From a bacterium (GTDB lineage: Bacteria; Vulcanimicrobiota; Vulcanimicrobiia; Vulcanimicrobiales; Vulcanimicrobiaceae), in assembly GCA_028869385.1 (NCBI GenBank), contig JAGWSR010000096.1, positions 1 to 64,000 on the forward strand: 64,000 nt of DNA, in the 5' to 3' direction. Numbering within the stretch: the stretch's first letter is position 1; each line of letters opens with the position of its first letter. Positions 1 through 64,000 of this stretch are shown in pieces. The notes beneath the pieces are model-generated. The model did not search any database. It worked only from the letters and a program-made list of their open reading frames with translations, and was not told the DNA's origin. The position numbers and the translations under genes were made by a program.

Positions 1-687
1 AACGCGCGTTGGTGGCCGCTTTTTCGGGCCGAGGACTTTTTTGGGGATACGTGTTTCGACGAGCCCATCACGCGGTGGCTCTGGGAGCTGCGCGTCCTGC
101 GGATGATCGATACGTCGCCCGATCCGCTCTTCGCGTCGATCGAGTTGAACGTGTCGCCGACGGTCCGTCGACGCTACGGCTTTCGCTGCGTCCCGAAAGC
201 GCCGCCGCTACTCGTTTCATCGATCGTCGATGCGTACGATATCGAAGAAGCGTGGCATCGAGCGTTCATTGTGGCGGAAGATGACGCTCCGCCGTGGTTG
301 CCGCAACTCCCGAGCTATGAGGGCGCGCGCGTGTTGGAACGCGCCGAGGCCGAGGCGCGCATTCGCGAGCGTCTCGCGCCGCTCGTCGCCGGCGTTCGCG
401 CGTTGCGCGACGCCGGTGCGCCGAAACTCCTCGTGCTTGGATGCACGCCGCCCGCGCCGTACGACTACGAAGGATCCAAGCCGGTCCGCTTGCGTGCCAA
501 CGTGCGCCGCCTGATGGATCGCGTGCTCGCCGACGCTTGCGCGGAGCTCGGCGTGCATTTCGTGCCGATGGACGCGCTCGTCGGTGACGCCGGCATTCGC
601 GACGAACGCTTCTTTTTCGATCCGGAGCATTTCAACGAGGCCGGCGGATGTCGCTTGCTCGAGACGGTGCTGCCGCTCTTAGACTGA
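1..687 (+). CDS. SGNH/GDSL-like hydrolase, 5' end cut by window
   Basis: The frame is open from base 1, so the N-terminus lies outside the window; an internal ATG at 103 is unlikely to be the start because upstream codons read as normal protein. Near the C-terminus DPEHFNEAG matches the block V Asp-x-x-His of SGNH hydrolases, and KLLVLGCTPP looks like the preceding core beta strand. The nucleophile Ser block is not visible. SGNH enzymes cleave esters or deacetylate carbohydrates; the substrate cannot be read here. A 19-base palindrome follows the stop. Confidence 0.55.
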   Translation, partial: NARWWPLFRAEDFFGDTCFDEPITRWLWELRVLRMIDTSPDPLFASIELNVSPTVRRRYGFRCVPKAPPLLVSSIVDAYDIEEAWHRAFIVAEDDAPPWLPQLPSYEGARVLERAEAEARIRERLAPLVAGVRALRDAGAPKLLVLGCTPPAPYDYEGSKPVRLRANVRRLMDRVLADACAELGVHFVPMDALVGDAGIRDERFFFDPEHFNEAGGCRLLETVLPLLD

Positions 688-706
688 GCCGCCGGTGACC
701 GGCGGC
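688..706. terminator. GC-rich palindrome after the SGNH gene
   Basis: A perfect 9-base inverted repeat with one central base starts directly after the TGA of the SGNH gene. It can form a short strong hairpin but has no T-run, so it is either a weak terminator, a processing signal, or chance in GC-rich DNA. Confidence 0.35.
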
Positions 707-743
707 GGGCTTCCCGTGGCCGGCTCGCGAATCGGCGCCGCTA

Positions 744-2534
744 ATGCATCTCACGCGGCTCGACTGGATCATCATCGTCGTCTCGCTCGGCGTGACGTTT
801 CTCCCCGCCATCTTCCTGGCGAAGCGCGCCGGTCGCAATACGACCGAATTCTTTGCCGCGGGGCGCCAGGCGCCGTGGTGGCTGATCGGCATCTCGCTCG
901 TCGCGACCACCTTCTCGACCGACACGCCGAACCTCGTGACCAACTTCGTGCGCACGGGCGGCGTTGCGGCGAACTGGCAGTGGTGGGCCTTTCTGCTCAC
1001 CGGTATGGCGACGGTCTTTTTCTACGCGCGGCTCTGGCGGCGCAGCGGCGTGCTCACCGATCTCGAGTTTTACGAATTGCGCTACGCGGGGAAAGCCGCG
1101 GCGTTCGTGCGCGGCTTCCGCTCGATCTATCTCGGCCTGTTCTTCAACGTCATGATCATCGCCACGGTGAATCTCGCCGCGGCGAAGATCGCGAGCGTGC
1201 TCTTCGGCATCCCCGAGGTGGTGACGCTGCCGGTCGCGGGCGCGGTGGTCATCGTCTTTGCCGCGACGGCGGGGCTGTGGGGCGTCATGATGACCGACAC
1301 GATCCAGTTCATCATCACGATGTCGAGCGCGTTCGCCGCGGCGTACTACGCCCTGCACGCGCCGGCGGTGGCGCGCCTCGGCGGACTCGCGGGACTTCTC
1401 GCGCACGTGCGCGCCGCACATCCGCATCTGCTCGACATCCTTCCCGATTTCTCGAACTGGCCGGTCGCGGCGAGCCTCTTCATCATCCCGCTCACGGTAC
1501 AGTGGTGGTCGGTGTGGTATCCGGGCGCGGAACCCGGCGGCGGTAGTTACGTCGCGCAGCGCATGCTTGCCGCGCGGCGCGAGAGCGATTCGGTCTGGGG
1601 TACGATGCTCTTCCAAGTCACGTTCTTCGCGTTGCGGCCGTGGCCGTGGATCGTCGTCGCGATCGCCTCGCTCGTCGTCTATCCGACGCTCGATTCGATC
1701 CATCACGCCTTCCCCGCGGTTGCGAGCCATCTCATCGGCGACGACATCGCGTACCCCGCGATGTTGGTCTTTCTTCCGGCGGGATGGGCGGGCTTCATGG
1801 TGGCGGGGCTCTTTGCCGCCTATCGTTCGACGCTCGAGTCGCACCTGAACTGGGGCACGTCGTACCTCGTGCACGACTTCTATCGGCGCTTTCTCAAGCC
1901 CGACGCGAGCGAGTCGCACTACGTGCTCATCGGCCGCATCGTGACCGCGCTCTTGATGGTCGTCGCGATCGGCTTTACCTTCGTGCTCGACACCGCGAAA
2001 GAAGCCTTCTCGTTACTGCTCGACATCGGTGCGGGCACCGGGCTCATCTACCTGCTGCGCTGGTATTGGTGGCGTATCAACGCATGGAGCGAAGTGAGCG
2101 CAATGCTCGCGTCGTTCGTCGTCTCGGCGGCGATCTTCGTGCTCGACAAATCCGGGTACGCCGTCGATCCCTCCGTCGCGCTCATCGTCACGGTGGCGGT
2201 GACGACGCTCGTGTGGGTCGTCGTCACCCTCGTCACGCCGCCCGTCGATGACGCGTCGCTCGCGCGTTTCTACGCGACGGTGCGTCCGGCCGGACCGGGC
2301 TGGAGGCGCGTTCGGGAGCGTACCGGCCTCCCGCCGTCGCCCGATAGCCTGCCGAATGCGTTGCTGGGGTGGACGCTCGGCGTGATCACGGTATACGCGG
2401 CGCTCTTCGGAACGGGAGCCTATCTCTACGGGAATCCGCTCCAAGGCGCGTTCGCGACCGTGCTCTTCGCCGCGGCCGGATTCGGGCTCGTGCGGATCGT
2501 CGCCGCGAGCCGAAGCACCGAGCCGCGTTCGTAG
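744..2534 (+). CDS. Sodium:solute symporter family transporter
   Basis: A 596-residue polytopic membrane protein with about 13-14 hydrophobic segments. The N-terminal LAKRAGRNTTEFFAAGRQAP followed by the TTFSTDTPNLVTN stretch is typical of the SSS family (the ADxxlaGR motif and TM1-TM2 of LeuT-fold Na+ symporters). Length fits the longer SSS members of about 550-620 residues. The substrate (sugar, amino acid, carboxylate or vitamin) cannot be assigned from sequence. It starts 56 bases after the SGNH gene and is followed by another membrane protein on the same strand. Confidence 0.85.
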   Translation: MHLTRLDWIIIVVSLGVTFLPAIFLAKRAGRNTTEFFAAGRQAPWWLIGISLVATTFSTDTPNLVTNFVRTGGVAANWQWWAFLLTGMATVFFYARLWRRSGVLTDLEFYELRYAGKAAAFVRGFRSIYLGLFFNVMIIATVNLAAAKIASVLFGIPEVVTLPVAGAVVIVFAATAGLWGVMMTDTIQFIITMSSAFAAAYYALHAPAVARLGGLAGLLAHVRAAHPHLLDILPDFSNWPVAASLFIIPLTVQWWSVWYPGAEPGGGSYVAQRMLAARRESDSVWGTMLFQVTFFALRPWPWIVVAIASLVVYPTLDSIHHAFPAVASHLIGDDIAYPAMLVFLPAGWAGFMVAGLFAAYRSTLESHLNWGTSYLVHDFYRRFLKPDASESHYVLIGRIVTALLMVVAIGFTFVLDTAKEAFSLLLDIGAGTGLIYLLRWYWWRINAWSEVSAMLASFVVSAAIFVLDKSGYAVDPSVALIVTVAVTTLVWVVVTLVTPPVDDASLARFYATVRPAGPGWRRVRERTGLPPSPDSLPNALLGWTLGVITVYAALFGTGAYLYGNPLQGAFATVLFAAAGFGLVRIVAASRSTEPRS

Positions 2535-2588
2535 CGACTTCCCGAGTTGTTCTTCGGCGCGGACGCACCCATCGGGTACGCTCGCCGC

Positions 2589-3854
2589 ATGGAACTCAAC
2601 CGGCTCCTTCGACGCCAGTGGATACCGCCGTGGGCGCTCCTCTTCGCGCAGCTCGCGCATGGGGCCGCGTGGGTACTGCTCGTCTATGCGGCGGCGCGCT
2701 TCGGCGTGCGGGGGCTCACCCCGGGAGCGGTCGCGTGGATTCACGTCGTCGCGCTCGGCTGGATCACGATGGCGGCGCTCGCGATCCTGCTGCACGTGAT
2801 CCCGCGCTTTACCGATCTTCCCTGGCGCGGTGAGGCGCTCGCGCGTCATGCACTCGGCCTCTTCGCGATCGGCGTCGTGCTCTTTATCGTCGGATGGTTC
2901 GCGAGCACGACCCTCGTCGTCACGGGCGCGGTGACGATCGGCATCGCGCTCGTCGCATACCTCACCGCCGCCTTCGCGACACTCGGCGGCCGTACGCCGA
3001 TCGAGCCGACCGAACGGGCGATCGCGCGCGCGCTCGCGATGACGCTCGGTATCTTCACCGCCGTCGCGTTGCTCGGCGGCTTCGGGCTCGCGGCGCTCGA
3101 AGGAGCCGCCCCCGCGACGTGGATCGCGCGCGTGCCGCCCGCGCACGCGGTGCTCGGCATCTTCGGCTGGTTCACGATCTTGATCGTCGGCGTTGCGGCG
3201 CGCACGATGCGTCCGATCTGCGGCGTACGTTCGCGCTTCCCGCGTGTACACGCGATCGTCGGCTCGGCGCTCGTGCTGGGTGCGCCCCTGCTCGCGCTCG
3301 GGATTCTCGGCGATCTCGCACCGCTACGCTGGAGCGGCGCGACGCTCGTCGCGCTCGGATGCATCGTCTATATCGTCGACGCCGCCGACATCGTGCGTCG
3401 TGCGACGCGGCCGCATCGGCCGCCGCAAGCGTTCGTCGTGGCCTCGCTCGTGTGGCTCGCGCTCGGGATCCTGCTCGGCGGCGCGCTGCTTGCGGGCGTC
3501 CCGTGCGGCGAGGCGTTCGGCTACGTGCTGCTCGTCGGATGGGTCGGACAGATGGTGAACGCCCACGTGTTCCACCTCGGCGTGCGCGTCATCTCGACCA
3601 CCGTGCGCGGCGACGACGACGAGACGCGTCCGGGGCTGCTGCTCGACGAGCGCCGCTCGTGGATGACGTTCGTCGGCATGCAACTCGCCGTCGCGATCGG
3701 TGGGTACGGGCTCTTACGCGGAAATGCCGACGACGCGATCGTCGCCGGCATCCTGGGTGCGGCCGCGTGGTTCGTGATGATGACGAACCTCGTCGGCGCC
3801 TACTTCAACGCGTTCGAAGGAACGAAGACGAGCGCGAGTCCGTCGATGCAGTAA
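2589..3854 (+). CDS. Heme-copper oxidase subunit I-like / NnrS-like membrane protein
   Basis: A 421-residue protein with about 12 hydrophobic helices. Conserved-looking intramembrane histidines occur in WIHVVALGW, LLHVIPRF, PAHAVLGIFGW and NAHVFHLGV, as in lone relatives of oxidase subunit I and in NnrS proteins. No subunit II or III is nearby, so a complete terminal oxidase is not supported; heme or NO-related roles are possible. The ATG at 2589 is preferred over an in-frame TTG at 2547. Its last 55 bases overlap the 3' end of msrB on the other strand. A second protein of this kind lies at 30324-31409. Confidence 0.5.
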   Translation: MELNRLLRRQWIPPWALLFAQLAHGAAWVLLVYAAARFGVRGLTPGAVAWIHVVALGWITMAALAILLHVIPRFTDLPWRGEALARHALGLFAIGVVLFIVGWFASTTLVVTGAVTIGIALVAYLTAAFATLGGRTPIEPTERAIARALAMTLGIFTAVALLGGFGLAALEGAAPATWIARVPPAHAVLGIFGWFTILIVGVAARTMRPICGVRSRFPRVHAIVGSALVLGAPLLALGILGDLAPLRWSGATLVALGCIVYIVDAADIVRRATRPHRPPQAFVVASLVWLALGILLGGALLAGVPCGEAFGYVLLVGWVGQMVNAHVFHLGVRVISTTVRGDDDETRPGLLLDERRSWMTFVGMQLAVAIGGYGLLRGNADDAIVAGILGAAAWFVMMTNLVGAYFNAFEGTKTSASPSMQ

Positions 3855-4273
3855 CGCAGGTGCGTCGGTGCGGGACCGTCGTCGAAGATGTGTCCGAGGT
3901 GTCCGCCGCAGGTCGCGCAATGCACCTCGGTGCGCGGTTCGCCCGGAAGTTCGAAGTCGGCGCGCGTGCGCGTCACGTGCGGCCGTACGGTGAAGAACGA
4001 CGGCCAGCCGTCGCCGCTGTCGTACTTCATCTCCGAATTGAAGAGCGTCGTCGCGCAGCCCGCGCAGCGATAGGTGCCCGTGCGCTTCTCGGCGATGAGC
4101 GGGCTCGAGAATGCGGGCTCGGTGCCGTTTTCGCGCAGGATGTAGTAGCGATCGCCTAAGATGCGTCGCCATTGCGCGTCGGAATGCGTGACCGTGTAGG
4201 CACGCGCCCGCGCGCCGGTCGCGCCGAGCGCCGCGACGGCGCCGAGCGCGCCGAGAAACGCGGTGCGTTTCAT
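3800..4273 (-). CDS. msrB: Peptide-methionine (R)-S-oxide reductase, exported
   Basis: Reduces the R epimer of methionine sulfoxide in proteins. An N-terminal hydrophobic signal segment ([19 protein letters not shown]) suggests export. Zinc-binding CxxC pairs occur in YRCAGC and [12 protein letters not shown], and the catalytic Cys lies in RYCID near the C-terminus. The start at 4273 is favoured because its ATG overlaps the msrA stop as ATGA. It is the last gene of a six-gene run, directly after msrA. The 3' end overlaps the convergent membrane protein gene by 55 bases. Confidence 0.93.
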
Positions 4274-4749
4274 CGCGGCACCGTGATGTGGCACGCGACG
4301 CCGTGCCGCTCGAAATACCGCTGATGGTAGGCTTCGGCGGGATAGAAGGCCGAGGCCGCGACGATCTCGGTCGCGATCGGCTTGGATAACGACGACTGCG
4401 CGCGGTCGCGCGAGGCGAATGCCGCGCTATGTTGCGCGGGGGAGAGCGTGAAGATCGCGGAGCGATACTGCGAGCCCACGTCGGGGCCCTGACGATTGTG
4501 CTGCGTGGGGTCGTGAATCTTCCAGAAGAAGTCGAGCAGTTCGTCGTAGGTGATCGCCGACGGATCGAAGGTTACTTCGACGGCCTCCGCATGACCGGTG
4601 CGGCCGGAGCAGACCTCGCGATAGGTCGGGTCGGTGGTCGTTCCGCCGGTATAGCCGGAGATAGCGTCGTGGACGCCCGGAAGCTGCCGAAAGGCGGCTT
4701 CGACGCCCCAGAAGCAGCCCGCGGCAAAAATGGCTTTCTCGGTGTTCAT
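4270..4749 (-). CDS. msrA: Peptide-methionine (S)-S-oxide reductase
   Basis: Reduces the S epimer of methionine sulfoxide. The GCFWG catalytic motif is at about residues 11-15 ([13 protein letters not shown]), followed by the family signatures [22 protein letters not shown] and [16 protein letters not shown]. At 159 residues it is a normal short bacterial MsrA. There is no signal peptide, unlike msrB next door, so the pair may act in different compartments. Translationally coupled to msrB through a 4-base overlap. Confidence 0.95.
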
Positions 4750-4792
4750 ACATCATCAAGAACGCCGCAGCGCGACGGCCGGATGCGTCGGG

Positions 4793-6076
4793 TCACGTGT
4801 CGGCGCGCAAGACGTCTTCGAGGCTCTCGCGGCGTGCCCAGAGCGCTGCATCGCCCGCGCCGAGCGCGATCACCGGCGGGCGCGGAAACCGGTTGTAATT
4901 GCTTGCCATACTGTACGTGTAGGCGCCGGTCGTGCAGAAGGCGAGCAGGTCGCCCGCGCGCAGATCGGCGGGCAGCATCGCCTCGCCGAGGCGGTCGTTC
5001 TCGCAGGAACGGCCGCTGACCATCGTCGCGACGGGCTCGGCGTCGCTCGCGCGCACCGGCACGATGTGGTGGGACGCGCCGTAGAGCGCGGGGCGGGGAT
5101 TATCGGCCATGCTGCCATCCACGATGGCGTAGCGACGGCGCTCGAAGCGTTTGATCGCGAGCACGCGATAGAGCGAGGTTCCGGCCGCCGCGATCGCCGC
5201 GCGCCCGGGTTCGATCTCGACGCGTACGTTCGCGGGTACGGCCGCGCGAATCGCGGCGAGCGTCGCCGCGATGTCGAGCTCCGATTCGTCGGCGTGCATC
5301 GCCACGCCGAACCCGCCGCCGACGACGATCGTGTCGGCGTCGGCGAACGCCGCCTGCGCGTGCACGCGCGCGAGCGCATCGAGCAGGGCCTGGGCGTTCG
5401 CGACGAAGGGCGCCGCGTCGGCGATCTGCGAACCGATGTGCGCGTGCAGGCCGCGCAGCCGTGCGCCCATCTCGCGCGCGAGCGCGAGCGCTTCATCCAA
5501 TTCGTGCGGAGCGATGCCGAATTTGCTCTCGTCGCCGGCGGTCCGCACGAACTCGTGCGTGTGCGCCTCGATGCCGGTATTCAGGCGCAGCAGCAGTTCC
5601 ACGCCCGCGCAGCGCGTGCGGTTCCCGAGCGCACGCAACTCGTCGAGGCTGTCGGCGACGATGCGCCCCACGCGGCGCTCGCACGCCGCATCGAGCTCGG
5701 CCGCGCTCTTGCCTGCGCCGTGCAGCGTGACGCGCGCGGCGGGAAACGCCGCGCGCTCCACCGTGACGAGCTCTCCGAGTGAACTGACGTCGATGCCGAT
5801 ATCGTAGGGCTGCAGATGGCGCGCGAGCCCGGGAAGCAGCAACGCCTTGCCCGCGTAGGATACGCCGATCTCGTGCGCGCGCGCGGCCGAAAGCAACGCG
5901 TTTAGCGCGTCGTCGAGAACGCGCAGATCGATGCAGAGCGCGGGTGTGTCGAAGCGTTGGGCGAGCTCGTGTGCCGCGATCCCGCCGATGCGCAGCGTTC
6001 CGGATGCGTCGCGCTCGTGACCGGGCGCGAGCCCGTCACGCCAGCGCGCGAAGCTCTTCAATCCGCTCGAAGGCAC
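4793..6076 (-). CDS. lysA: Diaminopimelate decarboxylase
   Basis: PLP enzyme converting meso-diaminopimelate to lysine. The PLP lysine lies in YAGKALL (about residue 76), with HIGSQI, GGGFGVAMHADE, the phosphate-binding IEPGRAAIAAAG and the second-subunit catalytic Cys in RSCENDR; ASNYNRFPRP closes the active-site region. The 427-residue length is typical of LysA. The start overlaps the upstream AhpD-like gene by 41 bases, which is long for a coupled start, so a slightly later start is possible. It lies in an operon-like run with redox-repair genes rather than other lysine genes. Confidence 0.9.
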   Translation of the reverse strand: MPSSGLKSFARWRDGLAPGHERDASGTLRIGGIAAHELAQRFDTPALCIDLRVLDDALNALLSAARAHEIGVSYAGKALLLPGLARHLQPYDIGIDVSSLGELVTVERAAFPAARVTLHGAGKSAAELDAACERRVGRIVADSLDELRALGNRTRCAGVELLLRLNTGIEAHTHEFVRTAGDESKFGIAPHELDEALALAREMGARLRGLHAHIGSQIADAAPFVANAQALLDALARVHAQAAFADADTIVVGGGFGVAMHADESELDIAATLAAIRAAVPANVRVEIEPGRAAIAAAGTSLYRVLAIKRFERRRYAIVDGSMADNPRPALYGASHHIVPVRASDAEPVATMVSGRSCENDRLGEAMLPADLRAGDLLAFCTTGAYTYSMASNYNRFPRPPVIALGAGDAALWARRESLEDVLRADT

Positions 6077-6377
6077 GGCGCAGGTGCGGAATCACGATCG
6101 AGCCGCCGACGATCAGGCCCACGTTGAGCGCATCTTGGAGCTCCGCGTCGCTGAAGCCGATCTTGACGCACTGCGCGAGGTGGTAGGTCACGCAGTCGTC
6201 GCAGCGCAGCACGAGCGAGGCCACCAAGCCGCAGAGCTCCTTGACGCGCCCCGGCAGCGCGCCGTCGTCGTACGCGCGCGTGTCGAGGTTGAAGAAGCGC
6301 TGGATCCCGAGGTGGCCGGACTCGAGCACGAGTTCGTTCTGCTGCTCGCGCAGCTTGGTCCATTCGTCAATCGTCAT
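6036..6377 (-). CDS. AhpD-like carboxymuconolactone decarboxylase-family protein
   Basis: A 113-residue all-helical protein of the AhpD/CMD superfamily. It carries the peroxidatic arrangement seen in AhpD: a Glu (KELCGLV), then CDDC, then His three residues on (VTYH), plus a further Cys (LAQC). This suggests thiol-dependent peroxidase or disulfide reductase chemistry rather than lactone decarboxylation. The ATG at 6377 overlaps the manA stop (ATGA). Its placement near msrA and msrB fits an oxidative-repair role. The physiological substrate is unknown. Confidence 0.82.
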   Translation of the reverse strand: MTIDEWTKLREQQNELVLESGHLGIQRFFNLDTRAYDDGALPGRVKELCGLVASLVLRCDDCVTYHLAQCVKIGFSDAELQDALNVGLIVGGSIVIPHLRRAFERIEELRALA

Positions 6378-7399
6378 GCAAATTGTGCCATGAAAGCGTC
6401 GAGGTGTGTTTGATCCACGCCCGCGGCGAGGAGTTGAGCGGCATAGGCTTCGCGCGAAGCCGGCGGCGTCACGAACATCACGTGCGCCCCGCCGTGGGCA
6501 TCGCTCGAGACGGTACACCAGCGCGCCGCGGCGGGCACGATCGCGCATTGCTCGGGTTCGAGCGTCACCGTCGTGCCGCCCGCTTCGATCGTGAGCGGTC
6601 GGTCGAGCGGCATGAAGATCAGCGGGCGCTCGTGCGTGGACATCGAGTGCGGTTCTTCGGTCGCGACGATGCGCTCGACGACGAAGCGCGAGTCGGCGAT
6701 CAGCGCGAGGCGCGAGAGTCCTTCGAAGCGGTACGCGATCTGCGCGGTCGCGCTCGCGGTGCTGCGATGGTAGTCGAGCACGTCGCCGGCCTTCTGCACG
6801 TGGAGTTGACGCGGCTTGCCGTCGGCGCCCACGCGATTCCAGTCGAAGATGCGATAGGTGAGATCGCTCGCCTGCTGCGTCTCGAAGAGCACGATGCCCG
6901 CGCCGATCGCATGGAGCGTTCCCGCCGGAAGATAGAAGGCGTCGCCCGCTTTGACGGGCACGCGCCGCAGGATGTCGCCGAGCGTTCCGTCGGCGACGCG
7001 CCGCTCGTACTCGGCGCGCGTCGTGTCCTGCGACCAGCCGAGGACGAGGCTCGCGTCGTCGGTCGCGGAGAGGATGTACCAGCACTCCGTCTTGCCGTTG
7101 TGCTGATGCTCGACGCGGCGGGCGTAGGCGTCGTCGGGATGCACCTGCACCGAGAGCGCTTGGCGCGCGTCGATGATCTTGGTGAGCACGGGAAAGATCT
7201 GCGCCGGATCGAGGCTGCCGAGCAGCGTCGCGCCGAGCTCGGCGCGCAGCTCAGCGATCCGCTTGCCGGCGAGCGGCCCGTTGGTCACGGGGTTGTCGTC
7301 CCAACACTTCCAGGATTCGCCGCCCCAAATTGCGGGTGCGGCCTTCGGCTCGACGACGTAGGGATAGAGGTTCTCGTCCATCGCACTTTCGCTTTTCAT
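6374..7399 (-). CDS. manA: Mannose-6-phosphate isomerase, class I
   Basis: Zinc cupin isomerase linking fructose-6-phosphate and mannose-6-phosphate. Zinc ligands are visible in LSVQVHPDD, KTECWYIL and PAGTLHAIGAG, in the usual order. The 341-residue length matches Bacillus-type ManA. The start at 7399 is set by a 4-base ATGA overlap with the pabBC stop; an alternative ATG lies at 7381. It is coupled downstream to the AhpD-like gene. It probably supplies mannose units for surface glycans. Confidence 0.92.
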   Translation of the reverse strand: MKSESAMDENLYPYVVEPKAAPAIWGGESWKCWDDNPVTNGPLAGKRIAELRAELGATLLGSLDPAQIFPVLTKIIDARQALSVQVHPDDAYARRVEHQHNGKTECWYILSATDDASLVLGWSQDTTRAEYERRVADGTLGDILRRVPVKAGDAFYLPAGTLHAIGAGIVLFETQQASDLTYRIFDWNRVGADGKPRQLHVQKAGDVLDYHRSTASATAQIAYRFEGLSRLALIADSRFVVERIVATEEPHSMSTHERPLIFMPLDRPLTIEAGGTTVTLEPEQCAIVPAAARWCTVSSDAHGGAHVMFVTPPASREAYAAQLLAAGVDQTHLDAFMAQFA

Positions 7400-9063
7400 T
7401 CGACGAGCGTCGCGGCGAGCAGGCCGCGCGCTGAATTTCCCACGTAGATCGTCCGCGCTCGCGCGAGATCGTCGCGCGTGATCGTCCGTTCGACCGCCGT
7501 GCCATCGGTTACGATGCGGGAGCGTAAAATCCCCGGCAGCAGGCCGCACGAACGCGGTGGGGTGACGAGCGTCCCGTCGAGGTCGAGGACGAGCGTGCTG
7601 CGCGCACCCTCGGTGAGCTCGCCGCGCTCGTTCTGCAACAGCGCGTCGAAACAGTCGCGAGCGCGTGCCTCGGCCGTCGCGCGATCGTGTGACGGGCGCC
7701 ACGAGCTCTTGATCGCGAGAAACGGGTCGTCGCTGGCGACGCGCGCGCTCGAAAGGCAGACGCGCACGGGCTCTGCGCTCTCGGCGAGCGGTTCCCGGCG
7801 CAGCACGAACGAGCCGTCGGCGCGCACGCGCACGCGCACGAGGTCGCGACGTTCGCCGCGCTCGCGACACGCATCGAGCAGCGCCGCCGCATCGTAGGCG
7901 ATGCCCATCCGGGCGGCCGATGCGGCGAGCCGCGCGAGGTGCGCGTCGAGCACGCTGGGCGGCGCGTCGCTCGCGAAGGTCTCCCAGAGTTCGAACGGCG
8001 TCGCCGCGTCGCGCAGAAACCGTGCCTTCAGCAGCACTTCGCGCGCCTCGTCGTCGGCATCCGAGTCGCACACGATCCCGCCGCCGGCGTCGAATCGTCC
8101 CGCGCCGCGCGCATCGACGACCGCCGTGCGAATCGCAACGTTCCACCATCCACGGCGCTGCGGCGAGAGATAGCCGAGCGTGCCGCAGTAGGCGCCGCGC
8201 GGTTGCGCTTCGAGCGCGGCGATCGCGGCGATCGCGGCGCGCTTGGGCGCTCCGGTCACGCTCCCGCACGGAAAGGCCGCTTCGAAGATCGCGCGCAGCG
8301 AGGCGTCGTCGTGCAGCGTACCCGCGATGGTCGAGGTCATCGTATGAAAGGTCGGATAACGCTCGCGTTCGCAGAGACGCTCGACGCGAACGTCGTCGCA
8401 GACGCGGTGGAGATCGTTCCGTAGAAGATCCACGATCATCACGTGCTCGGCGCGATTCTTCGCATCGTCCAGTCGTTCGGGAGCGTCGAGCGGGGCGGTG
8501 CCCTTCATCGGGCGCGTTTCGACGCGAGCGCCGTCGAAGGCGAGAAAGAGTTCGGGCGACCACGAGAGCACGTGACGCTCGCCGTCAAAGGCATAGGCTT
8601 GATAGCGCGCGTGCGTGGTGCGCGCGACCGCGCACCAGAGCGCGTAGGGGTCGCCGTCGAGCGCGAAGGCGAACGGCGTGGTGTAGTTGACTTGATAGAC
8701 GTCGCCGCGAGCGATCGCCTCCCGGATCGATGCGATCGCTCGCGCGTAGCGCTCGGCGGTGACGAGCGACAGCAGCGGCGAGAGCGCGACCGGCGCGAGA
8801 TCCGGCAACGCCTGCTCGTTCGGCGCATCGTACGCGCCGAGCGCGACCAGCGGGATATCGCTCGCGCGCGGCGGTTCGCGCACGAATGACGCGCCGAGGT
8901 CGTAGGCGACGCTTCCGGCGATCCATGCGCCGTCGCGGCGTGCGCGATCGGCGGCGTCGAGCGCCTCGCGGGCCGCGTCGGTATCGCGTGCGATGAAGAG
9001 TTCGCGCGGGCGTTCGAACCCGAGTAATCCGCCGTCGCGAGCGAAGCGTACCGTCAGCATCAT
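7396..9063 (-). CDS. pabBC: Fused aminodeoxychorismate synthase component I and aminodeoxychorismate lyase
   Basis: A bifunctional folate enzyme. The N-terminal ~350 residues are PabB-like (VNYTTPF, SPELFLAF, RPMKGTAPL, DLLRNDLHRVC, CGSVTGAPKRAA, YCGTLGYLSP). The C-terminal ~190 residues are PabC-like: LAIKSSW with the PLP lysine, LLQNERGELTEGARS, and a PPRSCGLLPGILR tail. Together they make 4-aminobenzoate from chorismate; no PabA glutaminase is in the window. ATGs at 9063 and 9060 are the plausible starts, and the first shares bases with the start codon of the divergent thioredoxin-like gene. The opposite-strand neighbour folK-folE2 is in the same pathway. Confidence 0.92.
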   Translation of the reverse strand: MMLTVRFARDGGLLGFERPRELFIARDTDAAREALDAADRARRDGAWIAGSVAYDLGASFVREPPRASDIPLVALGAYDAPNEQALPDLAPVALSPLLSLVTAERYARAIASIREAIARGDVYQVNYTTPFAFALDGDPYALWCAVARTTHARYQAYAFDGERHVLSWSPELFLAFDGARVETRPMKGTAPLDAPERLDDAKNRAEHVMIVDLLRNDLHRVCDDVRVERLCERERYPTFHTMTSTIAGTLHDDASLRAIFEAAFPCGSVTGAPKRAAIAAIAALEAQPRGAYCGTLGYLSPQRRGWWNVAIRTAVVDARGAGRFDAGGGIVCDSDADDEAREVLLKARFLRDAATPFELWETFASDAPPSVLDAHLARLAASAARMGIAYDAAALLDACRERGERRDLVRVRVRADGSFVLRREPLAESAEPVRVCLSSARVASDDPFLAIKSSWRPSHDRATAEARARDCFDALLQNERGELTEGARSTLVLDLDGTLVTPPRSCGLLPGILRSRIVTDGTAVERTITRDDLARARTIYVGNSARGLLAATLVE

Positions 9064-9556
9064 GAGACGCCTCCTCTCTTCGTTATCGCTCGCCATACTG
9101 CTTGGCGCCGCGCCGCATGCCGCTCCGAGCCTCGCGCCGGTCGTCGCCGCACGCGACTGGATCGGTCCGGCGATCGCCGCCTCGGAACTGCGCGGAAGGG
9201 TCGTCGTGCTCGACGTCTTCACCGTGGACTGCATCAATTGTCGCAACGTGGTGCCGACGCTCCGGGCGTTGAACGCGGCGGATCGAGCCAAGGGCCTGCG
9301 TATCATCGGCATCCACGCGCCCGAGACGCCCGCGGAGCAGCAACGGCGCTATGTAATGGAGAATCTTCGACGCCAAGGCATCACCTGGCCGGTCGCGCTC
9401 GACAATGCGTTCTCCCTCTGGAAGGCCTACGGCGTGGACGCATGGCCGACGCAACTCTTCTTCGACCGGCACGGTCGCTTGCGGAGGGTCATCGTCGGCG
9501 ACTCGCAAGACGACGCGGTACGGGCGACGGTGGAGGCCCTGCTCTCAGAAACGTAA
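9062..9556 (+). CDS. Exported thioredoxin-like (TlpA/DipZ-type) protein
   Basis: A 164-residue protein with an N-terminal signal segment (LLSSLSLAILLGAAPHAAP) and a thioredoxin fold. DCINC is the CxxC active site, in the same form as the DipZ/TlpA group; APETPAEQ, ITWPVALDN and VDAWPTQLFF match the rest of that group's fold. It probably acts as a periplasmic disulfide reductase or oxidant-sensing thiol protein. The start codon overlaps the pabBC start on the other strand, leaving no intergenic promoter space. Five bases separate it from folK-folE2. Confidence 0.85.
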   Translation: MRRLLSSLSLAILLGAAPHAAPSLAPVVAARDWIGPAIAASELRGRVVVLDVFTVDCINCRNVVPTLRALNAADRAKGLRIIGIHAPETPAEQQRRYVMENLRRQGITWPVALDNAFSLWKAYGVDAWPTQLFFDRHGRLRRVIVGDSQDDAVRATVEALLSET

Positions 9557-9561
9557 GGTAC

Positions 9562-10983
9562 ATGCACAGCGTCCATATCGGAATCGGTTCGAACCTCGGA
9601 GATCGTCAAGCGAACATCCTCGCCGCGCTGCAGCGCTTGCGCGCGCGCGTCGCGATTCGCGCGGTCTCGTCGTTTTACGAGAGCGCGCCGGCCGACGGCG
9701 CACGCGGCCCGGCGTTCTTGAACGTCGCCGCGAGCCTCGAGACCGACCTCGATGTGAACGCGCTCGATGCGATGCTGCACGATGTCGAGATCGCGGTCGG
9801 GCGCACGTCGAGCGCGCGCCTCGAGGCGCGCGTGATCGACATCGACGTGCTCGCCTACGACGGCCGCCCCACGCGTCCGCTCGCCGCGCGCCCCTACGAT
9901 GCGGTGCCCCTCGCCGAGATCGCACCGGAGTTCGCCGATGCCGCGCAGGGTGCGAACGGGGTGCGGCGCCTCGCCCGTAGCCTGCACTTTCAGGCGAATC
10001 GCCAAGAGGAATCACCAGACGTTCGTCTCTCGCTCAATCGCGTCGGCGTATCGAGCGTGCGCCGCATCGTGCAGTTGGAGATCGACGGCCGCCCGCGCGT
10101 CTTCAACGGCGAATTCACGATGGTCGCCGACCTCGCGCCCGATAAGGCAGGCGTGCATATGTCGCGTTTCTCGGAGATTCTCGAAGAGACGACGCTCGAC
10201 GTGCTCGCCGCAACGAAAGAACCGGCGCGCATCGAGCGGCTGGTCGAGTCGATCGCCCGCGAGATCGTGCGCAGTCAGCGCGCGATTCGTGCCGACGTGC
10301 GCCTGCGCGCCGATTTCGGCCTCGAACGGTGGACGCCGGTGAGCGGCAAGCGCGGCGAAGAGACCTACACGCTCGTCGGTATCGCGCACGCCGACGAGCG
10401 CGGCACCCGGCGCGTGGTCGGCGTTGAGGCGGAGGGGATGACCGCGTGTCCCTGCGCGCAGCAGATGGTGCGCGAGCACTCGATGCACGAACTGATGGAC
10501 GCGGGCTTCTCCGAAGCGGATGCGCGACGCGCGCTCGACGCGCTCCCCGGCGCGACCCACAACCAGCGCGGACGCGGCGCGATTCTTCTCGGCGTCGACG
10601 ACGCGCACGCGGATGCGGTGCGAGCCGAAGATCTCGTGGAGATCGTCGAGAGTTCGATGTCGAGCGAGACCTACGACCTGCTGAAGCGACCCGACGAGTT
10701 CTTCATCGTCAATAAGGCGCATCACAATCCGAAGTTCGTCGAAGACGTGGTCCGCGGCATCCTGGCGCGCTCGCTCGACATGTACGCCGACCTCCCCGAC
10801 CACACGTTCCTCTTCGCGAGCCAGGTCAACTACGAATCCATTCACAAGCACGACGCCTTCGCCGAGGCCTTCGGCACGTTCGGCGAGTTCCGCGAGGAGC
10901 TGCGCAGCGCGCGATACGTGACCGTGAAGACCGATCTCGCAGGGTGGCTCGGCACGCGGCCGTCGCCCGTCCTCGTGCCGTAA
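9562..10983 (+). CDS. folK-folE2: Fusion of HPPK (FolK) and GTP cyclohydrolase IB (FolE2)
   Basis: One uninterrupted 473-residue reading frame. Residues 1 to about 145 are 6-hydroxymethyl-7,8-dihydropterin pyrophosphokinase (HIGIGSNLGDR, FLNVAASLETDLD, RVIDIDVLAYDG, PLAEIAPEF). Residues ~150-473 are type IB GTP cyclohydrolase (VRLSLNRVGVS, GVHMSRFSEILEE, the metal-binding GMTACPCAQQMVRE, THNQRGRG). FolE2 opens pterin synthesis from GTP and FolK activates the later pterin, so the fusion joins non-adjacent steps; the aldolase FolB and FolP are not seen. The HPPK loop that normally carries Pro-His before the conserved Arg is shortened. No ATG, GTG or TTG near the join suggests a separate FolE2 start. 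Confidence 0.9.
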   Translation: MHSVHIGIGSNLGDRQANILAALQRLRARVAIRAVSSFYESAPADGARGPAFLNVAASLETDLDVNALDAMLHDVEIAVGRTSSARLEARVIDIDVLAYDGRPTRPLAARPYDAVPLAEIAPEFADAAQGANGVRRLARSLHFQANRQEESPDVRLSLNRVGVSSVRRIVQLEIDGRPRVFNGEFTMVADLAPDKAGVHMSRFSEILEETTLDVLAATKEPARIERLVESIAREIVRSQRAIRADVRLRADFGLERWTPVSGKRGEETYTLVGIAHADERGTRRVVGVEAEGMTACPCAQQMVREHSMHELMDAGFSEADARRALDALPGATHNQRGRGAILLGVDDAHADAVRAEDLVEIVESSMSSETYDLLKRPDEFFIVNKAHHNPKFVEDVVRGILARSLDMYADLPDHTFLFASQVNYESIHKHDAFAEAFGTFGEFREELRSARYVTVKTDLAGWLGTRPSPVLVP

Positions 10984-11035
10984 GTCCCAGCGTCGGGTAC
11001 AGGTCGTCGCCGCGACGCGGCGCGAATGCTCCCGC

Positions 11036-13555
11036 ATGCATGTCGTCCGTCTTGCGTGGTGTGTCGCGGCGTCTCTTGCGTTACTCGCGCTCGCCCCGAA
11101 ATCGTCCGAACCGCCGCCGTCGCTCGGCACCAACGTCATTCCTCGCGCCTACGATCTCACCCTGAACCTCGGCGCCTCGACGAGCGCGCGAACGTTCGGT
11201 GCGCGGGACGTCGAGGGCGACGAGACGATCGTCGTCACGCTGCACCGCCCGTCGCGCGCGATCGCGCTCAACGCCATCGGCATCGCGATCGAGCGTGCGA
11301 GCATCGACGATGTGCCCCTCGCCGTGCAGAGCTATCCCGCCGCGCAGCAGGTCGCGCTGCGCGGCTCCGCGCCGATTCGCGCGGGTCGACACGTGGTGCG
11401 GATCGTGTTTCGCACCCGTACGCGTACCGATGAGCCGGGACTCTGGTCGAACAGCACCGACGCGAAGGCTCCGGCGTTCGTATCGCTCTTCGAAGGTGCC
11501 GCGGCGCGCACGCTCTTCCCGAGCTTCGACGAACCGCAGTTTCGCGCACCGATACGGCTGCGCGTCGTCGCGCCCGCCACGTGGCGCGCGATCTCCAACA
11601 TGCCGCCGGCCTCGGTACGGACGCTCCCAGACGGCACGGCGGTTACCACGTTTCGCACGACGCCGCCGATCCCGACCTACCTGTTGACGCTCGATGCCGG
11701 CGTGTTCTCTCGCGTGCGCGGAAGCGCCGACGGGGTTCCCGTCACCGTGTACGCGAGACCCGGTGCGCTCCCGCTCGCTCGTCGCGTACTCGCGACCGCG
11801 ACGGCATCGCTCGATTTCTTCGCGCGCGATTACGGCGTGCGCTATCCTCTCCCGAAGCTCGACGTCGTCATCACGAGCGGCATTCTCGTCGACTCGGAGC
11901 AGGGGTACGGGGTCGTGAATATCTTCACCGAGTCGGTGCTCGACGGGAAGACGCGCAGCGGCATCCTCGGCGAGCAAGACGCGTTCACGTACGTCGCGCA
12001 GCCGATCGCCCTGCAGTGGTTCGGCGGGCTCGTCACGCAACGAAACTGGGGCGATTCATGGCTCGTGTATGGTCTCACCGATTGGGAGATGGCGCGCGCG
12101 CAGCACGCCTTGCGTCCCGCGCTGGACGTACTGCCCGACGACCGCGGGTGGCGCTTCCAGGCAGCGCGCGTGGTTCCGCTGCGCGCGCACGTCGTCGACG
12201 ATCGCGATCCGGCCGCGCTGCGGATGATCGCAAGCAGTGAAACCGCCCCGCTCTGGTCGCAAGTGACCGCGATGTGGGCGGCCTTCGTTGGCGACGACGC
12301 GATGCGTGCGGCCAATCGGCGCTTTCTCTCGAATCATCGCAACGAGGCCGCGAGCGTCGCGGCGTATTGGCACGCGTTCGGTGTTCCGCAAGCGGTTTCG
12401 TACGAACGAGCCTGGTTCGATGGCCGCACGCTCCCGATTCTCGATGCGTCGCTCGCGTGCGTGGAGCACCGCTCGATCGTTCGTGTCGCGCAGCAGCCGT
12501 TCGACGTGCATGCCTCGGAGCGGGCGCCGACGACGTGGCCGGTGCCGTTGACGCTCACGGTGAACGGGCGGACGCGTGCCGAGTTGCTGACGACGCCCAC
12601 GGCGACCTACGCGCTCGGCGCATGCGGGCAGCGCGTCGTCTTGAACGCCGGTTTGCGCCCGCCGTACTTCACGCGCGACCATGGGATCGCGCTGGGAGCC
12701 GGCGCTACCGATCGCTTGCGCGAGCTCGAAGACACGCAGCTGCTCTACGACGCGGGCAACGTGGGCCTTCCGGCCTTGATTCGTGCCGCGACGGCCTACG
12801 TGCCGTCCGGCGATTTCTTCCACGTGCGCGCCTCGCTCTGGGACCTGCGCGATGCCGCGGCCGCGCTGCGCGATTCGGCGGACCAGGAGCGCTTCGAACG
12901 AGCCGTCGCGCCGCTCGGCCGCGAACTCGCGGAAGCCGTTCGCCGTCCGATGTCACCCTTCGAACAGAATTCCGCGGAGGCGGCCTACGAGTTTTTATCG
13001 TGGGTCGGCGATCATCCGGGCGCCGATCGTGCGCGTTCCTGGCTCTTGGCGCATCTCGACGGTGGTTTCACCATGACGGGATGGGGCAGAGCCGAGCTCG
13101 CCGCGCAGATCGCGAACGCGCCGGATGTGGCGCGCGCGTTGCCGCTCCCGGTACAACAATACGGCGGCGTGGAATCGATCCGCCGTCTCTATCTCGGGTC
13201 GCTGCCCTCGTTCGCGCTCGCGCGCCCGGTGATCGACTCCGCGCGCGGCGCCGACCGACTGGAAGTCGTGGCGTCGATCGGTGCGCGCGACCCACGCGAC
13301 GGCGCAGTCTATCTCGACGCGCATCTGGGCGAACTGCTCGCGCCGCTGCCGCCCACGCAGCAGTGTTGGGCGCTGCGCGACGCAATCGTCGACGGTCCCT
13401 TCGCCGCGCGCTCCGTGTCGGCGTGGAGCCGCGTGTTCGCTCGCGTTCCCACGTGCGACGCACGCACGCGTCGCGCGGCGCTTGCCGATATCGCCGCAAA
13501 ATGGATGCTGCGCGAGCATCTGGAACGACAATTGCATGGCGCAGATACTCGGTAA
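11036..13555 (+). CDS. Exported M1-aminopeptidase-like protein lacking zinc ligands (pseudoenzyme)
   Basis: 839 residues with a signal segment (residues 1-20) and an M1-type N-domain: RTLFPSFDEPQFRAP at 158-172 matches the family's FPCFDEP signature. The GAMEN site is replaced by SEQGYGVVN (287-295). The HExxHQWFG zinc motif reads QPIALQWFG (322-330), losing both His ligands and the catalytic Glu. The distal NEG glutamate is Tyr345 in WLVYGL. Flanking W-F-G and W-G-D-S-W residues are kept. The fold appears retained and peptidase activity lost, so a binding or scaffold role is likely. It overlaps the next gene by 20 bases. Confidence 0.8.
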   Translation: MHVVRLAWCVAASLALLALAPKSSEPPPSLGTNVIPRAYDLTLNLGASTSARTFGARDVEGDETIVVTLHRPSRAIALNAIGIAIERASIDDVPLAVQSYPAAQQVALRGSAPIRAGRHVVRIVFRTRTRTDEPGLWSNSTDAKAPAFVSLFEGAAARTLFPSFDEPQFRAPIRLRVVAPATWRAISNMPPASVRTLPDGTAVTTFRTTPPIPTYLLTLDAGVFSRVRGSADGVPVTVYARPGALPLARRVLATATASLDFFARDYGVRYPLPKLDVVITSGILVDSEQGYGVVNIFTESVLDGKTRSGILGEQDAFTYVAQPIALQWFGGLVTQRNWGDSWLVYGLTDWEMARAQHALRPALDVLPDDRGWRFQAARVVPLRAHVVDDRDPAALRMIASSETAPLWSQVTAMWAAFVGDDAMRAANRRFLSNHRNEAASVAAYWHAFGVPQAVSYERAWFDGRTLPILDASLACVEHRSIVRVAQQPFDVHASERAPTTWPVPLTLTVNGRTRAELLTTPTATYALGACGQRVVLNAGLRPPYFTRDHGIALGAGATDRLRELEDTQLLYDAGNVGLPALIRAATAYVPSGDFFHVRASLWDLRDAAAALRDSADQERFERAVAPLGRELAEAVRRPMSPFEQNSAEAAYEFLSWVGDHPGADRARSWLLAHLDGGFTMTGWGRAELAAQIANAPDVARALPLPVQQYGGVESIRRLYLGSLPSFALARPVIDSARGADRLEVVASIGARDPRDGAVYLDAHLGELLAPLPPTQQCWALRDAIVDGPFAARSVSAWSRVFARVPTCDARTRRAALADIAAKWMLREHLERQLHGADTR

Positions 13556-14540
13556 GCAGTTCGAGCGGGAGATTCGCGAGCAGCCCGAGGTGTGGGAGCG
13601 CGTCGCGCGCGGGAGCGTCGCGGCCGCGCTCGCCGAGCGACTCGTCGGCGAGATCGTGCTCGTGGGGAGCGGCAGCTCGCTCTTTGCGGCGCAACTCGGC
13701 GCACAAGCTTTGCGCCGCCGGGGCATCACCGCGCACGCGCTCGCCGCAAGCGAGGCACTGCGCGACCATCGCGCCTATGTCGGTCGCACGGTCGTCGCGC
13801 TCTCGCAGAGCGGTGCCTCGACCGATCTGCTCCGCGCACTCGACGTGCTCGCTCCCGCGCACGCAATCGCGCTGACCAACACCGTCGCATCGCCGCTCGG
13901 CGAACGCGCGGAGACGACGCTCGACGTCGGTGCGGGGCCCGAGCGTGCGATTCCGGCGACCAAGAGCGTCACCGCGACGATCGCGATCTTGCTCGCCGCG
14001 GCCTCGCATCTCGGCGGAGAGCATCCGCGGACGGTCGAGGATCTGCTCGCCACGGCGGCGTGCGTGCGTGCGTGGCTCGCGCGCGAGCGGCACGACGAGA
14101 TGCTCGGCGCGGCCAACGCCATCGCCGCGCGGCACGACGTCGTCTTTCTCGGCACCGCCTACGGCGCGCCCATCGCGCGCGAAGCCGCGCTGAAATTCAA
14201 GGAAGCAACGTACCTGCACGCCGAGGGATTCGAAGCGGGCGAGTTTCGCCACGGCAGCGCCGCGATGGTGGACGCGACGACCGCGCTCGTCGGCATCGTG
14301 GATGCCGATGCGATGGATGTCGTCGGTCGGCCGCTGCGCGAACTCGAAGCGACGGGCGCGCTGCGCTTTGCGATCGGCGGCGTCGCTCCCGAGCGCGTCG
14401 CGCGCCTCGGGCCCGAGGTCGGTGAGGCCTACGACACGCTCGGCTGGCTCGTGACGATTCATTTGCTCGCGCTCTACGTCGCGCGCGCGCGCGGCATCGA
14501 GAGCGATGCGCCGCGCGGTTTGACGAAAGCCTTGCTTTGA
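13536..14540 (+). CDS. Double-SIS sugar-phosphate enzyme (GlmS isomerase-domain / NagB-II-like)
   Basis: 334 residues with two SIS domains. The first carries VLVGSGSSLFAAQ and ALSQSGASTDLL; the second carries FLGTAYGAPIAREAALKFKE and the GlmS-type GFEAGEFRHG; DAPRGLTKALL resembles the GlmS C-terminal 'PRNLAKSVT' loop. There is no glutaminase domain, so it is more likely an amino-sugar-6-phosphate deaminase or isomerase than a full GlmS. It starts inside the last 20 bases of the M1-like gene and is coupled to a permease, suggesting uptake and use of an amino sugar or its product (inference). Confidence 0.82.
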   Translation: MAQILGKQFEREIREQPEVWERVARGSVAAALAERLVGEIVLVGSGSSLFAAQLGAQALRRRGITAHALAASEALRDHRAYVGRTVVALSQSGASTDLLRALDVLAPAHAIALTNTVASPLGERAETTLDVGAGPERAIPATKSVTATIAILLAAASHLGGEHPRTVEDLLATAACVRAWLARERHDEMLGAANAIAARHDVVFLGTAYGAPIAREAALKFKEATYLHAEGFEAGEFRHGSAAMVDATTALVGIVDADAMDVVGRPLRELEATGALRFAIGGVAPERVARLGPEVGEAYDTLGWLVTIHLLALYVARARGIESDAPRGLTKALL

Positions 14541-15898
14541 CCGCATCGCCGTTGATCCGCGGCGTCGGCACGCGCGCCGCCGTGGCGATCAACGTGATGT
14601 CGATGATCGGGATCGGGCCGCTGATCACGATCCCGCTCGTCCTCGGCTCCCTGCACGGTCCGCTCTCGCTCGTCGGCTGGCTGCTCGGCGCGCTGCTCGC
14701 GCTTTGCGACGGTCTCGTGTGGGCCGAACTCGGCTCGCGCTATCCGGGCTCGGGCGGCACGTACGGCTTTCTGCTGCGTGCCTTCGGCGAGCATCCGGTC
14801 GCGCGCGCGCTCGCGTTTCTCTTCGTTTGGCAGACGATCATCGTGGTTCCGCTGACGCAAGCCACCGGGTATATCGGCTTTGCAAACTACGCGGGCTATC
14901 TCGTGCCGTGGATATCGACGCACGCGTTCGGCGTGCAGGCGGTCGCGCTCGGCGCGGGTCTCGTCACGCTGCTCGCGCTCTATCGCCGCATCACGACCGT
15001 CTCGAAGGTCGGTCTCGTGCTCGGCGCGATTGCGATTCTGACGCTGCTCTGCGTGATCGTGGCGTCGTACGCGCACTTCTCGCCGCACCTCGCCTTCGCG
15101 ATGGACGCGCACGATTCGGTCTGGATCGGCCTGCGCGCCGGGCTCGGCCAAGCGCTCGTCATCGCGATGTACGACTACATCGGCTACGGTCAAGCCGCGT
15201 CGCTCGGCGACGAGGTGATCGCGCCCGCGCGAACGCTGCCGCGCGCGATCGTCGCGGCGATCGCGATCGTAGCGGTGCTCTACGTTTCGATGCAACTCGG
15301 CGTGCTCGGCGCGGTCGATTGGCATGCGTTCGTTCCGCTCGCCGATGGCACGCTTCCGCCGCTCGGTCAGCATCTGGCTTCCGCGGTGGTCGAACGCGCC
15401 TTCGGCTTCGGCGCGGCGAGCGCCGTGACGCTGCTCATCTTGGTCACCGCCTTCGCCTCGACGTACGCAAACTTGCTCGGCGCATCGCGCATTCCGTACG
15501 CCGCCGCCGTGGACGGGAATTTTCTCAAACCCTTCGCGCACGTCCATCCGCGCGAGCGCTTTCCCGACGTCGCGCTCCTCGTCATGGGTGTCCTCGCTCT
15601 CGCGGCGTGCCTCTTTCGCCTCGATCAGGTGATCAACGCGCTCACCGCCGCGGGCGTATTGATCCAGTCGGTCGCGCAGATCGGCGCACTCTTCGCGATG
15701 CGCGCGCGCGGCGAGCGTGCGCCGTATCGGATGTGGCTCTTTCCGCTCCCGGCGCTCGTCGCGCTCGCGGGGTGGGCGTACATCTTCGTGAGTTCGGGCG
15801 CGCCGGCGATGCTCTTCGGTGTCGCGACGCTCGCGCTCGGCGGTGCGGTCTATGCGGTGGCGTTCGTCTGGCGGCCCGGCCGCGTGCGCTCGTCCTGA
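14537..15898 (+). CDS. APC-superfamily amino acid permease
   Basis: 453 residues, about 12 transmembrane helices. The first helix reads VMSMIGIGPLITIPLV, the unwound substrate-binding TM1 typical of APC transporters, and ELGSRYPGSGGTYGFLLRAF is the family's TM2-3 signature. A TTG start overlaps the stop of the SIS gene (TTGA), implying translational coupling. The substrate is not readable. The last 49 bases overlap the 3' end of the M48 gene on the other strand. Confidence 0.88.
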   Translation: MTASPLIRGVGTRAAVAINVMSMIGIGPLITIPLVLGSLHGPLSLVGWLLGALLALCDGLVWAELGSRYPGSGGTYGFLLRAFGEHPVARALAFLFVWQTIIVVPLTQATGYIGFANYAGYLVPWISTHAFGVQAVALGAGLVTLLALYRRITTVSKVGLVLGAIAILTLLCVIVASYAHFSPHLAFAMDAHDSVWIGLRAGLGQALVIAMYDYIGYGQAASLGDEVIAPARTLPRAIVAAIAIVAVLYVSMQLGVLGAVDWHAFVPLADGTLPPLGQHLASAVVERAFGFGAASAVTLLILVTAFASTYANLLGASRIPYAAAVDGNFLKPFAHVHPRERFPDVALLVMGVLALAACLFRLDQVINALTAAGVLIQSVAQIGALFAMRARGERAPYRMWLFPLPALVALAGWAYIFVSSGAPAMLFGVATLALGGAVYAVAFVWRPGRVRSS

Positions 15899-17055
15899 CG
15901 CAGCGCGCGAATGCGCCGACCGAGGCTCGGGTGCGAAGCGAAGATGAGTTCGTACCAGCGCGGCACGTCGTCCTCGGCAAGATTCCGTTCGCGTAAGCGC
16001 TCGAAGGCACGGACCCCCGCACCGGGATCGTCGGTCGCCGCGAGCGCGAAGCGGTCGGCGGTCCACTCGCGCGAGCGCGAGTATGCGGCGAGCGCGGGAC
16101 GCAGGAGCGCGAAGGCGACGCCGATGCGCGCGGAGATGCGCGCGAGCGCGTGTTCGGCTCCGAGATCGCGATCGGCACGCGCGCTCGCGGCGGCGAGCGC
16201 GGCGATGCTCGCGAGCTCGGCCGCGCCGATCATGCGCCAGGTGTCGCGCTCGACGTAATGCCCGAGTTCGTGAGCGACGACGAAAAGGATCTCGTCGTCG
16301 GGAAAGTGCTCGAGCAAGGTATCGCCGAGCACGATGCGATGCGTGGTGCCGATCCCCGCCACGAAGGCGTTCGCCTTGTTCGTCTGGCGACTCATGTCCA
16401 TACGCAGAATCTCCGCGTCGCCGACACCGTAGCGAGCGGCTAGGGTGCGGATCTTTCCTTCGAGCGGTCCGCGCAGCGGCTCGAAGCGATTGAAGAGCGG
16501 TAGGACGTAGAGCGGAACGACGATCTGCGCGAGCGCGTAGAGCGGCAACAGCCCGGCCGCGGCGGCGTAGGGCCACGCGCGCGGAAAGCGTCGCACCGCC
16601 GCACCGCCGAGCGCACCGAGTACGGCTGCGACGCCCGTGCCGAGGAGCGACGCTTTGACGTAATCGGAGGCCCACGCGCGCGCGCTTTGCTCGCTCTGCG
16701 CGAAGCGCCTTTCGAGGTCGTACCCTTCGGCGAAGGCGATGCCGCCGTCGAGCAGGCTCGTGCCGAGCGTCGCGACCGCGGCGAGCAGCGCGGGACGCAA
16801 CCACGCCGGCAGCGGTGCGAGCGCGCGCTGCAGGCGCGGCGCGAAGGGACCGTAGGCGAACGCGAGGGTCGCGCTCGTCTCGCGCAGCAACGCGGCGAGC
16901 GCGAGCGCGCGTCGGGTGCGCCCGTATCGCACGGGATTGGGCGGCAACGGCGGGCGCGGGGTTCGAAGCGTGCGCGCGGTTTCGTACCAACGCCACGCGG
17001 CGTACCCGGCGCTCGCGCCCGCCGCGGCGCCGAGCAAGAATCGGTTGAGCTTCAT
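15850..17055 (-). CDS. M48-family (CAAX prenyl protease 1-type) metallopeptidase
   Basis: 401 residues with several N-terminal and central membrane segments. The zinc site HELGH (in FVVAHELGHYVERDT) and the downstream third-ligand motif SREWTADRFAL are intact, and FNRFEPL precedes them as in Ste24/CAAX-protease-type M48 proteins. Likely a membrane-bound protease for quality control or maturation; no substrate is evident. The ATG at 17055 is 14 bases from the divergent amidohydrolase start. The C-terminus overlaps the APC permease gene by 49 bases. Confidence 0.87.
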   Translation of the reverse strand: MKLNRFLLGAAAGASAGYAAWRWYETARTLRTPRPPLPPNPVRYGRTRRALALAALLRETSATLAFAYGPFAPRLQRALAPLPAWLRPALLAAVATLGTSLLDGGIAFAEGYDLERRFAQSEQSARAWASDYVKASLLGTGVAAVLGALGGAAVRRFPRAWPYAAAAGLLPLYALAQIVVPLYVLPLFNRFEPLRGPLEGKIRTLAARYGVGDAEILRMDMSRQTNKANAFVAGIGTTHRIVLGDTLLEHFPDDEILFVVAHELGHYVERDTWRMIGAAELASIAALAAASARADRDLGAEHALARISARIGVAFALLRPALAAYSRSREWTADRFALAATDDPGAGVRAFERLRERNLAEDDVPRWYELIFASHPSLGRRIRALRQDERTRPGRQTNATA

Positions 17056-17069
17056 CGGAAGAACGTCGG

Positions 17070-18557
17070 GTGATCCTCTTCGAAAACGTGCGTGCGTATC
17101 GGTACGATGCCGCCTCCCGACGCTTCGTCGCCCATCGCTCGGTGCTCGTGGACGGCGAATCCATCGTGGCGCTCGACACCGAGCCGACCGGCGTCGGCGT
17201 CGATCGCATTGACGGTGACGGCGCGACGCTCGTTCCCGCATTCGCCGACTGCCACGTGCATCTTGCCGAAGCCGGATACTATGCGGGCCCGCGCTCGCTC
17301 GCGGCGGTACGTTCGTATGCGGAGTTCGATGCGGCCGTCGCGCGCGCGCCGCGCGACGGCGACATGCTCTATGCGGGCGGCTACGACGACGCGCTCTGGC
17401 ACGATGCGGCTCGCGCCGACGCGCGGCCGCTCGAACGCCATCACGCCGATACCTACGCGCTGCTCGTGCGGGTCGATAGTCACTCGTGTATCGTCAACCG
17501 CAAAACCCTCGCGTGGCTCGACCTGCCGCCGGAGACGCCGGGTATCGAACGCGACGACGCGGGCGAACCCACGGGTCGTCTCGCGCTCGAGGCGAATTGG
17601 AGCGCGCAGGCACGCTTCATCGCGCGCATTCCGAACGAGATGCGGCGGGCGAGCGAGCGGCGCGGTGCCGATCTCGCGCGCGAGCGCGGCATCGCGCACG
17701 TCCACGCGCAACTGCTCGGGCGCGACCGCGACGGGTACGCCGCCGATCTCGAGGCGTTGCGCGCGCTGCCGATCGCGGTGCATCCGAAGATCTGCGAGCC
17801 GGACGCCGCGCTCGCGGAATGGTTCGGTCTACCCTACATCGGCGGCGACGTGTTTTTGGACGGATCCATCGGCAGTTGCACGGCGGCGCTCTCGCAGCCG
17901 TATCGGGGCGGGCGCGGTGCGGGGAACCTGCGCTTTAGCGATGACGAATTGCTTGCCTACTTTGCCGGTGCCGAGGCGCGCGGCATCGCGGCCGGCGTGC
18001 ACGCGATCGGCGATGCCGCGATCGAGCAGTGCGTGCGGACGTGGGAGCGCGTGCTCGGCGGCAAGCCGTCGCCGCGCGGCGCGCGCCACTTCATCGAGCA
18101 TTTCGAGATGCCGGACGACGCGCACGTCGAGGCGTGCGCGACGATGGGCATCACGCTCTCGATGCAGCCGCAATTTCACGCGACCTGGGGCGCCGAGGGC
18201 GGTATGTACGAAGAGCGACTCGGAACGCAGCGGCGGAGCCGCATGAATCCGCTGCGGGCGCTCGTGGCGCGAGGCGCACACGTGTGCGGCGGCTCCGACG
18301 CTCCGGTCTGCGCGCTCGATGCGCTTGCGGGCATGCACGCGGCCTGCGCGCAGCAAGAGCCGCACGCGTGTCTCGACCCGCACGAAGCGCTCGCACTCTA
18401 CACGGTCAACGCGGCACGCTTCGGATACGCCGAGGAGCGTACGGGCAACATCGCGCCCGGCTTACGCGCCGATCTCGTGCTCTTGGATCGCGATCCGCTC
18501 GAGGACGGTGCGTTCGCGCGGGCGCGCGTGCTGCGTATGGTGATTGCCGGGGTCTAG
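17070..18557 (+). CDS. YtcJ-like metal-dependent amidohydrolase
   Basis: 495 residues of the amidohydrolase superfamily. Metal-site motifs are DCHVHL (N-terminal HxH), HPKI, GVHAIGDAAI and CGGSDAPV with the catalytic Asp; NIAPGLRADLVLLDRDPL is the usual C-terminal beta-sandwich segment. YtcJ relatives hydrolyse amides or formamides, but the substrate here is unknown. Starts with GTG, 14 bases from the divergent M48 gene. The stop overlaps the convergent exported-protein gene by 4 bases. Confidence 0.85.
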   Translation: MILFENVRAYRYDAASRRFVAHRSVLVDGESIVALDTEPTGVGVDRIDGDGATLVPAFADCHVHLAEAGYYAGPRSLAAVRSYAEFDAAVARAPRDGDMLYAGGYDDALWHDAARADARPLERHHADTYALLVRVDSHSCIVNRKTLAWLDLPPETPGIERDDAGEPTGRLALEANWSAQARFIARIPNEMRRASERRGADLARERGIAHVHAQLLGRDRDGYAADLEALRALPIAVHPKICEPDAALAEWFGLPYIGGDVFLDGSIGSCTAALSQPYRGGRGAGNLRFSDDELLAYFAGAEARGIAAGVHAIGDAAIEQCVRTWERVLGGKPSPRGARHFIEHFEMPDDAHVEACATMGITLSMQPQFHATWGAEGGMYEERLGTQRRSRMNPLRALVARGAHVCGGSDAPVCALDALAGMHAACAQQEPHACLDPHEALALYTVNAARFGYAEERTGNIAPGLRADLVLLDRDPLEDGAFARARVLRMVIAGV

Positions 18558-19012
18558 TGCGCGGCTTTGACGGCGGCTAGATCCTTTTCGAGGATCGGCA
18601 GCGCTTCGGCCGCGTAGGCACGCAGTTGCCCGGCGCCGCCGGCACTCGATTCCTGTTTGAAGAGGCCGACGAGCTGGCCGAGCGACCGTTCTTGATTCGC
18701 GACGAACGCCGATGCGTCGCCGTTGCCCTTGGGCATCGTCGTGTCGACGTTGATGTTGTAGTAGCCCGAGATGGTCGCGAGTTGGTCGCCGATGGTCAGT
18801 TCGTCTTTTTGCAATTCCGCGGCGAGCTGCTTGACGCTGCCGGTCGCGTTCGGCTGCACGGCCTCGGCGTCGGCGATGCTCTGGAGCAGCGGCTTCATCG
18901 CGGTCGTGCTGAAGTGGGAGTCGGCCGGATTGGCGACGCCCAGGAGGGCGATGCCGAGCGTGCCGACGAGGGCGACGGCCGGCAGCGAGCGGAGAAGATT
19001 CGTGTTACGCAT
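18554..19012 (-). CDS. Exported DUF4142-like protein
   Basis: 152 residues with an N-terminal signal segment (LLRSLPAVALVGTLGIALLG). The mature part is predicted helical, with KQLAAELQKDELTIGDQL and a C-terminal AYAAEALPILEKDLAAVK that resembles the DUF4142 helical bundle, although it is shorter and divergent. There are no cysteines and no catalytic motif. It has its own candidate promoter at 19057-19085. Confidence 0.55.
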   Translation of the reverse strand: MRNTNLLRSLPAVALVGTLGIALLGVANPADSHFSTTAMKPLLQSIADAEAVQPNATGSVKQLAAELQKDELTIGDQLATISGYYNINVDTTMPKGNGDASAFVANQERSLGQLVGLFKQESSAGGAGQLRAYAAEALPILEKDLAAVKAAH

Positions 19013-19056
19013 GCTCGTAGCGTGAGCCCGGCGCGTGGGTCGGCCGTGCGACTAAT

Positions 19057-19085
19057 TCGTTAGCCTGGCAACAAAATTTCGTCAA
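19057..19085 (-). promoter_or_regulatory. Candidate sigma-70-type promoter for the DUF4142-like gene
   Basis: On the minus strand TTGACG (19085-19080) is separated by 17 bases from TAACGA (19062-19057), about 45 bases upstream of the ATG at 19012. The surrounding ~30 bases are visibly richer in A and T than the rest of the window. The -10 element is imperfect. Confidence 0.45.
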
Positions 19086-19132
19086 ACGGGAACGCGAGTC
19101 GCTTTTGGGTTGCGCGTTTGATCGCCGGAGGC

Positions 19133-20101
19133 TCAGGCAAAGAGGCGAGCGAGCGCACGGTGCTGCTCGGCGGCGATGCGCCAGCGCGGGTCGTCCGCGT
19201 CGGCGACGTCTTGCGCGTGCGCTCCCGCGATGCGGATGTGCGCCATTGCCTCCAGCTCGGCCGTGTCCTCGGCAAAGCGCTCGACGATCGCGAGCGTATC
19301 GCTGCGCTCGAGCGGCGCGAAGGGCGCTTCGGCACCGGCCGGGTCGCACGGCGGCGGATCGATGCCGCGTCGGGCGGCGATGCGCGCGGCGACCTGTGCG
19401 AAGGTGCCGCGTCGATTCGCGTTGGGCAGCGAGATGCGTAGATCGCGCGCGGCGAGACCACCGTGCAGGCGCGCGAGCACCTGCAGCAGGTCCTCGACCA
19501 GCGCGCGCGGCTCGCGCCCCTCGACATAGGGACGCACGACGATCTGCTCGGGTCCGAAGATATCGGCGAAGCGCAGCACGAGCGGAGTATAGGCGAGCGG
19601 AAGCGGCGTCGCGGCGACGCCGGTGACCGCGCCCGCCGCCGACGCATCGGCGACGAACGCGTCGAATGGCGCGGGTTCCATCTCCTTGGTTAACTCGGCG
19701 TAGAGCGATTCGAGGTAACCGGACTGCGCGCGCACGTACAGCACGATCGTCGTCGCGTATCCGGCGCGCGCGAACGCATCGCGCAGCAGCCTCGCGCGTT
19801 CGGGATGCGCGTGCAGAGACTGCATATCCTCGGAGCTGATGACGACCGTCGGCGCGTCGGCTTTGCGCAGATCCGCGAGCACCTCGCGCAAGCGCTCGAC
19901 GTTGCCGGCGAGCACGTCCCACGCGAGGGCATGGTGTCCGGGGGAGAGCGCGCCTGGGGCGAGTTCGTGCCGCCCGGCCGCGGGAACGTAGATGCCGCCG
20001 CGCGCGAGCGGCAGGCGGTTCTCGATCAAGAATGCTTGGAGCGTCTTCGTGCCGGTCTTATGCGTGCCGACGTGCAGCACGACGCGCTTCGATCCGGTCA
20101 T
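19133..20101 (-). CDS. P-loop sulfotransferase-like protein
   Basis: 322 residues. HVGTHKTGTKTLQAFL at the N-terminus is the 5'-phosphosulfate-binding loop of PAPS sulfotransferases, and VVISSEDMQSL plus YVRAQSGYLESLY fit the 3'-phosphate-binding Ser/Arg region. Likely sulfates a surface glycan or small molecule, or is a divergent relative with another nucleotide. Starts at 20110 (TTG, overlapping the mrp stop) or 20104 (GTG) are also possible. Transcribed directly after mrp. Confidence 0.7.
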   Translation of the reverse strand: MTGSKRVVLHVGTHKTGTKTLQAFLIENRLPLARGGIYVPAAGRHELAPGALSPGHHALAWDVLAGNVERLREVLADLRKADAPTVVISSEDMQSLHAHPERARLLRDAFARAGYATTIVLYVRAQSGYLESLYAELTKEMEPAPFDAFVADASAAGAVTGVAATPLPLAYTPLVLRFADIFGPEQIVVRPYVEGREPRALVEDLLQVLARLHGGLAARDLRISLPNANRRGTFAQVAARIAARRGIDPPPCDPAGAEAPFAPLERSDTLAIVERFAEDTAELEAMAHIRIAGAHAQDVADADDPRWRIAAEQHRALARLFA

Positions 20102-20106
20102 CACGC

Positions 20107-21201
20107 TCAAATCAGCGAGATCGTCTCTTTGGGTTTGGGATGCGCGTCGAGTGCGGTGAGCAGCGCATCGGCGAGCCGATCGCAGACGGGATCGTCGATC
20201 TCCTCGACGCGTCCTTCGTCGGCGAGCGCCGCCTTCCGCGGGTCGATCGGGATGCGTGCGAAGACGGGCGCCTGCGCGAGCTCGGCGACCTTCTCGGCGT
20301 ACGATGGGCCGAAGACCTCGTAGGTCGTGCCGGTATCCGGTGCGACGAAGTACGACATATTCTCGACCACGCCGAGGATCGGTTTCTTGAGCTGATGCAC
20401 CAGATTCGCGGCTTTGCGCACGATCATCGTGGCGAGCGCCTGCGGCATCGTCACGAGCACGACGCCGTCGACCGCGAGCGACTGCAGCACGGTGAGCGGC
20501 GCGTCCGAGGTGCCGGGCGGGAGATCGATGAGCAGCACGTCGAGATCGCTCCAGAGCACCTGTTCGTAGAACTGCCGGATCACGCCCGAGAGGATCGGGC
20601 CGCGCCAGATCATCGCGGTGTCCTCTTTGTCGGTGAGCAGGTTCGCGCTCACCACTTCGATCGCACTGCGCGAGACGGCGGGAACCATCAGCGGCTGCGG
20701 GTTGCCCTGCGGCGTTTTCGGGGCGTTCGGATCGGCCTCGATCGCGAGCGGCGTACGCAGACCGAAGAGCTTGGGAATCGACGGTCCGGTGATGTCGCCG
20801 TCGAGGATGCCGACCGAGAGTCCGCGGCGGCGCAGGCCGATGGCGGTGAGCGCGGTCACGAGCGACTTGCCGACGCCGCCCTTTCCCGACATGATCGGCA
20901 CGACGTGCTTGATGCGCGCGCGGCCGCTAAACGTTCCCGGCGCGCGGCGCACCGCCATGCGATCCTCGTTCGAGATCAGCGGCACGAAGCCCGAGAGGCG
21001 CGCCTGGGCAAGCGCGGCGAGGATCGGCTCCACGCGCAGGCCGTGGGCTTTGGCGCCCTGCTCGATCGTCTCGTACTTACTGACGCTGCAACCCGAACAG
21101 CCGAGGCCGAACTGCGTCAGCACCTCCGCCGCGATGGGCAGGGCCGCGACCAGCTCCTGGATGTTGCTCGTGCCGGAAATCTCGATCTCGATGTGAGGCA
21201 T
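20107..21201 (-). CDS. mrp: Mrp/NBP35-family P-loop ATPase with N-terminal DUF1858 domain
   Basis: 364 residues. Residues ~1-75 form a DUF1858-like redox domain (VLTQFGLGCSGCSVS, Cys35 and Cys38) in place of the DUF59/MIP18 domain usual in bacterial Mrp. The ATPase follows with GKGGVGKS (106-113), ILDGDITGPS, LLIDLPPGTSDAPL and GVVENMSYF. Mrp proteins carry Fe-S clusters to target proteins using a C-terminal CPxC after NMSYF. Here that site reads VAPDT (286-290), so Cys35, Cys38 and Cys340 are the only cysteines. The ATG at 21201 is preferred over a start at 21222. Confidence 0.88.
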   Translation of the reverse strand: MPHIEIEISGTSNIQELVAALPIAAEVLTQFGLGCSGCSVSKYETIEQGAKAHGLRVEPILAALAQARLSGFVPLISNEDRMAVRRAPGTFSGRARIKHVVPIMSGKGGVGKSLVTALTAIGLRRRGLSVGILDGDITGPSIPKLFGLRTPLAIEADPNAPKTPQGNPQPLMVPAVSRSAIEVVSANLLTDKEDTAMIWRGPILSGVIRQFYEQVLWSDLDVLLIDLPPGTSDAPLTVLQSLAVDGVVLVTMPQALATMIVRKAANLVHQLKKPILGVVENMSYFVAPDTGTTYEVFGPSYAEKVAELAQAPVFARIPIDPRKAALADEGRVEEIDDPVCDRLADALLTALDAHPKPKETISLI

Positions 21202-21251
21202 AACGCCTCTATTAAACCCCATCGCGCCCGAAGCGTCGCATACCGTTGTGG

Positions 21252-21321
21252 CCCCCCTTCGACAAGCTCAGGGTGACACGGTGACAGCCTCAGGGTGACA
21301 CAGTGACAGGCTCAGGGTGAC
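21252..21321. repeat. Short tandem/dispersed repeat (TCGACAAGCTCAGGGTGACA type)
   Basis: Three back-to-back copies of a unit ending in CTCAGGGTGAC lie at about 21252-21278, 21281-21300 and 21303-21321, period about 22 bases. A further copy in opposite orientation is at 61653-61677. Copies sit between genes only. No coding potential. This has the look of a dispersed intergenic repeat family. Confidence 0.75.
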
Positions 21322-21329
21322 GGCGGGGG

Positions 21330-24300
21330 TTAGGCTACGCCGGCGGTCCGTAGGGCGAGGCCTACGGCCTCTTCGTCGGCGAGCGCCGCTCCGGCGGCGA
21401 TCAGCCGCGCGAGCGTCGCCGGTTCGAGCGACTCCTCGAGCGACGTGCTGAGCCGCTCCCAGGTGTAGCGCTCGGTGTACTCGCGTTCGAAGCCGAGCTC
21501 GCGTACCGCCCGCGCGACGAAACCGTAGAGGCGCGCGGCCCGCTCGCGCTCGCCCGAGAGGGCGGCGGCGAGCGCCATGTGCTGGATCGCAAGCACGCGC
21601 CCGACGCGAAGTTCGCGTTCCCACGTCTGCGCGATCACGACGCGCGCGACCTCGCGCGCTTGCGCGTAGCGCCCGGCGGCGACGAGGTAGCAGGTGAGGT
21701 TGGTGTCCATCACCATGCGCTGCGACACGTCGAGCGCGAGGCACTCCGGCTCGTAGGTTGCCGCGATCGCCGCGTCGACGTTGCCGCGAGCGAACTCGAT
21801 CTCGGCGAGACTGCGCAGCAGGACCGCCGCTTGATGATCGCTCCCTTCGGCGCGGTAGCGCAGCACGAGATCGGTGTAGCGCCGCTGCGCTTCGTCCCAA
21901 TCCTCGCGCATCAGCGCGGCGCGCGCGCGGGCACGCGAGACGTGCGCGTCGTAGCGCTCGTCGCCGATCTCCGCGGCGATCGCGTCGGCGCGCTCGAAAT
22001 CGCGCAGCGCTGCATCGTGCTCGCGCAGGTTGGCGAACGCCTGCGCGCGCCGCAGCAACGCGTCGAAACGGCTCGTACGCTCGCCCGAGTCCTCGGCGAG
22101 TTCAAGCGCGCGCTGCGCCGCGTCGAGTTGCTCGCGCGGGCGCTCGCCGAAGTAGTCGAGCATCCACGAGCGCGCGATCCAGAGATACGGATGCTCCGGC
22201 ACACGCGCGATCGCGAGTTCGACGTAGCGCATCCCCTCGCGCACGCCAAAACTCTCCCACACGCTCGCGATATCGGCGGCGATCGCCGCTCCGAGCGCGG
22301 GCTCGTTGCCTTCGACGAGCGCCCATGCGAGCGCGGCGCGATAGTTGTCGATGTCGGTACCGACGCGAAACATCCATGCGGTGCGCGCGCTCTCTCGCTC
22401 CGAGCGTCGCGCGCGCAGCGCGAGTTGCGCGAAGTAGGCGGCGTGTCGCGCGGCGAGCGGCGCGACCTCGCTCGCCGCATCCAGCTTGGCGCGCGCGAAT
22501 TGCCGAATCGGTTCGAGCAAATGGTAGCGTCCGTCGTTCGTGGTCGCGACCATGGACTTTCGCGCCAGGCGCACGAGCACGTCGTACACCTCATCCGGAA
22601 CGTGCGTCGCATCGGAGCAGACGCTCGCCGCCGCCTCGCTCGTGAACCCGCCCGCGAAGATCGCGAGGCGGCGCAAGAGCACCTGCTCCGCGCCGGTGAG
22701 CAGGGCGAAGCTCCAGGCGATCGTCGCCTCCATGGTGCGCTGGCGCGGCTCGCTGCGATAGCCGTCGCCGAGCGGCAATAGCGACCGGCGCACGTGCTCG
22801 GCGATCTCTTGCGGCGTCGTGACGGCGACGCGCGCGGCGGCGAGTTCGATCGCGAGCGGCAACCCGTCGAGCGTGCGGCAGATGGATGCCACGTGCGGCG
22901 CGTTCTGTTCGTCGAGCGCGAAGGCGCCGCGCACGGCGCGCGCGCGATCGACGAAGAGGCGAACGGCGTCGTAGTTGGCGATCTCCGCGAGTGCGAGCGC
23001 GTCGCTCGGCGGTACGCCGAGGAGCGGGAGTTCGTAGAGCACCTCGCCCGGAATGCCGAGCGGTTCGCGGCTCGTCGCGAGCACGCGCAGCCCGCGTCCC
23101 GCGCGCAGGAGCGTGGTGACGATCGGCGCGAGCGCTTCGAGCACGTGCTCGCAGTTGTCGAGCACGAGCAAGAGCGAACGCTCCGCCAACTCGTCGGCGA
23201 GCGCGCGCACCGCATCGTCGCCGCTCGGCACGCTCGCGCCGACGAGCGTGGCGATGCTCGAAAGGATCGTCTCGCGCTCGTGCAGCGCGGCGAGATCCAC
23301 AAAGTGCGCTCCGTCGGCGAAGCGCTCCGCGAGATGCTCCGCCGCCTCGGTCGCGAGGCGCGTCTTGCCCGAACCACCCACGCCGACGAGCGTGAGCAGC
23401 CGCTCGCGCGCCGCGATATCGAGCAGTTCGTCGATTTCGCGCCCGCGGCCGACCAGCGGCGCGAGCGGCAACGGAAGGTGGTTGCGCGTGCCCTTGCGCA
23501 CGGGGAGCGCGCGTTCGGCCTGCGATTCGTAGTGCTCGCCGCACGCGCGATTGCGGCCGTTGAGTTTCGCGCGATAGAGTTCGTGATCGGCGACGGCGAC
23601 GAGCGATTCGGGATCGCTGCCGCGCTCGGGGCGCATGGAGGCGATGCCGATGCTCGCGCTCACGCGACGCAGCGACGAGCCCGCGTGATCGAGACGCAGG
23701 GCGGCGATCTCCGCGCGAACGCGCTCGGCGAGTTCGGCGGCGCCGCCGGCGGGCGTGTTGGGGAGCAACGCGACGAACTCTTCGCCGCCGTATCGCGCCA
23801 CGAGATCGCCCGTGCGCGATACCGCACGGCGCAGCGCCTGCGCGACCGCCTGCAGGCACTCGTCGCCGCGCTGATGTCCGTACGCATCGTTGAAGAGCTT
23901 GAAGAAGTCGACGTCGAGCAGCAGCAGCGAGAGCTGCGTGCCCGCGCGTTCGGCATTAGCCCACTCGCGCGCGAGCGTCTCGTCGAACGCGCGGCGATTG
24001 GAGATGCCGGTCAGACCGTCGCTGAAGGCCAGTTCGGCGAGACGCGCGCGTTCGGCTTCGGCCGCATCGCGTTCGAGGCGCGTGGCGAGCAGGAGCGCGC
24101 AGGCATCGAGCATCGAGCGAACGTCGGGGGCGAGTTCGCCCGGATCGTGGAGGCGCAGCGCACCGTACGTCGCATTGCCGACGCGCAGCGGCAGGTCGCC
24201 GTCGGAGGCTTCAGCGACGAACTCGACCGACTGCGCTGCGGCGATCCGCGCGAGCGCGGCGGCGCAGAGCGGCCACAGGTCCGAAAACGAACCTGGGCGC

Positions 24301-24335
24301 CCGAGAATCTCAAGGAGTCGTGCGAACCCGTCCAC
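21330..24335 (-). CDS. GGDEF diguanylate cyclase fused to STAND ATPase and TPR domains
   Basis: 1001 residues. Residues ~1-95 resemble a GAF-like sensor. GGDEF domain ~100-265: active-site GGEEF (183-187), upstream metal Asp in LLLDVDFFKLFND, and an inhibitory I-site RTGD (174-177) five residues before GGEEF. Then a VGRGREIDEL linker and a STAND/NB-ARC NTPase: Walker A GVGGSGKT (318-325), Walker B LLLVLDN (388-394), LATSREPL and GLPLAIELAAAR. The last ~350 residues are TPR-like helices. No DNA-binding domain is seen. It probably couples ligand-driven oligomerisation to c-di-GMP synthesis. GTG start; faces hemL across 92 bases. Confidence 0.9.
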   Translation of the reverse strand: MDGFARLLEILGRPGSFSDLWPLCAAALARIAAAQSVEFVAEASDGDLPLRVGNATYGALRLHDPGELAPDVRSMLDACALLLATRLERDAAEAERARLAELAFSDGLTGISNRRAFDETLAREWANAERAGTQLSLLLLDVDFFKLFNDAYGHQRGDECLQAVAQALRRAVSRTGDLVARYGGEEFVALLPNTPAGGAAELAERVRAEIAALRLDHAGSSLRRVSASIGIASMRPERGSDPESLVAVADHELYRAKLNGRNRACGEHYESQAERALPVRKGTRNHLPLPLAPLVGRGREIDELLDIAARERLLTLVGVGGSGKTRLATEAAEHLAERFADGAHFVDLAALHERETILSSIATLVGASVPSGDDAVRALADELAERSLLLVLDNCEHVLEALAPIVTTLLRAGRGLRVLATSREPLGIPGEVLYELPLLGVPPSDALALAEIANYDAVRLFVDRARAVRGAFALDEQNAPHVASICRTLDGLPLAIELAAARVAVTTPQEIAEHVRRSLLPLGDGYRSEPRQRTMEATIAWSFALLTGAEQVLLRRLAIFAGGFTSEAAASVCSDATHVPDEVYDVLVRLARKSMVATTNDGRYHLLEPIRQFARAKLDAASEVAPLAARHAAYFAQLALRARRSERESARTAWMFRVGTDIDNYRAALAWALVEGNEPALGAAIAADIASVWESFGVREGMRYVELAIARVPEHPYLWIARSWMLDYFGERPREQLDAAQRALELAEDSGERTSRFDALLRRAQAFANLREHDAALRDFERADAIAAEIGDERYDAHVSRARARAALMREDWDEAQRRYTDLVLRYRAEGSDHQAAVLLRSLAEIEFARGNVDAAIAATYEPECLALDVSQRMVMDTNLTCYLVAAGRYAQAREVARVVIAQTWERELRVGRVLAIQHMALAAALSGERERAARLYGFVARAVRELGFEREYTERYTWERLSTSLEESLEPATLARLIAAGAALADEEAVGLALRTAGVA

Positions 24336-24368
24336 GTGTGTAACCTACGTTTGGATTCTTACACACGT
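24334..24368. promoter_or_regulatory. Perfect 10-base inverted repeat between divergent genes
   Basis: ACGTGTGTAA at 24334-24343 is matched exactly by TTACACACGT at 24359-24368, 15 bases apart (centre-to-centre 25). The left arm covers the GTG start codon of the GGDEF-STAND gene and the right arm lies about 60 bases before hemL. This is the typical layout of a dimeric regulator site, or a hairpin in either transcript. No regulator can be named. Confidence 0.5.
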
Positions 24369-24427
24369 CTGTGATGCGGGCAAGCCTCAGCGGGGACGCT
24401 CGGCGCGCGTCGAAGCCTCCTCCCCCC

Positions 24428-25726
24428 ATGACGTCACATACGACCAGCACCATCGAACGCGCTCGCGCCGTGCTCGCGGGCGGATGCGATTCGCCCGTCC
24501 GCTCGGGCTGGGGGGTCGGCGCGCCGATGTTCGTGCAGGCGCGTGCCGATGGCGCGTACGCGTACGACGAGTCGGGTCGTCGCTACGTGGATTACATCAT
24601 GGCTTACGGTCCGCTGCTCTTCGGGCACACGCATCCGGCGCTGGTCGCACATCTCGACGACCTCGCGCGGCACGGCTTCGTGTGGGGGACCACCCATCCC
24701 GAAGAGATTCGCCTCGCCGAACGGATCCGCACCTATCTCCCCGCGATGGAGCGCATGCGCTTCGTCTCGACGGGAACCGAGGCGGTGATGAGCGCGCTCC
24801 GCGTCGCGCGCGCCTTCACGCGCCGCAGCCTGATTCTCAAATTTGCGGGCAACTATCACGGACACTCCGATCTCGCGCTCTTGAATGCCGGCGCATCCGC
24901 ACACACGCACGACGCCGCGGCGAGCGGCATTCCCGACGGGGTCATGCGCGACGTCGTGGTGGCGCGCTACAACGATCTCGCGAGCGTCGATGCCCTGCTG
25001 CACGGGCGCGAAAGCGAGCTCGCCGCGATCATCGTCGAGCCGATCGTCGGCAACATGGGCTACGTGACGCCCATCGCGGGCTTTCTGGAAGGACTGCGCG
25101 AGCGCGCGCGGCGCCACGGCGCGCTGCTGATCTTCGATGAAGTGATCACGTGGCTGCGCTTCGGGCCGCGCGGCGCGCAAGCGCGCGTCGGCATCACCCC
25201 GGATATGACGACGATCGGCAAGATCATGGGTGGCGGCGCACCGATCGCGGCCTTCGGCGGGCGCGCCGACGTGATGGCGGCGCTCGCTCCCGACGGCAGT
25301 ACCTTCACCGGCGGCACGCACGGCGGCAACCCGTTCTGCGTCGGCATGGCCCACCGCGTACTCGATCTGATCGAGGCGCATCCCGAGTACTACGACGAGA
25401 TGCGTGCGCTCGCCGAACGTTTGGCCGAGGGCATCCGCGCGATCTTCCGCGAGCACGATCTGCCGTACGCGGTCGTGCAGCACGAGTCCATCGTGGACTT
25501 CAAGTTCCGCGCCGGGCCGCCCAATCGCAACTACGACGATGCGCTCGCCGCCGACAAGCAAAAGTACTCCGCGTACTATGCGGCGATGCTCGAGCGCGGC
25601 ATCTTGCTGCCGCCATCGCAGAACGAAGTGATGTTCGTCTCGACCGCGCACACGCGCGACGATATCGACGCGACGCTGCGCGCGATCGAGGGATCACTCG
25701 AGCGCGCCGCGCATCTTCGTTCGTAA
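24428..25726 (+). CDS. hemL: Glutamate-1-semialdehyde 2,1-aminomutase-like PLP enzyme
   Basis: 432 residues of the class III aminotransferase fold. LAGGCDSPVRSG corresponds to the GSAM signature GGVNSPVR; AGNYHGHSD, IFDEVITWLRFG and the PLP lysine in TTIGKIMGGG are intact. GSAM makes 5-aminolevulinate for heme. No other heme genes are adjacent, and V-N to C-D in the signature leaves room for a paralogous aminomutase role. The ATG at 24428 is preferred over one 57 bases upstream, because the extension looks non-coding. Its 3' end overlaps the amidase gene by 33 bases. Confidence 0.8.
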   Translation: MTSHTTSTIERARAVLAGGCDSPVRSGWGVGAPMFVQARADGAYAYDESGRRYVDYIMAYGPLLFGHTHPALVAHLDDLARHGFVWGTTHPEEIRLAERIRTYLPAMERMRFVSTGTEAVMSALRVARAFTRRSLILKFAGNYHGHSDLALLNAGASAHTHDAAASGIPDGVMRDVVVARYNDLASVDALLHGRESELAAIIVEPIVGNMGYVTPIAGFLEGLRERARRHGALLIFDEVITWLRFGPRGAQARVGITPDMTTIGKIMGGGAPIAAFGGRADVMAALAPDGSTFTGGTHGGNPFCVGMAHRVLDLIEAHPEYYDEMRALAERLAEGIRAIFREHDLPYAVVQHESIVDFKFRAGPPNRNYDDALAADKQKYSAYYAAMLERGILLPPSQNEVMFVSTAHTRDDIDATLRAIEGSLERAAHLRS

Positions 25727-26290
25727 CGCATCGCCGATCTCGCGCGCATCCCGCGCTTCGAGCGCGCGTGGTTCGGCGCGCAGGCGAGCGACGTCCCAGC
25801 GCTCGTCGTCGCCGCACCCGAAGTAGCCGTCGAGTACCGCGGCTTCGGCGTGCGACATCACGTGCTCGGCGTCGAGCGGCACGCCGTAGTGGCGCGCGAG
25901 GCGGGCCGTGACGACGCAGAGTCCGTGCACGAGCGCCTCCGTGAGCGGGTAACGCCCGAAATCGTGCGGCGTCGCATCGAGCATCGCCATCATCGAGACG
26001 CCGAGCGCGAAGGAGTTGCGCCGATAGGTGTGCGCCGCATACGGTAGGTCGGGCTGCGCGTACACGTCACGCATGTTCGCTCGCACGTCGTTCGTCTCGA
26101 CGACGAGCACACCGCCGTTGGGTGCGAGCGCCACGCAGATGTGGTAGGACGGAAAGACCGACGCGTAGTCGTGCCCGGACCAATGGGTGTAGATGCGCTC
26201 GATGCGGCCGTCAGGAAGCGCGGGGCGCCAGGCATCGAGCAACCGGTGCGGATAGGATTCGATGCGCTGTTCGGGCGGGCGTTCGCTCAT
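25694..26290 (-). CDS. N-acetylmuramoyl-L-alanine amidase-like (Amidase_2 fold) protein
   Basis: 198 residues. The zinc-amidase pattern is visible: THWSGHDY (first His followed by Trp), SYHICVALAPNGGV (YH), HTYRRNSFALGVSMMAM (the N-S-x-G-I-like strand) and MSHAEAAVLDGYFGCGDDERWD (the distal His loop). There is no clear signal peptide. It probably cleaves the amide between MurNAc and the stem peptide, or a related bond in muropeptide recycling. Divergent from dacB across 24 bases, so the two may share regulation. Confidence 0.75.
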   Translation of the reverse strand: MSERPPEQRIESYPHRLLDAWRPALPDGRIERIYTHWSGHDYASVFPSYHICVALAPNGGVLVVETNDVRANMRDVYAQPDLPYAAHTYRRNSFALGVSMMAMLDATPHDFGRYPLTEALVHGLCVVTARLARHYGVPLDAEHVMSHAEAAVLDGYFGCGDDERWDVARLRAEPRALEARDAREIGDALRTKMRGALE

Positions 26291-26314
26291 GGGAACCTGC
26301 GTCTCGGAGTCAGA

Positions 26315-27820
26315 ATGCGAATCGTGATGAAGGGTGCTACGTTAACGGCGCTGCTCGGGATTCTCCTACTTGGTACGGCGCCCCAGCCGTCGCCGAGCCC
26401 GACGCCGACGCCCCCGCATGCCGCCGGTGACGCATGGAGCGCGCGCGAGATTCGAGCGCTCCACGGGGCGATCGCCCGCGCGCTCGATGATCCGACGCTG
26501 CGCGGCGCACGCGTCGGTCTCGTCGCGCGCGACGCCGAGCGCGGCACGCTGCTCTTTGCGCGCGATGCGGACGCCGAATTCACGCCCGCATCGAACTTCA
26601 AGCTCTTGGTCGGAACGGTCGCGCTGGCACGCTTGGGGCCTACGTTCGCGTACGCGACGTACATCATTGCCGATGCGCCGCTCGCCGACGGCACGATCGC
26701 TGGCAATCTCTATCTGCGCGGCGGCGGCGACGCGCTCTTGAGCGAAGACGATCTGCGTGCGGCGGCGAGCGCGCTCGCAGCGAATGGGCTGCGGCACGTC
26801 GCGGGCGATGTCGTGACCGATGCGTCGCACTTCGACGCGGTGCGGTACGGTGCCGGGTGGTCGTGGGACGACCTGCCCTTCTCGTACGCGCCGGTCGTGA
26901 GCGCGCTCGAACTCGATGACGGCACCGCGCACGTCTTTCTCGAACCCGGCGCACGCCAGGGCGAGCCCGCCGTCGTGATCGAAGCGCCCGCAAGCACCGC
27001 GTTCGAGCTTCGCAGCGAGGTGCGCACCGGTGCGCGCGGCTCGGATGATACGTCCACGATCGAACGTCCGTGGGACGAACCGCGCGCGATCGTGCTCGCC
27101 GGCTCGTATCCGCTCGACGCGGGGCGTTCCGACGATCTCGCGCCGAGCGTGCCCGATCCGCCCAGCTTCGCGGGTGATGTCTTCGCACGCGCGCTCGCTG
27201 CCGCCGGGGTGCGTGTCGATGGTGCGGTGCGCGCGGGTGCGACACCGGCCGGAACCACCGTGCTCTGGACGCATGCGTCGGAACCGATGCCCCGCCTGCT
27301 CGCCGATTTTTGGTACCCGAGCGATAATCTGATGGGCGAGTTGCTGCTGAAAGAGCTCGGCGTGGCGCAATCCGGCGAGCCCGGCACGACCGAGCATGGA
27401 CGCGCCCTCGAACTCGGATTCTTGCGAAGCATCGGCGTCGATCCGGCGACCGTCGATATCGCGGATGGATCGGGGCTCTCGATCTACGACCGCATCACGC
27501 CGAACGATCTGATCGCGCTGCTGCAGTACGATTGGGCGAGCTCCGATCGGGCGATCGTGCTCGACGCGTTGCCCGTCGCGGGCGTTCGCGGCACGCTCGC
27601 GCAGACGTTCCTCGACGCACCGCTGCGCGGCAACGTCTTCGCGAAGACGGGAAGTCTGACGCACGTGCGCACGATCTCCGGATTCGTGCAGAACGAGCGA
27701 CACGGTGCGGTGAGCTTTTCGCTGCTCGTCAACGACTGGATGGGCGATCGAGATCCCACGGGCGCGGCGGCGCTCGACCGCGTGCGTGCGGCGATCCTGA
27801 CCGCCCTCGCGACGCTATGA
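26315..27820 (+). CDS. dacB: D-alanyl-D-alanine carboxypeptidase, PBP4/DacB type (peptidase S13)
   Basis: 501 residues with a signal segment (TLTALLGILLLG) followed by a Pro/Ser/Thr-rich linker. The three penicillin-binding motifs are present: SNFK (in PASNFKLL), SDN (in YPSDNLMGE) and KTG (in FAKTGSLTH). The long insert between SxxK and SxN is typical of class C PBPs. It trims stem peptides in the periplasm. ATG at 26315 is used; an in-frame ATG lies at 26327. The stop overlaps the next start as ATGA. Confidence 0.92.
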   Translation: MRIVMKGATLTALLGILLLGTAPQPSPSPTPTPPHAAGDAWSAREIRALHGAIARALDDPTLRGARVGLVARDAERGTLLFARDADAEFTPASNFKLLVGTVALARLGPTFAYATYIIADAPLADGTIAGNLYLRGGGDALLSEDDLRAAASALAANGLRHVAGDVVTDASHFDAVRYGAGWSWDDLPFSYAPVVSALELDDGTAHVFLEPGARQGEPAVVIEAPASTAFELRSEVRTGARGSDDTSTIERPWDEPRAIVLAGSYPLDAGRSDDLAPSVPDPPSFAGDVFARALAAAGVRVDGAVRAGATPAGTTVLWTHASEPMPRLLADFWYPSDNLMGELLLKELGVAQSGEPGTTEHGRALELGFLRSIGVDPATVDIADGSGLSIYDRITPNDLIALLQYDWASSDRAIVLDALPVAGVRGTLAQTFLDAPLRGNVFAKTGSLTHVRTISGFVQNERHGAVSFSLLVNDWMGDRDPTGAAALDRVRAAILTALATL

Positions 27821-29292
27821 TGCGCGCCCTCGCGCTCGCCGCGCTCGTCGCGCAGGCAAGTCCGCTTCCGTCGCCGACGCCGACCGGCCCGATCTACGCG
27901 GGCAATCCGGCGGTGCGCTTCACGCTCGAGTCGCATCCGCTCGGCGTTTCGCCCGACGGCGCGGCGCGGTGGCTCGTCGAGGCCCGCTTCTTCGATGCGA
28001 ACGGCATGCCGACGCGCATCCTCGCCAATAGCGACATCGGCTGGAGCGCTCCCGGCGCGTACGTGCAGTGGCAGACGCGCATGCGCTATGGAACCCCCGC
28101 GGCGATCGTCAGCACCACGCGCGACGGTCCGTTGCGGATCGAGGCGCGAGCGCACGTGCCCGCCATCGGCTCGGCGGTCGCGAGCACCGACACGCGCGCG
28201 TGGCCTGCCGCTCGCGTGGTGGCCCGCGCGCTCGGCCCGCACCTCGTGCAGGTCGGCTGGTTTCCGCGCGAGCGCGGTGCGATTCGCATCGTGCGCCTCG
28301 ACGGGCGCGGCGTGCGCACCGTCGTCGCGACGCTCGCGGGCGGGAGCACCTTTCGCGATGCGAGCGTGCGACCGGGCGTGCACTATCGCTACGTCGTCGA
28401 GCGCGCGCACGAGCCGCGCGTCGCGCTCGCGCCGGTACTGACGCCCCCCGACCCGCCGCCGAGTTCGATCGCAAACGCGAGCGGCGTCGGTATGTGGCTC
28501 TTCTTTACGAACGATCCGCTCGACGACATCTACGTGGGCAAGCTCGATCCGCGCGCCATCGTCGCGCAAGCGGTTCGCGCTCACCTGCACTACATCGAAT
28601 TGCGCACGGCCTACGGCGGGTTCTGGGAGATTACGCCGACCGCCAAGCCGATCGTGGACGCGATCGTGGATGGCCTCGCGGAGCACGGCATTCGTACGAT
28701 CGGCTGGACCGTGCCGCGCGATCTCTCGTTCGAGGACCTGCGGCAGAGCGTGCGCACCGCAACGTATCGCACCGCCCGCGGCACGCCGCTCGTCGGCGTC
28801 GCGGTCGATCTCGAGCGCGGGCCGGAATTCATGGGCGGTGCGCCGGAGGGGTTAGGCGCGCTCGCGAGCTACGCACGCGTGCTGCGCGGCGCGCTCGGAC
28901 CCGCGGCGCTCGTCGTCGCGACCGTCGAGGATCCGTATCTCGAGCACCTCAAGGCCGACGACTACCCGTATGCGGCGATCGCGCGCTCCGCGAGCGTGCT
29001 CCAACCGATGAGCTACTGGCGGATGATGCGCCGCACGCCCACGAGCCCCGAGCAGGTCCGGACGCTGCTGCGCGCCTCGTACGAAAAGCTGCGATATTTC
29101 GCGGGACGCCCGATCCCGATCTCGATGGGCGGTCAGACGGTCGCCGCGGGGCGCAACGGCGCGCCGTCTCCCGCCGAGATCGCCGCCTCGATTGCGACGA
29201 GCCGCTCGCTCGGCGCGCTCGGAATCTGCTACTTCGATTGGGACGGCACGGGCCCGGAGCTGTGGCGCGCGCTCGAGCGCGACCAATGGTGA
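27817..29292 (+). CDS. Exported TIM-barrel glycosidase-like protein
   Basis: 491 residues with a short N-terminal hydrophobic signal. Residues ~30-215 look like a beta-sandwich (fibronectin/Ig-like: WLVEARFFDANG, VHYRYVVERAHEP). Residues ~220-491 resemble the barrel of putative glycoside hydrolases: YIELRTAYGGFW, GIRTIGWTVP, GVAVDLERGPE, LQPMSYWRM, GICYFDWDGTG. Acidic residues at strand ends (DLERG, DWDG) could be catalytic. Coupled to dacB by a 4-base overlap, so a wall- or glycan-related function is likely. The family is not firmly identified. Confidence 0.55.
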   Translation: MMRALALAALVAQASPLPSPTPTGPIYAGNPAVRFTLESHPLGVSPDGAARWLVEARFFDANGMPTRILANSDIGWSAPGAYVQWQTRMRYGTPAAIVSTTRDGPLRIEARAHVPAIGSAVASTDTRAWPAARVVARALGPHLVQVGWFPRERGAIRIVRLDGRGVRTVVATLAGGSTFRDASVRPGVHYRYVVERAHEPRVALAPVLTPPDPPPSSIANASGVGMWLFFTNDPLDDIYVGKLDPRAIVAQAVRAHLHYIELRTAYGGFWEITPTAKPIVDAIVDGLAEHGIRTIGWTVPRDLSFEDLRQSVRTATYRTARGTPLVGVAVDLERGPEFMGGAPEGLGALASYARVLRGALGPAALVVATVEDPYLEHLKADDYPYAAIARSASVLQPMSYWRMMRRTPTSPEQVRTLLRASYEKLRYFAGRPIPISMGGQTVAAGRNGAPSPAEIAASIATSRSLGALGICYFDWDGTGPELWRALERDQW

Positions 29293-29401
29293 CGTAGGTC
29301 GCATCCAATCGCCTTCGCCGTGGGTCTTGAAGGCGGTCATGCCCAAGGCACGCAGCGGGACTGCCGCGCACCAACCGCCAACCCGACTCAACGACCCCAC
29401 C

Positions 29402-30379
29402 ATGAAACGAGTTTTGTTGGCCCAACCGCGCGGTTTCTGCGCGGGCGTCGATCGCGCCGTCGATATCATCGACGAGCTGCTCCGCAATGCGGGAGAGACC
29501 GTGTACGTCCGCAAGGAGGTCGTGCACAACCGCGTCGTCGTCGAGGGCTTTCGCCAACGCGGCGCGATCTTCGTGGACGAACTCGATCAGGTGCCGGCCG
29601 GCTCGCTCGTCGTCTATAGCGCCCACGGCGTCTCGCCGGAGGTGCGCGAGCGCGCGAAGGACCTGCGCCTGCACTCGATCGACGCGACCTGTCCGCTCGT
29701 CACCAAAGTTCATCGCGAGGTGCGCCGCTTCATCGACGCGGGATGCCGCGTGGTGCTGATCGGTCACGCCGGGCACGAAGAGGTCGAGGGCACGATGGGG
29801 CACGGTTACGGCAACATCGCGCTCATTCAAAACGAAGACGAAGCGCGCGCATTTCAGCACGCCGGACCCGAACCGCTCGCGATCGTCTCGCAGACGACGC
29901 TCGCGGTGAGCGACGTCCGCCGCATTATCGAGATTCTGCAGGAACGTTTCGGCAACGTCGAGTTGCCGCCGGTCAGCGATATCTGTTACGCGACCGAGAA
30001 TCGCCAGAATGCGGTGCGCGCGCTCGCGCCGCACTGCGAGGCCGTTATCGTCGTCGGCTCCGCGAACTCATCGAATTCGCGCAGTCTCCGCGACGTGGCC
30101 GAGCAACTCGGCGCGCGCGGCTATCTGACCGACGATCCCGCGGCGATTCGCGCGGAGTGGCTCGCGGGCGTGACGACGCTCGGTGTGACCGCCGGAGCCT
30201 CGTCACCCGAGGGGTTGGTCGAGGCGGTGATCGCACGCGTGCGGGAACTCGATCCGGAGTTCGTGACGGTGGAGCCTTTCGGACAGAGCGAGCCGCCGAT
30301 GACGTTTCGTCCTCCCAAAGAGTTTACGGATTTGCTGGCGACGGTCGGCGCAGGAGAAACGCGCGCGCAAGCTGGGTGA
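29402..30379 (+). CDS. ispH: 4-hydroxy-3-methylbut-2-enyl diphosphate reductase
   Basis: Last enzyme of the MEP isoprenoid pathway, an Fe-S protein. Cluster cysteines lie in PRGFCAGVDRAV, DATCPLVTKVH and SDICYATENRQ; VVYSAHGVSP, GHAGHEEVEGT, SQTTLAVSD and VGSANSSNSR are family hallmarks. The 325-residue length is close to the usual 310-320. The ATG at 29402 begins the conserved sequence, so no longer start is needed. Its last 56 bases overlap the convergent membrane-protein gene. Confidence 0.96.
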   Translation: MKRVLLAQPRGFCAGVDRAVDIIDELLRNAGETVYVRKEVVHNRVVVEGFRQRGAIFVDELDQVPAGSLVVYSAHGVSPEVRERAKDLRLHSIDATCPLVTKVHREVRRFIDAGCRVVLIGHAGHEEVEGTMGHGYGNIALIQNEDEARAFQHAGPEPLAIVSQTTLAVSDVRRIIEILQERFGNVELPPVSDICYATENRQNAVRALAPHCEAVIVVGSANSSNSRSLRDVAEQLGARGYLTDDPAAIRAEWLAGVTTLGVTAGASSPEGLVEAVIARVRELDPEFVTVEPFGQSEPPMTFRPPKEFTDLLATVGAGETRAQAG

Positions 30380-31409
30380 CGAGCCCGATCCACGCGAGCA
30401 TCGCGATGCTCGCTCCGATGCGCGAGCGCGGGTCCGCAGTGAACGCGATACCCGCCGCAGTCCAACACACGAGGATGGCATAGCCCAACGCTGAGGCGTT
30501 CATCGCCGCGAGCGACGGCGTCGCGCGCGCACCGTCGCGCCGCGCTCGCGCGATCCAGGCGATGAACGGCACGATGCGTTGCAGATACCCGACGACCGCG
30601 GTTCCGACGAAGAGCCAGAGGGCGCAAACGATCGCGAGTTGGTTCGCCTCGTACCAGAGCGCCGCGCAGGCGACGATCCCGCCGATGCACGAGACGAGCG
30701 CGTACCAAAATGTTTCGCGTTGATAGGCCGGCGCGCGCGCGCGTCCGATGCGCGTGAATTCCGTTGCGAAGAGCGCGCCCGCGCACGCGAGCGCGATCGC
30801 TCCCGCGCGAAACGCGAGCGCGGCGAGTGCCGCGAGATGCGCGGCGAACGCGAGCGCGCCGATGCGCGACTCGCGGTCCACGCGCTCGAACATCCGCGCG
30901 AGGCGCAGCGAGATCGCGACGATCAGCGTCGCGAAGAAGCCCGCGAGCGCGGCGATCGCGTGTGCGCGCGCGAGCGCCGCGACGGCGATGCCGTCGGCCA
31001 AGCGTGCGGCGGCGGCGATTCCGAACGCGAGCGCGGCGACGAGCCACGCGAGGCTTGCGAGTGCGCCGCTCGCCGCGGCCGGCGGTCGCGTGCCGACGAC
31101 CGTCGCGGCGAGCACCGCGATCTCGAGCGCGAACCCGAGCGCGTGCAGCGCACCGCCGACGGCGACGCGCGTGAAATCGAGCGTCGCGAACCCTTCGACG
31201 ACGAGCGCGGTTCCGCTCGCGGCGCACGCGAGGTGCACGAACGCGAGCGTCGGCATGCGCAGCGTGCGTCGCGCGACCACCGGAACGAATTGATAGAGCA
31301 GCCCGAGCGCGATCGTGAGAAAGACGCCGAGCGCAAGCGCGTGCAGCACGGCGAGAGGCTGCGGCGCCGCGACGAGCATCCAGACGAGCGTCGCGCCCAG
31401 CGTCAACAC
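30324..31409 (-). CDS. Heme-copper oxidase subunit I-like membrane protein
   Basis: 361 residues from a GTG at 31409, with about 10-11 hydrophobic helices and intramembrane histidines (AVLHALALG, LAFVHLACA, ARAHAIAALAGF). It resembles the membrane protein at 2589-3854 in layout. The GTG start would cut the first helix: codons upstream read as hydrophobic protein back to 31475, where an ATA overlaps the M28 peptidase stop as ATAA, with no ATG, GTG or TTG between. The true N-terminus is therefore uncertain. No oxidase partner subunits are adjacent. Confidence 0.5.
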   Translation of the reverse strand: MLTLGATLVWMLVAAPQPLAVLHALALGVFLTIALGLLYQFVPVVARRTLRMPTLAFVHLACAASGTALVVEGFATLDFTRVAVGGALHALGFALEIAVLAATVVGTRPPAAASGALASLAWLVAALAFGIAAAARLADGIAVAALARAHAIAALAGFFATLIVAISLRLARMFERVDRESRIGALAFAAHLAALAALAFRAGAIALACAGALFATEFTRIGRARAPAYQRETFWYALVSCIGGIVACAALWYEANQLAIVCALWLFVGTAVVGYLQRIVPFIAWIARARRDGARATPSLAAMNASALGYAILVCWTAAGIAFTADPRSRIGASIAMLAWIGLVTQLARAFLLRRPSPANP

Positions 31410-31471
31410 GCCGAGCGCGACGAAGGAGAGCGCGACGCTCGGCGGGGGCGTGCTGCCGGGTGCGCTTGCCG

Positions 31472-32797
31472 TTATCTCTCCCGGACCGGCAGCGGATAGC
31501 TGACGTAGCTGCGGTGACCCTTCGCGTCGACGGCGCGCACGCCGAGAATATCGTCGTCCTTGCTCACCGCGACGGTGGCTTGCGTGACGTTACCGACGTT
31601 CTTGACGTGCTGCCATTGCGCGGCATCGGTCGCGCGCCACACGATCTCGTACGAGGTCGCGCCGCTCACCGGCTTCCAACGCAGGGTCGAGTCGTAGCCG
31701 AGTCGCTTCATGACGAGTTGCGCGTCGCGCGGCGGCTCGGGCGCGAGCGCGAGCGAAGCCAGTGCCGCGACGTTCGCGCGCGTGGCGTTCGCGAGATACG
31801 CGTAGTCGAGGAACTGCGGCAGGTCGCCGTACTGTACGCCGCGTTCGACGCGCACGTTTTGATGCTGATGGGTGAAGTTCTCGTGCGGCTCCACGAAGCG
31901 GATCGCCGGAAATCCGTCGGCTTGAAACGATTCCTGATCGCCGCCGCGCAGGAAACGGTCCGCGCGAAAGATCTGTCGCACGGTGAAGCCGCCGACGTAC
32001 GCCGGAATCACGGCGCCGACGTAGCGGGCGATCTCGCGCGAGGGCGAGTCGTTCTCGGAGCCGATCAGGTTCACGCGCGCGGGATCGGCGCCCAGCGGCA
32101 GCGCCTGCGAGAAGACGCGAATGACGTGCGGTTCGCGCGAGCCGTCGCCGCCGTGCGTGTTGCCCACGATGTCGTCGTTGAGGTCGGCGACGACGTGCGC
32201 GCCCTGCTGCTTCAACTCATCGGCGTAGTGCTGCGAACCCCACAAGCCGAGCTCTTCACCGTCGAAGGTCGCGAAGACGATCGTGCCGCGGAAGTGATGC
32301 GGGACCATCACGCGCGCCGCTTCGAGCACCGCGGCCGTGCCGGAACCGTTGTCGTCGGCGCCCGGCGCGACGCGCGTACCGTTGGTGCAGTCGCCGTTAC
32401 AGTCGTCGTAGTGACTCGACATGATGTAGATCGGTCCCGGCTCGTCGCCGCGCAGCGTGGCGATCACGCTCGACTCGGTGACGGCGCGCGGCGTGCGTGC
32501 GGTCTTCGGCTGCACGTAGGTGTCGAGCGCGACGCTCATGCGCCCGTCGCTGCTCTTCGCGATCGATTCGAACTGCGCGCGAATCCAATCGCGCGCGGCG
32601 AAGACGCCGTGCGTGGCGGTAGAGCTCGTTTCGGAGAAGTCGTTGCGCGTGCCGAAGCCGACGAGCTTCGCTTCGTCGGCGCGGAGGCGGGCGACGCTGA
32701 CCGCGTCGACCATCGCGGCGATCTGCGGGTCGCGCACCGGCGCGGGGATTGCGCCGAGCAGCAGCGCGACGAGCGGGAGGACGGCAAGAAGCTTCAT
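31472..32797 (-). CDS. Exported M28-family zinc aminopeptidase
   Basis: 441 residues with a signal peptide (LLAVLPLVALLLGAIPAP). M28 di-zinc ligands are visible: SSHYDD (His), PGADDNGSGTA (bridging Asp), FDGEELGLWGS (catalytic and ligand Glu), DLNDDIVG (Asp) and FVEPHENFTHQHQ (His). The C-terminal ~80 residues look like a fibronectin-III domain (LRWKPVSGATSYEIVWRA). It digests peptides in the periplasm or outside. ATG at 32797 is chosen because GGAGG lies five bases upstream; an ATG at 32809 lacks this. Confidence 0.9.
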   Translation of the reverse strand: MKLLAVLPLVALLLGAIPAPVRDPQIAAMVDAVSVARLRADEAKLVGFGTRNDFSETSSTATHGVFAARDWIRAQFESIAKSSDGRMSVALDTYVQPKTARTPRAVTESSVIATLRGDEPGPIYIMSSHYDDCNGDCTNGTRVAPGADDNGSGTAAVLEAARVMVPHHFRGTIVFATFDGEELGLWGSQHYADELKQQGAHVVADLNDDIVGNTHGGDGSREPHVIRVFSQALPLGADPARVNLIGSENDSPSREIARYVGAVIPAYVGGFTVRQIFRADRFLRGGDQESFQADGFPAIRFVEPHENFTHQHQNVRVERGVQYGDLPQFLDYAYLANATRANVAALASLALAPEPPRDAQLVMKRLGYDSTLRWKPVSGATSYEIVWRATDAAQWQHVKNVGNVTQATVAVSKDDDILGVRAVDAKGHRSYVSYPLPVRER

Positions 32798-32809
32798 GCC
32801 GTCCTCCAT

Positions 32810-33247
32810 TCACGATGCCGCGCTGGTTTCCTGACTACCAGGCGATGCCCGGTCGCGTCGGTAGCGGCCGAGGGTGACCACGGTTCCCGCGCCGGGGCGG
32901 CTCTCCACCGAGAAAAAGTCGCTGCAGCGCTGCATGATCGGTATTCCACGTCCGCGCTCGGCGAAAAGGTTGGGGAGCGGCTGCGCCTCGACCGGCGTCG
33001 CCGGGAGCCCGCAGCCGAAGTCGATCACGCTTGCGAGAATGTGGTCGTCCTCGATGCTCGCCACGATCTCGAGATCGCGCCGACTCCGGGCATGCTCGAT
33101 CGCGTTGGCGAGCGCCTCGCCGATTGCGAAGACGACGGCATCGAGATCGTCCCGCGCGATCCCGTGCAGCGAGGCGAAGCCGAGGAGAGCATCGCGCACG
33201 GTGCGGGCGTATCGGGGGTCGGGTGGGATCTGCAGGTGGAGGCGCAT
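32810..33247 (-). CDS. RsbW-like serine/threonine kinase (anti-sigma factor type ATPase)
   Basis: 145 residues of the GHKL fold: N-box EALANAIEHA, G1 box VIDFGCGLP and G2-like ERGRGIPIMQRCSDFF. Such proteins phosphorylate an STAS anti-anti-sigma factor and bind a sigma factor. Neither partner gene is in the window, so it is an orphan switch kinase. The stop directly abuts the start region of the M28 peptidase on the same strand. It diverges from the cyclophilin gene with 82 bases between. Confidence 0.85.
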   Translation of the reverse strand: MRLHLQIPPDPRYARTVRDALLGFASLHGIARDDLDAVVFAIGEALANAIEHARSRRDLEIVASIEDDHILASVIDFGCGLPATPVEAQPLPNLFAERGRGIPIMQRCSDFFSVESRPGAGTVVTLGRYRRDRASPGSQETSAAS

Positions 33248-33329
33248 GGGAGATCACTCTGGTTGTACCGCAACCACCCGTCGGCGAAACGCGAGAGGCG
33301 CGGGCACGTCGCCGTGCAATTGTCGCACG

Positions 33330-33809
33330 ATGCCGTACACACCGCCGCAAGCCGACGAGCTTGCCGATTATACCGAGCGCGCACGAACCGCCAAGGTGCG
33401 CATCAGCACCGACAAAGGCGACATCGTCTTCACGCTCTATCCCGACGACGCGCCGATGCACGCCGCAGCCTTCATGAAGCTGGCGGAGGCGGGCTTCTAC
33501 GATGGGCTCACGTTCCATCGCGTCGAGCCTGGCTTCGTGATTCAGGGCGGCGACCCGGACGGAAACGGAACCGGAGGGCCCGGATACCGCTTGAAAGCCG
33601 AGTTCAACAAGCGTCCGCACCTCCGCGGAACCGTGGCGATGGCGCGCTCCGCGCAGCCGGACTCCGCGGGCTCGCAGTTCTACATCTGCCTCGACGACGC
33701 GCGGTTTTTGGATAACAACTATACCGTTTTCGGACAGATGACCGAGGGCTTCGAGACGCTCGACGCGATCCGCGTCGGCGACGCGATGAACAAGGTCAGC
33801 GTCGAGTAA
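33330..33809 (+). CDS. Cyclophilin-type peptidyl-prolyl cis-trans isomerase
   Basis: 159 residues, cytoplasmic (no signal). The cyclophilin core is clear: GLTFHRVEPGFVIQGGDP with the catalytic Arg, GTVAMARSAQPDSAGSQFYI and NNYTVFGQMTEGFETLD. It catalyses proline isomerisation in protein folding. The ATG at 33330 gives a short charged N-terminal helix before the barrel. A GC hairpin follows at 33832. Confidence 0.94.
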   Translation: MPYTPPQADELADYTERARTAKVRISTDKGDIVFTLYPDDAPMHAAAFMKLAEAGFYDGLTFHRVEPGFVIQGGDPDGNGTGGPGYRLKAEFNKRPHLRGTVAMARSAQPDSAGSQFYICLDDARFLDNNYTVFGQMTEGFETLDAIRVGDAMNKVSVE

Positions 33810-33831
33810 GACGGATCGACGACGATACGAT

Positions 33832-33852
33832 GGGGCGCGCTACGCGCGCCCC
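33832..33852. terminator. GC hairpin between convergent cyclophilin and multicopper oxidase genes
   Basis: GGGGCGCGC (33832-33840) pairs with GCGCGCCCC (33844-33852) around a 3-base loop. It lies 22 bases after the cyclophilin stop and covers the oxidase stop codon. There is no T-run, so termination strength is uncertain; it could serve both strands. Confidence 0.5.
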
Positions 33853-35273
33853 GCGTACACGACTTCGGTCATCATGCCGCCCATCATGTGGATCTCGTTG
33901 TGGCAGTGCAGCAGCCAGCGGCCCGGCGGCGAGTCCGCGTCGAAGATCCACGTGAGCGTGCCGCCGTTCGCTGGAACGAGCGAGACGTCTTTCGCGAGCG
34001 GGCGCGCGAGCGCCGTGCCGTTGACCTCCACTACCCGAAACGTGTGACCGTGCAGGTGCATCGGGTGATCCATATCGGTCTTGTTGGTGAAACGCACCAG
34101 CACGCGGTCGCCCGAACGCACGTCGATCTTGGGCGTGTTTGGCCACATCTTGCCGTCGATCGTCCAGGCGCCCGATCCGTACTCGCCGCCGCCGAGCAGC
34201 ATCTCTTTGCGTAGCGTGATGCCGCTGCGATCGAACGACGCCGCGCTTCCACCGGCCTTTTCGTAGGTGAAGAAGTCCACGCCGTCGAGACTCTGCGTCA
34301 CACCCGCGGGCGGCGCGTTCTCCATGCCGGGCGTGTGCACGACCACCGCTTGCTCGAACGCGAGCGGATCGGCGGAGACGCCTTGGAGCAGCCATGCGCC
34401 GGGCTTGGTCACCTCGAACCACGCATCGTAGCGCTCTCCGACGCCGATGCGCAGCGCATCGACCTCGAGCGGTTGGGCGAGTGGATTCCCGTCGGAATGC
34501 GTGACGCGCAGGCGATGTTCGGCGAGGCGCACGTACCGCGTCTGACTCGGATTCGCGTTGAGTACGCGCAGGCGCACGCGATCGCCCACCTTAACGGCGA
34601 GCCGCTTGGTCGAGGGATAGCTCGCGCCGTTGATGCAGTGCGCGACGTACGCCGCTTCGTCGCCCATGCGGTCGTCGGGGCGCATGCCCGCCATCTCCGG
34701 CGAGCCCATCGGATCCACCATCGGCGCGTCGCTCGTCCCGCGAATCGCGGCCATGACGCTCGCCATGTTCGGCACGTCGTGAAACACGAGGGCGAACTCG
34801 GCATCGGCGGGTTCGTCCTTCGGGTCTTCGACGACGAAGAGTCCGAAGAGGCCGAGCAGCGTGCCCATCTTGGCGGCGTGGTCGTGATACCAGCGCGTCC
34901 CCGGCGGATTCGGCGCGAACTCGTAGAGAAAGTCGCCGCCCGGCGGCACCGCGGGTTGCGTGACGCCGGCGACGCCGTCCATGGCGTTGGGAAGAATCAT
35001 GCCGTGCCAATGCACGGTCGTATCGATCTGCGAGCGGTTGTGAAACGCCACGCGCACGCGCTGTCCGTGGCGCGCGCGAAGGAGCGGCCCGGGAATCGAA
35101 CCGTTGAATGCGACGCCCGCGAACGACACGCCGCTCGCCGGCGCGAAGGTCAACGGCGCCGCAGTCAGTGTGTAGGCGATCGTGTCCTCGGCGAGCGCGC
35201 GCGACGAGAGCGCGGGAAGCGCCGCCACGATCATCGCGCCCGCGCCCGTGCGCAGGAAGTGTGCGCGGCGCAT
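33840..35273 (-). CDS. Tat-exported multicopper oxidase (CueO/CotA-like)
   Basis: 477 residues. A twin-arginine-like leader (MRRAHFLRTG, then a hydrophobic stretch) fits folded export. All copper motifs are present: HWHG (88-91), HDH (130-132), HPMHLHGH (403-410) and the type-1 site HCHNEIHMMGGM (456-467). A Met/Asp-rich insert at about 170-205 (DPMGSPEMAGMRPDDRM) recalls the CueO Cu(I)-oxidation segment. It could oxidise Cu(I), Fe(II) or Mn(II), or phenols. The ATG overlaps the stop of the heme-porin gene (ATGA), so the two are co-translated. Confidence 0.93.
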   Translation of the reverse strand: MRRAHFLRTGAGAMIVAALPALSSRALAEDTIAYTLTAAPLTFAPASGVSFAGVAFNGSIPGPLLRARHGQRVRVAFHNRSQIDTTVHWHGMILPNAMDGVAGVTQPAVPPGGDFLYEFAPNPPGTRWYHDHAAKMGTLLGLFGLFVVEDPKDEPADAEFALVFHDVPNMASVMAAIRGTSDAPMVDPMGSPEMAGMRPDDRMGDEAAYVAHCINGASYPSTKRLAVKVGDRVRLRVLNANPSQTRYVRLAEHRLRVTHSDGNPLAQPLEVDALRIGVGERYDAWFEVTKPGAWLLQGVSADPLAFEQAVVVHTPGMENAPPAGVTQSLDGVDFFTYEKAGGSAASFDRSGITLRKEMLLGGGEYGSGAWTIDGKMWPNTPKIDVRSGDRVLVRFTNKTDMDHPMHLHGHTFRVVEVNGTALARPLAKDVSLVPANGGTLTWIFDADSPPGRWLLHCHNEIHMMGGMMTEVVYAGRA

Positions 35274-37021
35274 CAGTCGCCCACCGTCACGGGCACGTCC
35301 ATCGTCGTGCCGCCGTAGGTGATGTGCACCGTCCACGGTCCGCCCATCGAAAAGACGACGGACCCACGCAAGACATGCGGGTCGCTCGTCGGCGCGAGCG
35401 CGATCGTGACCGGCGCCATCTGCATGGAGCCCATCTGCATGACCGCGGCGGCGTGAACGTCGTTCGGGATCGCGCCGGCGAAACGAATCGAGATCGTCGC
35501 GTGCAGCGAGGGCGGCGACGGATCGAAGGTCACGACCGGCCGCGATCCGCTCGCGCCACCGTCGAGTCCCGAAAGGTAGGCGACGATGTCGTCGATCTGC
35601 GCGGCGGTGAAGCCGAAGTTCGGCATCGGCGCGCGCGGTTGCGCGATCGCGTGAGCGATCGCGTCGGGCGTGAGGATGTGCTCGATGCCGACGAGTTTCG
35701 GGCCGATGTTGCCTTGAAAGGCGGCGCCGTGACAGCCCTGACAACCGTTGCTCGCGACGAGCTTGGCTCCCGCGTTCGCATCGCCGCGCGGCGCGGGCGT
35801 TGCGGATTGCGCGCTCGGAGCGGCGACGTCGCCGGCGCCGCCCGCAGGCTCCACGTACGCGCCCGCCGTGGGTTGCCGCTTCAGGAGATAGCGCTTGCCG
35901 AGCTGATATGGACCCGCGAAGGCGAGTTGCAGGCTGAACTGCGGTCGCTGCTGCGGACCGGTCAGCACCTCTCCGATCAGCGCGAGGTTCGGCTGGACGT
36001 TGTGCGCGTAGTCGAAGAGCAACTGACGCGAGAGCGTGTCGGACGACGCGACGTCGTAGCGCACGAGCAGGTGGTTGCGCCAGCCGAGATCGCGCCCCAC
36101 TTCGAAGGTCGCGCCGTTGAGCGGCACGTCGTACGTGCCGAGATCGGGATGCGCGTCGAAACCGTGATAGTACATCGTCTGCAGGTGCCAACGGCTCGTT
36201 TGATAGCCGAAGTACGCACCCTCACGCGTGAAGGCGTCGCTCGCGACGAAGGTGTTCGTCGCGTCGTGCAACGGTGCGAACCCGCGCATCGCGACCAGGC
36301 CGACGCTCCACGGTTGGCTCATGCCGCCGTAGGAGATGTTCGCGTCGAGCGTGCGGGCATTGTCGGCGGCGTTGTAGTCGAAGGCGTTGCCGATCGTATC
36401 GGTGCCGGTGAGGTACGAGAAGTTATACATGAACTCGTTCGACATGCCGTTGAAGGCCAGGCCCCAGCGCGCGTCGTTCGGGTTGAAGTCGTTCTGACCG
36501 GTCGTCTGCGTGGCGAGCAGGTAGTCGCCAATCGTCCATGCGTGCGCGGGCATGAACGGAAAGGGCGTGTGGAACTTGCCGACCTGGAGCGAGTTGAGGC
36601 CGTGGAGCAAACCGTTCCAGGAGACCCAGAGCTGTTCGGTCGCGCCGATCGAGCCGCCGTCGATGACGTGCTGCTCGCCGTACCAGGTGAAGTTCTTGCC
36701 GAGAAAGCCGCCGCCGAGAAACGAGAGATCGCTCACCGAGGTGTCGCCCGGGTTCTGCGCGTTCGCGAGGTGCGAGGTGATGTAGAGTCGCACCGCGAGC
36801 GGCAATGCCTGATTCTGCAGATGCTCGTTCAGAATCTGGAAGTTGCTCATCATCACCATCATGCCGTACCGGGTCATTCCCGGGAACGTCGTGTGGCACG
36901 TCTCGCACGAGACGCCCTGACCGTTGGCAAAGACGGGAACCGCGCGTGCGGCGACGGGGCTGAGAACGAGTAGGGTGACGAGCGCGACGAGCGCGCGGAC
37001 AAATGCGAACGAAGATCGCAA
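35273..37021 (-). CDS. Cyc2-like outer-membrane heme-porin fused to cytochrome c and FixH/CopC-like domain
   Basis: 582 residues. Signal peptide 1-27; VPVFANGQGVSCETCHTTFP (28-47) carries a CxxCH heme site (39-43) in the sequence setting of Cyc2-type fused cytochrome-porins. Residues ~70-385 alternate aromatic and polar strands (NFTWYGEQHV, RWGLAFNG, NFSYLTGTD, LLVRYDVASS) like a beta-barrel. A Pro/Ala linker leads to a class I cytochrome c with CQGCH (427-431) and axial Met466 (MPNF). Residues ~495-582 form an Ig-like, Met/His-containing FixH/CopC-type domain. The TTG start is fixed by GGGAGG six bases upstream. Likely moves electrons across the outer membrane. Confidence 0.8.
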   Translation of the reverse strand: MRSSFAFVRALVALVTLLVLSPVAARAVPVFANGQGVSCETCHTTFPGMTRYGMMVMMSNFQILNEHLQNQALPLAVRLYITSHLANAQNPGDTSVSDLSFLGGGFLGKNFTWYGEQHVIDGGSIGATEQLWVSWNGLLHGLNSLQVGKFHTPFPFMPAHAWTIGDYLLATQTTGQNDFNPNDARWGLAFNGMSNEFMYNFSYLTGTDTIGNAFDYNAADNARTLDANISYGGMSQPWSVGLVAMRGFAPLHDATNTFVASDAFTREGAYFGYQTSRWHLQTMYYHGFDAHPDLGTYDVPLNGATFEVGRDLGWRNHLLVRYDVASSDTLSRQLLFDYAHNVQPNLALIGEVLTGPQQRPQFSLQLAFAGPYQLGKRYLLKRQPTAGAYVEPAGGAGDVAAPSAQSATPAPRGDANAGAKLVASNGCQGCHGAAFQGNIGPKLVGIEHILTPDAIAHAIAQPRAPMPNFGFTAAQIDDIVAYLSGLDGGASGSRPVVTFDPSPPSLHATISIRFAGAIPNDVHAAAVMQMGSMQMAPVTIALAPTSDPHVLRGSVVFSMGGPWTVHITYGGTTMDVPVTVGD

Positions 37022-37070
37022 GGGGACCTCCCGGGGAACGAGCGATGCGAAAGACGAGTGGTGTGGGCGT

Positions 37071-37613
37071 CTATCGCACGGGAGGTGGGCGTTGAAAGCG
37101 CGCCGAGCCGGCGCGAACCGCGAGCGCATGCGCGCGCACGCACGGCGCGCGCGAGACGAAGAGCGAGACGAGTGCGCGGCGTTCGCGTTCGACGAACGAA
37201 ACCGCGGCGTCGGCGGCGCGCTCGCAGCCTTCGAGCAATCGCGCGAAGGTGAGCAGCGCGAGCGTTGCGAGGAGCGCCGTCGCGAGCTGAGCGGCGAATC
37301 CGGCGGCGGTCGGTGTGTTGCCTTCGGCGCGCTCGAGGAGCGCGTAGAGCAGCATCTGCGCCGGTACGAGGCGCACCAGCAACGCTCCGAGGGATTGCTC
37401 GAGCGCGAGGAAGCGTCGCGAGCGCAACAGCGCCGCGACGATCGAGCCGCCGACGAGGGCCGTCAACGCGACGAGTGAAAGCTCGAGCAGCGGAGCGACA
37501 TAGGCGTGCTGCGCGTCGGCGAGCGTACGGCCGCCGAGCGCATAGGCAAACACGTGCCCCAACAGCGTCGACGGGAGCACGGCGCACCACCAGAGCGCGA
37601 AACGTTGCCTCAC
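37071..37613 (-). CDS. Hypothetical membrane protein upstream of the heme-porin gene
   Basis: 180 residues from a GTG with an AAGGCGG ribosome site just before it. Four hydrophobic segments are evident (WWCAVLPSTLLGHVFAYAL, LLELSLVALTALVGGSIVAA, LLVRLVPAQMLLYALLE, AAQLATALLATLALL), followed by a basic C-terminal tail. No family is recognised. It sits between an ABC-2 permease gene and the heme-porin gene on the same strand, 49 bases before the latter, so it may belong to that module. Confidence 0.55.
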   Translation of the reverse strand: MRQRFALWWCAVLPSTLLGHVFAYALGGRTLADAQHAYVAPLLELSLVALTALVGGSIVAALLRSRRFLALEQSLGALLVRLVPAQMLLYALLERAEGNTPTAAGFAAQLATALLATLALLTFARLLEGCERAADAAVSFVERERRALVSLFVSRAPCVRAHALAVRAGSARFQRPPPVR

Positions 37614-37650
37614 GCCGCCTTGCGTTAGTTCCGCGAGGCGCAGCTCCCTT

Positions 37651-38445
37651 TTAGGAGCCCGTGCCTTGATAACGGCGCAGTCCCACGCGCCAGAAGGCAT
37701 ACGAGACGGCGAACCACGCGAGACCGATGAGCGGGGTGAGCAGTCCAACCGCCGGATCGAGGTGCAATCCGGTCTCGGTTTTACCGAGAAAATACGTCGC
37801 CGGGAAATAGTTCATGAACGCGAACGGAAAGATGAAGGCGAGTACCACGCGCACGCCGCGGGTGTAGATGCTGATCGGATAGCGCGTGAAGTCCTGTTCG
37901 AGCGACATCACGACCCAGCGCAACGTGTCCACGCGGACGAACCAGAACGAGATCGTCGCGACGACGAGCGAGATGCCGAGGTCGATCAGCGCTCCACCGG
38001 CGACGACCGCGATCACGGCCAGCACGTACGGCGCGTCCACGTGCACGCCCGCGACGCCGGTCGCGACGCAGAGCGTGACGATCGCGAGGATCAGGCTGTC
38101 GGGCATCGTCTGCGAGGGTACGGTGAGCACTTGAAAGAGCGTATCGAGCGGGCGCACGAGGAATCGGTCGAAGCGGCCCTCGCGCACGTACTCGGGGACG
38201 CTCACGACGTTGAAGAAGAGGGTGTTGTGCAATTCGTGGCCGGTCATCCACAGCGCATACAGAAAGAACATCTCGCGAAAACTCCATCCGTTCATGGACG
38301 GAAACGCGCGCATGGTGACGAAGAGCGCGCCGATCGCGACGCCGTGATAGACGATCGAGAAGGCGAACCACATGATGAAGTTCGCGCGATACTCGAGCAT
38401 CGTCAGCACGTTGATGCGCCAGTATTGCAGATAGGCGGCGAGCAT
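37651..38445 (-). CDS. ABC-2-type permease (DUF990/COG3694-like)
   Basis: 264 residues with six hydrophobic segments. LAAYLQYWRINVLTMLEYRA at the N-terminus and EYVREGRFDRFLVRPLDTLF in the first cytoplasmic loop are characteristic of this uncharacterised export-permease pair; a second permease and the ATPase lie at 40096-40902 and 41684-42700. The transporter is thus split by alkA and pirin on the other strand. The ATG at 38445 is two bases from the alkA start. Confidence 0.87.
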   Translation of the reverse strand: MLAAYLQYWRINVLTMLEYRANFIMWFAFSIVYHGVAIGALFVTMRAFPSMNGWSFREMFFLYALWMTGHELHNTLFFNVVSVPEYVREGRFDRFLVRPLDTLFQVLTVPSQTMPDSLILAIVTLCVATGVAGVHVDAPYVLAVIAVVAGGALIDLGISLVVATISFWFVRVDTLRWVVMSLEQDFTRYPISIYTRGVRVVLAFIFPFAFMNYFPATYFLGKTETGLHLDPAVGLLTPLIGLAWFAVSYAFWRVGLRRYQGTGS

Positions 38446-38447
38446 TG

Positions 38448-39353
38448 ATGCAACGTTTCCCCATCCGCGAGCGTCTCCCCGTCACCGCGCCGTATCGGCT
38501 CGACCTCACCGCTCAAGCGCTCCAACGCCTCGCCGCGAACGTGGTGGACGTCATCGGCGACGACGGCGTCTATCGTCGCGCGCTCGAACTCGACGGCGCG
38601 TGCGTCGTGGTGCGCGTCGCGCAGTCCGAACCCGCCGCGCTCGACATCCACGCGAGCGGCGGCGATCCCGCGCGCGTGCGCGCGGCGGTCGCGCGGATGC
38701 TCGGTGCCGACGCGGACCTGTCGGCGTGGATGCGACGCGCGGCGAAGATTCCGTGGCTCGGGCGCATCGCGACGCAGCTCCGCGGCGTGCATCCGCCGCG
38801 GTACCCGACGATGTGGGAGGCGTGCGCGCACGCGATCGTGTTCCAGCAGATCAGCATTCATGCGGCGGCCGCGATCATGCGCCGCCTGGTCGAGCGCCTC
38901 GGCACGCGCGCGGACGCCGACGGCATCGAACTGATCGCCTTTCCGCAGCCGCGCGCGATCCTCAACGCGAGCGACGCCGATCTGGAGGGCGTCGGCCTCT
39001 CGGCGAACAAGCGCGCGCACTTGCGCGGCACGGCCGACGCGCTGCTCGCAGGCGCGGTGCCCGAGGAGGAGATCGCCGCGCTGCCCACGCCGCTAGCGGT
39101 GGAGCGACTGACGGGCTTGCGCGGAATCGGCCCGTGGAGCGCGGCCGTGGTGCTGCTGCGCGGGTTCGGGCGCCTCGATATCTTTCCGCTCAAGGACTCG
39201 GGCGTGGCGCGCACCGTGCGCGACCTCGCGGGCGATGTGACGGTGGATCTCGACGCCGTGCTCGAAACGTTAGGCCCCCTGCGCGGCATGCTCTACTACC
39301 ATCTGCTGCTCGGTCGCCTCCGCAACCTTAGCCCGGGCGCGACCGATTCATAG
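38448..39353 (+). CDS. alkA: AlkA-type DNA-3-methyladenine glycosylase II
   Basis: 301 residues. The helix-hairpin-helix-Gly/Pro-Asp motif is clear: GLRGIGPWSAAVVLLRGFG followed by DIFPLKDSGV with the catalytic Asp; MWEACAHAIVFQQISIHAAA is the usual preceding helix. Removes alkylated purines to start base-excision repair. The ATG at 38448 is preferred over a TTG at 38445. The start lies two bases from the divergent permease start. Followed after seven bases by the pirin gene. Confidence 0.9.
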   Translation: MQRFPIRERLPVTAPYRLDLTAQALQRLAANVVDVIGDDGVYRRALELDGACVVVRVAQSEPAALDIHASGGDPARVRAAVARMLGADADLSAWMRRAAKIPWLGRIATQLRGVHPPRYPTMWEACAHAIVFQQISIHAAAAIMRRLVERLGTRADADGIELIAFPQPRAILNASDADLEGVGLSANKRAHLRGTADALLAGAVPEEEIAALPTPLAVERLTGLRGIGPWSAAVVLLRGFGRLDIFPLKDSGVARTVRDLAGDVTVDLDAVLETLGPLRGMLYYHLLLGRLRNLSPGATDS

Positions 39354-39360
39354 GGGAACC

Positions 39361-40083
<723 letters not shown>

Positions 40084-40095
40084 GCGAACCCGCGC

Positions 40096-40902
40096 TTAGC
40101 CGCCCTGAATGACGACGCGCCGCGAACCCGCGCGCCACACGAGCGTCGAGAGCCCGGCAAAGAGCGTGAGCCACACGATCTGCATCGCGAACGCACCCGC
40201 CCACTGGGCGGGCGCGATCACGCCGACGTAGATGAGCAGCGGCGTCGAGTAGATCGCCGCGAACGGCAAGGCGAAGACGAGGCGTCCGAGCAGTCCGGGA
40301 AAGAGCGTGAGCGGAATGACCTGCCCCGAGAGCAGATCCGAGACCCAGCGAACGATCAACTGAATCGCAAACGTCTCGAGCGTCCAAAACGCGATCGAGT
40401 TCATCAAGAAATTCAAAAAGAAGTTCACGCAATATCCCAGCGCAAACGAGAGCAGGAACGCCCCAATCACCTCCGGCCGCGGCACGTCGATGCGCACGAG
40501 CAACAGCGAGAAGAGCAACGACGGAATCACGAGCACCGCATGGAGCCCCGTCTGCCCGATCCCATCGGAGAAGAAGTAAAACGGCACCGAGATCGGCTTC
40601 ATCAGATCGGTCGCGATCGTCCCCTCCCGCAACTTCTCCCGAATCAACCGCGTCCCATCGACTTCGAGAATCAGCGACATCAGCAGCGCCACCGTCGCAT
40701 ACGTAATCATCGAATGCAGCGGAAGATTGAGCGGCGCTAAATTCTGCGTATACAACGCCGTCCAAAGCGACCGAAGCAAATACACGCGCAGAACCAATGA
40801 CCCAACCTCGGTCGCCACCTCCATCCGATAAGTAGCCTCCCGAGCAAACGCCTTCTTGGCAAACTCAACGTACGGCTCAATCAACCCCAAAATCCCATCC
40901 AT
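40096..40902 (-). CDS. ABC-2-type permease (DUF990/COG4587-like)
   Basis: 268 residues, six hydrophobic segments. AREATYRMEVATEVGSLVLR and EKLREGTIATDLMKPISVPF match the second permease type of the DUF990 export systems. It follows the hexapeptide-repeat and ATPase genes on the same strand. Its DNA in the 5' third is visibly more A-rich than neighbouring genes, giving unusual codons (AAA, AAC, CCC, CGA) at 40780-40920. Confidence 0.88.
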   Translation of the reverse strand: MDGILGLIEPYVEFAKKAFAREATYRMEVATEVGSLVLRVYLLRSLWTALYTQNLAPLNLPLHSMITYATVALLMSLILEVDGTRLIREKLREGTIATDLMKPISVPFYFFSDGIGQTGLHAVLVIPSLLFSLLLVRIDVPRPEVIGAFLLSFALGYCVNFFLNFLMNSIAFWTLETFAIQLIVRWVSDLLSGQVIPLTLFPGLLGRLVFALPFAAIYSTPLLIYVGVIAPAQWAGAFAMQIVWLTLFAGLSTLVWRAGSRRVVIQGG

Positions 40903-40945
40903 CCCAAGCGAAAGAAAAACCCTCAGCCCACCAACGATGCGTCCA

Positions 40946-41012
40946 GAGCGTGCGGCGCGCGAGCGCCCGCCACGGGGCGTCCCCGCGGCGGGCGCTCACG
41001 CGCCGCACGCTC
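40946..41012. repeat. Long near-perfect inverted repeat (30-base arms)
   Basis: Arms 40946-40975 and 40983-41012 match at 28 of 30 positions around a 7-base loop, in the gap between the hexapeptide gene and the permease gene. There is no T-run on either strand. It could be a strong attenuating hairpin between two operon genes, an RNA-stability element, or a palindromic mobile repeat. No second copy is seen in the window. Confidence 0.8.
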
Positions 41013-41027
41013 CGCCACCATCCATAC

Positions 41028-41687
41028 TCAGCGAGGTTTCTTCTTGAGCCCCTCCTTGCGGCGGAGTTCCATCTCTTGGAGCTCCAGCATCATCGCATCC
41101 ACCATCGAGTCCGCCTCAACCGGCGCCGTCAACGCATCGTCCTTCGCCGACGAGGCGCGTCGTGCGTTTGGTGCGCTGCCGACGTGCGCGTCGAGCACCG
41201 CGTCCTGCGCGTGCGTCTTGCGGAGAAACTGCGCGTACGTCTGCGCCGCTTTCGCGGATGCGTCGGGCGCGCGGTCGATGTTGAAGACCGCCTCGAAGAA
41301 ATCGCCGGCGGGTTTGCGCGTCTCGCCCGGTTCGACGCGTCCGTTGGCGGGGATGGCGATGCCGTTGTACACGCTCGCGCCGCTGCCGACGAAGGCGCCC
41401 TTGCCGAGGGTCGCGCCGACGACGTAGGCGTGCGGGCCCACGATGCAGCGGTCGCCGATCGCGACGGGGAACTGCAGCGCGGAGCCGCCGCTCGCTTTGA
41501 TGACGGCGTTCTCCATCACGACGCAATCGCTCCCGATCGTGACGGGAGCGCCCTCGGCGGTGATGACGGCGCCGTGCAGCACGGCGCAACCCGCACCGAT
41601 GCTGACGTCGCCGGAGATCGTCGCACTCGGCGCGACGTAGGCGCTCGCGTGGATCTTCGGCTTCTTCGTGCCGCTCGAGAGAATCAT
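41028..41687 (-). CDS. Left-handed beta-helix (hexapeptide repeat) protein
   Basis: 219 residues. Hexapeptide turns are visible from about 12 to 115 (AYVAPSATISGDVSIGAG, APVTIGSDCVVMENAVI, FVGSGASVYNG), as in gamma-carbonic-anhydrase-like proteins. The three zinc histidines of that family are not in place: the usual VGHGAILHG turn reads VGPHAYVVG. The C-terminal ~90 residues are a charged helical tail. A structural or acyltransferase-like role is more likely than carbonic anhydrase. Its start overlaps the ABC ATPase stop (ATGA). Confidence 0.78.
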   Translation of the reverse strand: MILSSGTKKPKIHASAYVAPSATISGDVSIGAGCAVLHGAVITAEGAPVTIGSDCVVMENAVIKASGGSALQFPVAIGDRCIVGPHAYVVGATLGKGAFVGSGASVYNGIAIPANGRVEPGETRKPAGDFFEAVFNIDRAPDASAKAAQTYAQFLRKTHAQDAVLDAHVGSAPNARRASSAKDDALTAPVEADSMVDAMMLELQEMELRRKEGLKKKPR

Positions 41688-42700
41688 CGTGAGGCCTCCT
41701 CCGGTTGGGCGTATCCTTCGACATAGATGCGTCGGATGATGGATTCGAGATCGGGTTCCTCAAGCGTCACGTCCATGAGGCTGTATCGCTCGCTCGCCTG
41801 ACGGATGAGGAGATCCGCGCGCTGTTGCATGCGGTTGAAACGAAAGCGTGCGGTGACGCCGTCGGACGCTTCGAGCTCGGCGCCGTCGAGGTGCGGATGC
41901 TCCACCGCGCCGTCGAAGGCGAGGACGAGCGTGCGATGCTGACCGTACTCGTTCTTGAGGCGTTCCACGTCGCCGTCGAAGACGATGTGGCCGTGATCGA
42001 TGAGGACGATGCGCCGACAGAGGCGTTCGACGTCGGCGAGATCGTGCGTGGTGAGGATGATCGTGGTGCCGCGCTCGGCATTGATGCGCGCGATGAATTC
42101 GCGGATCGCCTCTTTCGCCACGACGTCGAGGCCGATCGTCGGCTCGTCGAGGTAGATGATCTTCGGATCGTGCAGCATCGCCGCGGCAAAGTCGCCGCGC
42201 ATGCGTTGGCCGAGTGAGAGTTGGCGCACCGGCGTCCGCAGGAACTCGTCCATCTGCAAGAGTTCGACGAACGCGTCGAGATTGCGGCGGTACTGCGCGT
42301 GCGGAATGCCGTAGATCGCGCGGAGCAGTTCGAACGACTCGACGAGCGGCAGATCCCAGTAGAGCTGGCTTCGCTGGCCGAAGACGACGCCGATGTTGCG
42401 CGCGTTCGCTTGCCGCGCTTCGTGGGGCACGATACCGGCGACCTCGATCTCGCCCGAGGTGGGAACGAGGATGCCGGTGAGCATCTTGATCGTCGTGGAC
42501 TTTCCGGCACCGTTCGGGCCGATGTAGCCGACGAGTTCGCCCGCCTCGAGCGACATCGTCACCCCATCGACCGCGACCTTTTCTTCGTAGGCGCGCGAGA
42601 AGAGGGTGCGCAGCGCGCCGAGCGCTCCGGGCACGCGCTTGACCGAGCGGAAGACTTTGCGGAGATCGCGGGTGCGGATGATGGGCATCGCGTACCTCAT
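41684..42700 (-). CDS. ABC transporter ATPase of a DUF990-type exporter
   Basis: 338 residues. Walker A GPNGAGKST, Q-loop FGQRSQLYWDLP, signature LSLGQRMRGD, Walker B IIYLDEPTIGLD and the H-loop LTTHD are all intact. The long N-terminal leader (KVFRSVKRVPGALGAL) and the GQRSQL wording are typical of the COG4586 ATPases that pair with the two permeases here. ATG at 42700 (or 42688). Energises export of an unknown substrate. Confidence 0.93.
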   Translation of the reverse strand: MRYAMPIIRTRDLRKVFRSVKRVPGALGALRTLFSRAYEEKVAVDGVTMSLEAGELVGYIGPNGAGKSTTIKMLTGILVPTSGEIEVAGIVPHEARQANARNIGVVFGQRSQLYWDLPLVESFELLRAIYGIPHAQYRRNLDAFVELLQMDEFLRTPVRQLSLGQRMRGDFAAAMLHDPKIIYLDEPTIGLDVVAKEAIREFIARINAERGTTIILTTHDLADVERLCRRIVLIDHGHIVFDGDVERLKNEYGQHRTLVLAFDGAVEHPHLDGAELEASDGVTARFRFNRMQQRADLLIRQASERYSLMDVTLEEPDLESIIRRIYVEGYAQPEEASR

Positions 42701-42705
42701 TCGGC

Positions 42706-43314
42706 GTGATCGTCACGATCTCCAACCAGTACGGCTCGGGTGGCGTCGCGATCGCCGAGCAAGCCGCGCGCGAGCTCGGCTATGCGCTCGTGGACCGTGC
42801 GCTGCCGGTCGTCGTCGCCAAGCGCCTGCAGATCACGACCGAAGCGGCGGTGGCCGCGGAGGAGACGGGCAAGTCGCTCGGCTCGCGCCTGCTCGCAAGC
42901 CTCGAACTCGCGACGCCCGAACTCGCGGCGCAGTGCGCGCGCGAGAGCTTCGACGACGCCTTCGTGCGCGAGGTACAGGAGGCCGTGCGTGAAGCCGCCG
43001 CGCGCGGCAACGTGGTCATCGTCGGTCGCGCGAGCGGCGCGATCCTCGGGCGCCGCCCCGACGTGCTGCGCGTCTTCATGTACGCTCCGCGCGAGTGGCG
43101 GATCGAGCGCGTGAGCGAGCATCTCGGGCTCGAACGCAAGGCGGCCACGGCCGAAGTCGAGCGCATCGATCGCGACCGCGCGGCGCATCTGCGCGATTGG
43201 TACGGCGTAGAGATCGGTTCGCGCGAGATCGTGGATCTCGCGCTCGATACCTCGGCCTTCGGCACGCGGGCGAGTGCGAGCGTGCTGATCGAGGCGGTGC
43301 GTGCCCGAGAATAG
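42706..43314 (+). CDS. Cytidylate kinase-like P-loop protein
   Basis: 202 residues. The N-terminal SNQYGSGGVAIAEQAARELG is a P-loop of the Cmk-like family (Cytidylate_kin2), followed by VIVGRASGAILG and an Arg-rich lid (WRIERVSEHLGLERKAA). It lacks the extended CMP-binding insert of true Cmk, so the nucleotide or other substrate is unsure. GTG start five bases from the divergent ABC ATPase start. It overlaps the MFS gene by 14 bases. Confidence 0.8.
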   Translation: MIVTISNQYGSGGVAIAEQAARELGYALVDRALPVVVAKRLQITTEAAVAAEETGKSLGSRLLASLELATPELAAQCARESFDDAFVREVQEAVREAAARGNVVIVGRASGAILGRRPDVLRVFMYAPREWRIERVSEHLGLERKAATAEVERIDRDRAAHLRDWYGVEIGSREIVDLALDTSAFGTRASASVLIEAVRARE

Positions 43315-44521
43315 TATCTTCGCCGCGCTGCGTTTTCGCGATTTCCGCCTGCTCTGGTTCGGCTTGATGGTCTCGAATCTCGGCACGTGGATGCAGTTTA
43401 CGGCGCTCGGGTACTTCGTCGCGCAGATCGCGGGTTCGCCCGCGCGCGCGGCGCTCGATCTCGGCATCATCGGCGGTGCGCGCGCAATCCCCGTGCTGCT
43501 ACTCTCTCCGTTCGCGGGCGTCGTGGCCGACCGTTTTCCACGCCGCCGCGTGTTGCTCGCAACGAACGTCGTCATGTCGCTCGCGGCGCTCTCGCTCGCA
43601 ATCCTCTCCACGCTGCATCGGCTCGATCTCGGCGGCGTGATCGCGATCGCCGCGCTCAACGCGGCGGCGAACGCCTTCGATTCGCCCGTACGCCAGAGTT
43701 GGACGCCGATGCTCGTCGAGCGCCCGTTCGTCGGTAACGCGATCGGCTTGACCTCGGTCGCGTTCAACGCGCCCGCGGTGATCGGCCCGGCGCTCGCGGG
43801 CATCCTGATCGTGTGGGTTGGCGTCGCCGGATCGTTCTACGTGAATGCGATCGCCACGCTCGCGGTCGTCGTCGCGATCGCGATGATGGCGCCGTCGCCG
43901 CCGACGATCGCGCGTCGCGAGCCGGTGCTCGCCTCGATCCACGGCGGCATCCGCTTTCTCTTCGAGCATCCGATCCTGCGCTGGATCATTGGCGTCTTCG
44001 TGGTGACGGCGATCTTCGTGCGTCCGTACGCGCAACTGATCCCGGCCTTCATCGTGAACACGCTGCGCGGCGGACCGCAAGCGCTCGGGTGGGCGGTGGC
44101 TGCGGCGGGCATCGGCGGCTTCGCCGGAGCGCTCGTAACCGCGGCGTTTCCGTCGCACGTGCCGCGCTCGCTGCAGTGGGTGATCGCAGGCGGCGCGATG
44201 GCCGCGGGCGTGCTCGCACTCGCGACGATCTGGTCGGTCGCGTTCACGATTCCCGTATTCTTTTTCATCGGGTTCGGCACGCTCGCGTTTCTCGGCGCCT
44301 CGAATACGCTGATCCAAACGCTCTCGCCCGACGAGATGCGCGGGCGCGCGGTCTCGGTCTATACGATGATCGCGGTCGGCGTGGTGCCGGCGGGTTCGCT
44401 CGTGCTCGGAACGATCGCCTCGCGCATCGGGCTGCACGCGACCTTTGCGATCGGCGGCGGCATCGCGCTCGCGCTCGTGATCTTCGCCTACGCCGCGCAT
44501 CCGGTCGTCCGCAGCGTCTAG
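43301..44521 (+). CDS. MFS transporter, EntS/MFS_3 type
   Basis: 406 residues, 12 predicted helices. FRDFRLLWFGLMVSNLGTWM and GVVADRFPRRRVLL (the loop 2-3 motif) match the EntS-like exporter family; ANAFDSPVRQSW is also characteristic. Likely exports a small molecule or drug. A GTG start lies within the last 14 bases of the kinase gene, so the two are probably co-translated. A minus-strand terminator follows immediately. Confidence 0.9.
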   Translation: MPENSIFAALRFRDFRLLWFGLMVSNLGTWMQFTALGYFVAQIAGSPARAALDLGIIGGARAIPVLLLSPFAGVVADRFPRRRVLLATNVVMSLAALSLAILSTLHRLDLGGVIAIAALNAAANAFDSPVRQSWTPMLVERPFVGNAIGLTSVAFNAPAVIGPALAGILIVWVGVAGSFYVNAIATLAVVVAIAMMAPSPPTIARREPVLASIHGGIRFLFEHPILRWIIGVFVVTAIFVRPYAQLIPAFIVNTLRGGPQALGWAVAAAGIGGFAGALVTAAFPSHVPRSLQWVIAGGAMAAGVLALATIWSVAFTIPVFFFIGFGTLAFLGASNTLIQTLSPDEMRGRAVSVYTMIAVGVVPAGSLVLGTIASRIGLHATFAIGGGIALALVIFAYAAHPVVRSV

Positions 44522-44523
44522 GC

Positions 44524-44554
44524 AAAAAAAAAGCGAGCCGCGGTTGCGACTCGC
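44524..44554 (-). terminator. Rho-independent terminator of the histone-like gene
   Basis: On the minus strand the hairpin at 44554-44533 (GCGAGTCGC / GCGGCTCGC arms) is followed by nine T residues (44532-44524). It lies about 28 bases after the stop of the histone-like gene. A second small palindrome (CGGCATTCGATGCCG) lies between. Confidence 0.88.
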
Positions 44555-44581
44555 AAAACGGCATCGAATGCCGATCGAGTG

Positions 44582-44944
44582 TTAGGCTGCGGCCTTTTTG
44601 CGGGTCGTCTTGCGAGCCGACGCCTTGCGGGTCGTCTTGCGAGCGCCGGCCTTGCGGGTCGCCTTCTTGCGCGTGGTCTTCTTGCGGCCTGCGGCCTTCT
44701 TGCGCGTCGTCTTCTTGCGGGTGGTCTTCTTGCGGCCCGCGGCTTTCTTGCGCGTCGCCTTCTTGCGGGTGGTCTTCTTGCGGCCGGTGGCCTTCTTGCG
44801 CGTCGCCTTTTTGCGCGTCGTCTTCTTACGGCCGGCGGTCTTGCGCGTGGTGGTCTTCTTGCGCGCCGCAGCTTTGCGCTTCGGAGCGGCTTTCTTCGCG
44901 GCGGCGCGCTTCGGCGCAGCCTTCTTCGTTCGTTTGACTGCCAT
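44582..44944 (-). CDS. Histone H1-like Lys/Arg/Ala/Thr-repeat DNA-binding protein
   Basis: 120 residues made almost entirely of K, R, A, T and G. A short N-terminal Ala/Pro/Lys part is followed by tandem units such as GRKKTTRKKATRKK, repeated about six times, as in bacterial H1-like proteins (AlgP, HctB, BpH1 type). Its charge suggests nucleoid compaction or regulation by DNA binding. It has a clear promoter upstream and a strong terminator, so it is monocistronic. Repeat number may vary between strains because the DNA is also repetitive. Confidence 0.88.
   Translation of the reverse strand: MAVKRTKKAAPKRAAAKKAAPKRKAAARKKTTTRKTAGRKKTTRKKATRKKATGRKKTTRKKATRKKAAGRKKTTRKKTTRKKAAGRKKTTRKKATRKAGARKTTRKASARKTTRKKAAA
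44598..44860. repeat. Internal tandem repeats in the histone-like gene
   Basis: Blocks built from TCTTCTTGCGG and GCGTCGCCTTCTTGCG variants recur through this stretch and encode the GRKKTTRKKATRKK-type units. Unit lengths alternate, so the array is imperfect but slippage-prone. Confidence 0.8.
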
Positions 44945-44997
44945 GTGCGTGGAGTCATCCTTTCTCTAGCTGACAAACAGCCAGGGTTGTTGCCTAC

Positions 44998-45026
44998 CTT
45001 ATACAGTATTACCGGGACGATTGCAA
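44998..45026 (-). promoter_or_regulatory. Sigma-70-type promoter of the histone-like gene
   Basis: On the minus strand TTGCAA (45026-45021) and TATAAG (45003-44998) are separated by exactly 17 bases, about 54 bases upstream of the ATG at 44944. The region is A/T-rich compared with its surroundings. An AAGGA sequence precedes the start codon by about 13 bases. This is the clearest promoter in the window. Confidence 0.65.
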
Positions 45027-45059
45027 GTTTTGGTGATATGACGGAGTGATGCGACTGCG

Positions 45060-45863
45060 GTGAAGATACGTAACGACGACGCGCAGATCAACGTGCGCGT
45101 AGATGGCGATGGCGACGAAACGATCGTGTTGATCCACGGTTTTCCGCTCGCGCACGAGATCTGGGATGCGCAAGTCGCGGCGCTCGCATCGGCGTTTCGC
45201 GTGGTGCGACCGGATCTGCGCGGCATGGGCGGTTCGAGCGTTCCGGATGGTCCGTACTTGATGGAAACGCTCGCGGGCGATATCGCGGCGGTGCTGGATT
45301 CGCTCGGCGTCGAGCGCGCGACGCTCGTCGGTCATTCGCTCGGAGGCTACGTCGCGCTCGCGTTTGCGCGGATGTATCTGGAACGTATCGCGCGACTCGC
45401 GCTCTTCGCCAGTCGCATCGACGCCGACGCACCGGAGCGCGCGGCGTGGCGTCGCGAGCGAGCCGACGATCTGGAGCGCACGCGCGAGAACGCCGGGTTG
45501 GTCGAGGAGATGTTGGGAGCGTCGTTTGCGCCGGGGACGCGCGAGCGCGCGCCGGAACTCTACGCGCGCACGGCGGAGCTCGCGCGACGCAACGATCCGC
45601 GTGGGCTCGCGGCGATGCTGCGCGGCATGGCGCTACGCGATAGCGCCGAGGATATCGTGCCCGACCTCGCGCTGCCGGTGCTGATCCTGGCGGGCGCGCT
45701 CGATCCGTCCGTTCCGCTCGAGACCGCTCGGGCGAGCGCGGCGGCGTTCCCCGCGGCGCGTCTCGCGCTCGCGCCCCAGAGCGGCCACCTGCCGATGCTC
45801 GAAGAGCCGGAGGTCGTGACCGCCGAGTTGCGCCGGCTTATGAGCGAACGGCCGGCAGGTTGA
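45060..45863 (+). CDS. Alpha/beta hydrolase
   Basis: 267 residues. The nucleophile elbow GHSLGG, the oxyanion HGFPLAHEIW, RPDLRGMGGSS, the acid in GALDPSVPLE and the base His in QSGHLPMLEEPE form a full triad. The layout resembles 3-oxoadipate enol-lactonase and similar small esterases; the substrate is not readable. GTG start. The 3' end overlaps the small membrane gene on the other strand by 26 bases. Confidence 0.88.
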   Translation: MKIRNDDAQINVRVDGDGDETIVLIHGFPLAHEIWDAQVAALASAFRVVRPDLRGMGGSSVPDGPYLMETLAGDIAAVLDSLGVERATLVGHSLGGYVALAFARMYLERIARLALFASRIDADAPERAAWRRERADDLERTRENAGLVEEMLGASFAPGTRERAPELYARTAELARRNDPRGLAAMLRGMALRDSAEDIVPDLALPVLILAGALDPSVPLETARASAAAFPAARLALAPQSGHLPMLEEPEVVTAELRRLMSERPAG

Positions 45864-46029
45864 CGCGGCGCCGGATGAGGTTATAGAGGAAGAGGCCGCC
45901 GATCACGACCGCGGCGAGGACCGCGGCGACCAGGACGATCTTGACGATGAAGAAGACCGCGACCAGCGCGATCGCGGCGAGCGCGATCAGCAGGGTCAGG
46001 CGGATGAAGGTACGAGTGAAGGGATGCAT
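45838..46029 (-). CDS. Small two-helix membrane protein
   Basis: 63 residues: a short N-terminal segment, then one long or two adjacent hydrophobic helices (LTLLIALAAIALVAVFFIV and VAAVLAAVVIGGLFLYNLI), ending in a basic tail RRRVNL. The ATG at 46029 is supported by GAGAGGT seven bases upstream. No family recognised. Divergent from the YjfB-like gene. Confidence 0.6.
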   Translation of the reverse strand: MHPFTRTFIRLTLLIALAAIALVAVFFIVKIVLVAAVLAAVVIGGLFLYNLIRRRVNLPAVRS

Positions 46030-46099
46030 GGTTGGACCTCTCGATGCTGGAGTTCTCATCCGAATCTACCGATAAGAAGAATGGAGGTTTCAGCCAGCT

Positions 46100-46258
46100 A
46101 TGGATCTATCGAGCATCGCGACCGGCCTTGCCGCGGCAAGTGTGACTCAGGGCATCGATATCGGCGCCCTCAAGGCGACCCAACAACTCGACTCGATTCA
46201 AGCATCGGTGCTCGCCGCCTCGATCGGGCTCGGCCGGAATATCGACGCGTACGCATAG
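46100..46258 (+). CDS. YjfB-like small putative motility protein
   Basis: A 52-residue frame starting MDLSSIATGLAAASVTQGID and continuing IGALKATQQLDSIQASVLA. The start MDxxxIAxxLxxAxVxQ and the I-x-x-LK segment resemble the YjfB family (putative motility proteins), which are about this size. GGAGG lies about 12 bases before the ATG. No flagellar genes are in the window. Short length makes the call moderate. Confidence 0.55.
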   Translation: MDLSSIATGLAAASVTQGIDIGALKATQQLDSIQASVLAASIGLGRNIDAYA

Positions 46259-46285
46259 CTCGGCTGCCTCGGCAGAGAATCACCG

Positions 46286-46315
46286 CATAGGCTCGAACGT
46301 TCGTTCGGGCCTATG
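46286..46315 (+). promoter_or_regulatory. Hairpin covering the lhr start codon
   Basis: CATAGGCTCGAAC (46286-46298) pairs with GTTCGGGCCTATG (46303-46315) around a 4-base loop, 13 pairs with a single G-U. The last three bases are the ATG of the helicase gene. In mRNA this would bury the start codon; it could also act as a terminator for the small upstream gene, though no T-run follows. Confidence 0.55.
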
Positions 46316-48958
46316 TCGTTCTTCGAGGCGCTGCACCCCGACGTGGCGCGGTGGTGCGCGGAGCATCTCGCCGATCCCACGGCGCCGCAGCGCGACGCGC
46401 TGCCGCACGGTCTCGCGCGCCGCAATCATCTGATCTGTTCGCCCACCGGGACGGGCAAGACGCTCGCGGCGTTTTTGCCGGTGATCTCGCGCCTCGCGGC
46501 GCTGCGCGACGAAGACGAACTCCTCGCGCGAACCTACGCGCTCTATATCTCGCCCTTGCGCGCGCTAGGATACGACGTCGAGCACAACCTGCGCCGCCCG
46601 ATGCGCGAGATGGGACTGCTCGAACGGCCGAACAGCGAGCGCGGCGCGCGGCGGCGCGGGCGCATCCGCGAGCGCTTCGTGCGCACGGGCGTGCGCACGA
46701 GCGACACGCCGCCGCAGGAGCGCCGCCTGATGCTCGCGCGCCCGCCGCACATTCTCGTGACGACGCCGGAATCGCTCGCGGTGATGCTGGCGATGGAGAG
46801 CTACCGAAAGACGCTCCGAACGCTCGAAACCGTGGTCGTGGACGAAGTCCACGCGCTCGCCGGAAACAAGCGCGGTTCGCAACTCGCGCTGACGTTGGAG
46901 TCGCTGGAAGAGCTGGTCGATCGCCCGTTCAATCGCGTCGGACTCTCGGCGACGGTCGCGCCGCTCGAGCGGGTCGCGCGCTTCGTCGCCGGCGGCGACC
47001 GGGCGTGCGAGATCGTGGATCATCGCGGTTTGCGTGCGATTCGCATCGAGATCGACGCGCCGTTTGCGGGCGCGATGGCCCCGCTCGCGACGGTCGCCGC
47101 GCGCGCGGTCGAGTACTCGCGCGACGTGCGCACCTCGCTCGTCTTCACCAACGTTCGCAGTCAAGCCGAGCGTGTGGCGCTCGAGATGGCGAAGGCGAGC
47201 GGCCAGGCCGACGAAGTTCAGACAATCGCCGGCGAAGAGCCCAAGCGCGAGCGCGACCTCTCCGCGATCGGCGTGCATCATTCGGCGCTCGAGCGCAGCG
47301 TGCGCCATCGCGTCGAGGCGGAGTTACGCGCGGGGCGCTTGCGCACCGTCGTCTGCAGTTCGAGCCTCGAGCTCGGCGTCGATATCGGCTTCATCGACCG
47401 CGTGCTCGTCGTCGGTGGCGCGCGCGGCGTCACGCCGACGCTGCAACGCATCGGGCGTGCGGGGCATCGTCCCGACGCAATCGCGCATGGCGTCGTGATC
47501 GCCCAGGATCGCGACGATATCGTGGAGGCGGCCGCCACGCGTCGCTGCATCGCCGACGGCGCGATCGACGAGATCGTCGTTCCCGAGGCGCCGCTCGACG
47601 TGCTCGCGCAGTGGATGGTCGCGAGCGTCTGCTACGACAAGCGCGTGGCGATCGACGATCTGCTTGCGCTCGCGCGGCGCGCCTATCCGTATCGCGCGCT
47701 CGAGCGCGCCGACATGATCGCGTGCGCGCAGTATCTCTCGGCGGGCGGCGTCGGCGACGACGAGGCGCACGTGCATCGCCTCGGCTTCGACGGCGAGGCG
47801 ATCTACGGGCTCGGTCGCGACGTCTGCGCCGCGTTCTTCGAAAACGTGGGAACGATCCCCGACGAGTCGCACGTCATGGTTCGCGTGAACGGAAGCGATG
47901 TCGGGCGCATCGAGGAGGGTTTCGTCAACGAACTGCGCGTCGGCGACGTCTTCGTGTTGAGCGGCCGCACGCTGCGCGTCAAGGAGCTCGGGCCGCGCGG
48001 GCTCGTCGCGGAGCCCTACGCGGGGCGCCCGACCGTGCCGCAGTGGAGCTCGCACATGAAGGGCGTGCCGCTCGCGCTCGCGGCGGAGATCGTGCGGCTG
48101 CGCGTCGGCGTCGCCGAGCGTTTGCGCGAACGCGATGCGCGGGGCGCGCACGCATTCTTGCGCGCGCGCTATGCGCTCGAAGGGCCCGAGGCCGCGCATG
48201 TGGTGCGCTACGTCGCCCAGCAGCAGGCGCTCTCCGCGGTCCCCGAAGAAGGCCGTCCGATCGTCGAACTCTATCGCATGGATCGGCGCCAGACCGCCGT
48301 CTTTCACACGTGTGCCGGTCGGCGCGTCAACGAGACGCTGGCGCGCGTCGTGGGTGCGCGCGTGTTTGCCTATGCGCACGCGAACACGCAGATCACGACC
48401 GACGACAACGGCTTCCTCATCGCGCTGCCGCCGAACGCGCAGCTTCCCGATGAGGTGTGGACGCGTATGCTCGATCCCGAATGCTTCGAGCGCGATCTGT
48501 TAGAGGGCCTGCGCAGTTCGCATCTGCTGCGCAATTACTTTCGTTACGTCGCGAACACCGGACTGCTCGTGCTCCGTCGCGCGGGCGGCCGCACGCTGCG
48601 CCGCGGCGCGCAGCGCTGGAACGCGCAAAAGATTTTCGACCGCCTTTGGCGCAGCGACCGCGCGTTTCCGCTCGTGCGCGAGACGCTGCGTACGGTCACG
48701 CACGACCTGCTCGACGTGCCCGGAGCGCGCGCCTATCTCGCGAGCATCGTCGCGCCGCCGCGCGTCCTGCATCCGGCGGCGGCAACGCCCTTTACCTTCG
48801 GCATCATCACCTCGTCGTTCGGCGACAACGTCGTCCTCGAAGATCGCGCGAGCATGGTCGAAGCATTGCACGATCGCGTCCTCGCGCTTCTCGGCGAGCG
48901 CGCCGCCGAGGGGGTGGACCTCGCCGATCCGGCGCTCCCGCTGACGTACGGAACGTGA
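46313..48958 (+). CDS. lhr: Lhr-type DEAD/DEAH-box ATP-dependent helicase
   Basis: 881 residues. Motif I SPTGTGKT, motif II DEVH, motif III LSATVAP, motif V-VI region ELGVDIGFIDRVL and QRIGRAGHRP are intact. The C-terminal half carries the Lhr-core winged-helix and beta-barrel region (MKGVPLALAAEIVRLR, RVNETLARVVGARVFA). Lhr proteins unwind DNA or RNA-DNA in repair. The gene is coupled by GTGA to a metallophosphoesterase gene, the pairing known from ligase-associated repair cassettes. The start codon is inside a hairpin. Confidence 0.92.
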   Translation: MSFFEALHPDVARWCAEHLADPTAPQRDALPHGLARRNHLICSPTGTGKTLAAFLPVISRLAALRDEDELLARTYALYISPLRALGYDVEHNLRRPMREMGLLERPNSERGARRRGRIRERFVRTGVRTSDTPPQERRLMLARPPHILVTTPESLAVMLAMESYRKTLRTLETVVVDEVHALAGNKRGSQLALTLESLEELVDRPFNRVGLSATVAPLERVARFVAGGDRACEIVDHRGLRAIRIEIDAPFAGAMAPLATVAARAVEYSRDVRTSLVFTNVRSQAERVALEMAKASGQADEVQTIAGEEPKRERDLSAIGVHHSALERSVRHRVEAELRAGRLRTVVCSSSLELGVDIGFIDRVLVVGGARGVTPTLQRIGRAGHRPDAIAHGVVIAQDRDDIVEAAATRRCIADGAIDEIVVPEAPLDVLAQWMVASVCYDKRVAIDDLLALARRAYPYRALERADMIACAQYLSAGGVGDDEAHVHRLGFDGEAIYGLGRDVCAAFFENVGTIPDESHVMVRVNGSDVGRIEEGFVNELRVGDVFVLSGRTLRVKELGPRGLVAEPYAGRPTVPQWSSHMKGVPLALAAEIVRLRVGVAERLRERDARGAHAFLRARYALEGPEAAHVVRYVAQQQALSAVPEEGRPIVELYRMDRRQTAVFHTCAGRRVNETLARVVGARVFAYAHANTQITTDDNGFLIALPPNAQLPDEVWTRMLDPECFERDLLEGLRSSHLLRNYFRYVANTGLLVLRRAGGRTLRRGAQRWNAQKIFDRLWRSDRAFPLVRETLRTVTHDLLDVPGARAYLASIVAPPRVLHPAAATPFTFGIITSSFGDNVVLEDRASMVEALHDRVLALLGERAAEGVDLADPALPLTYGT

Positions 48959-49716
48959 GCGCGCCGCGCCCCTCCGCGCCCTCGGCGGCGCTCGCCGACG
49001 GCGCCGTTGCCTTACCGCAGGGACTGCTCTGGCTCGAGCGCTCGCGCGTGCTCGTCGCCGCCGACGCGCACCTCGCATACGAAGACGTCATCGGCGGGGC
49101 GCTGCCGCTCTGGAGTACCGCGGAGAGCCTGCACGCGCTCGTCCTGGCCGCACGGCGCATGGCGGCGCGCGAGTTGGTGCTTCTCGGCGACATCATTCAC
49201 GGCAGTCGCATGAGCGACGGGGCCGCGCGCGTCGTCGCGGACGCGCTCGCGCTGCTGCGCGTCGAGACGACGGTGACGCTGGTGGCGGGTAATCACGAGG
49301 GGCGCTCGCGCGGCATCGCGGTGCTCGGTGCGACGCACGAAGCGATCGAGCGCGACGGATGGATGCTCGTGCACGGCGACGAGCCGGTCGCCGCGCCGCG
49401 CACGATCGTCGGACACCTCCATCCGAGCCTGCCGCTCGGCGGAGGGACGCACGTTCCCGTGTTTCTCGCGTCGCCCCGGCTGATCGTCGTTCCCGCGCTC
49501 ACGCCGTATTCGAACGGACTGAACGTGCTCTCGCCCGCGGCGACCGGCGCGCTGCGTGCCTTCGTACCGACGACGAGCGAACTCACCGTCGTCGCGAGCG
49601 CGGCGGATCGCGTCTATCCCTTCGGCGCGCTGGGAGCGCTACGCGCGGCGTTGCGCGGCGGCGGTTCGGCACCAGCGCGCTACCGTCGCCGCTCGCTGCG
49701 CTCGGATCGTCCCTAG
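48955..49716 (+). CDS. Lhr-associated metallophosphoesterase (PdeM-like)
   Basis: 253 residues. Calcineurin-type motifs are complete: ADAHL (DxH), LLGDIIHG, AGNHEGR, LVHGDE and VGHLHP. Such phosphoesterases are commonly fused operonically with Lhr helicases in DNA-damage cassettes. A GTG start overlaps the lhr stop (GTGA). The C-terminal ~30 residues are basic. The stop overlaps the convergent rubrerythrin gene by four bases. Confidence 0.87.
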   Translation: MSAPRPSAPSAALADGAVALPQGLLWLERSRVLVAADAHLAYEDVIGGALPLWSTAESLHALVLAARRMAARELVLLGDIIHGSRMSDGAARVVADALALLRVETTVTLVAGNHEGRSRGIAVLGATHEAIERDGWMLVHGDEPVAAPRTIVGHLHPSLPLGGGTHVPVFLASPRLIVVPALTPYSNGLNVLSPAATGALRAFVPTTSELTVVASAADRVYPFGALGALRAALRGGGSAPARYRRRSLRSDRP

Positions 49717-50195
49717 CCGCCGCTCTTTTTCAGCGCGGCGAGCGCCGCGCGAAAGCGATCGCGATGGTTCGCCTCGTCGGCGCCGATCGATCGGAAGAGC
49801 GCGCTTGCGTGGGTGTTGCCGGCGCGCTGCGCGTCGTTCGCAAAGCGCGGGTACATCGTCGTCGTCTCGTAATTCTCACCGGCAATCGAGTCTTCGAGGT
49901 TCGCCGCATCGCTGCCGACCAGGCCGTACTCCTGCGCGTGCACGGCGAAATGTGCGTTCAGTTCGATGGCGGCGGTGCGCTCGTAGAGCGCGGCGAGCGA
50001 GGCGTTGCCGTGTTCGCGCGCTTGCCTGGCGTATGCCATGTACTTTGCGTAGGCAAACGCTTCGCCGTGCATCGCCGACATGAGATCGGTTTTCGTGACC
50101 GGCGCGAGTTGCGTGCCGGCCCCGATCGCGAGACCGCCGCCGAACGCGCCGACGGCGAGCGCGGCGACGAGTGCAAGGGTCGTTTTCTGATTCAT
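49713..50195 (-). CDS. Exported or membrane-anchored rubrerythrin-like di-iron protein
   Basis: 160 residues. An N-terminal hydrophobic segment (TTLALVAALAVGAFGGGLAIG) precedes a ferritin-like four-helix domain with iron ligands in MHGEAFAYAKY, ERTAAIELNAHF, AGENYETT and GADEANHRDRF. The rubredoxin domain of classical rubrerythrin is missing. It may remove peroxide or bind iron outside the cytoplasm. The location is unusual for this family. Confidence 0.85.
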   Translation of the reverse strand: MNQKTTLALVAALAVGAFGGGLAIGAGTQLAPVTKTDLMSAMHGEAFAYAKYMAYARQAREHGNASLAALYERTAAIELNAHFAVHAQEYGLVGSDAANLEDSIAGENYETTTMYPRFANDAQRAGNTHASALFRSIGADEANHRDRFRAALAALKKSGG

Positions 50196-50216
50196 ACCCC
50201 CGATGCTATCGGGAAG

Positions 50217-50774
50217 TCATGGCGAAGTCGTGAAGGTTGCGAGACGATCGAGCGCGGCGAAGGTGACGGCGATACATGCGACCGAGCCGAGTTCGCCGGA
50301 GCGCGCGAGGTCGCGCAGTTCATCGAGCGAGACGGCGTGCGGCTCGATGATTTCGGTCGGGTCGAGATGTTGAGCGGTCGTCGGCACGGCGTCGTAGGCG
50401 ATGAAGGCGTGCAGCATCGACGTGGAGCGCACCGGCTCGGCGGGGATCCGTACGAGCGGTTCCCAGCGAGATGCCGTGTAGCCGGTCTCTTCGGCGAGTT
50501 CGCGTTTCGCGCACGCGAGCGGGTCTTCGCCCGCTTCGAGGCTGCCCGCGGGGAGTTCGAGCGCGATGGAATCGTTTCCGTAGCGGTACTGACGCACCAG
50601 CACGACCTCGCGCGCGCTCGTGAGGGCAAAGATCATCACGAAGCCGTGCGACTCGCGTACGTAATAGGGCACGACGCTTCCCGACGGGAGTTCGAGTTCG
50701 TCGAGACGGACGCGCATGAAGGGCGAGTCGATGACGTACGAGGAGGAACGGACCGGCCAATTCGGCTTCTGCAT
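50217..50774 (-). CDS. NUDIX hydrolase (ADP-ribose pyrophosphatase-like)
   Basis: 185 residues. The Nudix box is complete: GSLEAGEDPLACAKRELAEE followed by TG, with the preceding QYRYGNDSIALELPAG typical of ADP-ribose pyrophosphatases. It likely hydrolyses ADP-ribose or a similar nucleoside diphosphate. It lies 21 bases upstream of the rubrerythrin gene on the same strand. Confidence 0.9.
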   Translation of the reverse strand: MQKPNWPVRSSSYVIDSPFMRVRLDELELPSGSVVPYYVRESHGFVMIFALTSAREVVLVRQYRYGNDSIALELPAGSLEAGEDPLACAKRELAEETGYTASRWEPLVRIPAEPVRSTSMLHAFIAYDAVPTTAQHLDPTEIIEPHAVSLDELRDLARSGELGSVACIAVTFAALDRLATFTTSP

Positions 50775-50827
50775 GGGCTCCTAGTTCCACGAAGCGTTTC
50801 GGGCCCCGCTCGCGAAAGAGACGTTCC

Positions 50828-52438
50828 GTGCAAGAGATCGTGATCGTCGTCGGCGCCGGAACGATGGGCGCCGGAATCGCCTGCGTCGCGGCGCGGGCCG
50901 GATACATCGTCGAGATCGTCGAGCCCGACGCCGCCGCGCGCGAGCGCGGGCGCGCGCGGATCGAACGCGACGCGTCGCGCGGCGGAGATGCCGCGTCGGT
51001 GCTCGCGCGCATTCGCTGGAGCGACGCGGTGCCCGAGCGCAGCGAGGCGGCGATCGCGATCGAAGCGGTGCCGGAACGCCTAGAGTTGAAGCGCGCGGTA
51101 TTCGCACAGCTCGCGCGAGCACTCGATCCCCAGGCGCTGCTCGCAACCAACACCTCGTCGCTCGCCGTCGCCGAGATCGCGAGCGGCGTGCCCGCTCCCG
51201 ACCGCGTCGTCGGGCTGCATTTTTTTAACCCGCCGGTCGCGATGAAGCTCGTCGAGATCGTCGAGATCGAGCAGACGTCCGATGACGCGCTCGCCGCGGC
51301 GCGCGCGTTCGTCGCGCGGCTCGAGAAGACCGCCGTCGTGACGGCCGACACGCCCGGCTTCATCGTCAATCGCGTCGCGCGTCCGTTCTATCTGCAGGCG
51401 ATGCGCGCGCTCGATCGCGGCGTCGCATCGGTCGAGGAACTCGACGCGCTCGCGCGCGGCGCCGGCTTTCGCATGGGCCCGTTCGAATTGATGGATATGA
51501 TCGGCCTCGACGTCAATCTCGCGACGAGCGAATCGGTGTACGAACGCGTCGGCGCCGCGCGCCTGGAGCCGCAAGCGATGCAGCGCGCGCTCGTGGAGCA
51601 AGGGCGTCTCGGGCGCAAGAGCGGCATCGGCTTCTACGACTATGCGAACGGCGATCCCGAGCGACTCGAACTCGTCCCCGAGGGGCCGAGCGAGGAGAAG
51701 ATCGACGAGTGCGTGACGGTGATCGGCTTCGGTGCCGCCGCCGACGCGCTCGTGGAAGAGCTCGAAGCGCGTTACGCCGACGTACGACGCGTCGAAAATG
51801 ACGAGTTGCTCGACGAGATCTCGCCCGAGACCACGATCGCCATCGACGTCGGCGACGGCGTTTCGGACCGCGCGGAGATCCTCGCCGAACTCGATACGCT
51901 GCTCGCGCCCGAAGCGATCGTGGCCTGCGATGCATACGCGACCGACCTCGCGGCGGCGACGCGCAAGATGAAGCATCCCGATCGCGTCGTGGGGTACGGC
52001 GTGCTCGGCGCGCTCGCGAGCCAGCGCGTGGTGGAGATCGTGGATTTCGAGAAGAGCTCCGACGATGCGCTCGCGGTCGCACAAGAGCTCTTCGAGGCGC
52101 TCGGCAAGGGCGTCGTGCTCGTCGAGGACGTGCCCGGACTCTTTCTCGGGCGGGTCGTCGGCGCGATCGTGAACGAAGCGGTGATCGCGGTGCAAGAGAA
52201 CGTCGCGACGCCCGACGACATCGATCTCGCGATGCGCCTTGGGGTCAACTATCCGATCGGGCCGCTCGCGTGGGGACGCGAGATCGGCGGCGCACGCATC
52301 GCGCAGATCCTGCGCCGCGTGGCGAAGGACGACGGCGACGCGTTCGCGCCGCACCGCGCGCTCTGGGTGCTCGACGCCGACGACGGCGAGGACGCCGACG
52401 AACCGATCGACGTGCCGATGGAGCGTCCCGTTCTGTGA
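50828..52438 (+). CDS. 3-hydroxyacyl-CoA dehydrogenase, two-domain
   Basis: 536 residues from a GTG start. The NAD-binding [12 protein letters not shown] begins the protein; NTSSL, the catalytic His in [15 protein letters not shown] and the C-terminal-domain [12 protein letters not shown] follow. Residues ~300-500 repeat the fold in degenerate form ([37 protein letters not shown]), as in PaaH-type enzymes. Oxidises 3-hydroxyacyl-CoA to 3-ketoacyl-CoA. Coupled to a thiolase by GTGA; an acidic tail closes the protein. Confidence 0.92.
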
Positions 52439-53613
52439 TTGCGGGACGCGAGGTATGGGTGATCTCCGCGGCGCGCACGCCGATCGGACGCTTCAACGGC
52501 GCGCTCGCGCACGTGCGCCCCGACGATCTGGCCGCGAGCGCGATGCGCGCGGCGGCGGAGCGCGCGGCGATTCCGTTCGAACGCATCGACGACGTCTATT
52601 TCGGCGCGGCGAATCAGAGCGGTGAAGATAATCGTAACGTCGCGCGCATGGGTGCGCTCCTCGCCGGTTTTCCGGTCGAGGTTCCCGGTGTCACCCTGAA
52701 CCGGCTCTGCGGTTCGAGCCTGCAGGCGATCAACTCCGCCGCCGCCGCAATCGCGTGCGGTGAGGGCGAGCTCATGATTGCGGGCGGCGTCGAGTCCATG
52801 ACGCGCGCGCCGTACGTGCTGCCCAAGGCCGAGCACGCCTTCGCTCGCGGCGCGCAGCTCTGCGACACGGTGCTCGGTTGGCGCATGGTCAATCCCAAGA
52901 TGCCGCGCGAGTGGACGATCGCGCTCGGCGAGACGGCGGAGAAGGTCGCGGAGCGCTACGCCATCACGCGCGACGAACAAGACCGCTTTGCGCTCGACTC
53001 GCAGCGTAAATGCGCGCAGGCGGTCGCCGCCGGACGTTTCGACGACGAACTCGCGCCGCTCGACGCGCTCGCGCGCGACGAGCATCCGCGCCCCGAGACC
53101 ACGCTCGAGGGCCTGGCCAAGTTGCGTCCGGCGTTCGCCGCTCAGGGCAGCGTGACGGCGGGCAACTCGTCGGGCATCAACGACGGAGCCGCGGCGCTGG
53201 TCTTGGCCGAGGCGGGATTCGCGAGGGAGCACGGGCTGCGCCCCCTCGCGCGCATCGTGGGCTTCGCGAGCGCGGGGCTCGCCCCCGACGTCATGGGGCT
53301 CGGACCGATCCCCGCCACGCGCAAGGCCCTCGCGCGCGCCGGGCTGCGCGTCGCCGACCTCGACCTGATCGAGATCAACGAGGCCTTCGCCTCGCAGTCG
53401 CTCGCCTGCATGCGCGACCTGGAACTCGATCCCGACAAGACGAATGTCAACGGCGGGGCGATCGCGCTCGGGCATCCGCTCGGCGCGAGCGGCGCCCGCA
53501 TCGCGACGACGCTCGTGCACGAACTGCGCCGCCGTGGCGGACGCTACGGCCTCGCGACGATGTGCATCGGCGTTGGCCAGGGCATCGCGACCATCTTCGA
53601 ACGCTTCGAGTAG
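52435..53613 (+). CDS. Acetyl-CoA C-acyltransferase (thiolase)
   Basis: 392 residues. Catalytic Cys in [12 protein letters not shown], His in [16 protein letters not shown] and the second Cys in CIGVGQGIA are intact. The wording near the N-terminus ([16 protein letters not shown]) and the PaaJ/PcaF-like spacing fit a beta-ketoadipyl-CoA or general degradative thiolase. GTG start overlapping the dehydrogenase stop. Together the two genes complete a beta-oxidation round. Confidence 0.92.
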
Positions 53614-53629
53614 GAACCACACACACGAT

Positions 53630-55072
53630 ATGACCGCAACCCAGTCCGCAAGCACCTACGACGACATCAACCCGGCAACGGGCGAGGTGATCGCGCAGGT
53701 TCCCGAGTCCACGCACGACGATCTCGATCGTGCCGTTCGCGCGGCGCGCACCGCCTTCGACGGCGGCAAGTGGTCGCAGATGGCGGCCTCGCGACGCGCC
53801 AAGATCGTCAACAAGATGGCGCAGTTGATCGCCGAGCGCGCGAACGACCTCATGCTGATGGAGGTGCGCGACAACGGCAAGGCCATCTCCACCGCCAAGG
53901 GTGAGATGGGCGCGATCGTGGACTGCTTCGAGTTTTACGCGGGCGCCGCGACCAAGAATTACGGCGAGACGATGCCCCCGCCGCTGCCGACCTACCTCGC
54001 CAACACCGTGCGCGAGCCGGTCGGCGTGGTCGGCGCGATCATTCCGTGGAACTTTCCGCTCTTGCTCGCATCGTGGAAGGTGGCCCCGGCGCTCGCCGCC
54101 GGCTGCACCGTGGTATTGAAGCCCGCGCCCTCGACGCCGCTCACCGCGCTCGAACTCGGCAAGATCGCGCTCGAGGCCGGCGTTCCCGAAGGGGTGCTCA
54201 ACGTCGTGACCGGCTCGGGTCGCGACCTCGGACAGTGGCTCGTGGAGCACCCGCTCGTGGATAAGATCGCGTTCACCGGTTCGACCGCGACCGGGAAACT
54301 CGTCGCCAAAACCGCCGCCGAGACGATCAAACGCGTGACGCTCGAGCTCGGGGGCAAATCGCCCTCGATCGTGTTCGACGACGCCAACCTCGACGCGGCG
54401 GTCGCCGCCGCGATCTACGGCATCTACTACAACGCGGGACAGGCCTGCGAGGCGCGCTCGCGCGTGCTCGTGCAGAAGAGCATCTACGACCGCTTCGTGG
54501 CATCGTTCGTCGAGCGCGCGCGCAACGTGCGCGTGGGCGATCCCGAGGATCCGCAGACGCAGGTCGGCGCGATCACCCTGCCCGAGCAGTTCGAGAAGAT
54601 TCGCAGCTACTGTGAGATCGGCGCGAGCGAGGGCGCGCGCGTGCTGCTCGGCGGCGAGCGGGCGAAGCTCGACGGCCGCAACGCCGGCGGCATGTTCTGG
54701 AGCGTCACCGCCTATGAAGCCGCGCCCGATGCCCGCATCGCGCGCGAAGAGATCTTCGGTCCGGTCGTGACCTTCGTGCCGTTCGCCGATGAAGCCGAGG
54801 CGATCGCGCTCGCGAACGCGAGCGAGTACGGGCTCTCGGCAAGCGTGTGGTCGGAGAACATCGGTCGAGCCAATCGCGTCGCTCGTGCGCTGCGCAGCGG
54901 CACCGTCGCGATCAACACGCCCTACGCGGTCTTTCCGGGCGTGCCGTTCGGGGGATACAAACAATCGGGGTACGGTCGCGAACTCGGCATGGAGACGATG
55001 AAGCTCTACTCCGAGACCAAGAGCGTGCTCACGTTCATCGGGGAGAAACCGATGAACCCGTTCGGCGTCTGA
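53630..55072 (+). CDS. NAD(P)-dependent aldehyde dehydrogenase
   Basis: 480 residues. The general base Glu lies in LELGGKSPSIVFDD and the nucleophile Cys in YNAGQACEARSR; IPWNFPLLLASWKVAPALAA is the cofactor-binding segment. Closest in wording to betaine- or aromatic-aldehyde dehydrogenases. In this operon it may oxidise a semialdehyde made after ring cleavage (inference). Follows the thiolase after 16 bases. Confidence 0.92.
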   Translation: MTATQSASTYDDINPATGEVIAQVPESTHDDLDRAVRAARTAFDGGKWSQMAASRRAKIVNKMAQLIAERANDLMLMEVRDNGKAISTAKGEMGAIVDCFEFYAGAATKNYGETMPPPLPTYLANTVREPVGVVGAIIPWNFPLLLASWKVAPALAAGCTVVLKPAPSTPLTALELGKIALEAGVPEGVLNVVTGSGRDLGQWLVEHPLVDKIAFTGSTATGKLVAKTAAETIKRVTLELGGKSPSIVFDDANLDAAVAAAIYGIYYNAGQACEARSRVLVQKSIYDRFVASFVERARNVRVGDPEDPQTQVGAITLPEQFEKIRSYCEIGASEGARVLLGGERAKLDGRNAGGMFWSVTAYEAAPDARIAREEIFGPVVTFVPFADEAEAIALANASEYGLSASVWSENIGRANRVARALRSGTVAINTPYAVFPGVPFGGYKQSGYGRELGMETMKLYSETKSVLTFIGEKPMNPFGV

Positions 55073-55076
55073 TCGC

Positions 55077-55082
55077 GAGGAG
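55077..55082 (+). promoter_or_regulatory. Shine-Dalgarno that decides a non-ATG start
   Basis: GAGGAG lies five bases after the aldehyde dehydrogenase stop and eight bases before ATC at 55091. The coding-like frame that follows has no ATG, GTG or TTG until 55178. Confidence 0.4.
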
Positions 55083-55090
55083 TCGGCACC

Positions 55091-55414
55091 ATCGAACCGC
55101 TGAAGATCGGCAGTTACTACGACACCACCTACGGGACGCTCTGGAAGGACGGTACGTACTTCCCTCGCGGCACGCGGGTGATGATCGTGGGCGTGCATCT
55201 CGATCAGGGATTCTGCGTGCGCTTTCCCGCCGACGTCGAGGGCGAGCCGCTCGAGACGTGGGAGGAGTGGAGCGAGTCGGCCTTCCTCGCGCCGGAAGGG
55301 TCGGTGACACCGCCGGTGCGCCCGCTCTCGCGCGCGGTGTTGAACGAAGCGCGCGACGTGCTCTCCGACGCGGAAGACGGCTGTCACCTGCACTTACACG
55401 AAGACGAAGAGTAG
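55091..55414 (+). CDS. Hypothetical protein after the aldehyde dehydrogenase
   Basis: 107 residues if read from ATC at 55091. The segment IGSYYDTTYGTLWKDGTYFP before the first conventional start (GTG 55178) looks like normal protein, so a 78-residue version from 55178 would truncate it. The C-terminus is acidic with HLHLHEDEE. No family is recognised. It closes the dehydrogenase-thiolase-aldehyde dehydrogenase run and is followed by a terminator. Confidence 0.5.
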   Translation: MEPLKIGSYYDTTYGTLWKDGTYFPRGTRVMIVGVHLDQGFCVRFPADVEGEPLETWEEWSESAFLAPEGSVTPPVRPLSRAVLNEARDVLSDAEDGCHLHLHEDEE

Positions 55415-55455
55415 GGGGTTAATGCCGGAATAATCTCCGGCTGGTAGACTCTGAT

Positions 55456-55487
55456 GCAGCACGCGGATTCCGCGTGCTGCTTTGTTT
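55456..55487 (+). terminator. Rho-independent terminator before the TonB receptor gene
   Basis: GCAGCACGCGGA (55456-55467) pairs with TCCGCGTGCTGC (55469-55480), followed by TTTGTTT. It ends the upstream operon 42 bases after its last stop and lies 20 bases before the receptor start, so it could also attenuate receptor expression. Confidence 0.85.
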
Positions 55488-55507
55488 CCAACTCTTTGGA
55501 GGACCTC

Positions 55508-58183
55508 GTGTTTTTTCGTAACCTCCTGGTCGCCGCGGCGCTGATCGCCGTTGGGCTGCCGATCGCCGCTCGTTCGGACGAGGCGATCGCGAAGCTCACC
55601 GGAACGGTCCGCACGACGAGCGGCGCACCGGTTGCGGGCGCCGACGTCACGGTGTCCGGCATCGCTCTCAAGCACACCGTCTCCGACGCCTCGGGCGCGT
55701 TCGCGGTGGCGCTTCCGCCCGGTCTGTATCGCCTGACCGTCGTTCGCGGCGGCTATCTGCCCGCGCAACTCGACTCGCTCGCGCTCTTCTCGGGCGAGAC
55801 GCAGAACGTCGACGTCGTGCTGCAGAGCGCCGACTTGAGCTCGCTGCGCACCATCGCGCACGTGACCGTCGGTCGCGCGAGCGCGATCAACACCGGAGCG
55901 GCATCCATCTCGGTGCTGCCGCGTGAAGAGATCACCAATCTCGCCGCGCCGCAGATCAACGACGTGATCCAGCGCATCCCCGGCGCCTCGCTCGAAAAGG
56001 GCAGCTCGTCGCCGAACACCTCGATCTCGCTCGGCGGTTCGCAGCCGTACGAGACGCAGGTGCTGATCGACGGTCATCCGCTCTCGGCGGGCCGCTACGG
56101 CGTGTGGTTCTCGCAGTTCTTCAACTCGTATCTGCTCGGCGGCATCGAGACGCAGATCGGCCCCGGTAACACGACCGCACTCGCGGGCACGGCCGTCGGC
56201 GGCACCGCGAACCTCACGACGCCGAACTTCACGTCGAAGCGTGAGTTCTCGTTCATCACCGGCATCGACAATTTCGGTTCGCAGTACTCGGCGCTCTTGA
56301 CGAGCGGCCGCGCGGGACGTCTCTCGTACGTGCTCGGCGGCGCGTACGGCAGCGAGAACGGACTCTACCACGGTCGTCAGGGCTGCGTGCTCAATCCCGC
56401 CACGAAAAATACGTGGCAGACGGGCGCGCCGACCGGGATCATCCAGTTTTGCGGCGATCTCGGCAGCGCGTTCTTCTCCAAGGGTGAGATCGTCAAAGCG
56501 CGTTACGACTTCTCGCCCGTGACTTCGTTCGAAGTCGGCTTCATCGGCTCGCAAGCCGGCTATCTTCCGCAGGCGACGAGCTACGGCGTCTATGCGGGTC
56601 TCGTGAAGATCGTCAACTGTCTTCCGGGCGGCATCGAATGCACCGCGCCGAGCGGACAGCAGTACGTCGGCAAGACGATCGACGGCTATTTCTTCTATCC
56701 GGGGTCGAACGTCTACAACAATCAGCCGCTCTTCACGGCGCAGCTACGCACCGCGATCGGCAACAACACGCTGCTCCTACGTCCTTATGCGGGCAATATC
56801 GCGCGCATCATCGACGGATCGGGCGAGGCGAATTACGCGAACTATTGGTATCCGTCGTCGCAGCCGAGCTCGGCCTGTTCGGGCATCGTCGGCACGACGG
56901 TCGTCTCGGGAAATCAGTCGCTGACCGCGTGTAACAACAAGCCGTTCAGCCTGCTCGAGTCGGACAAGCTCCGCGGCAACACGCTCGAGTTTCTGCATCC
57001 GTTCGGTGCGAATCTCGTGACGTTCACGTACGACTTCCACACCGATGAGACGTTCGCGTACTACAACTCGCCGGCGAACGTCGCCACGCCCGATACGCTG
57101 GCGCACTTCAACCAGCTCTCGCTCACCGGATCGTTCGCGCTTAACCCGATGCTCGACCTCAAGGTCGGCTTGTACGACAGTCTCTGGGCGCTCTCGGGCT
57201 CGCAGACCGGCACCGTCAGCGGTTCGGGCGGCGGTAAGCCGACCGTCACGACCGTCGGTCTCACGCGCACCGTCGGTCGCTTCGATCCGCACGTCGCGCT
57301 CACGTTCTCGCCCAAAGGCGGGCTCTCGTACCGCGCGGCTTACGGCACCTCGACGACCTTCCCGTACGCGTCGCTCGTGAGCGGCACGTCGTTCGTCAAC
57401 CAAGCATCGGGAACCGGCGGCACGGTTAACACGCTCGTGCAGAAGAACCCGGGCCTCGCGCCGGAGCGCGCGTACGAACTCGACCTCGGCGTTGACAAGC
57501 GCTTCGGCCGCAACACGATCGTGAGCTTCGACTACTTCAACAGTCAGATTCACGACGTCTTCGAGATCCTCACCTCGCCGGTCGTGAATCCGAACTACTC
57601 GCTCGTGCAGCAGCCGCTCAACGCGGCGAAGCTGGATTCGCAGTTCGCGATGCTCACGATTCGCAACCAGCCGGAGACGGGCTTCGGCTATTACGCGACC
57701 GCGACGCTCGCGCGTTCGGTCGTCGACGGGATCCCGCTCTCGTTCTACCCGAGCAAGGGCTACGGCATTCCGGCCAACGGCGTGCAGCAATGCAGCGACG
57801 GCGGAACCGACGCGTGCATTCCGTACTTCAAGGCGTACGCGCGCGTCGAGTACACGACGAAGGCGAAGGACTACTTCGGCCTCGGTATGGATCTGGAAGG
57901 CAAGAACAACACCTACTTCCAGCCGCCGTTCGCGCTCTTCGACTTCACGGTGCGTCACCCGCTGAATAAGACGCTGACCGCACAGATCTCCGTGCAGAAT
58001 CTGCTCAACACGAACGTCTTCGCGGGCCTCGTGCAGCCGAACTCGGGCGTGGCGATCTCGGGTGAGAACAGCGCCGGTCAACTCGGTGCATACGGTGGGT
58101 CGGGGCTGCAGTACCCGCTCGTGCCGGCGACGCCGCGCACGGTGCGCTTCCAACTGCAGTACGCGCTCGGCAAGCAGCCGTAA
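55508..58183 (+). CDS. TonB-dependent receptor with N-terminal carboxypeptidase-regulatory-like domain
   Basis: 891 residues. Signal segment FFRNLLVAAALIAVGLPIAA, then a CarboxypepD-reg/SusC-like Ig domain (KLTGTVRTTSGAPVAGADVT) at ~25-105, a plug domain (LPREEITNLAAPQINDVIQR, GSQPYETQVLIDGHPL) and a long beta-barrel ending in a strand with terminal aromatic/basic residues (VRFQLQYALGKQP). Takes up a large substrate across the outer membrane using TonB energy. GTG at 55508 is chosen because GGAGG lies six bases upstream. Placement between catabolic operons suggests an aromatic or glycan substrate (weak inference). Confidence 0.9.
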   Translation: MFFRNLLVAAALIAVGLPIAARSDEAIAKLTGTVRTTSGAPVAGADVTVSGIALKHTVSDASGAFAVALPPGLYRLTVVRGGYLPAQLDSLALFSGETQNVDVVLQSADLSSLRTIAHVTVGRASAINTGAASISVLPREEITNLAAPQINDVIQRIPGASLEKGSSSPNTSISLGGSQPYETQVLIDGHPLSAGRYGVWFSQFFNSYLLGGIETQIGPGNTTALAGTAVGGTANLTTPNFTSKREFSFITGIDNFGSQYSALLTSGRAGRLSYVLGGAYGSENGLYHGRQGCVLNPATKNTWQTGAPTGIIQFCGDLGSAFFSKGEIVKARYDFSPVTSFEVGFIGSQAGYLPQATSYGVYAGLVKIVNCLPGGIECTAPSGQQYVGKTIDGYFFYPGSNVYNNQPLFTAQLRTAIGNNTLLLRPYAGNIARIIDGSGEANYANYWYPSSQPSSACSGIVGTTVVSGNQSLTACNNKPFSLLESDKLRGNTLEFLHPFGANLVTFTYDFHTDETFAYYNSPANVATPDTLAHFNQLSLTGSFALNPMLDLKVGLYDSLWALSGSQTGTVSGSGGGKPTVTTVGLTRTVGRFDPHVALTFSPKGGLSYRAAYGTSTTFPYASLVSGTSFVNQASGTGGTVNTLVQKNPGLAPERAYELDLGVDKRFGRNTIVSFDYFNSQIHDVFEILTSPVVNPNYSLVQQPLNAAKLDSQFAMLTIRNQPETGFGYYATATLARSVVDGIPLSFYPSKGYGIPANGVQQCSDGGTDACIPYFKAYARVEYTTKAKDYFGLGMDLEGKNNTYFQPPFALFDFTVRHPLNKTLTAQISVQNLLNTNVFAGLVQPNSGVAISGENSAGQLGAYGGSGLQYPLVPATPRTVRFQLQYALGKQP

Positions 58184-58205
58184 CGCTCGCATCGCGTAAC
58201 GCACA

Positions 58206-58241
58206 GCGACGGCGCTCCGCAAGGAGCGCCGTCGCGTTTTA
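58206..58241 (+). terminator. Rho-independent terminator of the TonB receptor gene
   Basis: GCGACGGCGCTCC (58206-58218) and GGAGCGCCGTCGC (58223-58235) form a perfect 13-pair stem with a GCAA tetraloop, followed by GTTTTA. Confidence 0.92.
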
Positions 58242-58263
58242 TTCGGTTACGTGCGGGGTGGGC

Positions 58264-58671
58264 TTAGAAAGCGAAGAGGATACCGCTCTGCCACTGATCG
58301 CCGCAATAGTATTTCGTGATCGGCAATGCCGGCGCCGGCGGTGCATAGACCGTGGTGAAGCAGTAGAATCCGCCGCCGGTGATCGGATTGAACGTGGTCT
58401 TTCCGGTCGCGTCGGTATTCTGCGTTGCGAGGGTCGTGCCGGCCGTGCCGTTGTTGTCGGTCGAGAGTGTGACCGGCTGATTCGGCAGCGGTGAACCCGC
58501 GACGGTGACCGAGACCGGAGCCGCGGTGATCGCGGGGTTCGGGGTCGCGGTCGCGCCGACGGTCGGCGCCGGCGTTCCGTAGATATTGTTGATATTCGCG
58601 CCGCTGTTACATGCAGCGAGGGCGCACGCGCTCGCCGCGATGAACGCGAGGGAGAGAATCCGTTTGGGCAT
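58264..58671 (-). CDS. Hypothetical lipoprotein
   Basis: 135 residues with a lipobox (ALAAC, Cys at residue 21) after a signal peptide. The mature part has a Pro/Thr/Ala-rich stretch followed by a likely Ig-like/bacterial-invasin-type domain (VSVTVAGSPLPNQPVTLSTD, GTTLATQNTDATGKTTFNP). Two further cysteines near the C-terminus (FYCFTT, KYYCGD) may pair. Function unknown; likely outer-membrane anchored. Confidence 0.7.
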   Translation of the reverse strand: MPKRILSLAFIAASACALAACNSGANINNIYGTPAPTVGATATPNPAITAAPVSVTVAGSPLPNQPVTLSTDNNGTAGTTLATQNTDATGKTTFNPITGGGFYCFTTVYAPPAPALPITKYYCGDQWQSGILFAF

Positions 58672-58690
58672 GGCGCCGGGGCTTCGACGC

Positions 58691-59542
58691 CTACCCCGGA
58701 GCCGCCTGGCCTACGGCTCCCCAGAAAAATCTCAGCGATTTCGCGTCGATCGCGGCGTAGTATTCGCGAAAGAGTGCCGCGGCCGTGGTGCCGGGCCAGT
58801 GCGCGGGCAGGAGGGTGCTGGGAAGGCCCGGATCCACGTAGGTGAACTTGCGGTAGTCGTGCACGAGCCACAGGCGCTCGACGAAGGCCTCTTCGGGCGT
58901 GAGGTCCTGGCGCTCGCGCTCGCGGACCAACCGCGACTCGTAGGCGTGGATGAAGTCGCGGTAGGCGTTGGAGATGGCCTCGAGGTCCCAGCATTTGCGC
59001 AGGAGCTCGCGGTCGCTCTCCGGGCCGCGATGGTCGGCTTCGAAGAGGTCGATGTTCTCGTGGACGCCAGCCGCGCGGGCCGCTTCTTCGACCTCCGCCA
59101 GCGCGTCACGCGGCGAGAGCCAGGTGGAGGCCGAGAGCGGCGCCCAGCCGAGCACGGCGAGCTCCTTGCGCAGGCGGTCGCGCCCTTCGCGCTGGTTCTC
59201 GGCGACCGCATAGGTGAGCATGCGCCAGCGGCCGTCCCACTCGACGACCGGGCCGTAGATGCGAGGGTTCAACTCCTCGATGCGCCGCAGCCCGCGCTCG
59301 GTCACGCGGTAAAAGGCGCGGTTGCCCAGCTTGTGAGCTTGCAGCCACCCTTGGCGCGACATGCGCGAGACCGCCTGGCGCACCGCGGCCTCGGAGAGCC
59401 CGAAGGTCGCCATCAGGCGCACGAGGCTCGAGATGGCGAGCGCCCCGTCGGCGACGTGGCGCGCGACGACGTCCCCGTAGAGGGTGAAGATGAAGGAGTT
59501 GGGCCGCGTGATCGGCCGATGGTTCAGGCTCTTAATTGACAC
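58691..59542 (-). CDS. PaaX-family transcriptional repressor
   Basis: 283 residues. An N-terminal winged helix (LSEAAVRQAVSRMSRQGWLQ) and the PaaX central and C-terminal domains (GRWRMLTYAVAENQREGRDR, LLPAHWPGTTAAALFREYY) are clear. PaaX repressors respond to aromatic-CoA thioesters such as phenylacetyl-CoA. Divergent from the di-iron oxygenase gene, which it most likely controls. GTG start at 59542. Confidence 0.9.
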   Translation of the reverse strand: MSIKSLNHRPITRPNSFIFTLYGDVVARHVADGALAISSLVRLMATFGLSEAAVRQAVSRMSRQGWLQAHKLGNRAFYRVTERGLRRIEELNPRIYGPVVEWDGRWRMLTYAVAENQREGRDRLRKELAVLGWAPLSASTWLSPRDALAEVEEAARAAGVHENIDLFEADHRGPESDRELLRKCWDLEAISNAYRDFIHAYESRLVRERERQDLTPEEAFVERLWLVHDYRKFTYVDPGLPSTLLPAHWPGTTAAALFREYYAAIDAKSLRFFWGAVGQAAPG

Positions 59543-59564
59543 GCTCCCCTACCCGTAGCGTAGT

Positions 59565-59588
59565 ATATCAGTATTCTCACGGATATCA
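59565..59588. promoter_or_regulatory. Direct repeat in the paaX-oxygenase promoter region
   Basis: ATATCA occurs at 59565-59570 and again at 59583-59588, 18 bases apart, in the A/T-rich core of the 95-base gap between paaX and the oxygenase gene. The spacing places both on nearly one helix face. A candidate PaaX or polymerase site; no -35/-10 pair is convincing. Confidence 0.35.
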
Positions 59589-59637
59589 TTAAATCTGTCA
59601 CACGGGACCGCCTCCCGAGGAAGGGTGACGAGCGCAC

Positions 59638-60765
59638 ATGGCACGCATTTCCACCTTCGACGACTGGATCGACCTGCTCAAAGATTGGCAGAGCGACATC
59701 GGGCTCGACCAAGAGCTGATCGAGCGCTTCATGCCGGGCTATACCTTCGAGGCCAAGTACGGCGACCTGCCCACGAACGAAATCTTCTTCGGGGACTTCA
59801 AGGGCGACCGCCGCTGGGAGAAGGTGCGGGAGATTCCCGATCAGCGCATGCGCGACGCCGTCCTCAATATGATCGTGTTCCAAGGCGATACCGAGTTCGC
59901 TTCCAACGAGCAGCAACGCTTTCTCGTCAACAACGCGCCTTCCGAGTACGATTTAGCCGCGCTCGTGCGCATCATGGTTGAGGAGACGCGCCACGGCTAT
60001 CAGATGTGCCATCTGCTTGTGAACCACTTCGGCAGCGAGGGCAAGATCGAAGCGCAGAAGATGCTCGAGCGCCGCGCGTTCGGCAAGAAGAATCGCCTGC
60101 TCAACGCGTTCAACGACGATGTGACGCACTGGCTCGACTTCTTCGCCTACACCAACTTCATGGATCGCGACGGCAAGTTCCAACTCACGATGCTCTCGCA
60201 CTCGAGCTTCGCGCCGCTCGCCCAATCGATGGGACCGATGCTGCGCGAGGAGTCGTTCCACATGGGCACCGGCATCACGGGCCTGCGCCGCATCGCGAAG
60301 GCGGGCGTGATTCCGGTCCAGATGCAGCAGAAGTACTACAACAAGTGGATCTCCGGCTCGCTCGACCTCTTCGGCACCGATCACTCGGGCTCGGCGCAGT
60401 GGGCCTACACGTGGGGCATCAAGGGCCGCGTGGACGAGGATAAGACCGACGAGTCGGTGGACAAGGAACGGCTGAACGAGCGCGCCCGCGAGCAGTTCTT
60501 CAGCGAAGTCGAAGCGACGGTCGCGCGCGTGAACGAAGTGAACGCGAGCGAGACGAAGCTCTACGCACCCGACATGCGCTTCAATCGCCAGATCGGCGCG
60601 TACGCGGGCAAGTACTTCACGACCGACGGTCGCGAACTCACCGCCGAGCAGTGGGAAGCCTACGCTCCGACGGTGCTCCCGACCGCAGCCGACGACAAGA
60701 TTCTCACCGAGTTTTTCAAAAACCCCGACTGGATCGCCCCGAAGGGCAACCTGAGCGCGAACTAG
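59638..60765 (+). CDS. BoxB/PaaA-like di-iron aryl-CoA epoxidase
   Basis: 375 residues, ferritin-like di-iron oxygenase. Iron-ligand motifs: FQGDTE, VEETRHGYQM (ExxH) and REESFHMGTG (ExxH). MDRDGKFQLTML, FGTDHSGSAQ and IKGRVDEDK match, from memory, segments of benzoyl-CoA 2,3-epoxidase BoxB, although BoxB is about 100 residues longer; PaaA is nearer in length. No PaaB, PaaC, PaaD or PaaE/BoxA reductase is adjacent. Likely epoxidises the ring of an aromatic CoA thioester, feeding the hydratase next to it. Confidence 0.8.
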   Translation: MARISTFDDWIDLLKDWQSDIGLDQELIERFMPGYTFEAKYGDLPTNEIFFGDFKGDRRWEKVREIPDQRMRDAVLNMIVFQGDTEFASNEQQRFLVNNAPSEYDLAALVRIMVEETRHGYQMCHLLVNHFGSEGKIEAQKMLERRAFGKKNRLLNAFNDDVTHWLDFFAYTNFMDRDGKFQLTMLSHSSFAPLAQSMGPMLREESFHMGTGITGLRRIAKAGVIPVQMQQKYYNKWISGSLDLFGTDHSGSAQWAYTWGIKGRVDEDKTDESVDKERLNERAREQFFSEVEATVARVNEVNASETKLYAPDMRFNRQIGAYAGKYFTTDGRELTAEQWEAYAPTVLPTAADDKILTEFFKNPDWIAPKGNLSAN

Positions 60766-60790
60766 CGCCGACGAATAAGGAACGACGATT

Positions 60791-61645
60791 ATGAGTGGAA
60801 ACGGAACGACCACGGTACAGACGCCCTTCGGACGCGAGGCGCGCCCCTTCGACGGCAAACGCGTCGTCAACTACTGGAAAGACGGGCACATCGGCTTCAT
60901 CGAGATGAACGATCCGCCCGCCAACACCTACACGCACGAGATGATGCGCCAGCTCGACGAAGCGATTCTCGATGCGCGCTTCGACGGCGACGTGGAAGTG
61001 ATCGTGCTCACCGGCAGCGGCGAGAAGTTCTTCTCGGCCGGCGCGAACATCGCGATGCTGAACTCGGTGACGCCGGAGTTCAAATACATGTTCTGCCTGC
61101 ACGCGAACGAGACGCTGATTCGCCTCGAGCAGACCCCGAAGCTCGTGATCGCGGCGCTCAACGGACACTGCGTCGGCGGCGGCATGGAGATCGCGATGGC
61201 GGCCGACATCCGCATCGCGCGCAAAGACGCGGGCAAGATCGGCCTGCCCGAGGTCGCGTTGGGCGTGCTCCCCGGTACCGGCGGCACGCAGCGCCTCGCG
61301 CGTCTGGTCGGTAAGTCGCGTGCCATCGAACTGATGGTGACGGGCAAGACCTTCAGCTACGAGCAGGCCCTCGACTGGGGCGTCATCAGCGACATCTTCG
61401 AGGGATCGGCCGAGGAGTTCCGCGCGCAGATCATCGACTTCGCGCGTCAATTCTGCACGCCGAACAAGGCGCCGATGGCCGTCGGTCACATCAAGCGCAG
61501 CGTGCAGACCGGTGCGGAACTGCCGCTCCAAGACGCGCTCGCGCTCGAGCGCGAACTGCAGTCGCTGCTCTTCAAGAGCGAAGACGCCAAAGAAGGCATC
61601 GCCGCCTACAACGAAAAGCGCGTCGCCAAATTCAAAAACAAGTAA
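60791..61645 (+). CDS. Enoyl-CoA hydratase/isomerase
   Basis: 284 residues of the crotonase fold. Oxyanion-hole segments FFSAGANIAML and NGHCVGGGMEIAMAADIR are present; IGLPEVALGVLPGTGGTQRL carries one catalytic Glu. The N-terminus is about 20 residues longer than usual. AAGGA precedes the ATG by nine bases. It follows the epoxidase after 25 bases and probably acts as hydratase or oxepin-type isomerase on its product (inference). Confidence 0.9.
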   Translation: MSGNGTTTVQTPFGREARPFDGKRVVNYWKDGHIGFIEMNDPPANTYTHEMMRQLDEAILDARFDGDVEVIVLTGSGEKFFSAGANIAMLNSVTPEFKYMFCLHANETLIRLEQTPKLVIAALNGHCVGGGMEIAMAADIRIARKDAGKIGLPEVALGVLPGTGGTQRLARLVGKSRAIELMVTGKTFSYEQALDWGVISDIFEGSAEEFRAQIIDFARQFCTPNKAPMAVGHIKRSVQTGAELPLQDALALERELQSLLFKSEDAKEGIAAYNEKRVAKFKNK

Positions 61646-61652
61646 CCGACTG

Positions 61653-61677
61653 TGTCACCCTGAGCCTGTCGAAGGGG
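61653..61677. repeat. Dispersed repeat copy, inverted relative to 21252-21321
   Basis: Reverse complement reads CCCCTTCGACAGGCTCAGGG then TGACA, one base different from the first unit at 21252. It directly precedes a terminator hairpin between convergent genes. Confidence 0.75.
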
Positions 61678-61678
61678 C

Positions 61679-61721
61679 GAATGAAAGAAGCCGCTCGTAT
61701 TACGAGCGGCTTCTTTCATTC
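61679..61721. terminator. Bidirectional terminator between convergent genes
   Basis: Arms 61679-61699 and 61701-61721 are perfect complements (21 bases, one central base), with GAAAGAAG/CTTCTTTC ends giving T-rich or A-rich outer stems on both strands. It lies 33 bases after the hydratase stop and contains the aminotransferase stop codon at 61716-61718. Confidence 0.88.
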
Positions 61722-62963
61722 CGCCAGGATTCGCCGTAGCGCCGCAAGCGTGGCGGCGATCTCGTCGTGGGTGTTGTAATGCGCGGCGCCGATGCGCACC
61801 ACGCCCCGTTCTTCGGGGATGCCGAGTTGGCGCACGATTTCGAGCGCGTAGTTGTGCCCGCTCCACACGAAGATATTCTCGCGCGCGAGCGCTTCGGCGA
61901 TGGTATCGGGGGCGATGGTATCGTGAACGAAGGAGACGGTCGGCACCCGATGTGCGACGCGCCCCGGATCGTCGATGCCGACGATCCGGACGCCCGGAAT
62001 CGCGCGGAGTCCGTCGATCAACTCGAGCGCAAGCGTGGCTTCGTGCGCGATCGAGCCCGCGAAGCCGCGCCGGATACGTTCGCGGCGAGAGCCGCCTTCG
62101 CCCAGCAACTCGCCGATCCACGCGAGATGTTCGACGCTCGCCTCGAGCGCCGCGAAGAGCTCGATCTGCGGCGTGCCGAGTTCGAACCGCCACGGTAGAT
62201 CGTTGGTCGACGGACGCACCTTATAGGCGCGCAACTCCTCGAGCAACTCCTCGCGACCCCAGACGATGCCGAGGTGCGGCCCGAAGAATTTGTACGACGA
62301 GCAGGCGAGAAAATCGCAGCCGAGCGCGGTAACGTCCACGAACCCGTGCGGCGCGAACTGCACCGCATCCACGTAGGTGAGGGCCCCCGCGGCCTTCGCG
62401 CGCGCGGCGAGCGTTGCGACGTCGTTGATCGAGCCGGTGAGGTTGCTCGCGTAGTTCAGCGCGACCAAGCGCGTCCGATCGGTGAGTACGGCGTCGAGCG
62501 CCGCGGGCTCGATGCGCCAGGTGCGCTCGTCGAAGGGTAGCCACCGCACGGTGAGGCGCCGTTCTTCGGCGAGCGTGAGCCACGGCGCTACGTTCGCGTC
62601 GTGATCCATGCGCGTCACGACGATCTCTTCGCCGGGCAAGAAGTCGCGTGCCAGCGCGCGTGCGATGCGGAAGGTGAGCGAGGTCATGCTCGGCCCGACG
62701 ACGATCTCGCGCGTGGAAGCCGCGCCGAGCATGTCGCGCATCGCATCGCGCGCGCGCTCGGTGACGGCCTCGGCTGCGATGCTCGTGCGGAAGAAGCCGC
62801 CGAGATTCGCGTTGCTCTCGATCAAGCAGCGCGCGGCGGCGTCGGCGACGCGTTGCGGGACTTGCGTTCCGGCCGGATTATCGAGGTAGCGGCGTGGCGT
62901 GCCGTCGTCGGCGATCGCGAGCGACGGGAAAGCGGTGCGGATCGTTTCGATCGGAAAGCCCAT
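61716..62963 (-). CDS. Class V aminotransferase, cysteine desulfurase (SufS)-like
   Basis: 415 residues. The PLP lysine is in CSSYKFFGPHLG; RYLDNPAGTQVPQRV, VVTRMDHDANVAPW and ALNYASNLTGSINDV match the SufS-like subfamily. The mobile catalytic-Cys loop of true cysteine desulfurases is not evident: the region reads WSGHNYALEIVRQLG with no Cys. Another amino-acid lyase or epimerase reaction is therefore likely. The ATG at 62963 begins the conserved fold. Confidence 0.82.
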   Translation of the reverse strand: MGFPIETIRTAFPSLAIADDGTPRRYLDNPAGTQVPQRVADAAARCLIESNANLGGFFRTSIAAEAVTERARDAMRDMLGAASTREIVVGPSMTSLTFRIARALARDFLPGEEIVVTRMDHDANVAPWLTLAEERRLTVRWLPFDERTWRIEPAALDAVLTDRTRLVALNYASNLTGSINDVATLAARAKAAGALTYVDAVQFAPHGFVDVTALGCDFLACSSYKFFGPHLGIVWGREELLEELRAYKVRPSTNDLPWRFELGTPQIELFAALEASVEHLAWIGELLGEGGSRRERIRRGFAGSIAHEATLALELIDGLRAIPGVRIVGIDDPGRVAHRVPTVSFVHDTIAPDTIAEALARENIFVWSGHNYALEIVRQLGIPEERGVVRIGAAHYNTHDEIAATLAALRRILAE

Positions 62964-63017
62964 GCTGCGCGCGTTTCGCGCGCAGGCGAGCGCGTGCCTC
63001 GTGCGGTAGTCGTCGTC

Positions 63018-63251
63018 ATGCCCCGCTGGGAGACGCTCACCGCTCTGGTCGCCGTCGTGGCCGCAGGTCTCGGCGCCTGGCCGATTCGCTGGCACGGAGC
63101 GTTTACGATCCTCGCGCTCGCGTTGCTTTCGGTCGTTGCCGTCGCGCGCGTTCGCGCATTCGCTCGTACGCGCGCGGGGCGCATGTCGACCGATGCAGGC
63201 GAGCGCGCGGCGCGCATTCGCGCGGAGCGCAAACGACGGCTCGATCGCTAG
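63018..63251 (+). CDS. Small two-helix membrane protein
   Basis: 77 residues: two hydrophobic helices (LTALVAVVAAGLGAWPI and FTILALALLSVVAVARV), then a highly basic soluble tail (ARIRAERKRRLDR). No family recognised. Starts 54 bases from the divergent aminotransferase gene and ends 8 bases before the ligase stop. Confidence 0.55.
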   Translation: MPRWETLTALVAVVAAGLGAWPIRWHGAFTILALALLSVVAVARVRAFARTRAGRMSTDAGERAARIRAERKRRLDR

Positions 63252-63258
63252 CGCGAGT

Positions 63259-64000
63259 TCACGAGGCACCCTCGCGCGCGAGCATCTCGGCGTAGATCTC
63301 GTCGACGCGCGCGAGGGTGTCGATCTCGCTGCTTGGCTTATCGTCGCGAATGCGCACGATACGTGGAAAGCGCAGCGCGTAGCCGCTTTCGTGCAGTTCA
63401 CTGCGCTGGACGATGTCGAAGGCGACTTCGATCACGACCGTCGGCTCCACCGCGAGCGCGCGCCCGCGCCGACCGGTTTGGTGCGCGAGAAACCACGGCG
63501 TCAACGCCGCGATCTCCGCATCGGTGAGTCCGGAGTACGCCTTGCCGATGGTGCGCCGCGTGCCGGCCTCGTCGCGTACGGCGAACGTATAGTCGGAGAG
63601 CACCTTCGCGCGCTTGCCGTGCCCCCATTCGACGGCCACCACGACGACGTCGAGCGTCGAGAGCTCGCGCTTGAGTTTTAACCACCACTTGCCACGGCGT
63701 CCGGGTGCGTAGGGCGCGTCGGTGCGCTTGAGCATCAGGCCCTCGTTCCCGCGCGCGCGGGCGGCTTCGAAACGCGCATTCACGTCGCCGGGACTCGTTC
63801 CGGCCTCGAGGCGTTGGAAGGGCGCGAGCGTGACGTGCTCGTTCGGCACGAGCGCGTCGATGAGACGCGCGCGGCGGTCGAGCAGGGCCTCGTCGATCAA
63901 AAACTCCTCGTCGATCGCGAGCGCGTCGAAGACCACGTAGCGAAGCGGCACGTCGGCAAGGAGCGATGCGTCGATCTCCTTGCGTTGCAGACGCGCCTGT
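63259..64000 (-). CDS. ATP-dependent DNA ligase, C-terminal part (5' end beyond window)
   Basis: The frame runs off the right edge, so at least 247 C-terminal residues are present. VPLRYVVFDAL, GNEGLMLKR (motif IV), KWWLKLKRE (motif V) and the OB-fold segment TIGKAYSGLTDAEIAAL identify an ATP-type ligase; the adenylated-Lys motif lies outside. Such ligases often belong to repair cassettes with Lhr-type helicases and phosphoesterases, which occur 15 kb away at 46313-49716. Whether a LigD polymerase domain is attached cannot be seen. Confidence 0.88.
   Translation of the reverse strand, partial: QARLQRKEIDASLLADVPLRYVVFDALAIDEEFLIDEALLDRRARLIDALVPNEHVTLAPFQRLEAGTSPGDVNARFEAARARGNEGLMLKRTDAPYAPGRRGKWWLKLKRELSTLDVVVVAVEWGHGKRAKVLSDYTFAVRDEAGTRRTIGKAYSGLTDAEIAALTPWFLAHQTGRRGRALAVEPTVVIEVAFDIVQRSELHESGYALRFPRIVRIRDDKPSSEIDTLARVDEIYAEMLAREGAS

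Follow-up and report, generated by a model that had tools for sequence, protein, structure and literature searches.

A Cyc2-like cytochrome-porin fused to cytochrome c and a YtkA-like domain, and paired with a multicopper oxidase, in a candidate metal-oxidation operon of Candidatus Eremiobacterota

The window (the whole stretch of DNA analysed here, 64,000 nucleotides) comes from a soil bacterium of Candidatus Eremiobacterota (Vulcanimicrobiota), and three genes lie in a row on its minus strand. The first, a conserved gene just upstream of the second that a previous, sequence-only reading of this DNA had overlooked, encodes an orphan four-transmembrane (4-TM) protein (37071..37613 (-); the GTG start at 37613 is our choice). 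The second (35273..37021 (-)) is a single open frame of 582 aa, with a TTG start preceded by GGGAGG, and encodes a fusion of a cytochrome-porin, a cytochrome c and a YtkA-like domain. The third (33840..35273 (-)) encodes a Tat-type three-domain multicopper oxidase (MCO) that is translationally coupled to the fused gene: as the sequence-only reading had noticed, the two genes share TGATG at 35275-35271, in which the TGA stop of the former overlaps the ATG of the latter. The MCO displays the motifs RR-x-x-F-L, HWHG, HxH, HxxHxH and HCHxxxHxxxxM, with a Met axial ligand at T1 and a conserved Met-rich segment; its three Cu-oxidase domains (PF07732, PF00394 and PF07731, 1e-22 to 3e-38) and the four copper-ligand motifs seen in the alignment identify it as a multicopper oxidase. 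The 4-TM protein contains GHxxAY, DxxH, RLxxxQ, ExxEG and a C-terminal RFQRPPP, and its relatives keep invariant H, H, Q and ExxE residues and the C-terminal RPPP; it belongs to no family in Pfam or NCBIfam, and its AlphaFold model (pLDDT 83) has no fold match in the PDB.

A signal peptide, an N-terminal CxxCH, a barrel and a second cytochrome (CQGCH with Met466) had been proposed to reside on one polypeptide, and the frame at 35273-37021 (-) bears this out. The signal peptide (residues 1-27; 36941..37021 (-)), recognised by eye, ends in ARA and is followed by VP; the protein then continues as AVPVFANGQGVSCETCH, which includes C39, C42 and H43. These belong to the heme 1 motif CETCH (residues 39-43; 36893..36907 (-)), which sits in a Cyc2-like context, AVPVFANGQGVSCETCHTTFPGM, and is accompanied by a methionine cluster, GMMVMM (residues 53-58; 36848..36865 (-)). 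Residues 414-483 (35573..35782 (-)), beyond the barrel, form a class I cytochrome c domain (PF13442, Cytochrome_CBB3, 1.9e-11), in which C427, C430 and H431 of CQGCH (427-431) and the axial M466 are nearly invariant among relatives. Full-length relatives in many other genomes align with the fused protein at 54-81% identity; the open frame is therefore not a matter of chance, and an assembly or frameshift artefact is ruled out. A sequence search of the PDB with the fused protein gave no useful match.

The C-terminal Ig domain (residues 490-582; 35276..35554 (-)) had been read both as FixH/CopC and as Met/His-containing. The alignment and Pfam matches point to a YtkA-like domain instead: PF13115 (YtkA) matches in 17 of 19 members at E up to 1 (best E 2.7e-5), and FixH matches weakly and in two members only; the domain is not CopC. 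The methionine part of the second description survives, in that M528, M530 and M559 are the invariant metal-capable residues of the domain; the histidine part does not, as none of these invariant residues is His. A search of the PDB with the YtkA-domain profile found nothing. YtkA domains function in copper delivery (PMC13344008), and the assignment links this domain to the YtkA domain of YcnJ and to CtaK, which deliver copper in Bacillus; the window's copy differs from these in being fused to a cytochrome c and in its weak match (16.2 bits, against a Pfam cut-off of 25.9).

An AlphaFold2 model of the fused protein (26 homologs, mean pLDDT 64, pTM 0.53) has exactly 16 barrel strands at residues 75-370 (35912..36799 (-)), and Foldseek places the model among 16-strand general porins (OmpU at 3.5e-11, Omp-Pst2, PorB, OmpC/OmpF). 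The earlier reading, which was to be given up if no barrel existed between residues 70 and 385, is therefore not refuted on this count. Confidence in the model falls below a pLDDT of 50 in the N-terminal domain (residues 21-73) and in the loop at 153-168, so heme and ligand geometry are not readable from it. Between strands 5 and 6 of the model is the sequence HTPFPFMPAH (residues 151-160; 36542..36571 (-)). In 16-strand porins, the loop between these strands folds into the lumen and makes the constriction; HTPFPFMPAH probably marks this pore-constriction loop. H151, M157 and H160 are invariant in the A2 group, whereas a sister clade that has the fused cytochrome c and lacks the MCO carries PTPxFAPWxSQ at the same place; thus two His and one Met, together with the heme 1 Met cluster, mark the MCO-linked clade.

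How close is this protein to Cyc2? The latter is defined by AXPXFAR[Q/K][T/Y], CXXCH and PXL on a 16-strand porin, and has been demonstrated to oxidise Fe(II) (PMC8406198). For comparison we used six Cyc2-type proteins from annotated plasmids, such as those of Caballeronia (ALPAFARQTGLACVACHVSFPEL) and Methylocystis (AVPSFARQTGQPCATCHTAFPEL). Once signal peptides had been taken off, the profile of the window family matched that of Cyc2 with 96.5% probability (E 7.6e-10, 82 columns); a control comparison against second cytochrome domains gave 2.3%, the barrels compared alone gave 0.8%, and tblastn reached only E 0.06-0.07. Judged by these profiles and controls, the window's heme domain is probably homologous to that of Cyc2, and the two barrels agree in fold only. 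The CXXCH follows the signal peptide in a barrel protein of 582 aa (at least 365 aa are expected of Cyc2), but the nonapeptide five residues before it reads AVPVFANGQ, which matches the Cyc2 motif at six of nine positions and departs from it at the last three (f3 relatives have FAKRT or FAIRT here), and PXL is replaced by PGM in the window and by PGM, PGL or PAM across the clade. The diagnostic motif is not absolute, because its Arg is also missing from the A. ferrooxidans plasmid and Polymorphobacter proteins, two of the six compared. Since the window keeps only half of it, we term the fused protein Cyc2-like and do not count it as a true Cyc2. The Cyc2-like N-terminus that had been claimed thus stands as probable homology and not as membership.

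Further likenesses to Cyc2/Cyt572 are the wider context of the first heme (AxPxFA...GxxCxxCHxxFPxxTxxG) and the company that Cyc2 often keeps: a c-type cytochrome gene lies downstream in five of the six plasmid loci, and the window protein therefore gives the impression of two habitual neighbours joined into one. What sets it apart, besides the missing R[QK][TY], the PGM and a barrel with no detectable sequence similarity, is the His/Met in loop 3, the fused second cytochrome and YtkA domain, and the MCO partner. Two further cytochrome-porins of other clades are encoded in the window genome (L033:6611-7828 (-) and L034:2229-3302 (+)); the one at L034 retains FARQY, which is nearly the classic Cyc2 motif.

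An outer-membrane barrel coupled to a periplasmic MCO is also the arrangement of PcoAB/CopAB copper resistance, and PcoAB acts in copper efflux: PcoB and PcoA are encoded in a two-gene operon with overlapping frames and a His/Met-rich segment (PMC12509749). By analogy, the MCO would oxidise periplasmic Cu(I) and the barrel would be an exit or entry route for copper; binding of the metal would fall to the YtkA domain and the Met linkers, and the hemes would be secondary. Met-rich linkers do occur in relatives: in L017, L020-L022 and L069-L073, which belong to two lineages, an MxGM repeat of very variable length joins barrel and cytochrome c (the window's own linker contains no Met). Moreover, the family nearest to the MCO is TIGR01480 (PcoA/CopA), and CopCD genes lie near L051. 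We nevertheless consider copper resistance of this type unlikely: the MCO scores 195.7 bits against a TIGR01480 cut-off of 478.95; PcoB has 12 strands (PMC12509749) against the 16 found here, on which there is no Pfam match; and a plain copper pore would have no use for the two CxxCH motifs, both of which are conserved. A plain PcoAB system is ruled out by the strand number and the CopA cut-off.

A pattern scan of GTDB returned 26 loci, all from genomes titled Candidatus Eremiobacterota, Vulcanimicrobiota or just 'bacterium'. Relatives keep the pairing of porin and MCO across the order and the class. In the genomes compared, the fusion is found across the window's family (f1); in a sister family (f2) it is split into neighbouring genes, and in f3 the porin has an extra cytochrome c and no YtkA domain. 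At f3 operons (L043, L044 and L046) the MCO in the same place is shorter and belongs to another type. In genomes of f1, f2 and f3 alike the 4-TM gene keeps its position ahead of the fused gene and travels with the porin, and the genes that flank the operon differ outside the window's genus; the three genes therefore constitute a unit. Cytochrome c-YtkA proteins with an MCO and without a porin were found at no fewer than five f1 loci (L024-L027, L051 among them).

The tie between porin and oxidase was then quantified in 78 non-redundant cytochrome-porins of the class. Both YGMMxMM beside heme 1 (YGMS once) and HxPFPFMxAH are present in 31 of these, and the motifs occur only in this clade. An MCO gene is adjacent at 29 of the 30 motif-positive loci at which adjacency could be tested (L018, L019 and L058 are counted; L070 is left out because it reaches a contig edge), which upholds the co-translation with an MCO as a conserved tie; in the exception, G008, a 75% identical MCO is encoded on another contig. 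The 31 motif-positive porins form one clade, so these 29 adjacencies are not independent events. Among the 47 motif-less cytochrome-porins only two adjoin an MCO, both in G047 (L105:1406-4139 and L112:1873-4648), where the MCO is of a different type and the pair lacks the His/Met motifs. The tree nests both within another clade whose other sampled members have no MCO, which suggests a separate association; two associations are read from the drawn tree, and the tree table counts one change, with the 45 MCO-less rows ungrouped.

Neighbouring genes are mixed, with VIT1, Nramp, ArsP and TonB receptors among the 25 commonest families listed by a Pfam scan, and with CopC/CopD only once (L051; the G007 locus); the neighbourhood therefore singles out no metal. 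The window genome encodes heme-copper oxidases and cytochrome c assembly and gave no match to RuBisCO, so growth on a metal via the Calvin cycle is not indicated. Elsewhere in the window, a frame at 2730-2915 (+) has a weak COX1 match (21 bits, under the cut-off) and no other Pfam match, and two long open frames, at 14474-17209 (-) and 53447-55393 (-) (911 and 648 aa), match nothing in Pfam at 1e-4.

Bearing in mind that relatives keep the pairing of porin and MCO, the operon has the look of a wired apparatus for metal oxidation at the cell surface. We propose, with our confidence evenly divided, that it acts as an outer-membrane metal-oxidation wire, running from pore to heme 1 to cytochrome c to MCO to O2. 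A soluble reduced metal would enter the 16-strand pore, be bound near the constriction by the conserved His/Met residues and give up an electron to the predicted Cyc2-like heme at the N-terminus. From there the electron would move to the tethered class I cytochrome c in the periplasm and on to the co-translated MCO, which would reduce O2 to water, with a branch to heme-copper oxidase possible. The YtkA-like domain may handle copper, whether as the product of oxidation or as a supply for the MCO, and the orphan 4-TM protein may be an inner-membrane accessory. Like the porin-cytochrome complexes PCC/MtoAB and PioAB, the assembly would be an electron conduit across the outer membrane, but one built from single-heme domains in one chain, with no multiheme cytochrome. 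The opposite direction of flow, in which the periplasmic cytochrome would reduce an extracellular acceptor via the barrel heme and the link to the MCO would have some other reason, is compatible with the sequence, which does not reveal direction; the constant pairing with an O2-reducing type of enzyme and the aerobic genome make it highly improbable.

As to the substrate of the proposed wire, we slightly favour Cu(I) over Fe(II), and Mn(II) is less likely. Several observations argue for copper: the His/Met pore and heme 1 motifs are limited to the MCO-linked clade, some members have the MxGM linkers, the MCO has its conserved Met-rich segment, YtkA acts in copper delivery, and there is one CopCD neighbour. 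Fe(II) is what the homology to Cyc2 would predict, and porin-MCO pairs have been put forward as Fe(II) conduits by He et al. (PMC5566968); VIT1 and Nramp among the neighbours point the same way, and terminal heme-copper oxidases are available in the window genome (coxBA genes also lie near the f3 operon L043). We are doubtful of iron, given that the diagnostic Cyc2 motif is kept only in part, that His and Met have been substituted into the pore loop, that RuBisCO gave no match and that the conserved partner is an MCO and not a terminal oxidase. A bolder possibility, which we advance tentatively, is that the Cyc2 scaffold switched from iron to copper, yielding a dedicated outer-membrane Cu(I)-oxidising cytochrome-porin that would hand electrons via its fused cytochrome c to an MCO, and the MCO would be the O2-reducing end of the chain; if so, an oxidase system would have been assembled around the outer membrane.

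The sequence-only reading knew of no described system with this domain order, and our search of open-licence papers agrees: it found no description of the architecture or operon, and no paper combining Eremiobacterota and multicopper oxidase. Cytochrome-porins as a kind are known; what is new here, as far as these papers show, is the MCO partner and the domain order of a Cyc2-like member. The fusion points to a probable partner for the pore heme in the periplasm, on one testable chain. Cyc2-like genes serve as markers of iron oxidation, and one in an Eremiobacterota genome has been reported as possible evidence of it (PMC8357290); a large MCO-tied branch of cytochrome-porins with His/Met pore motifs suggests that some perform other redox work.
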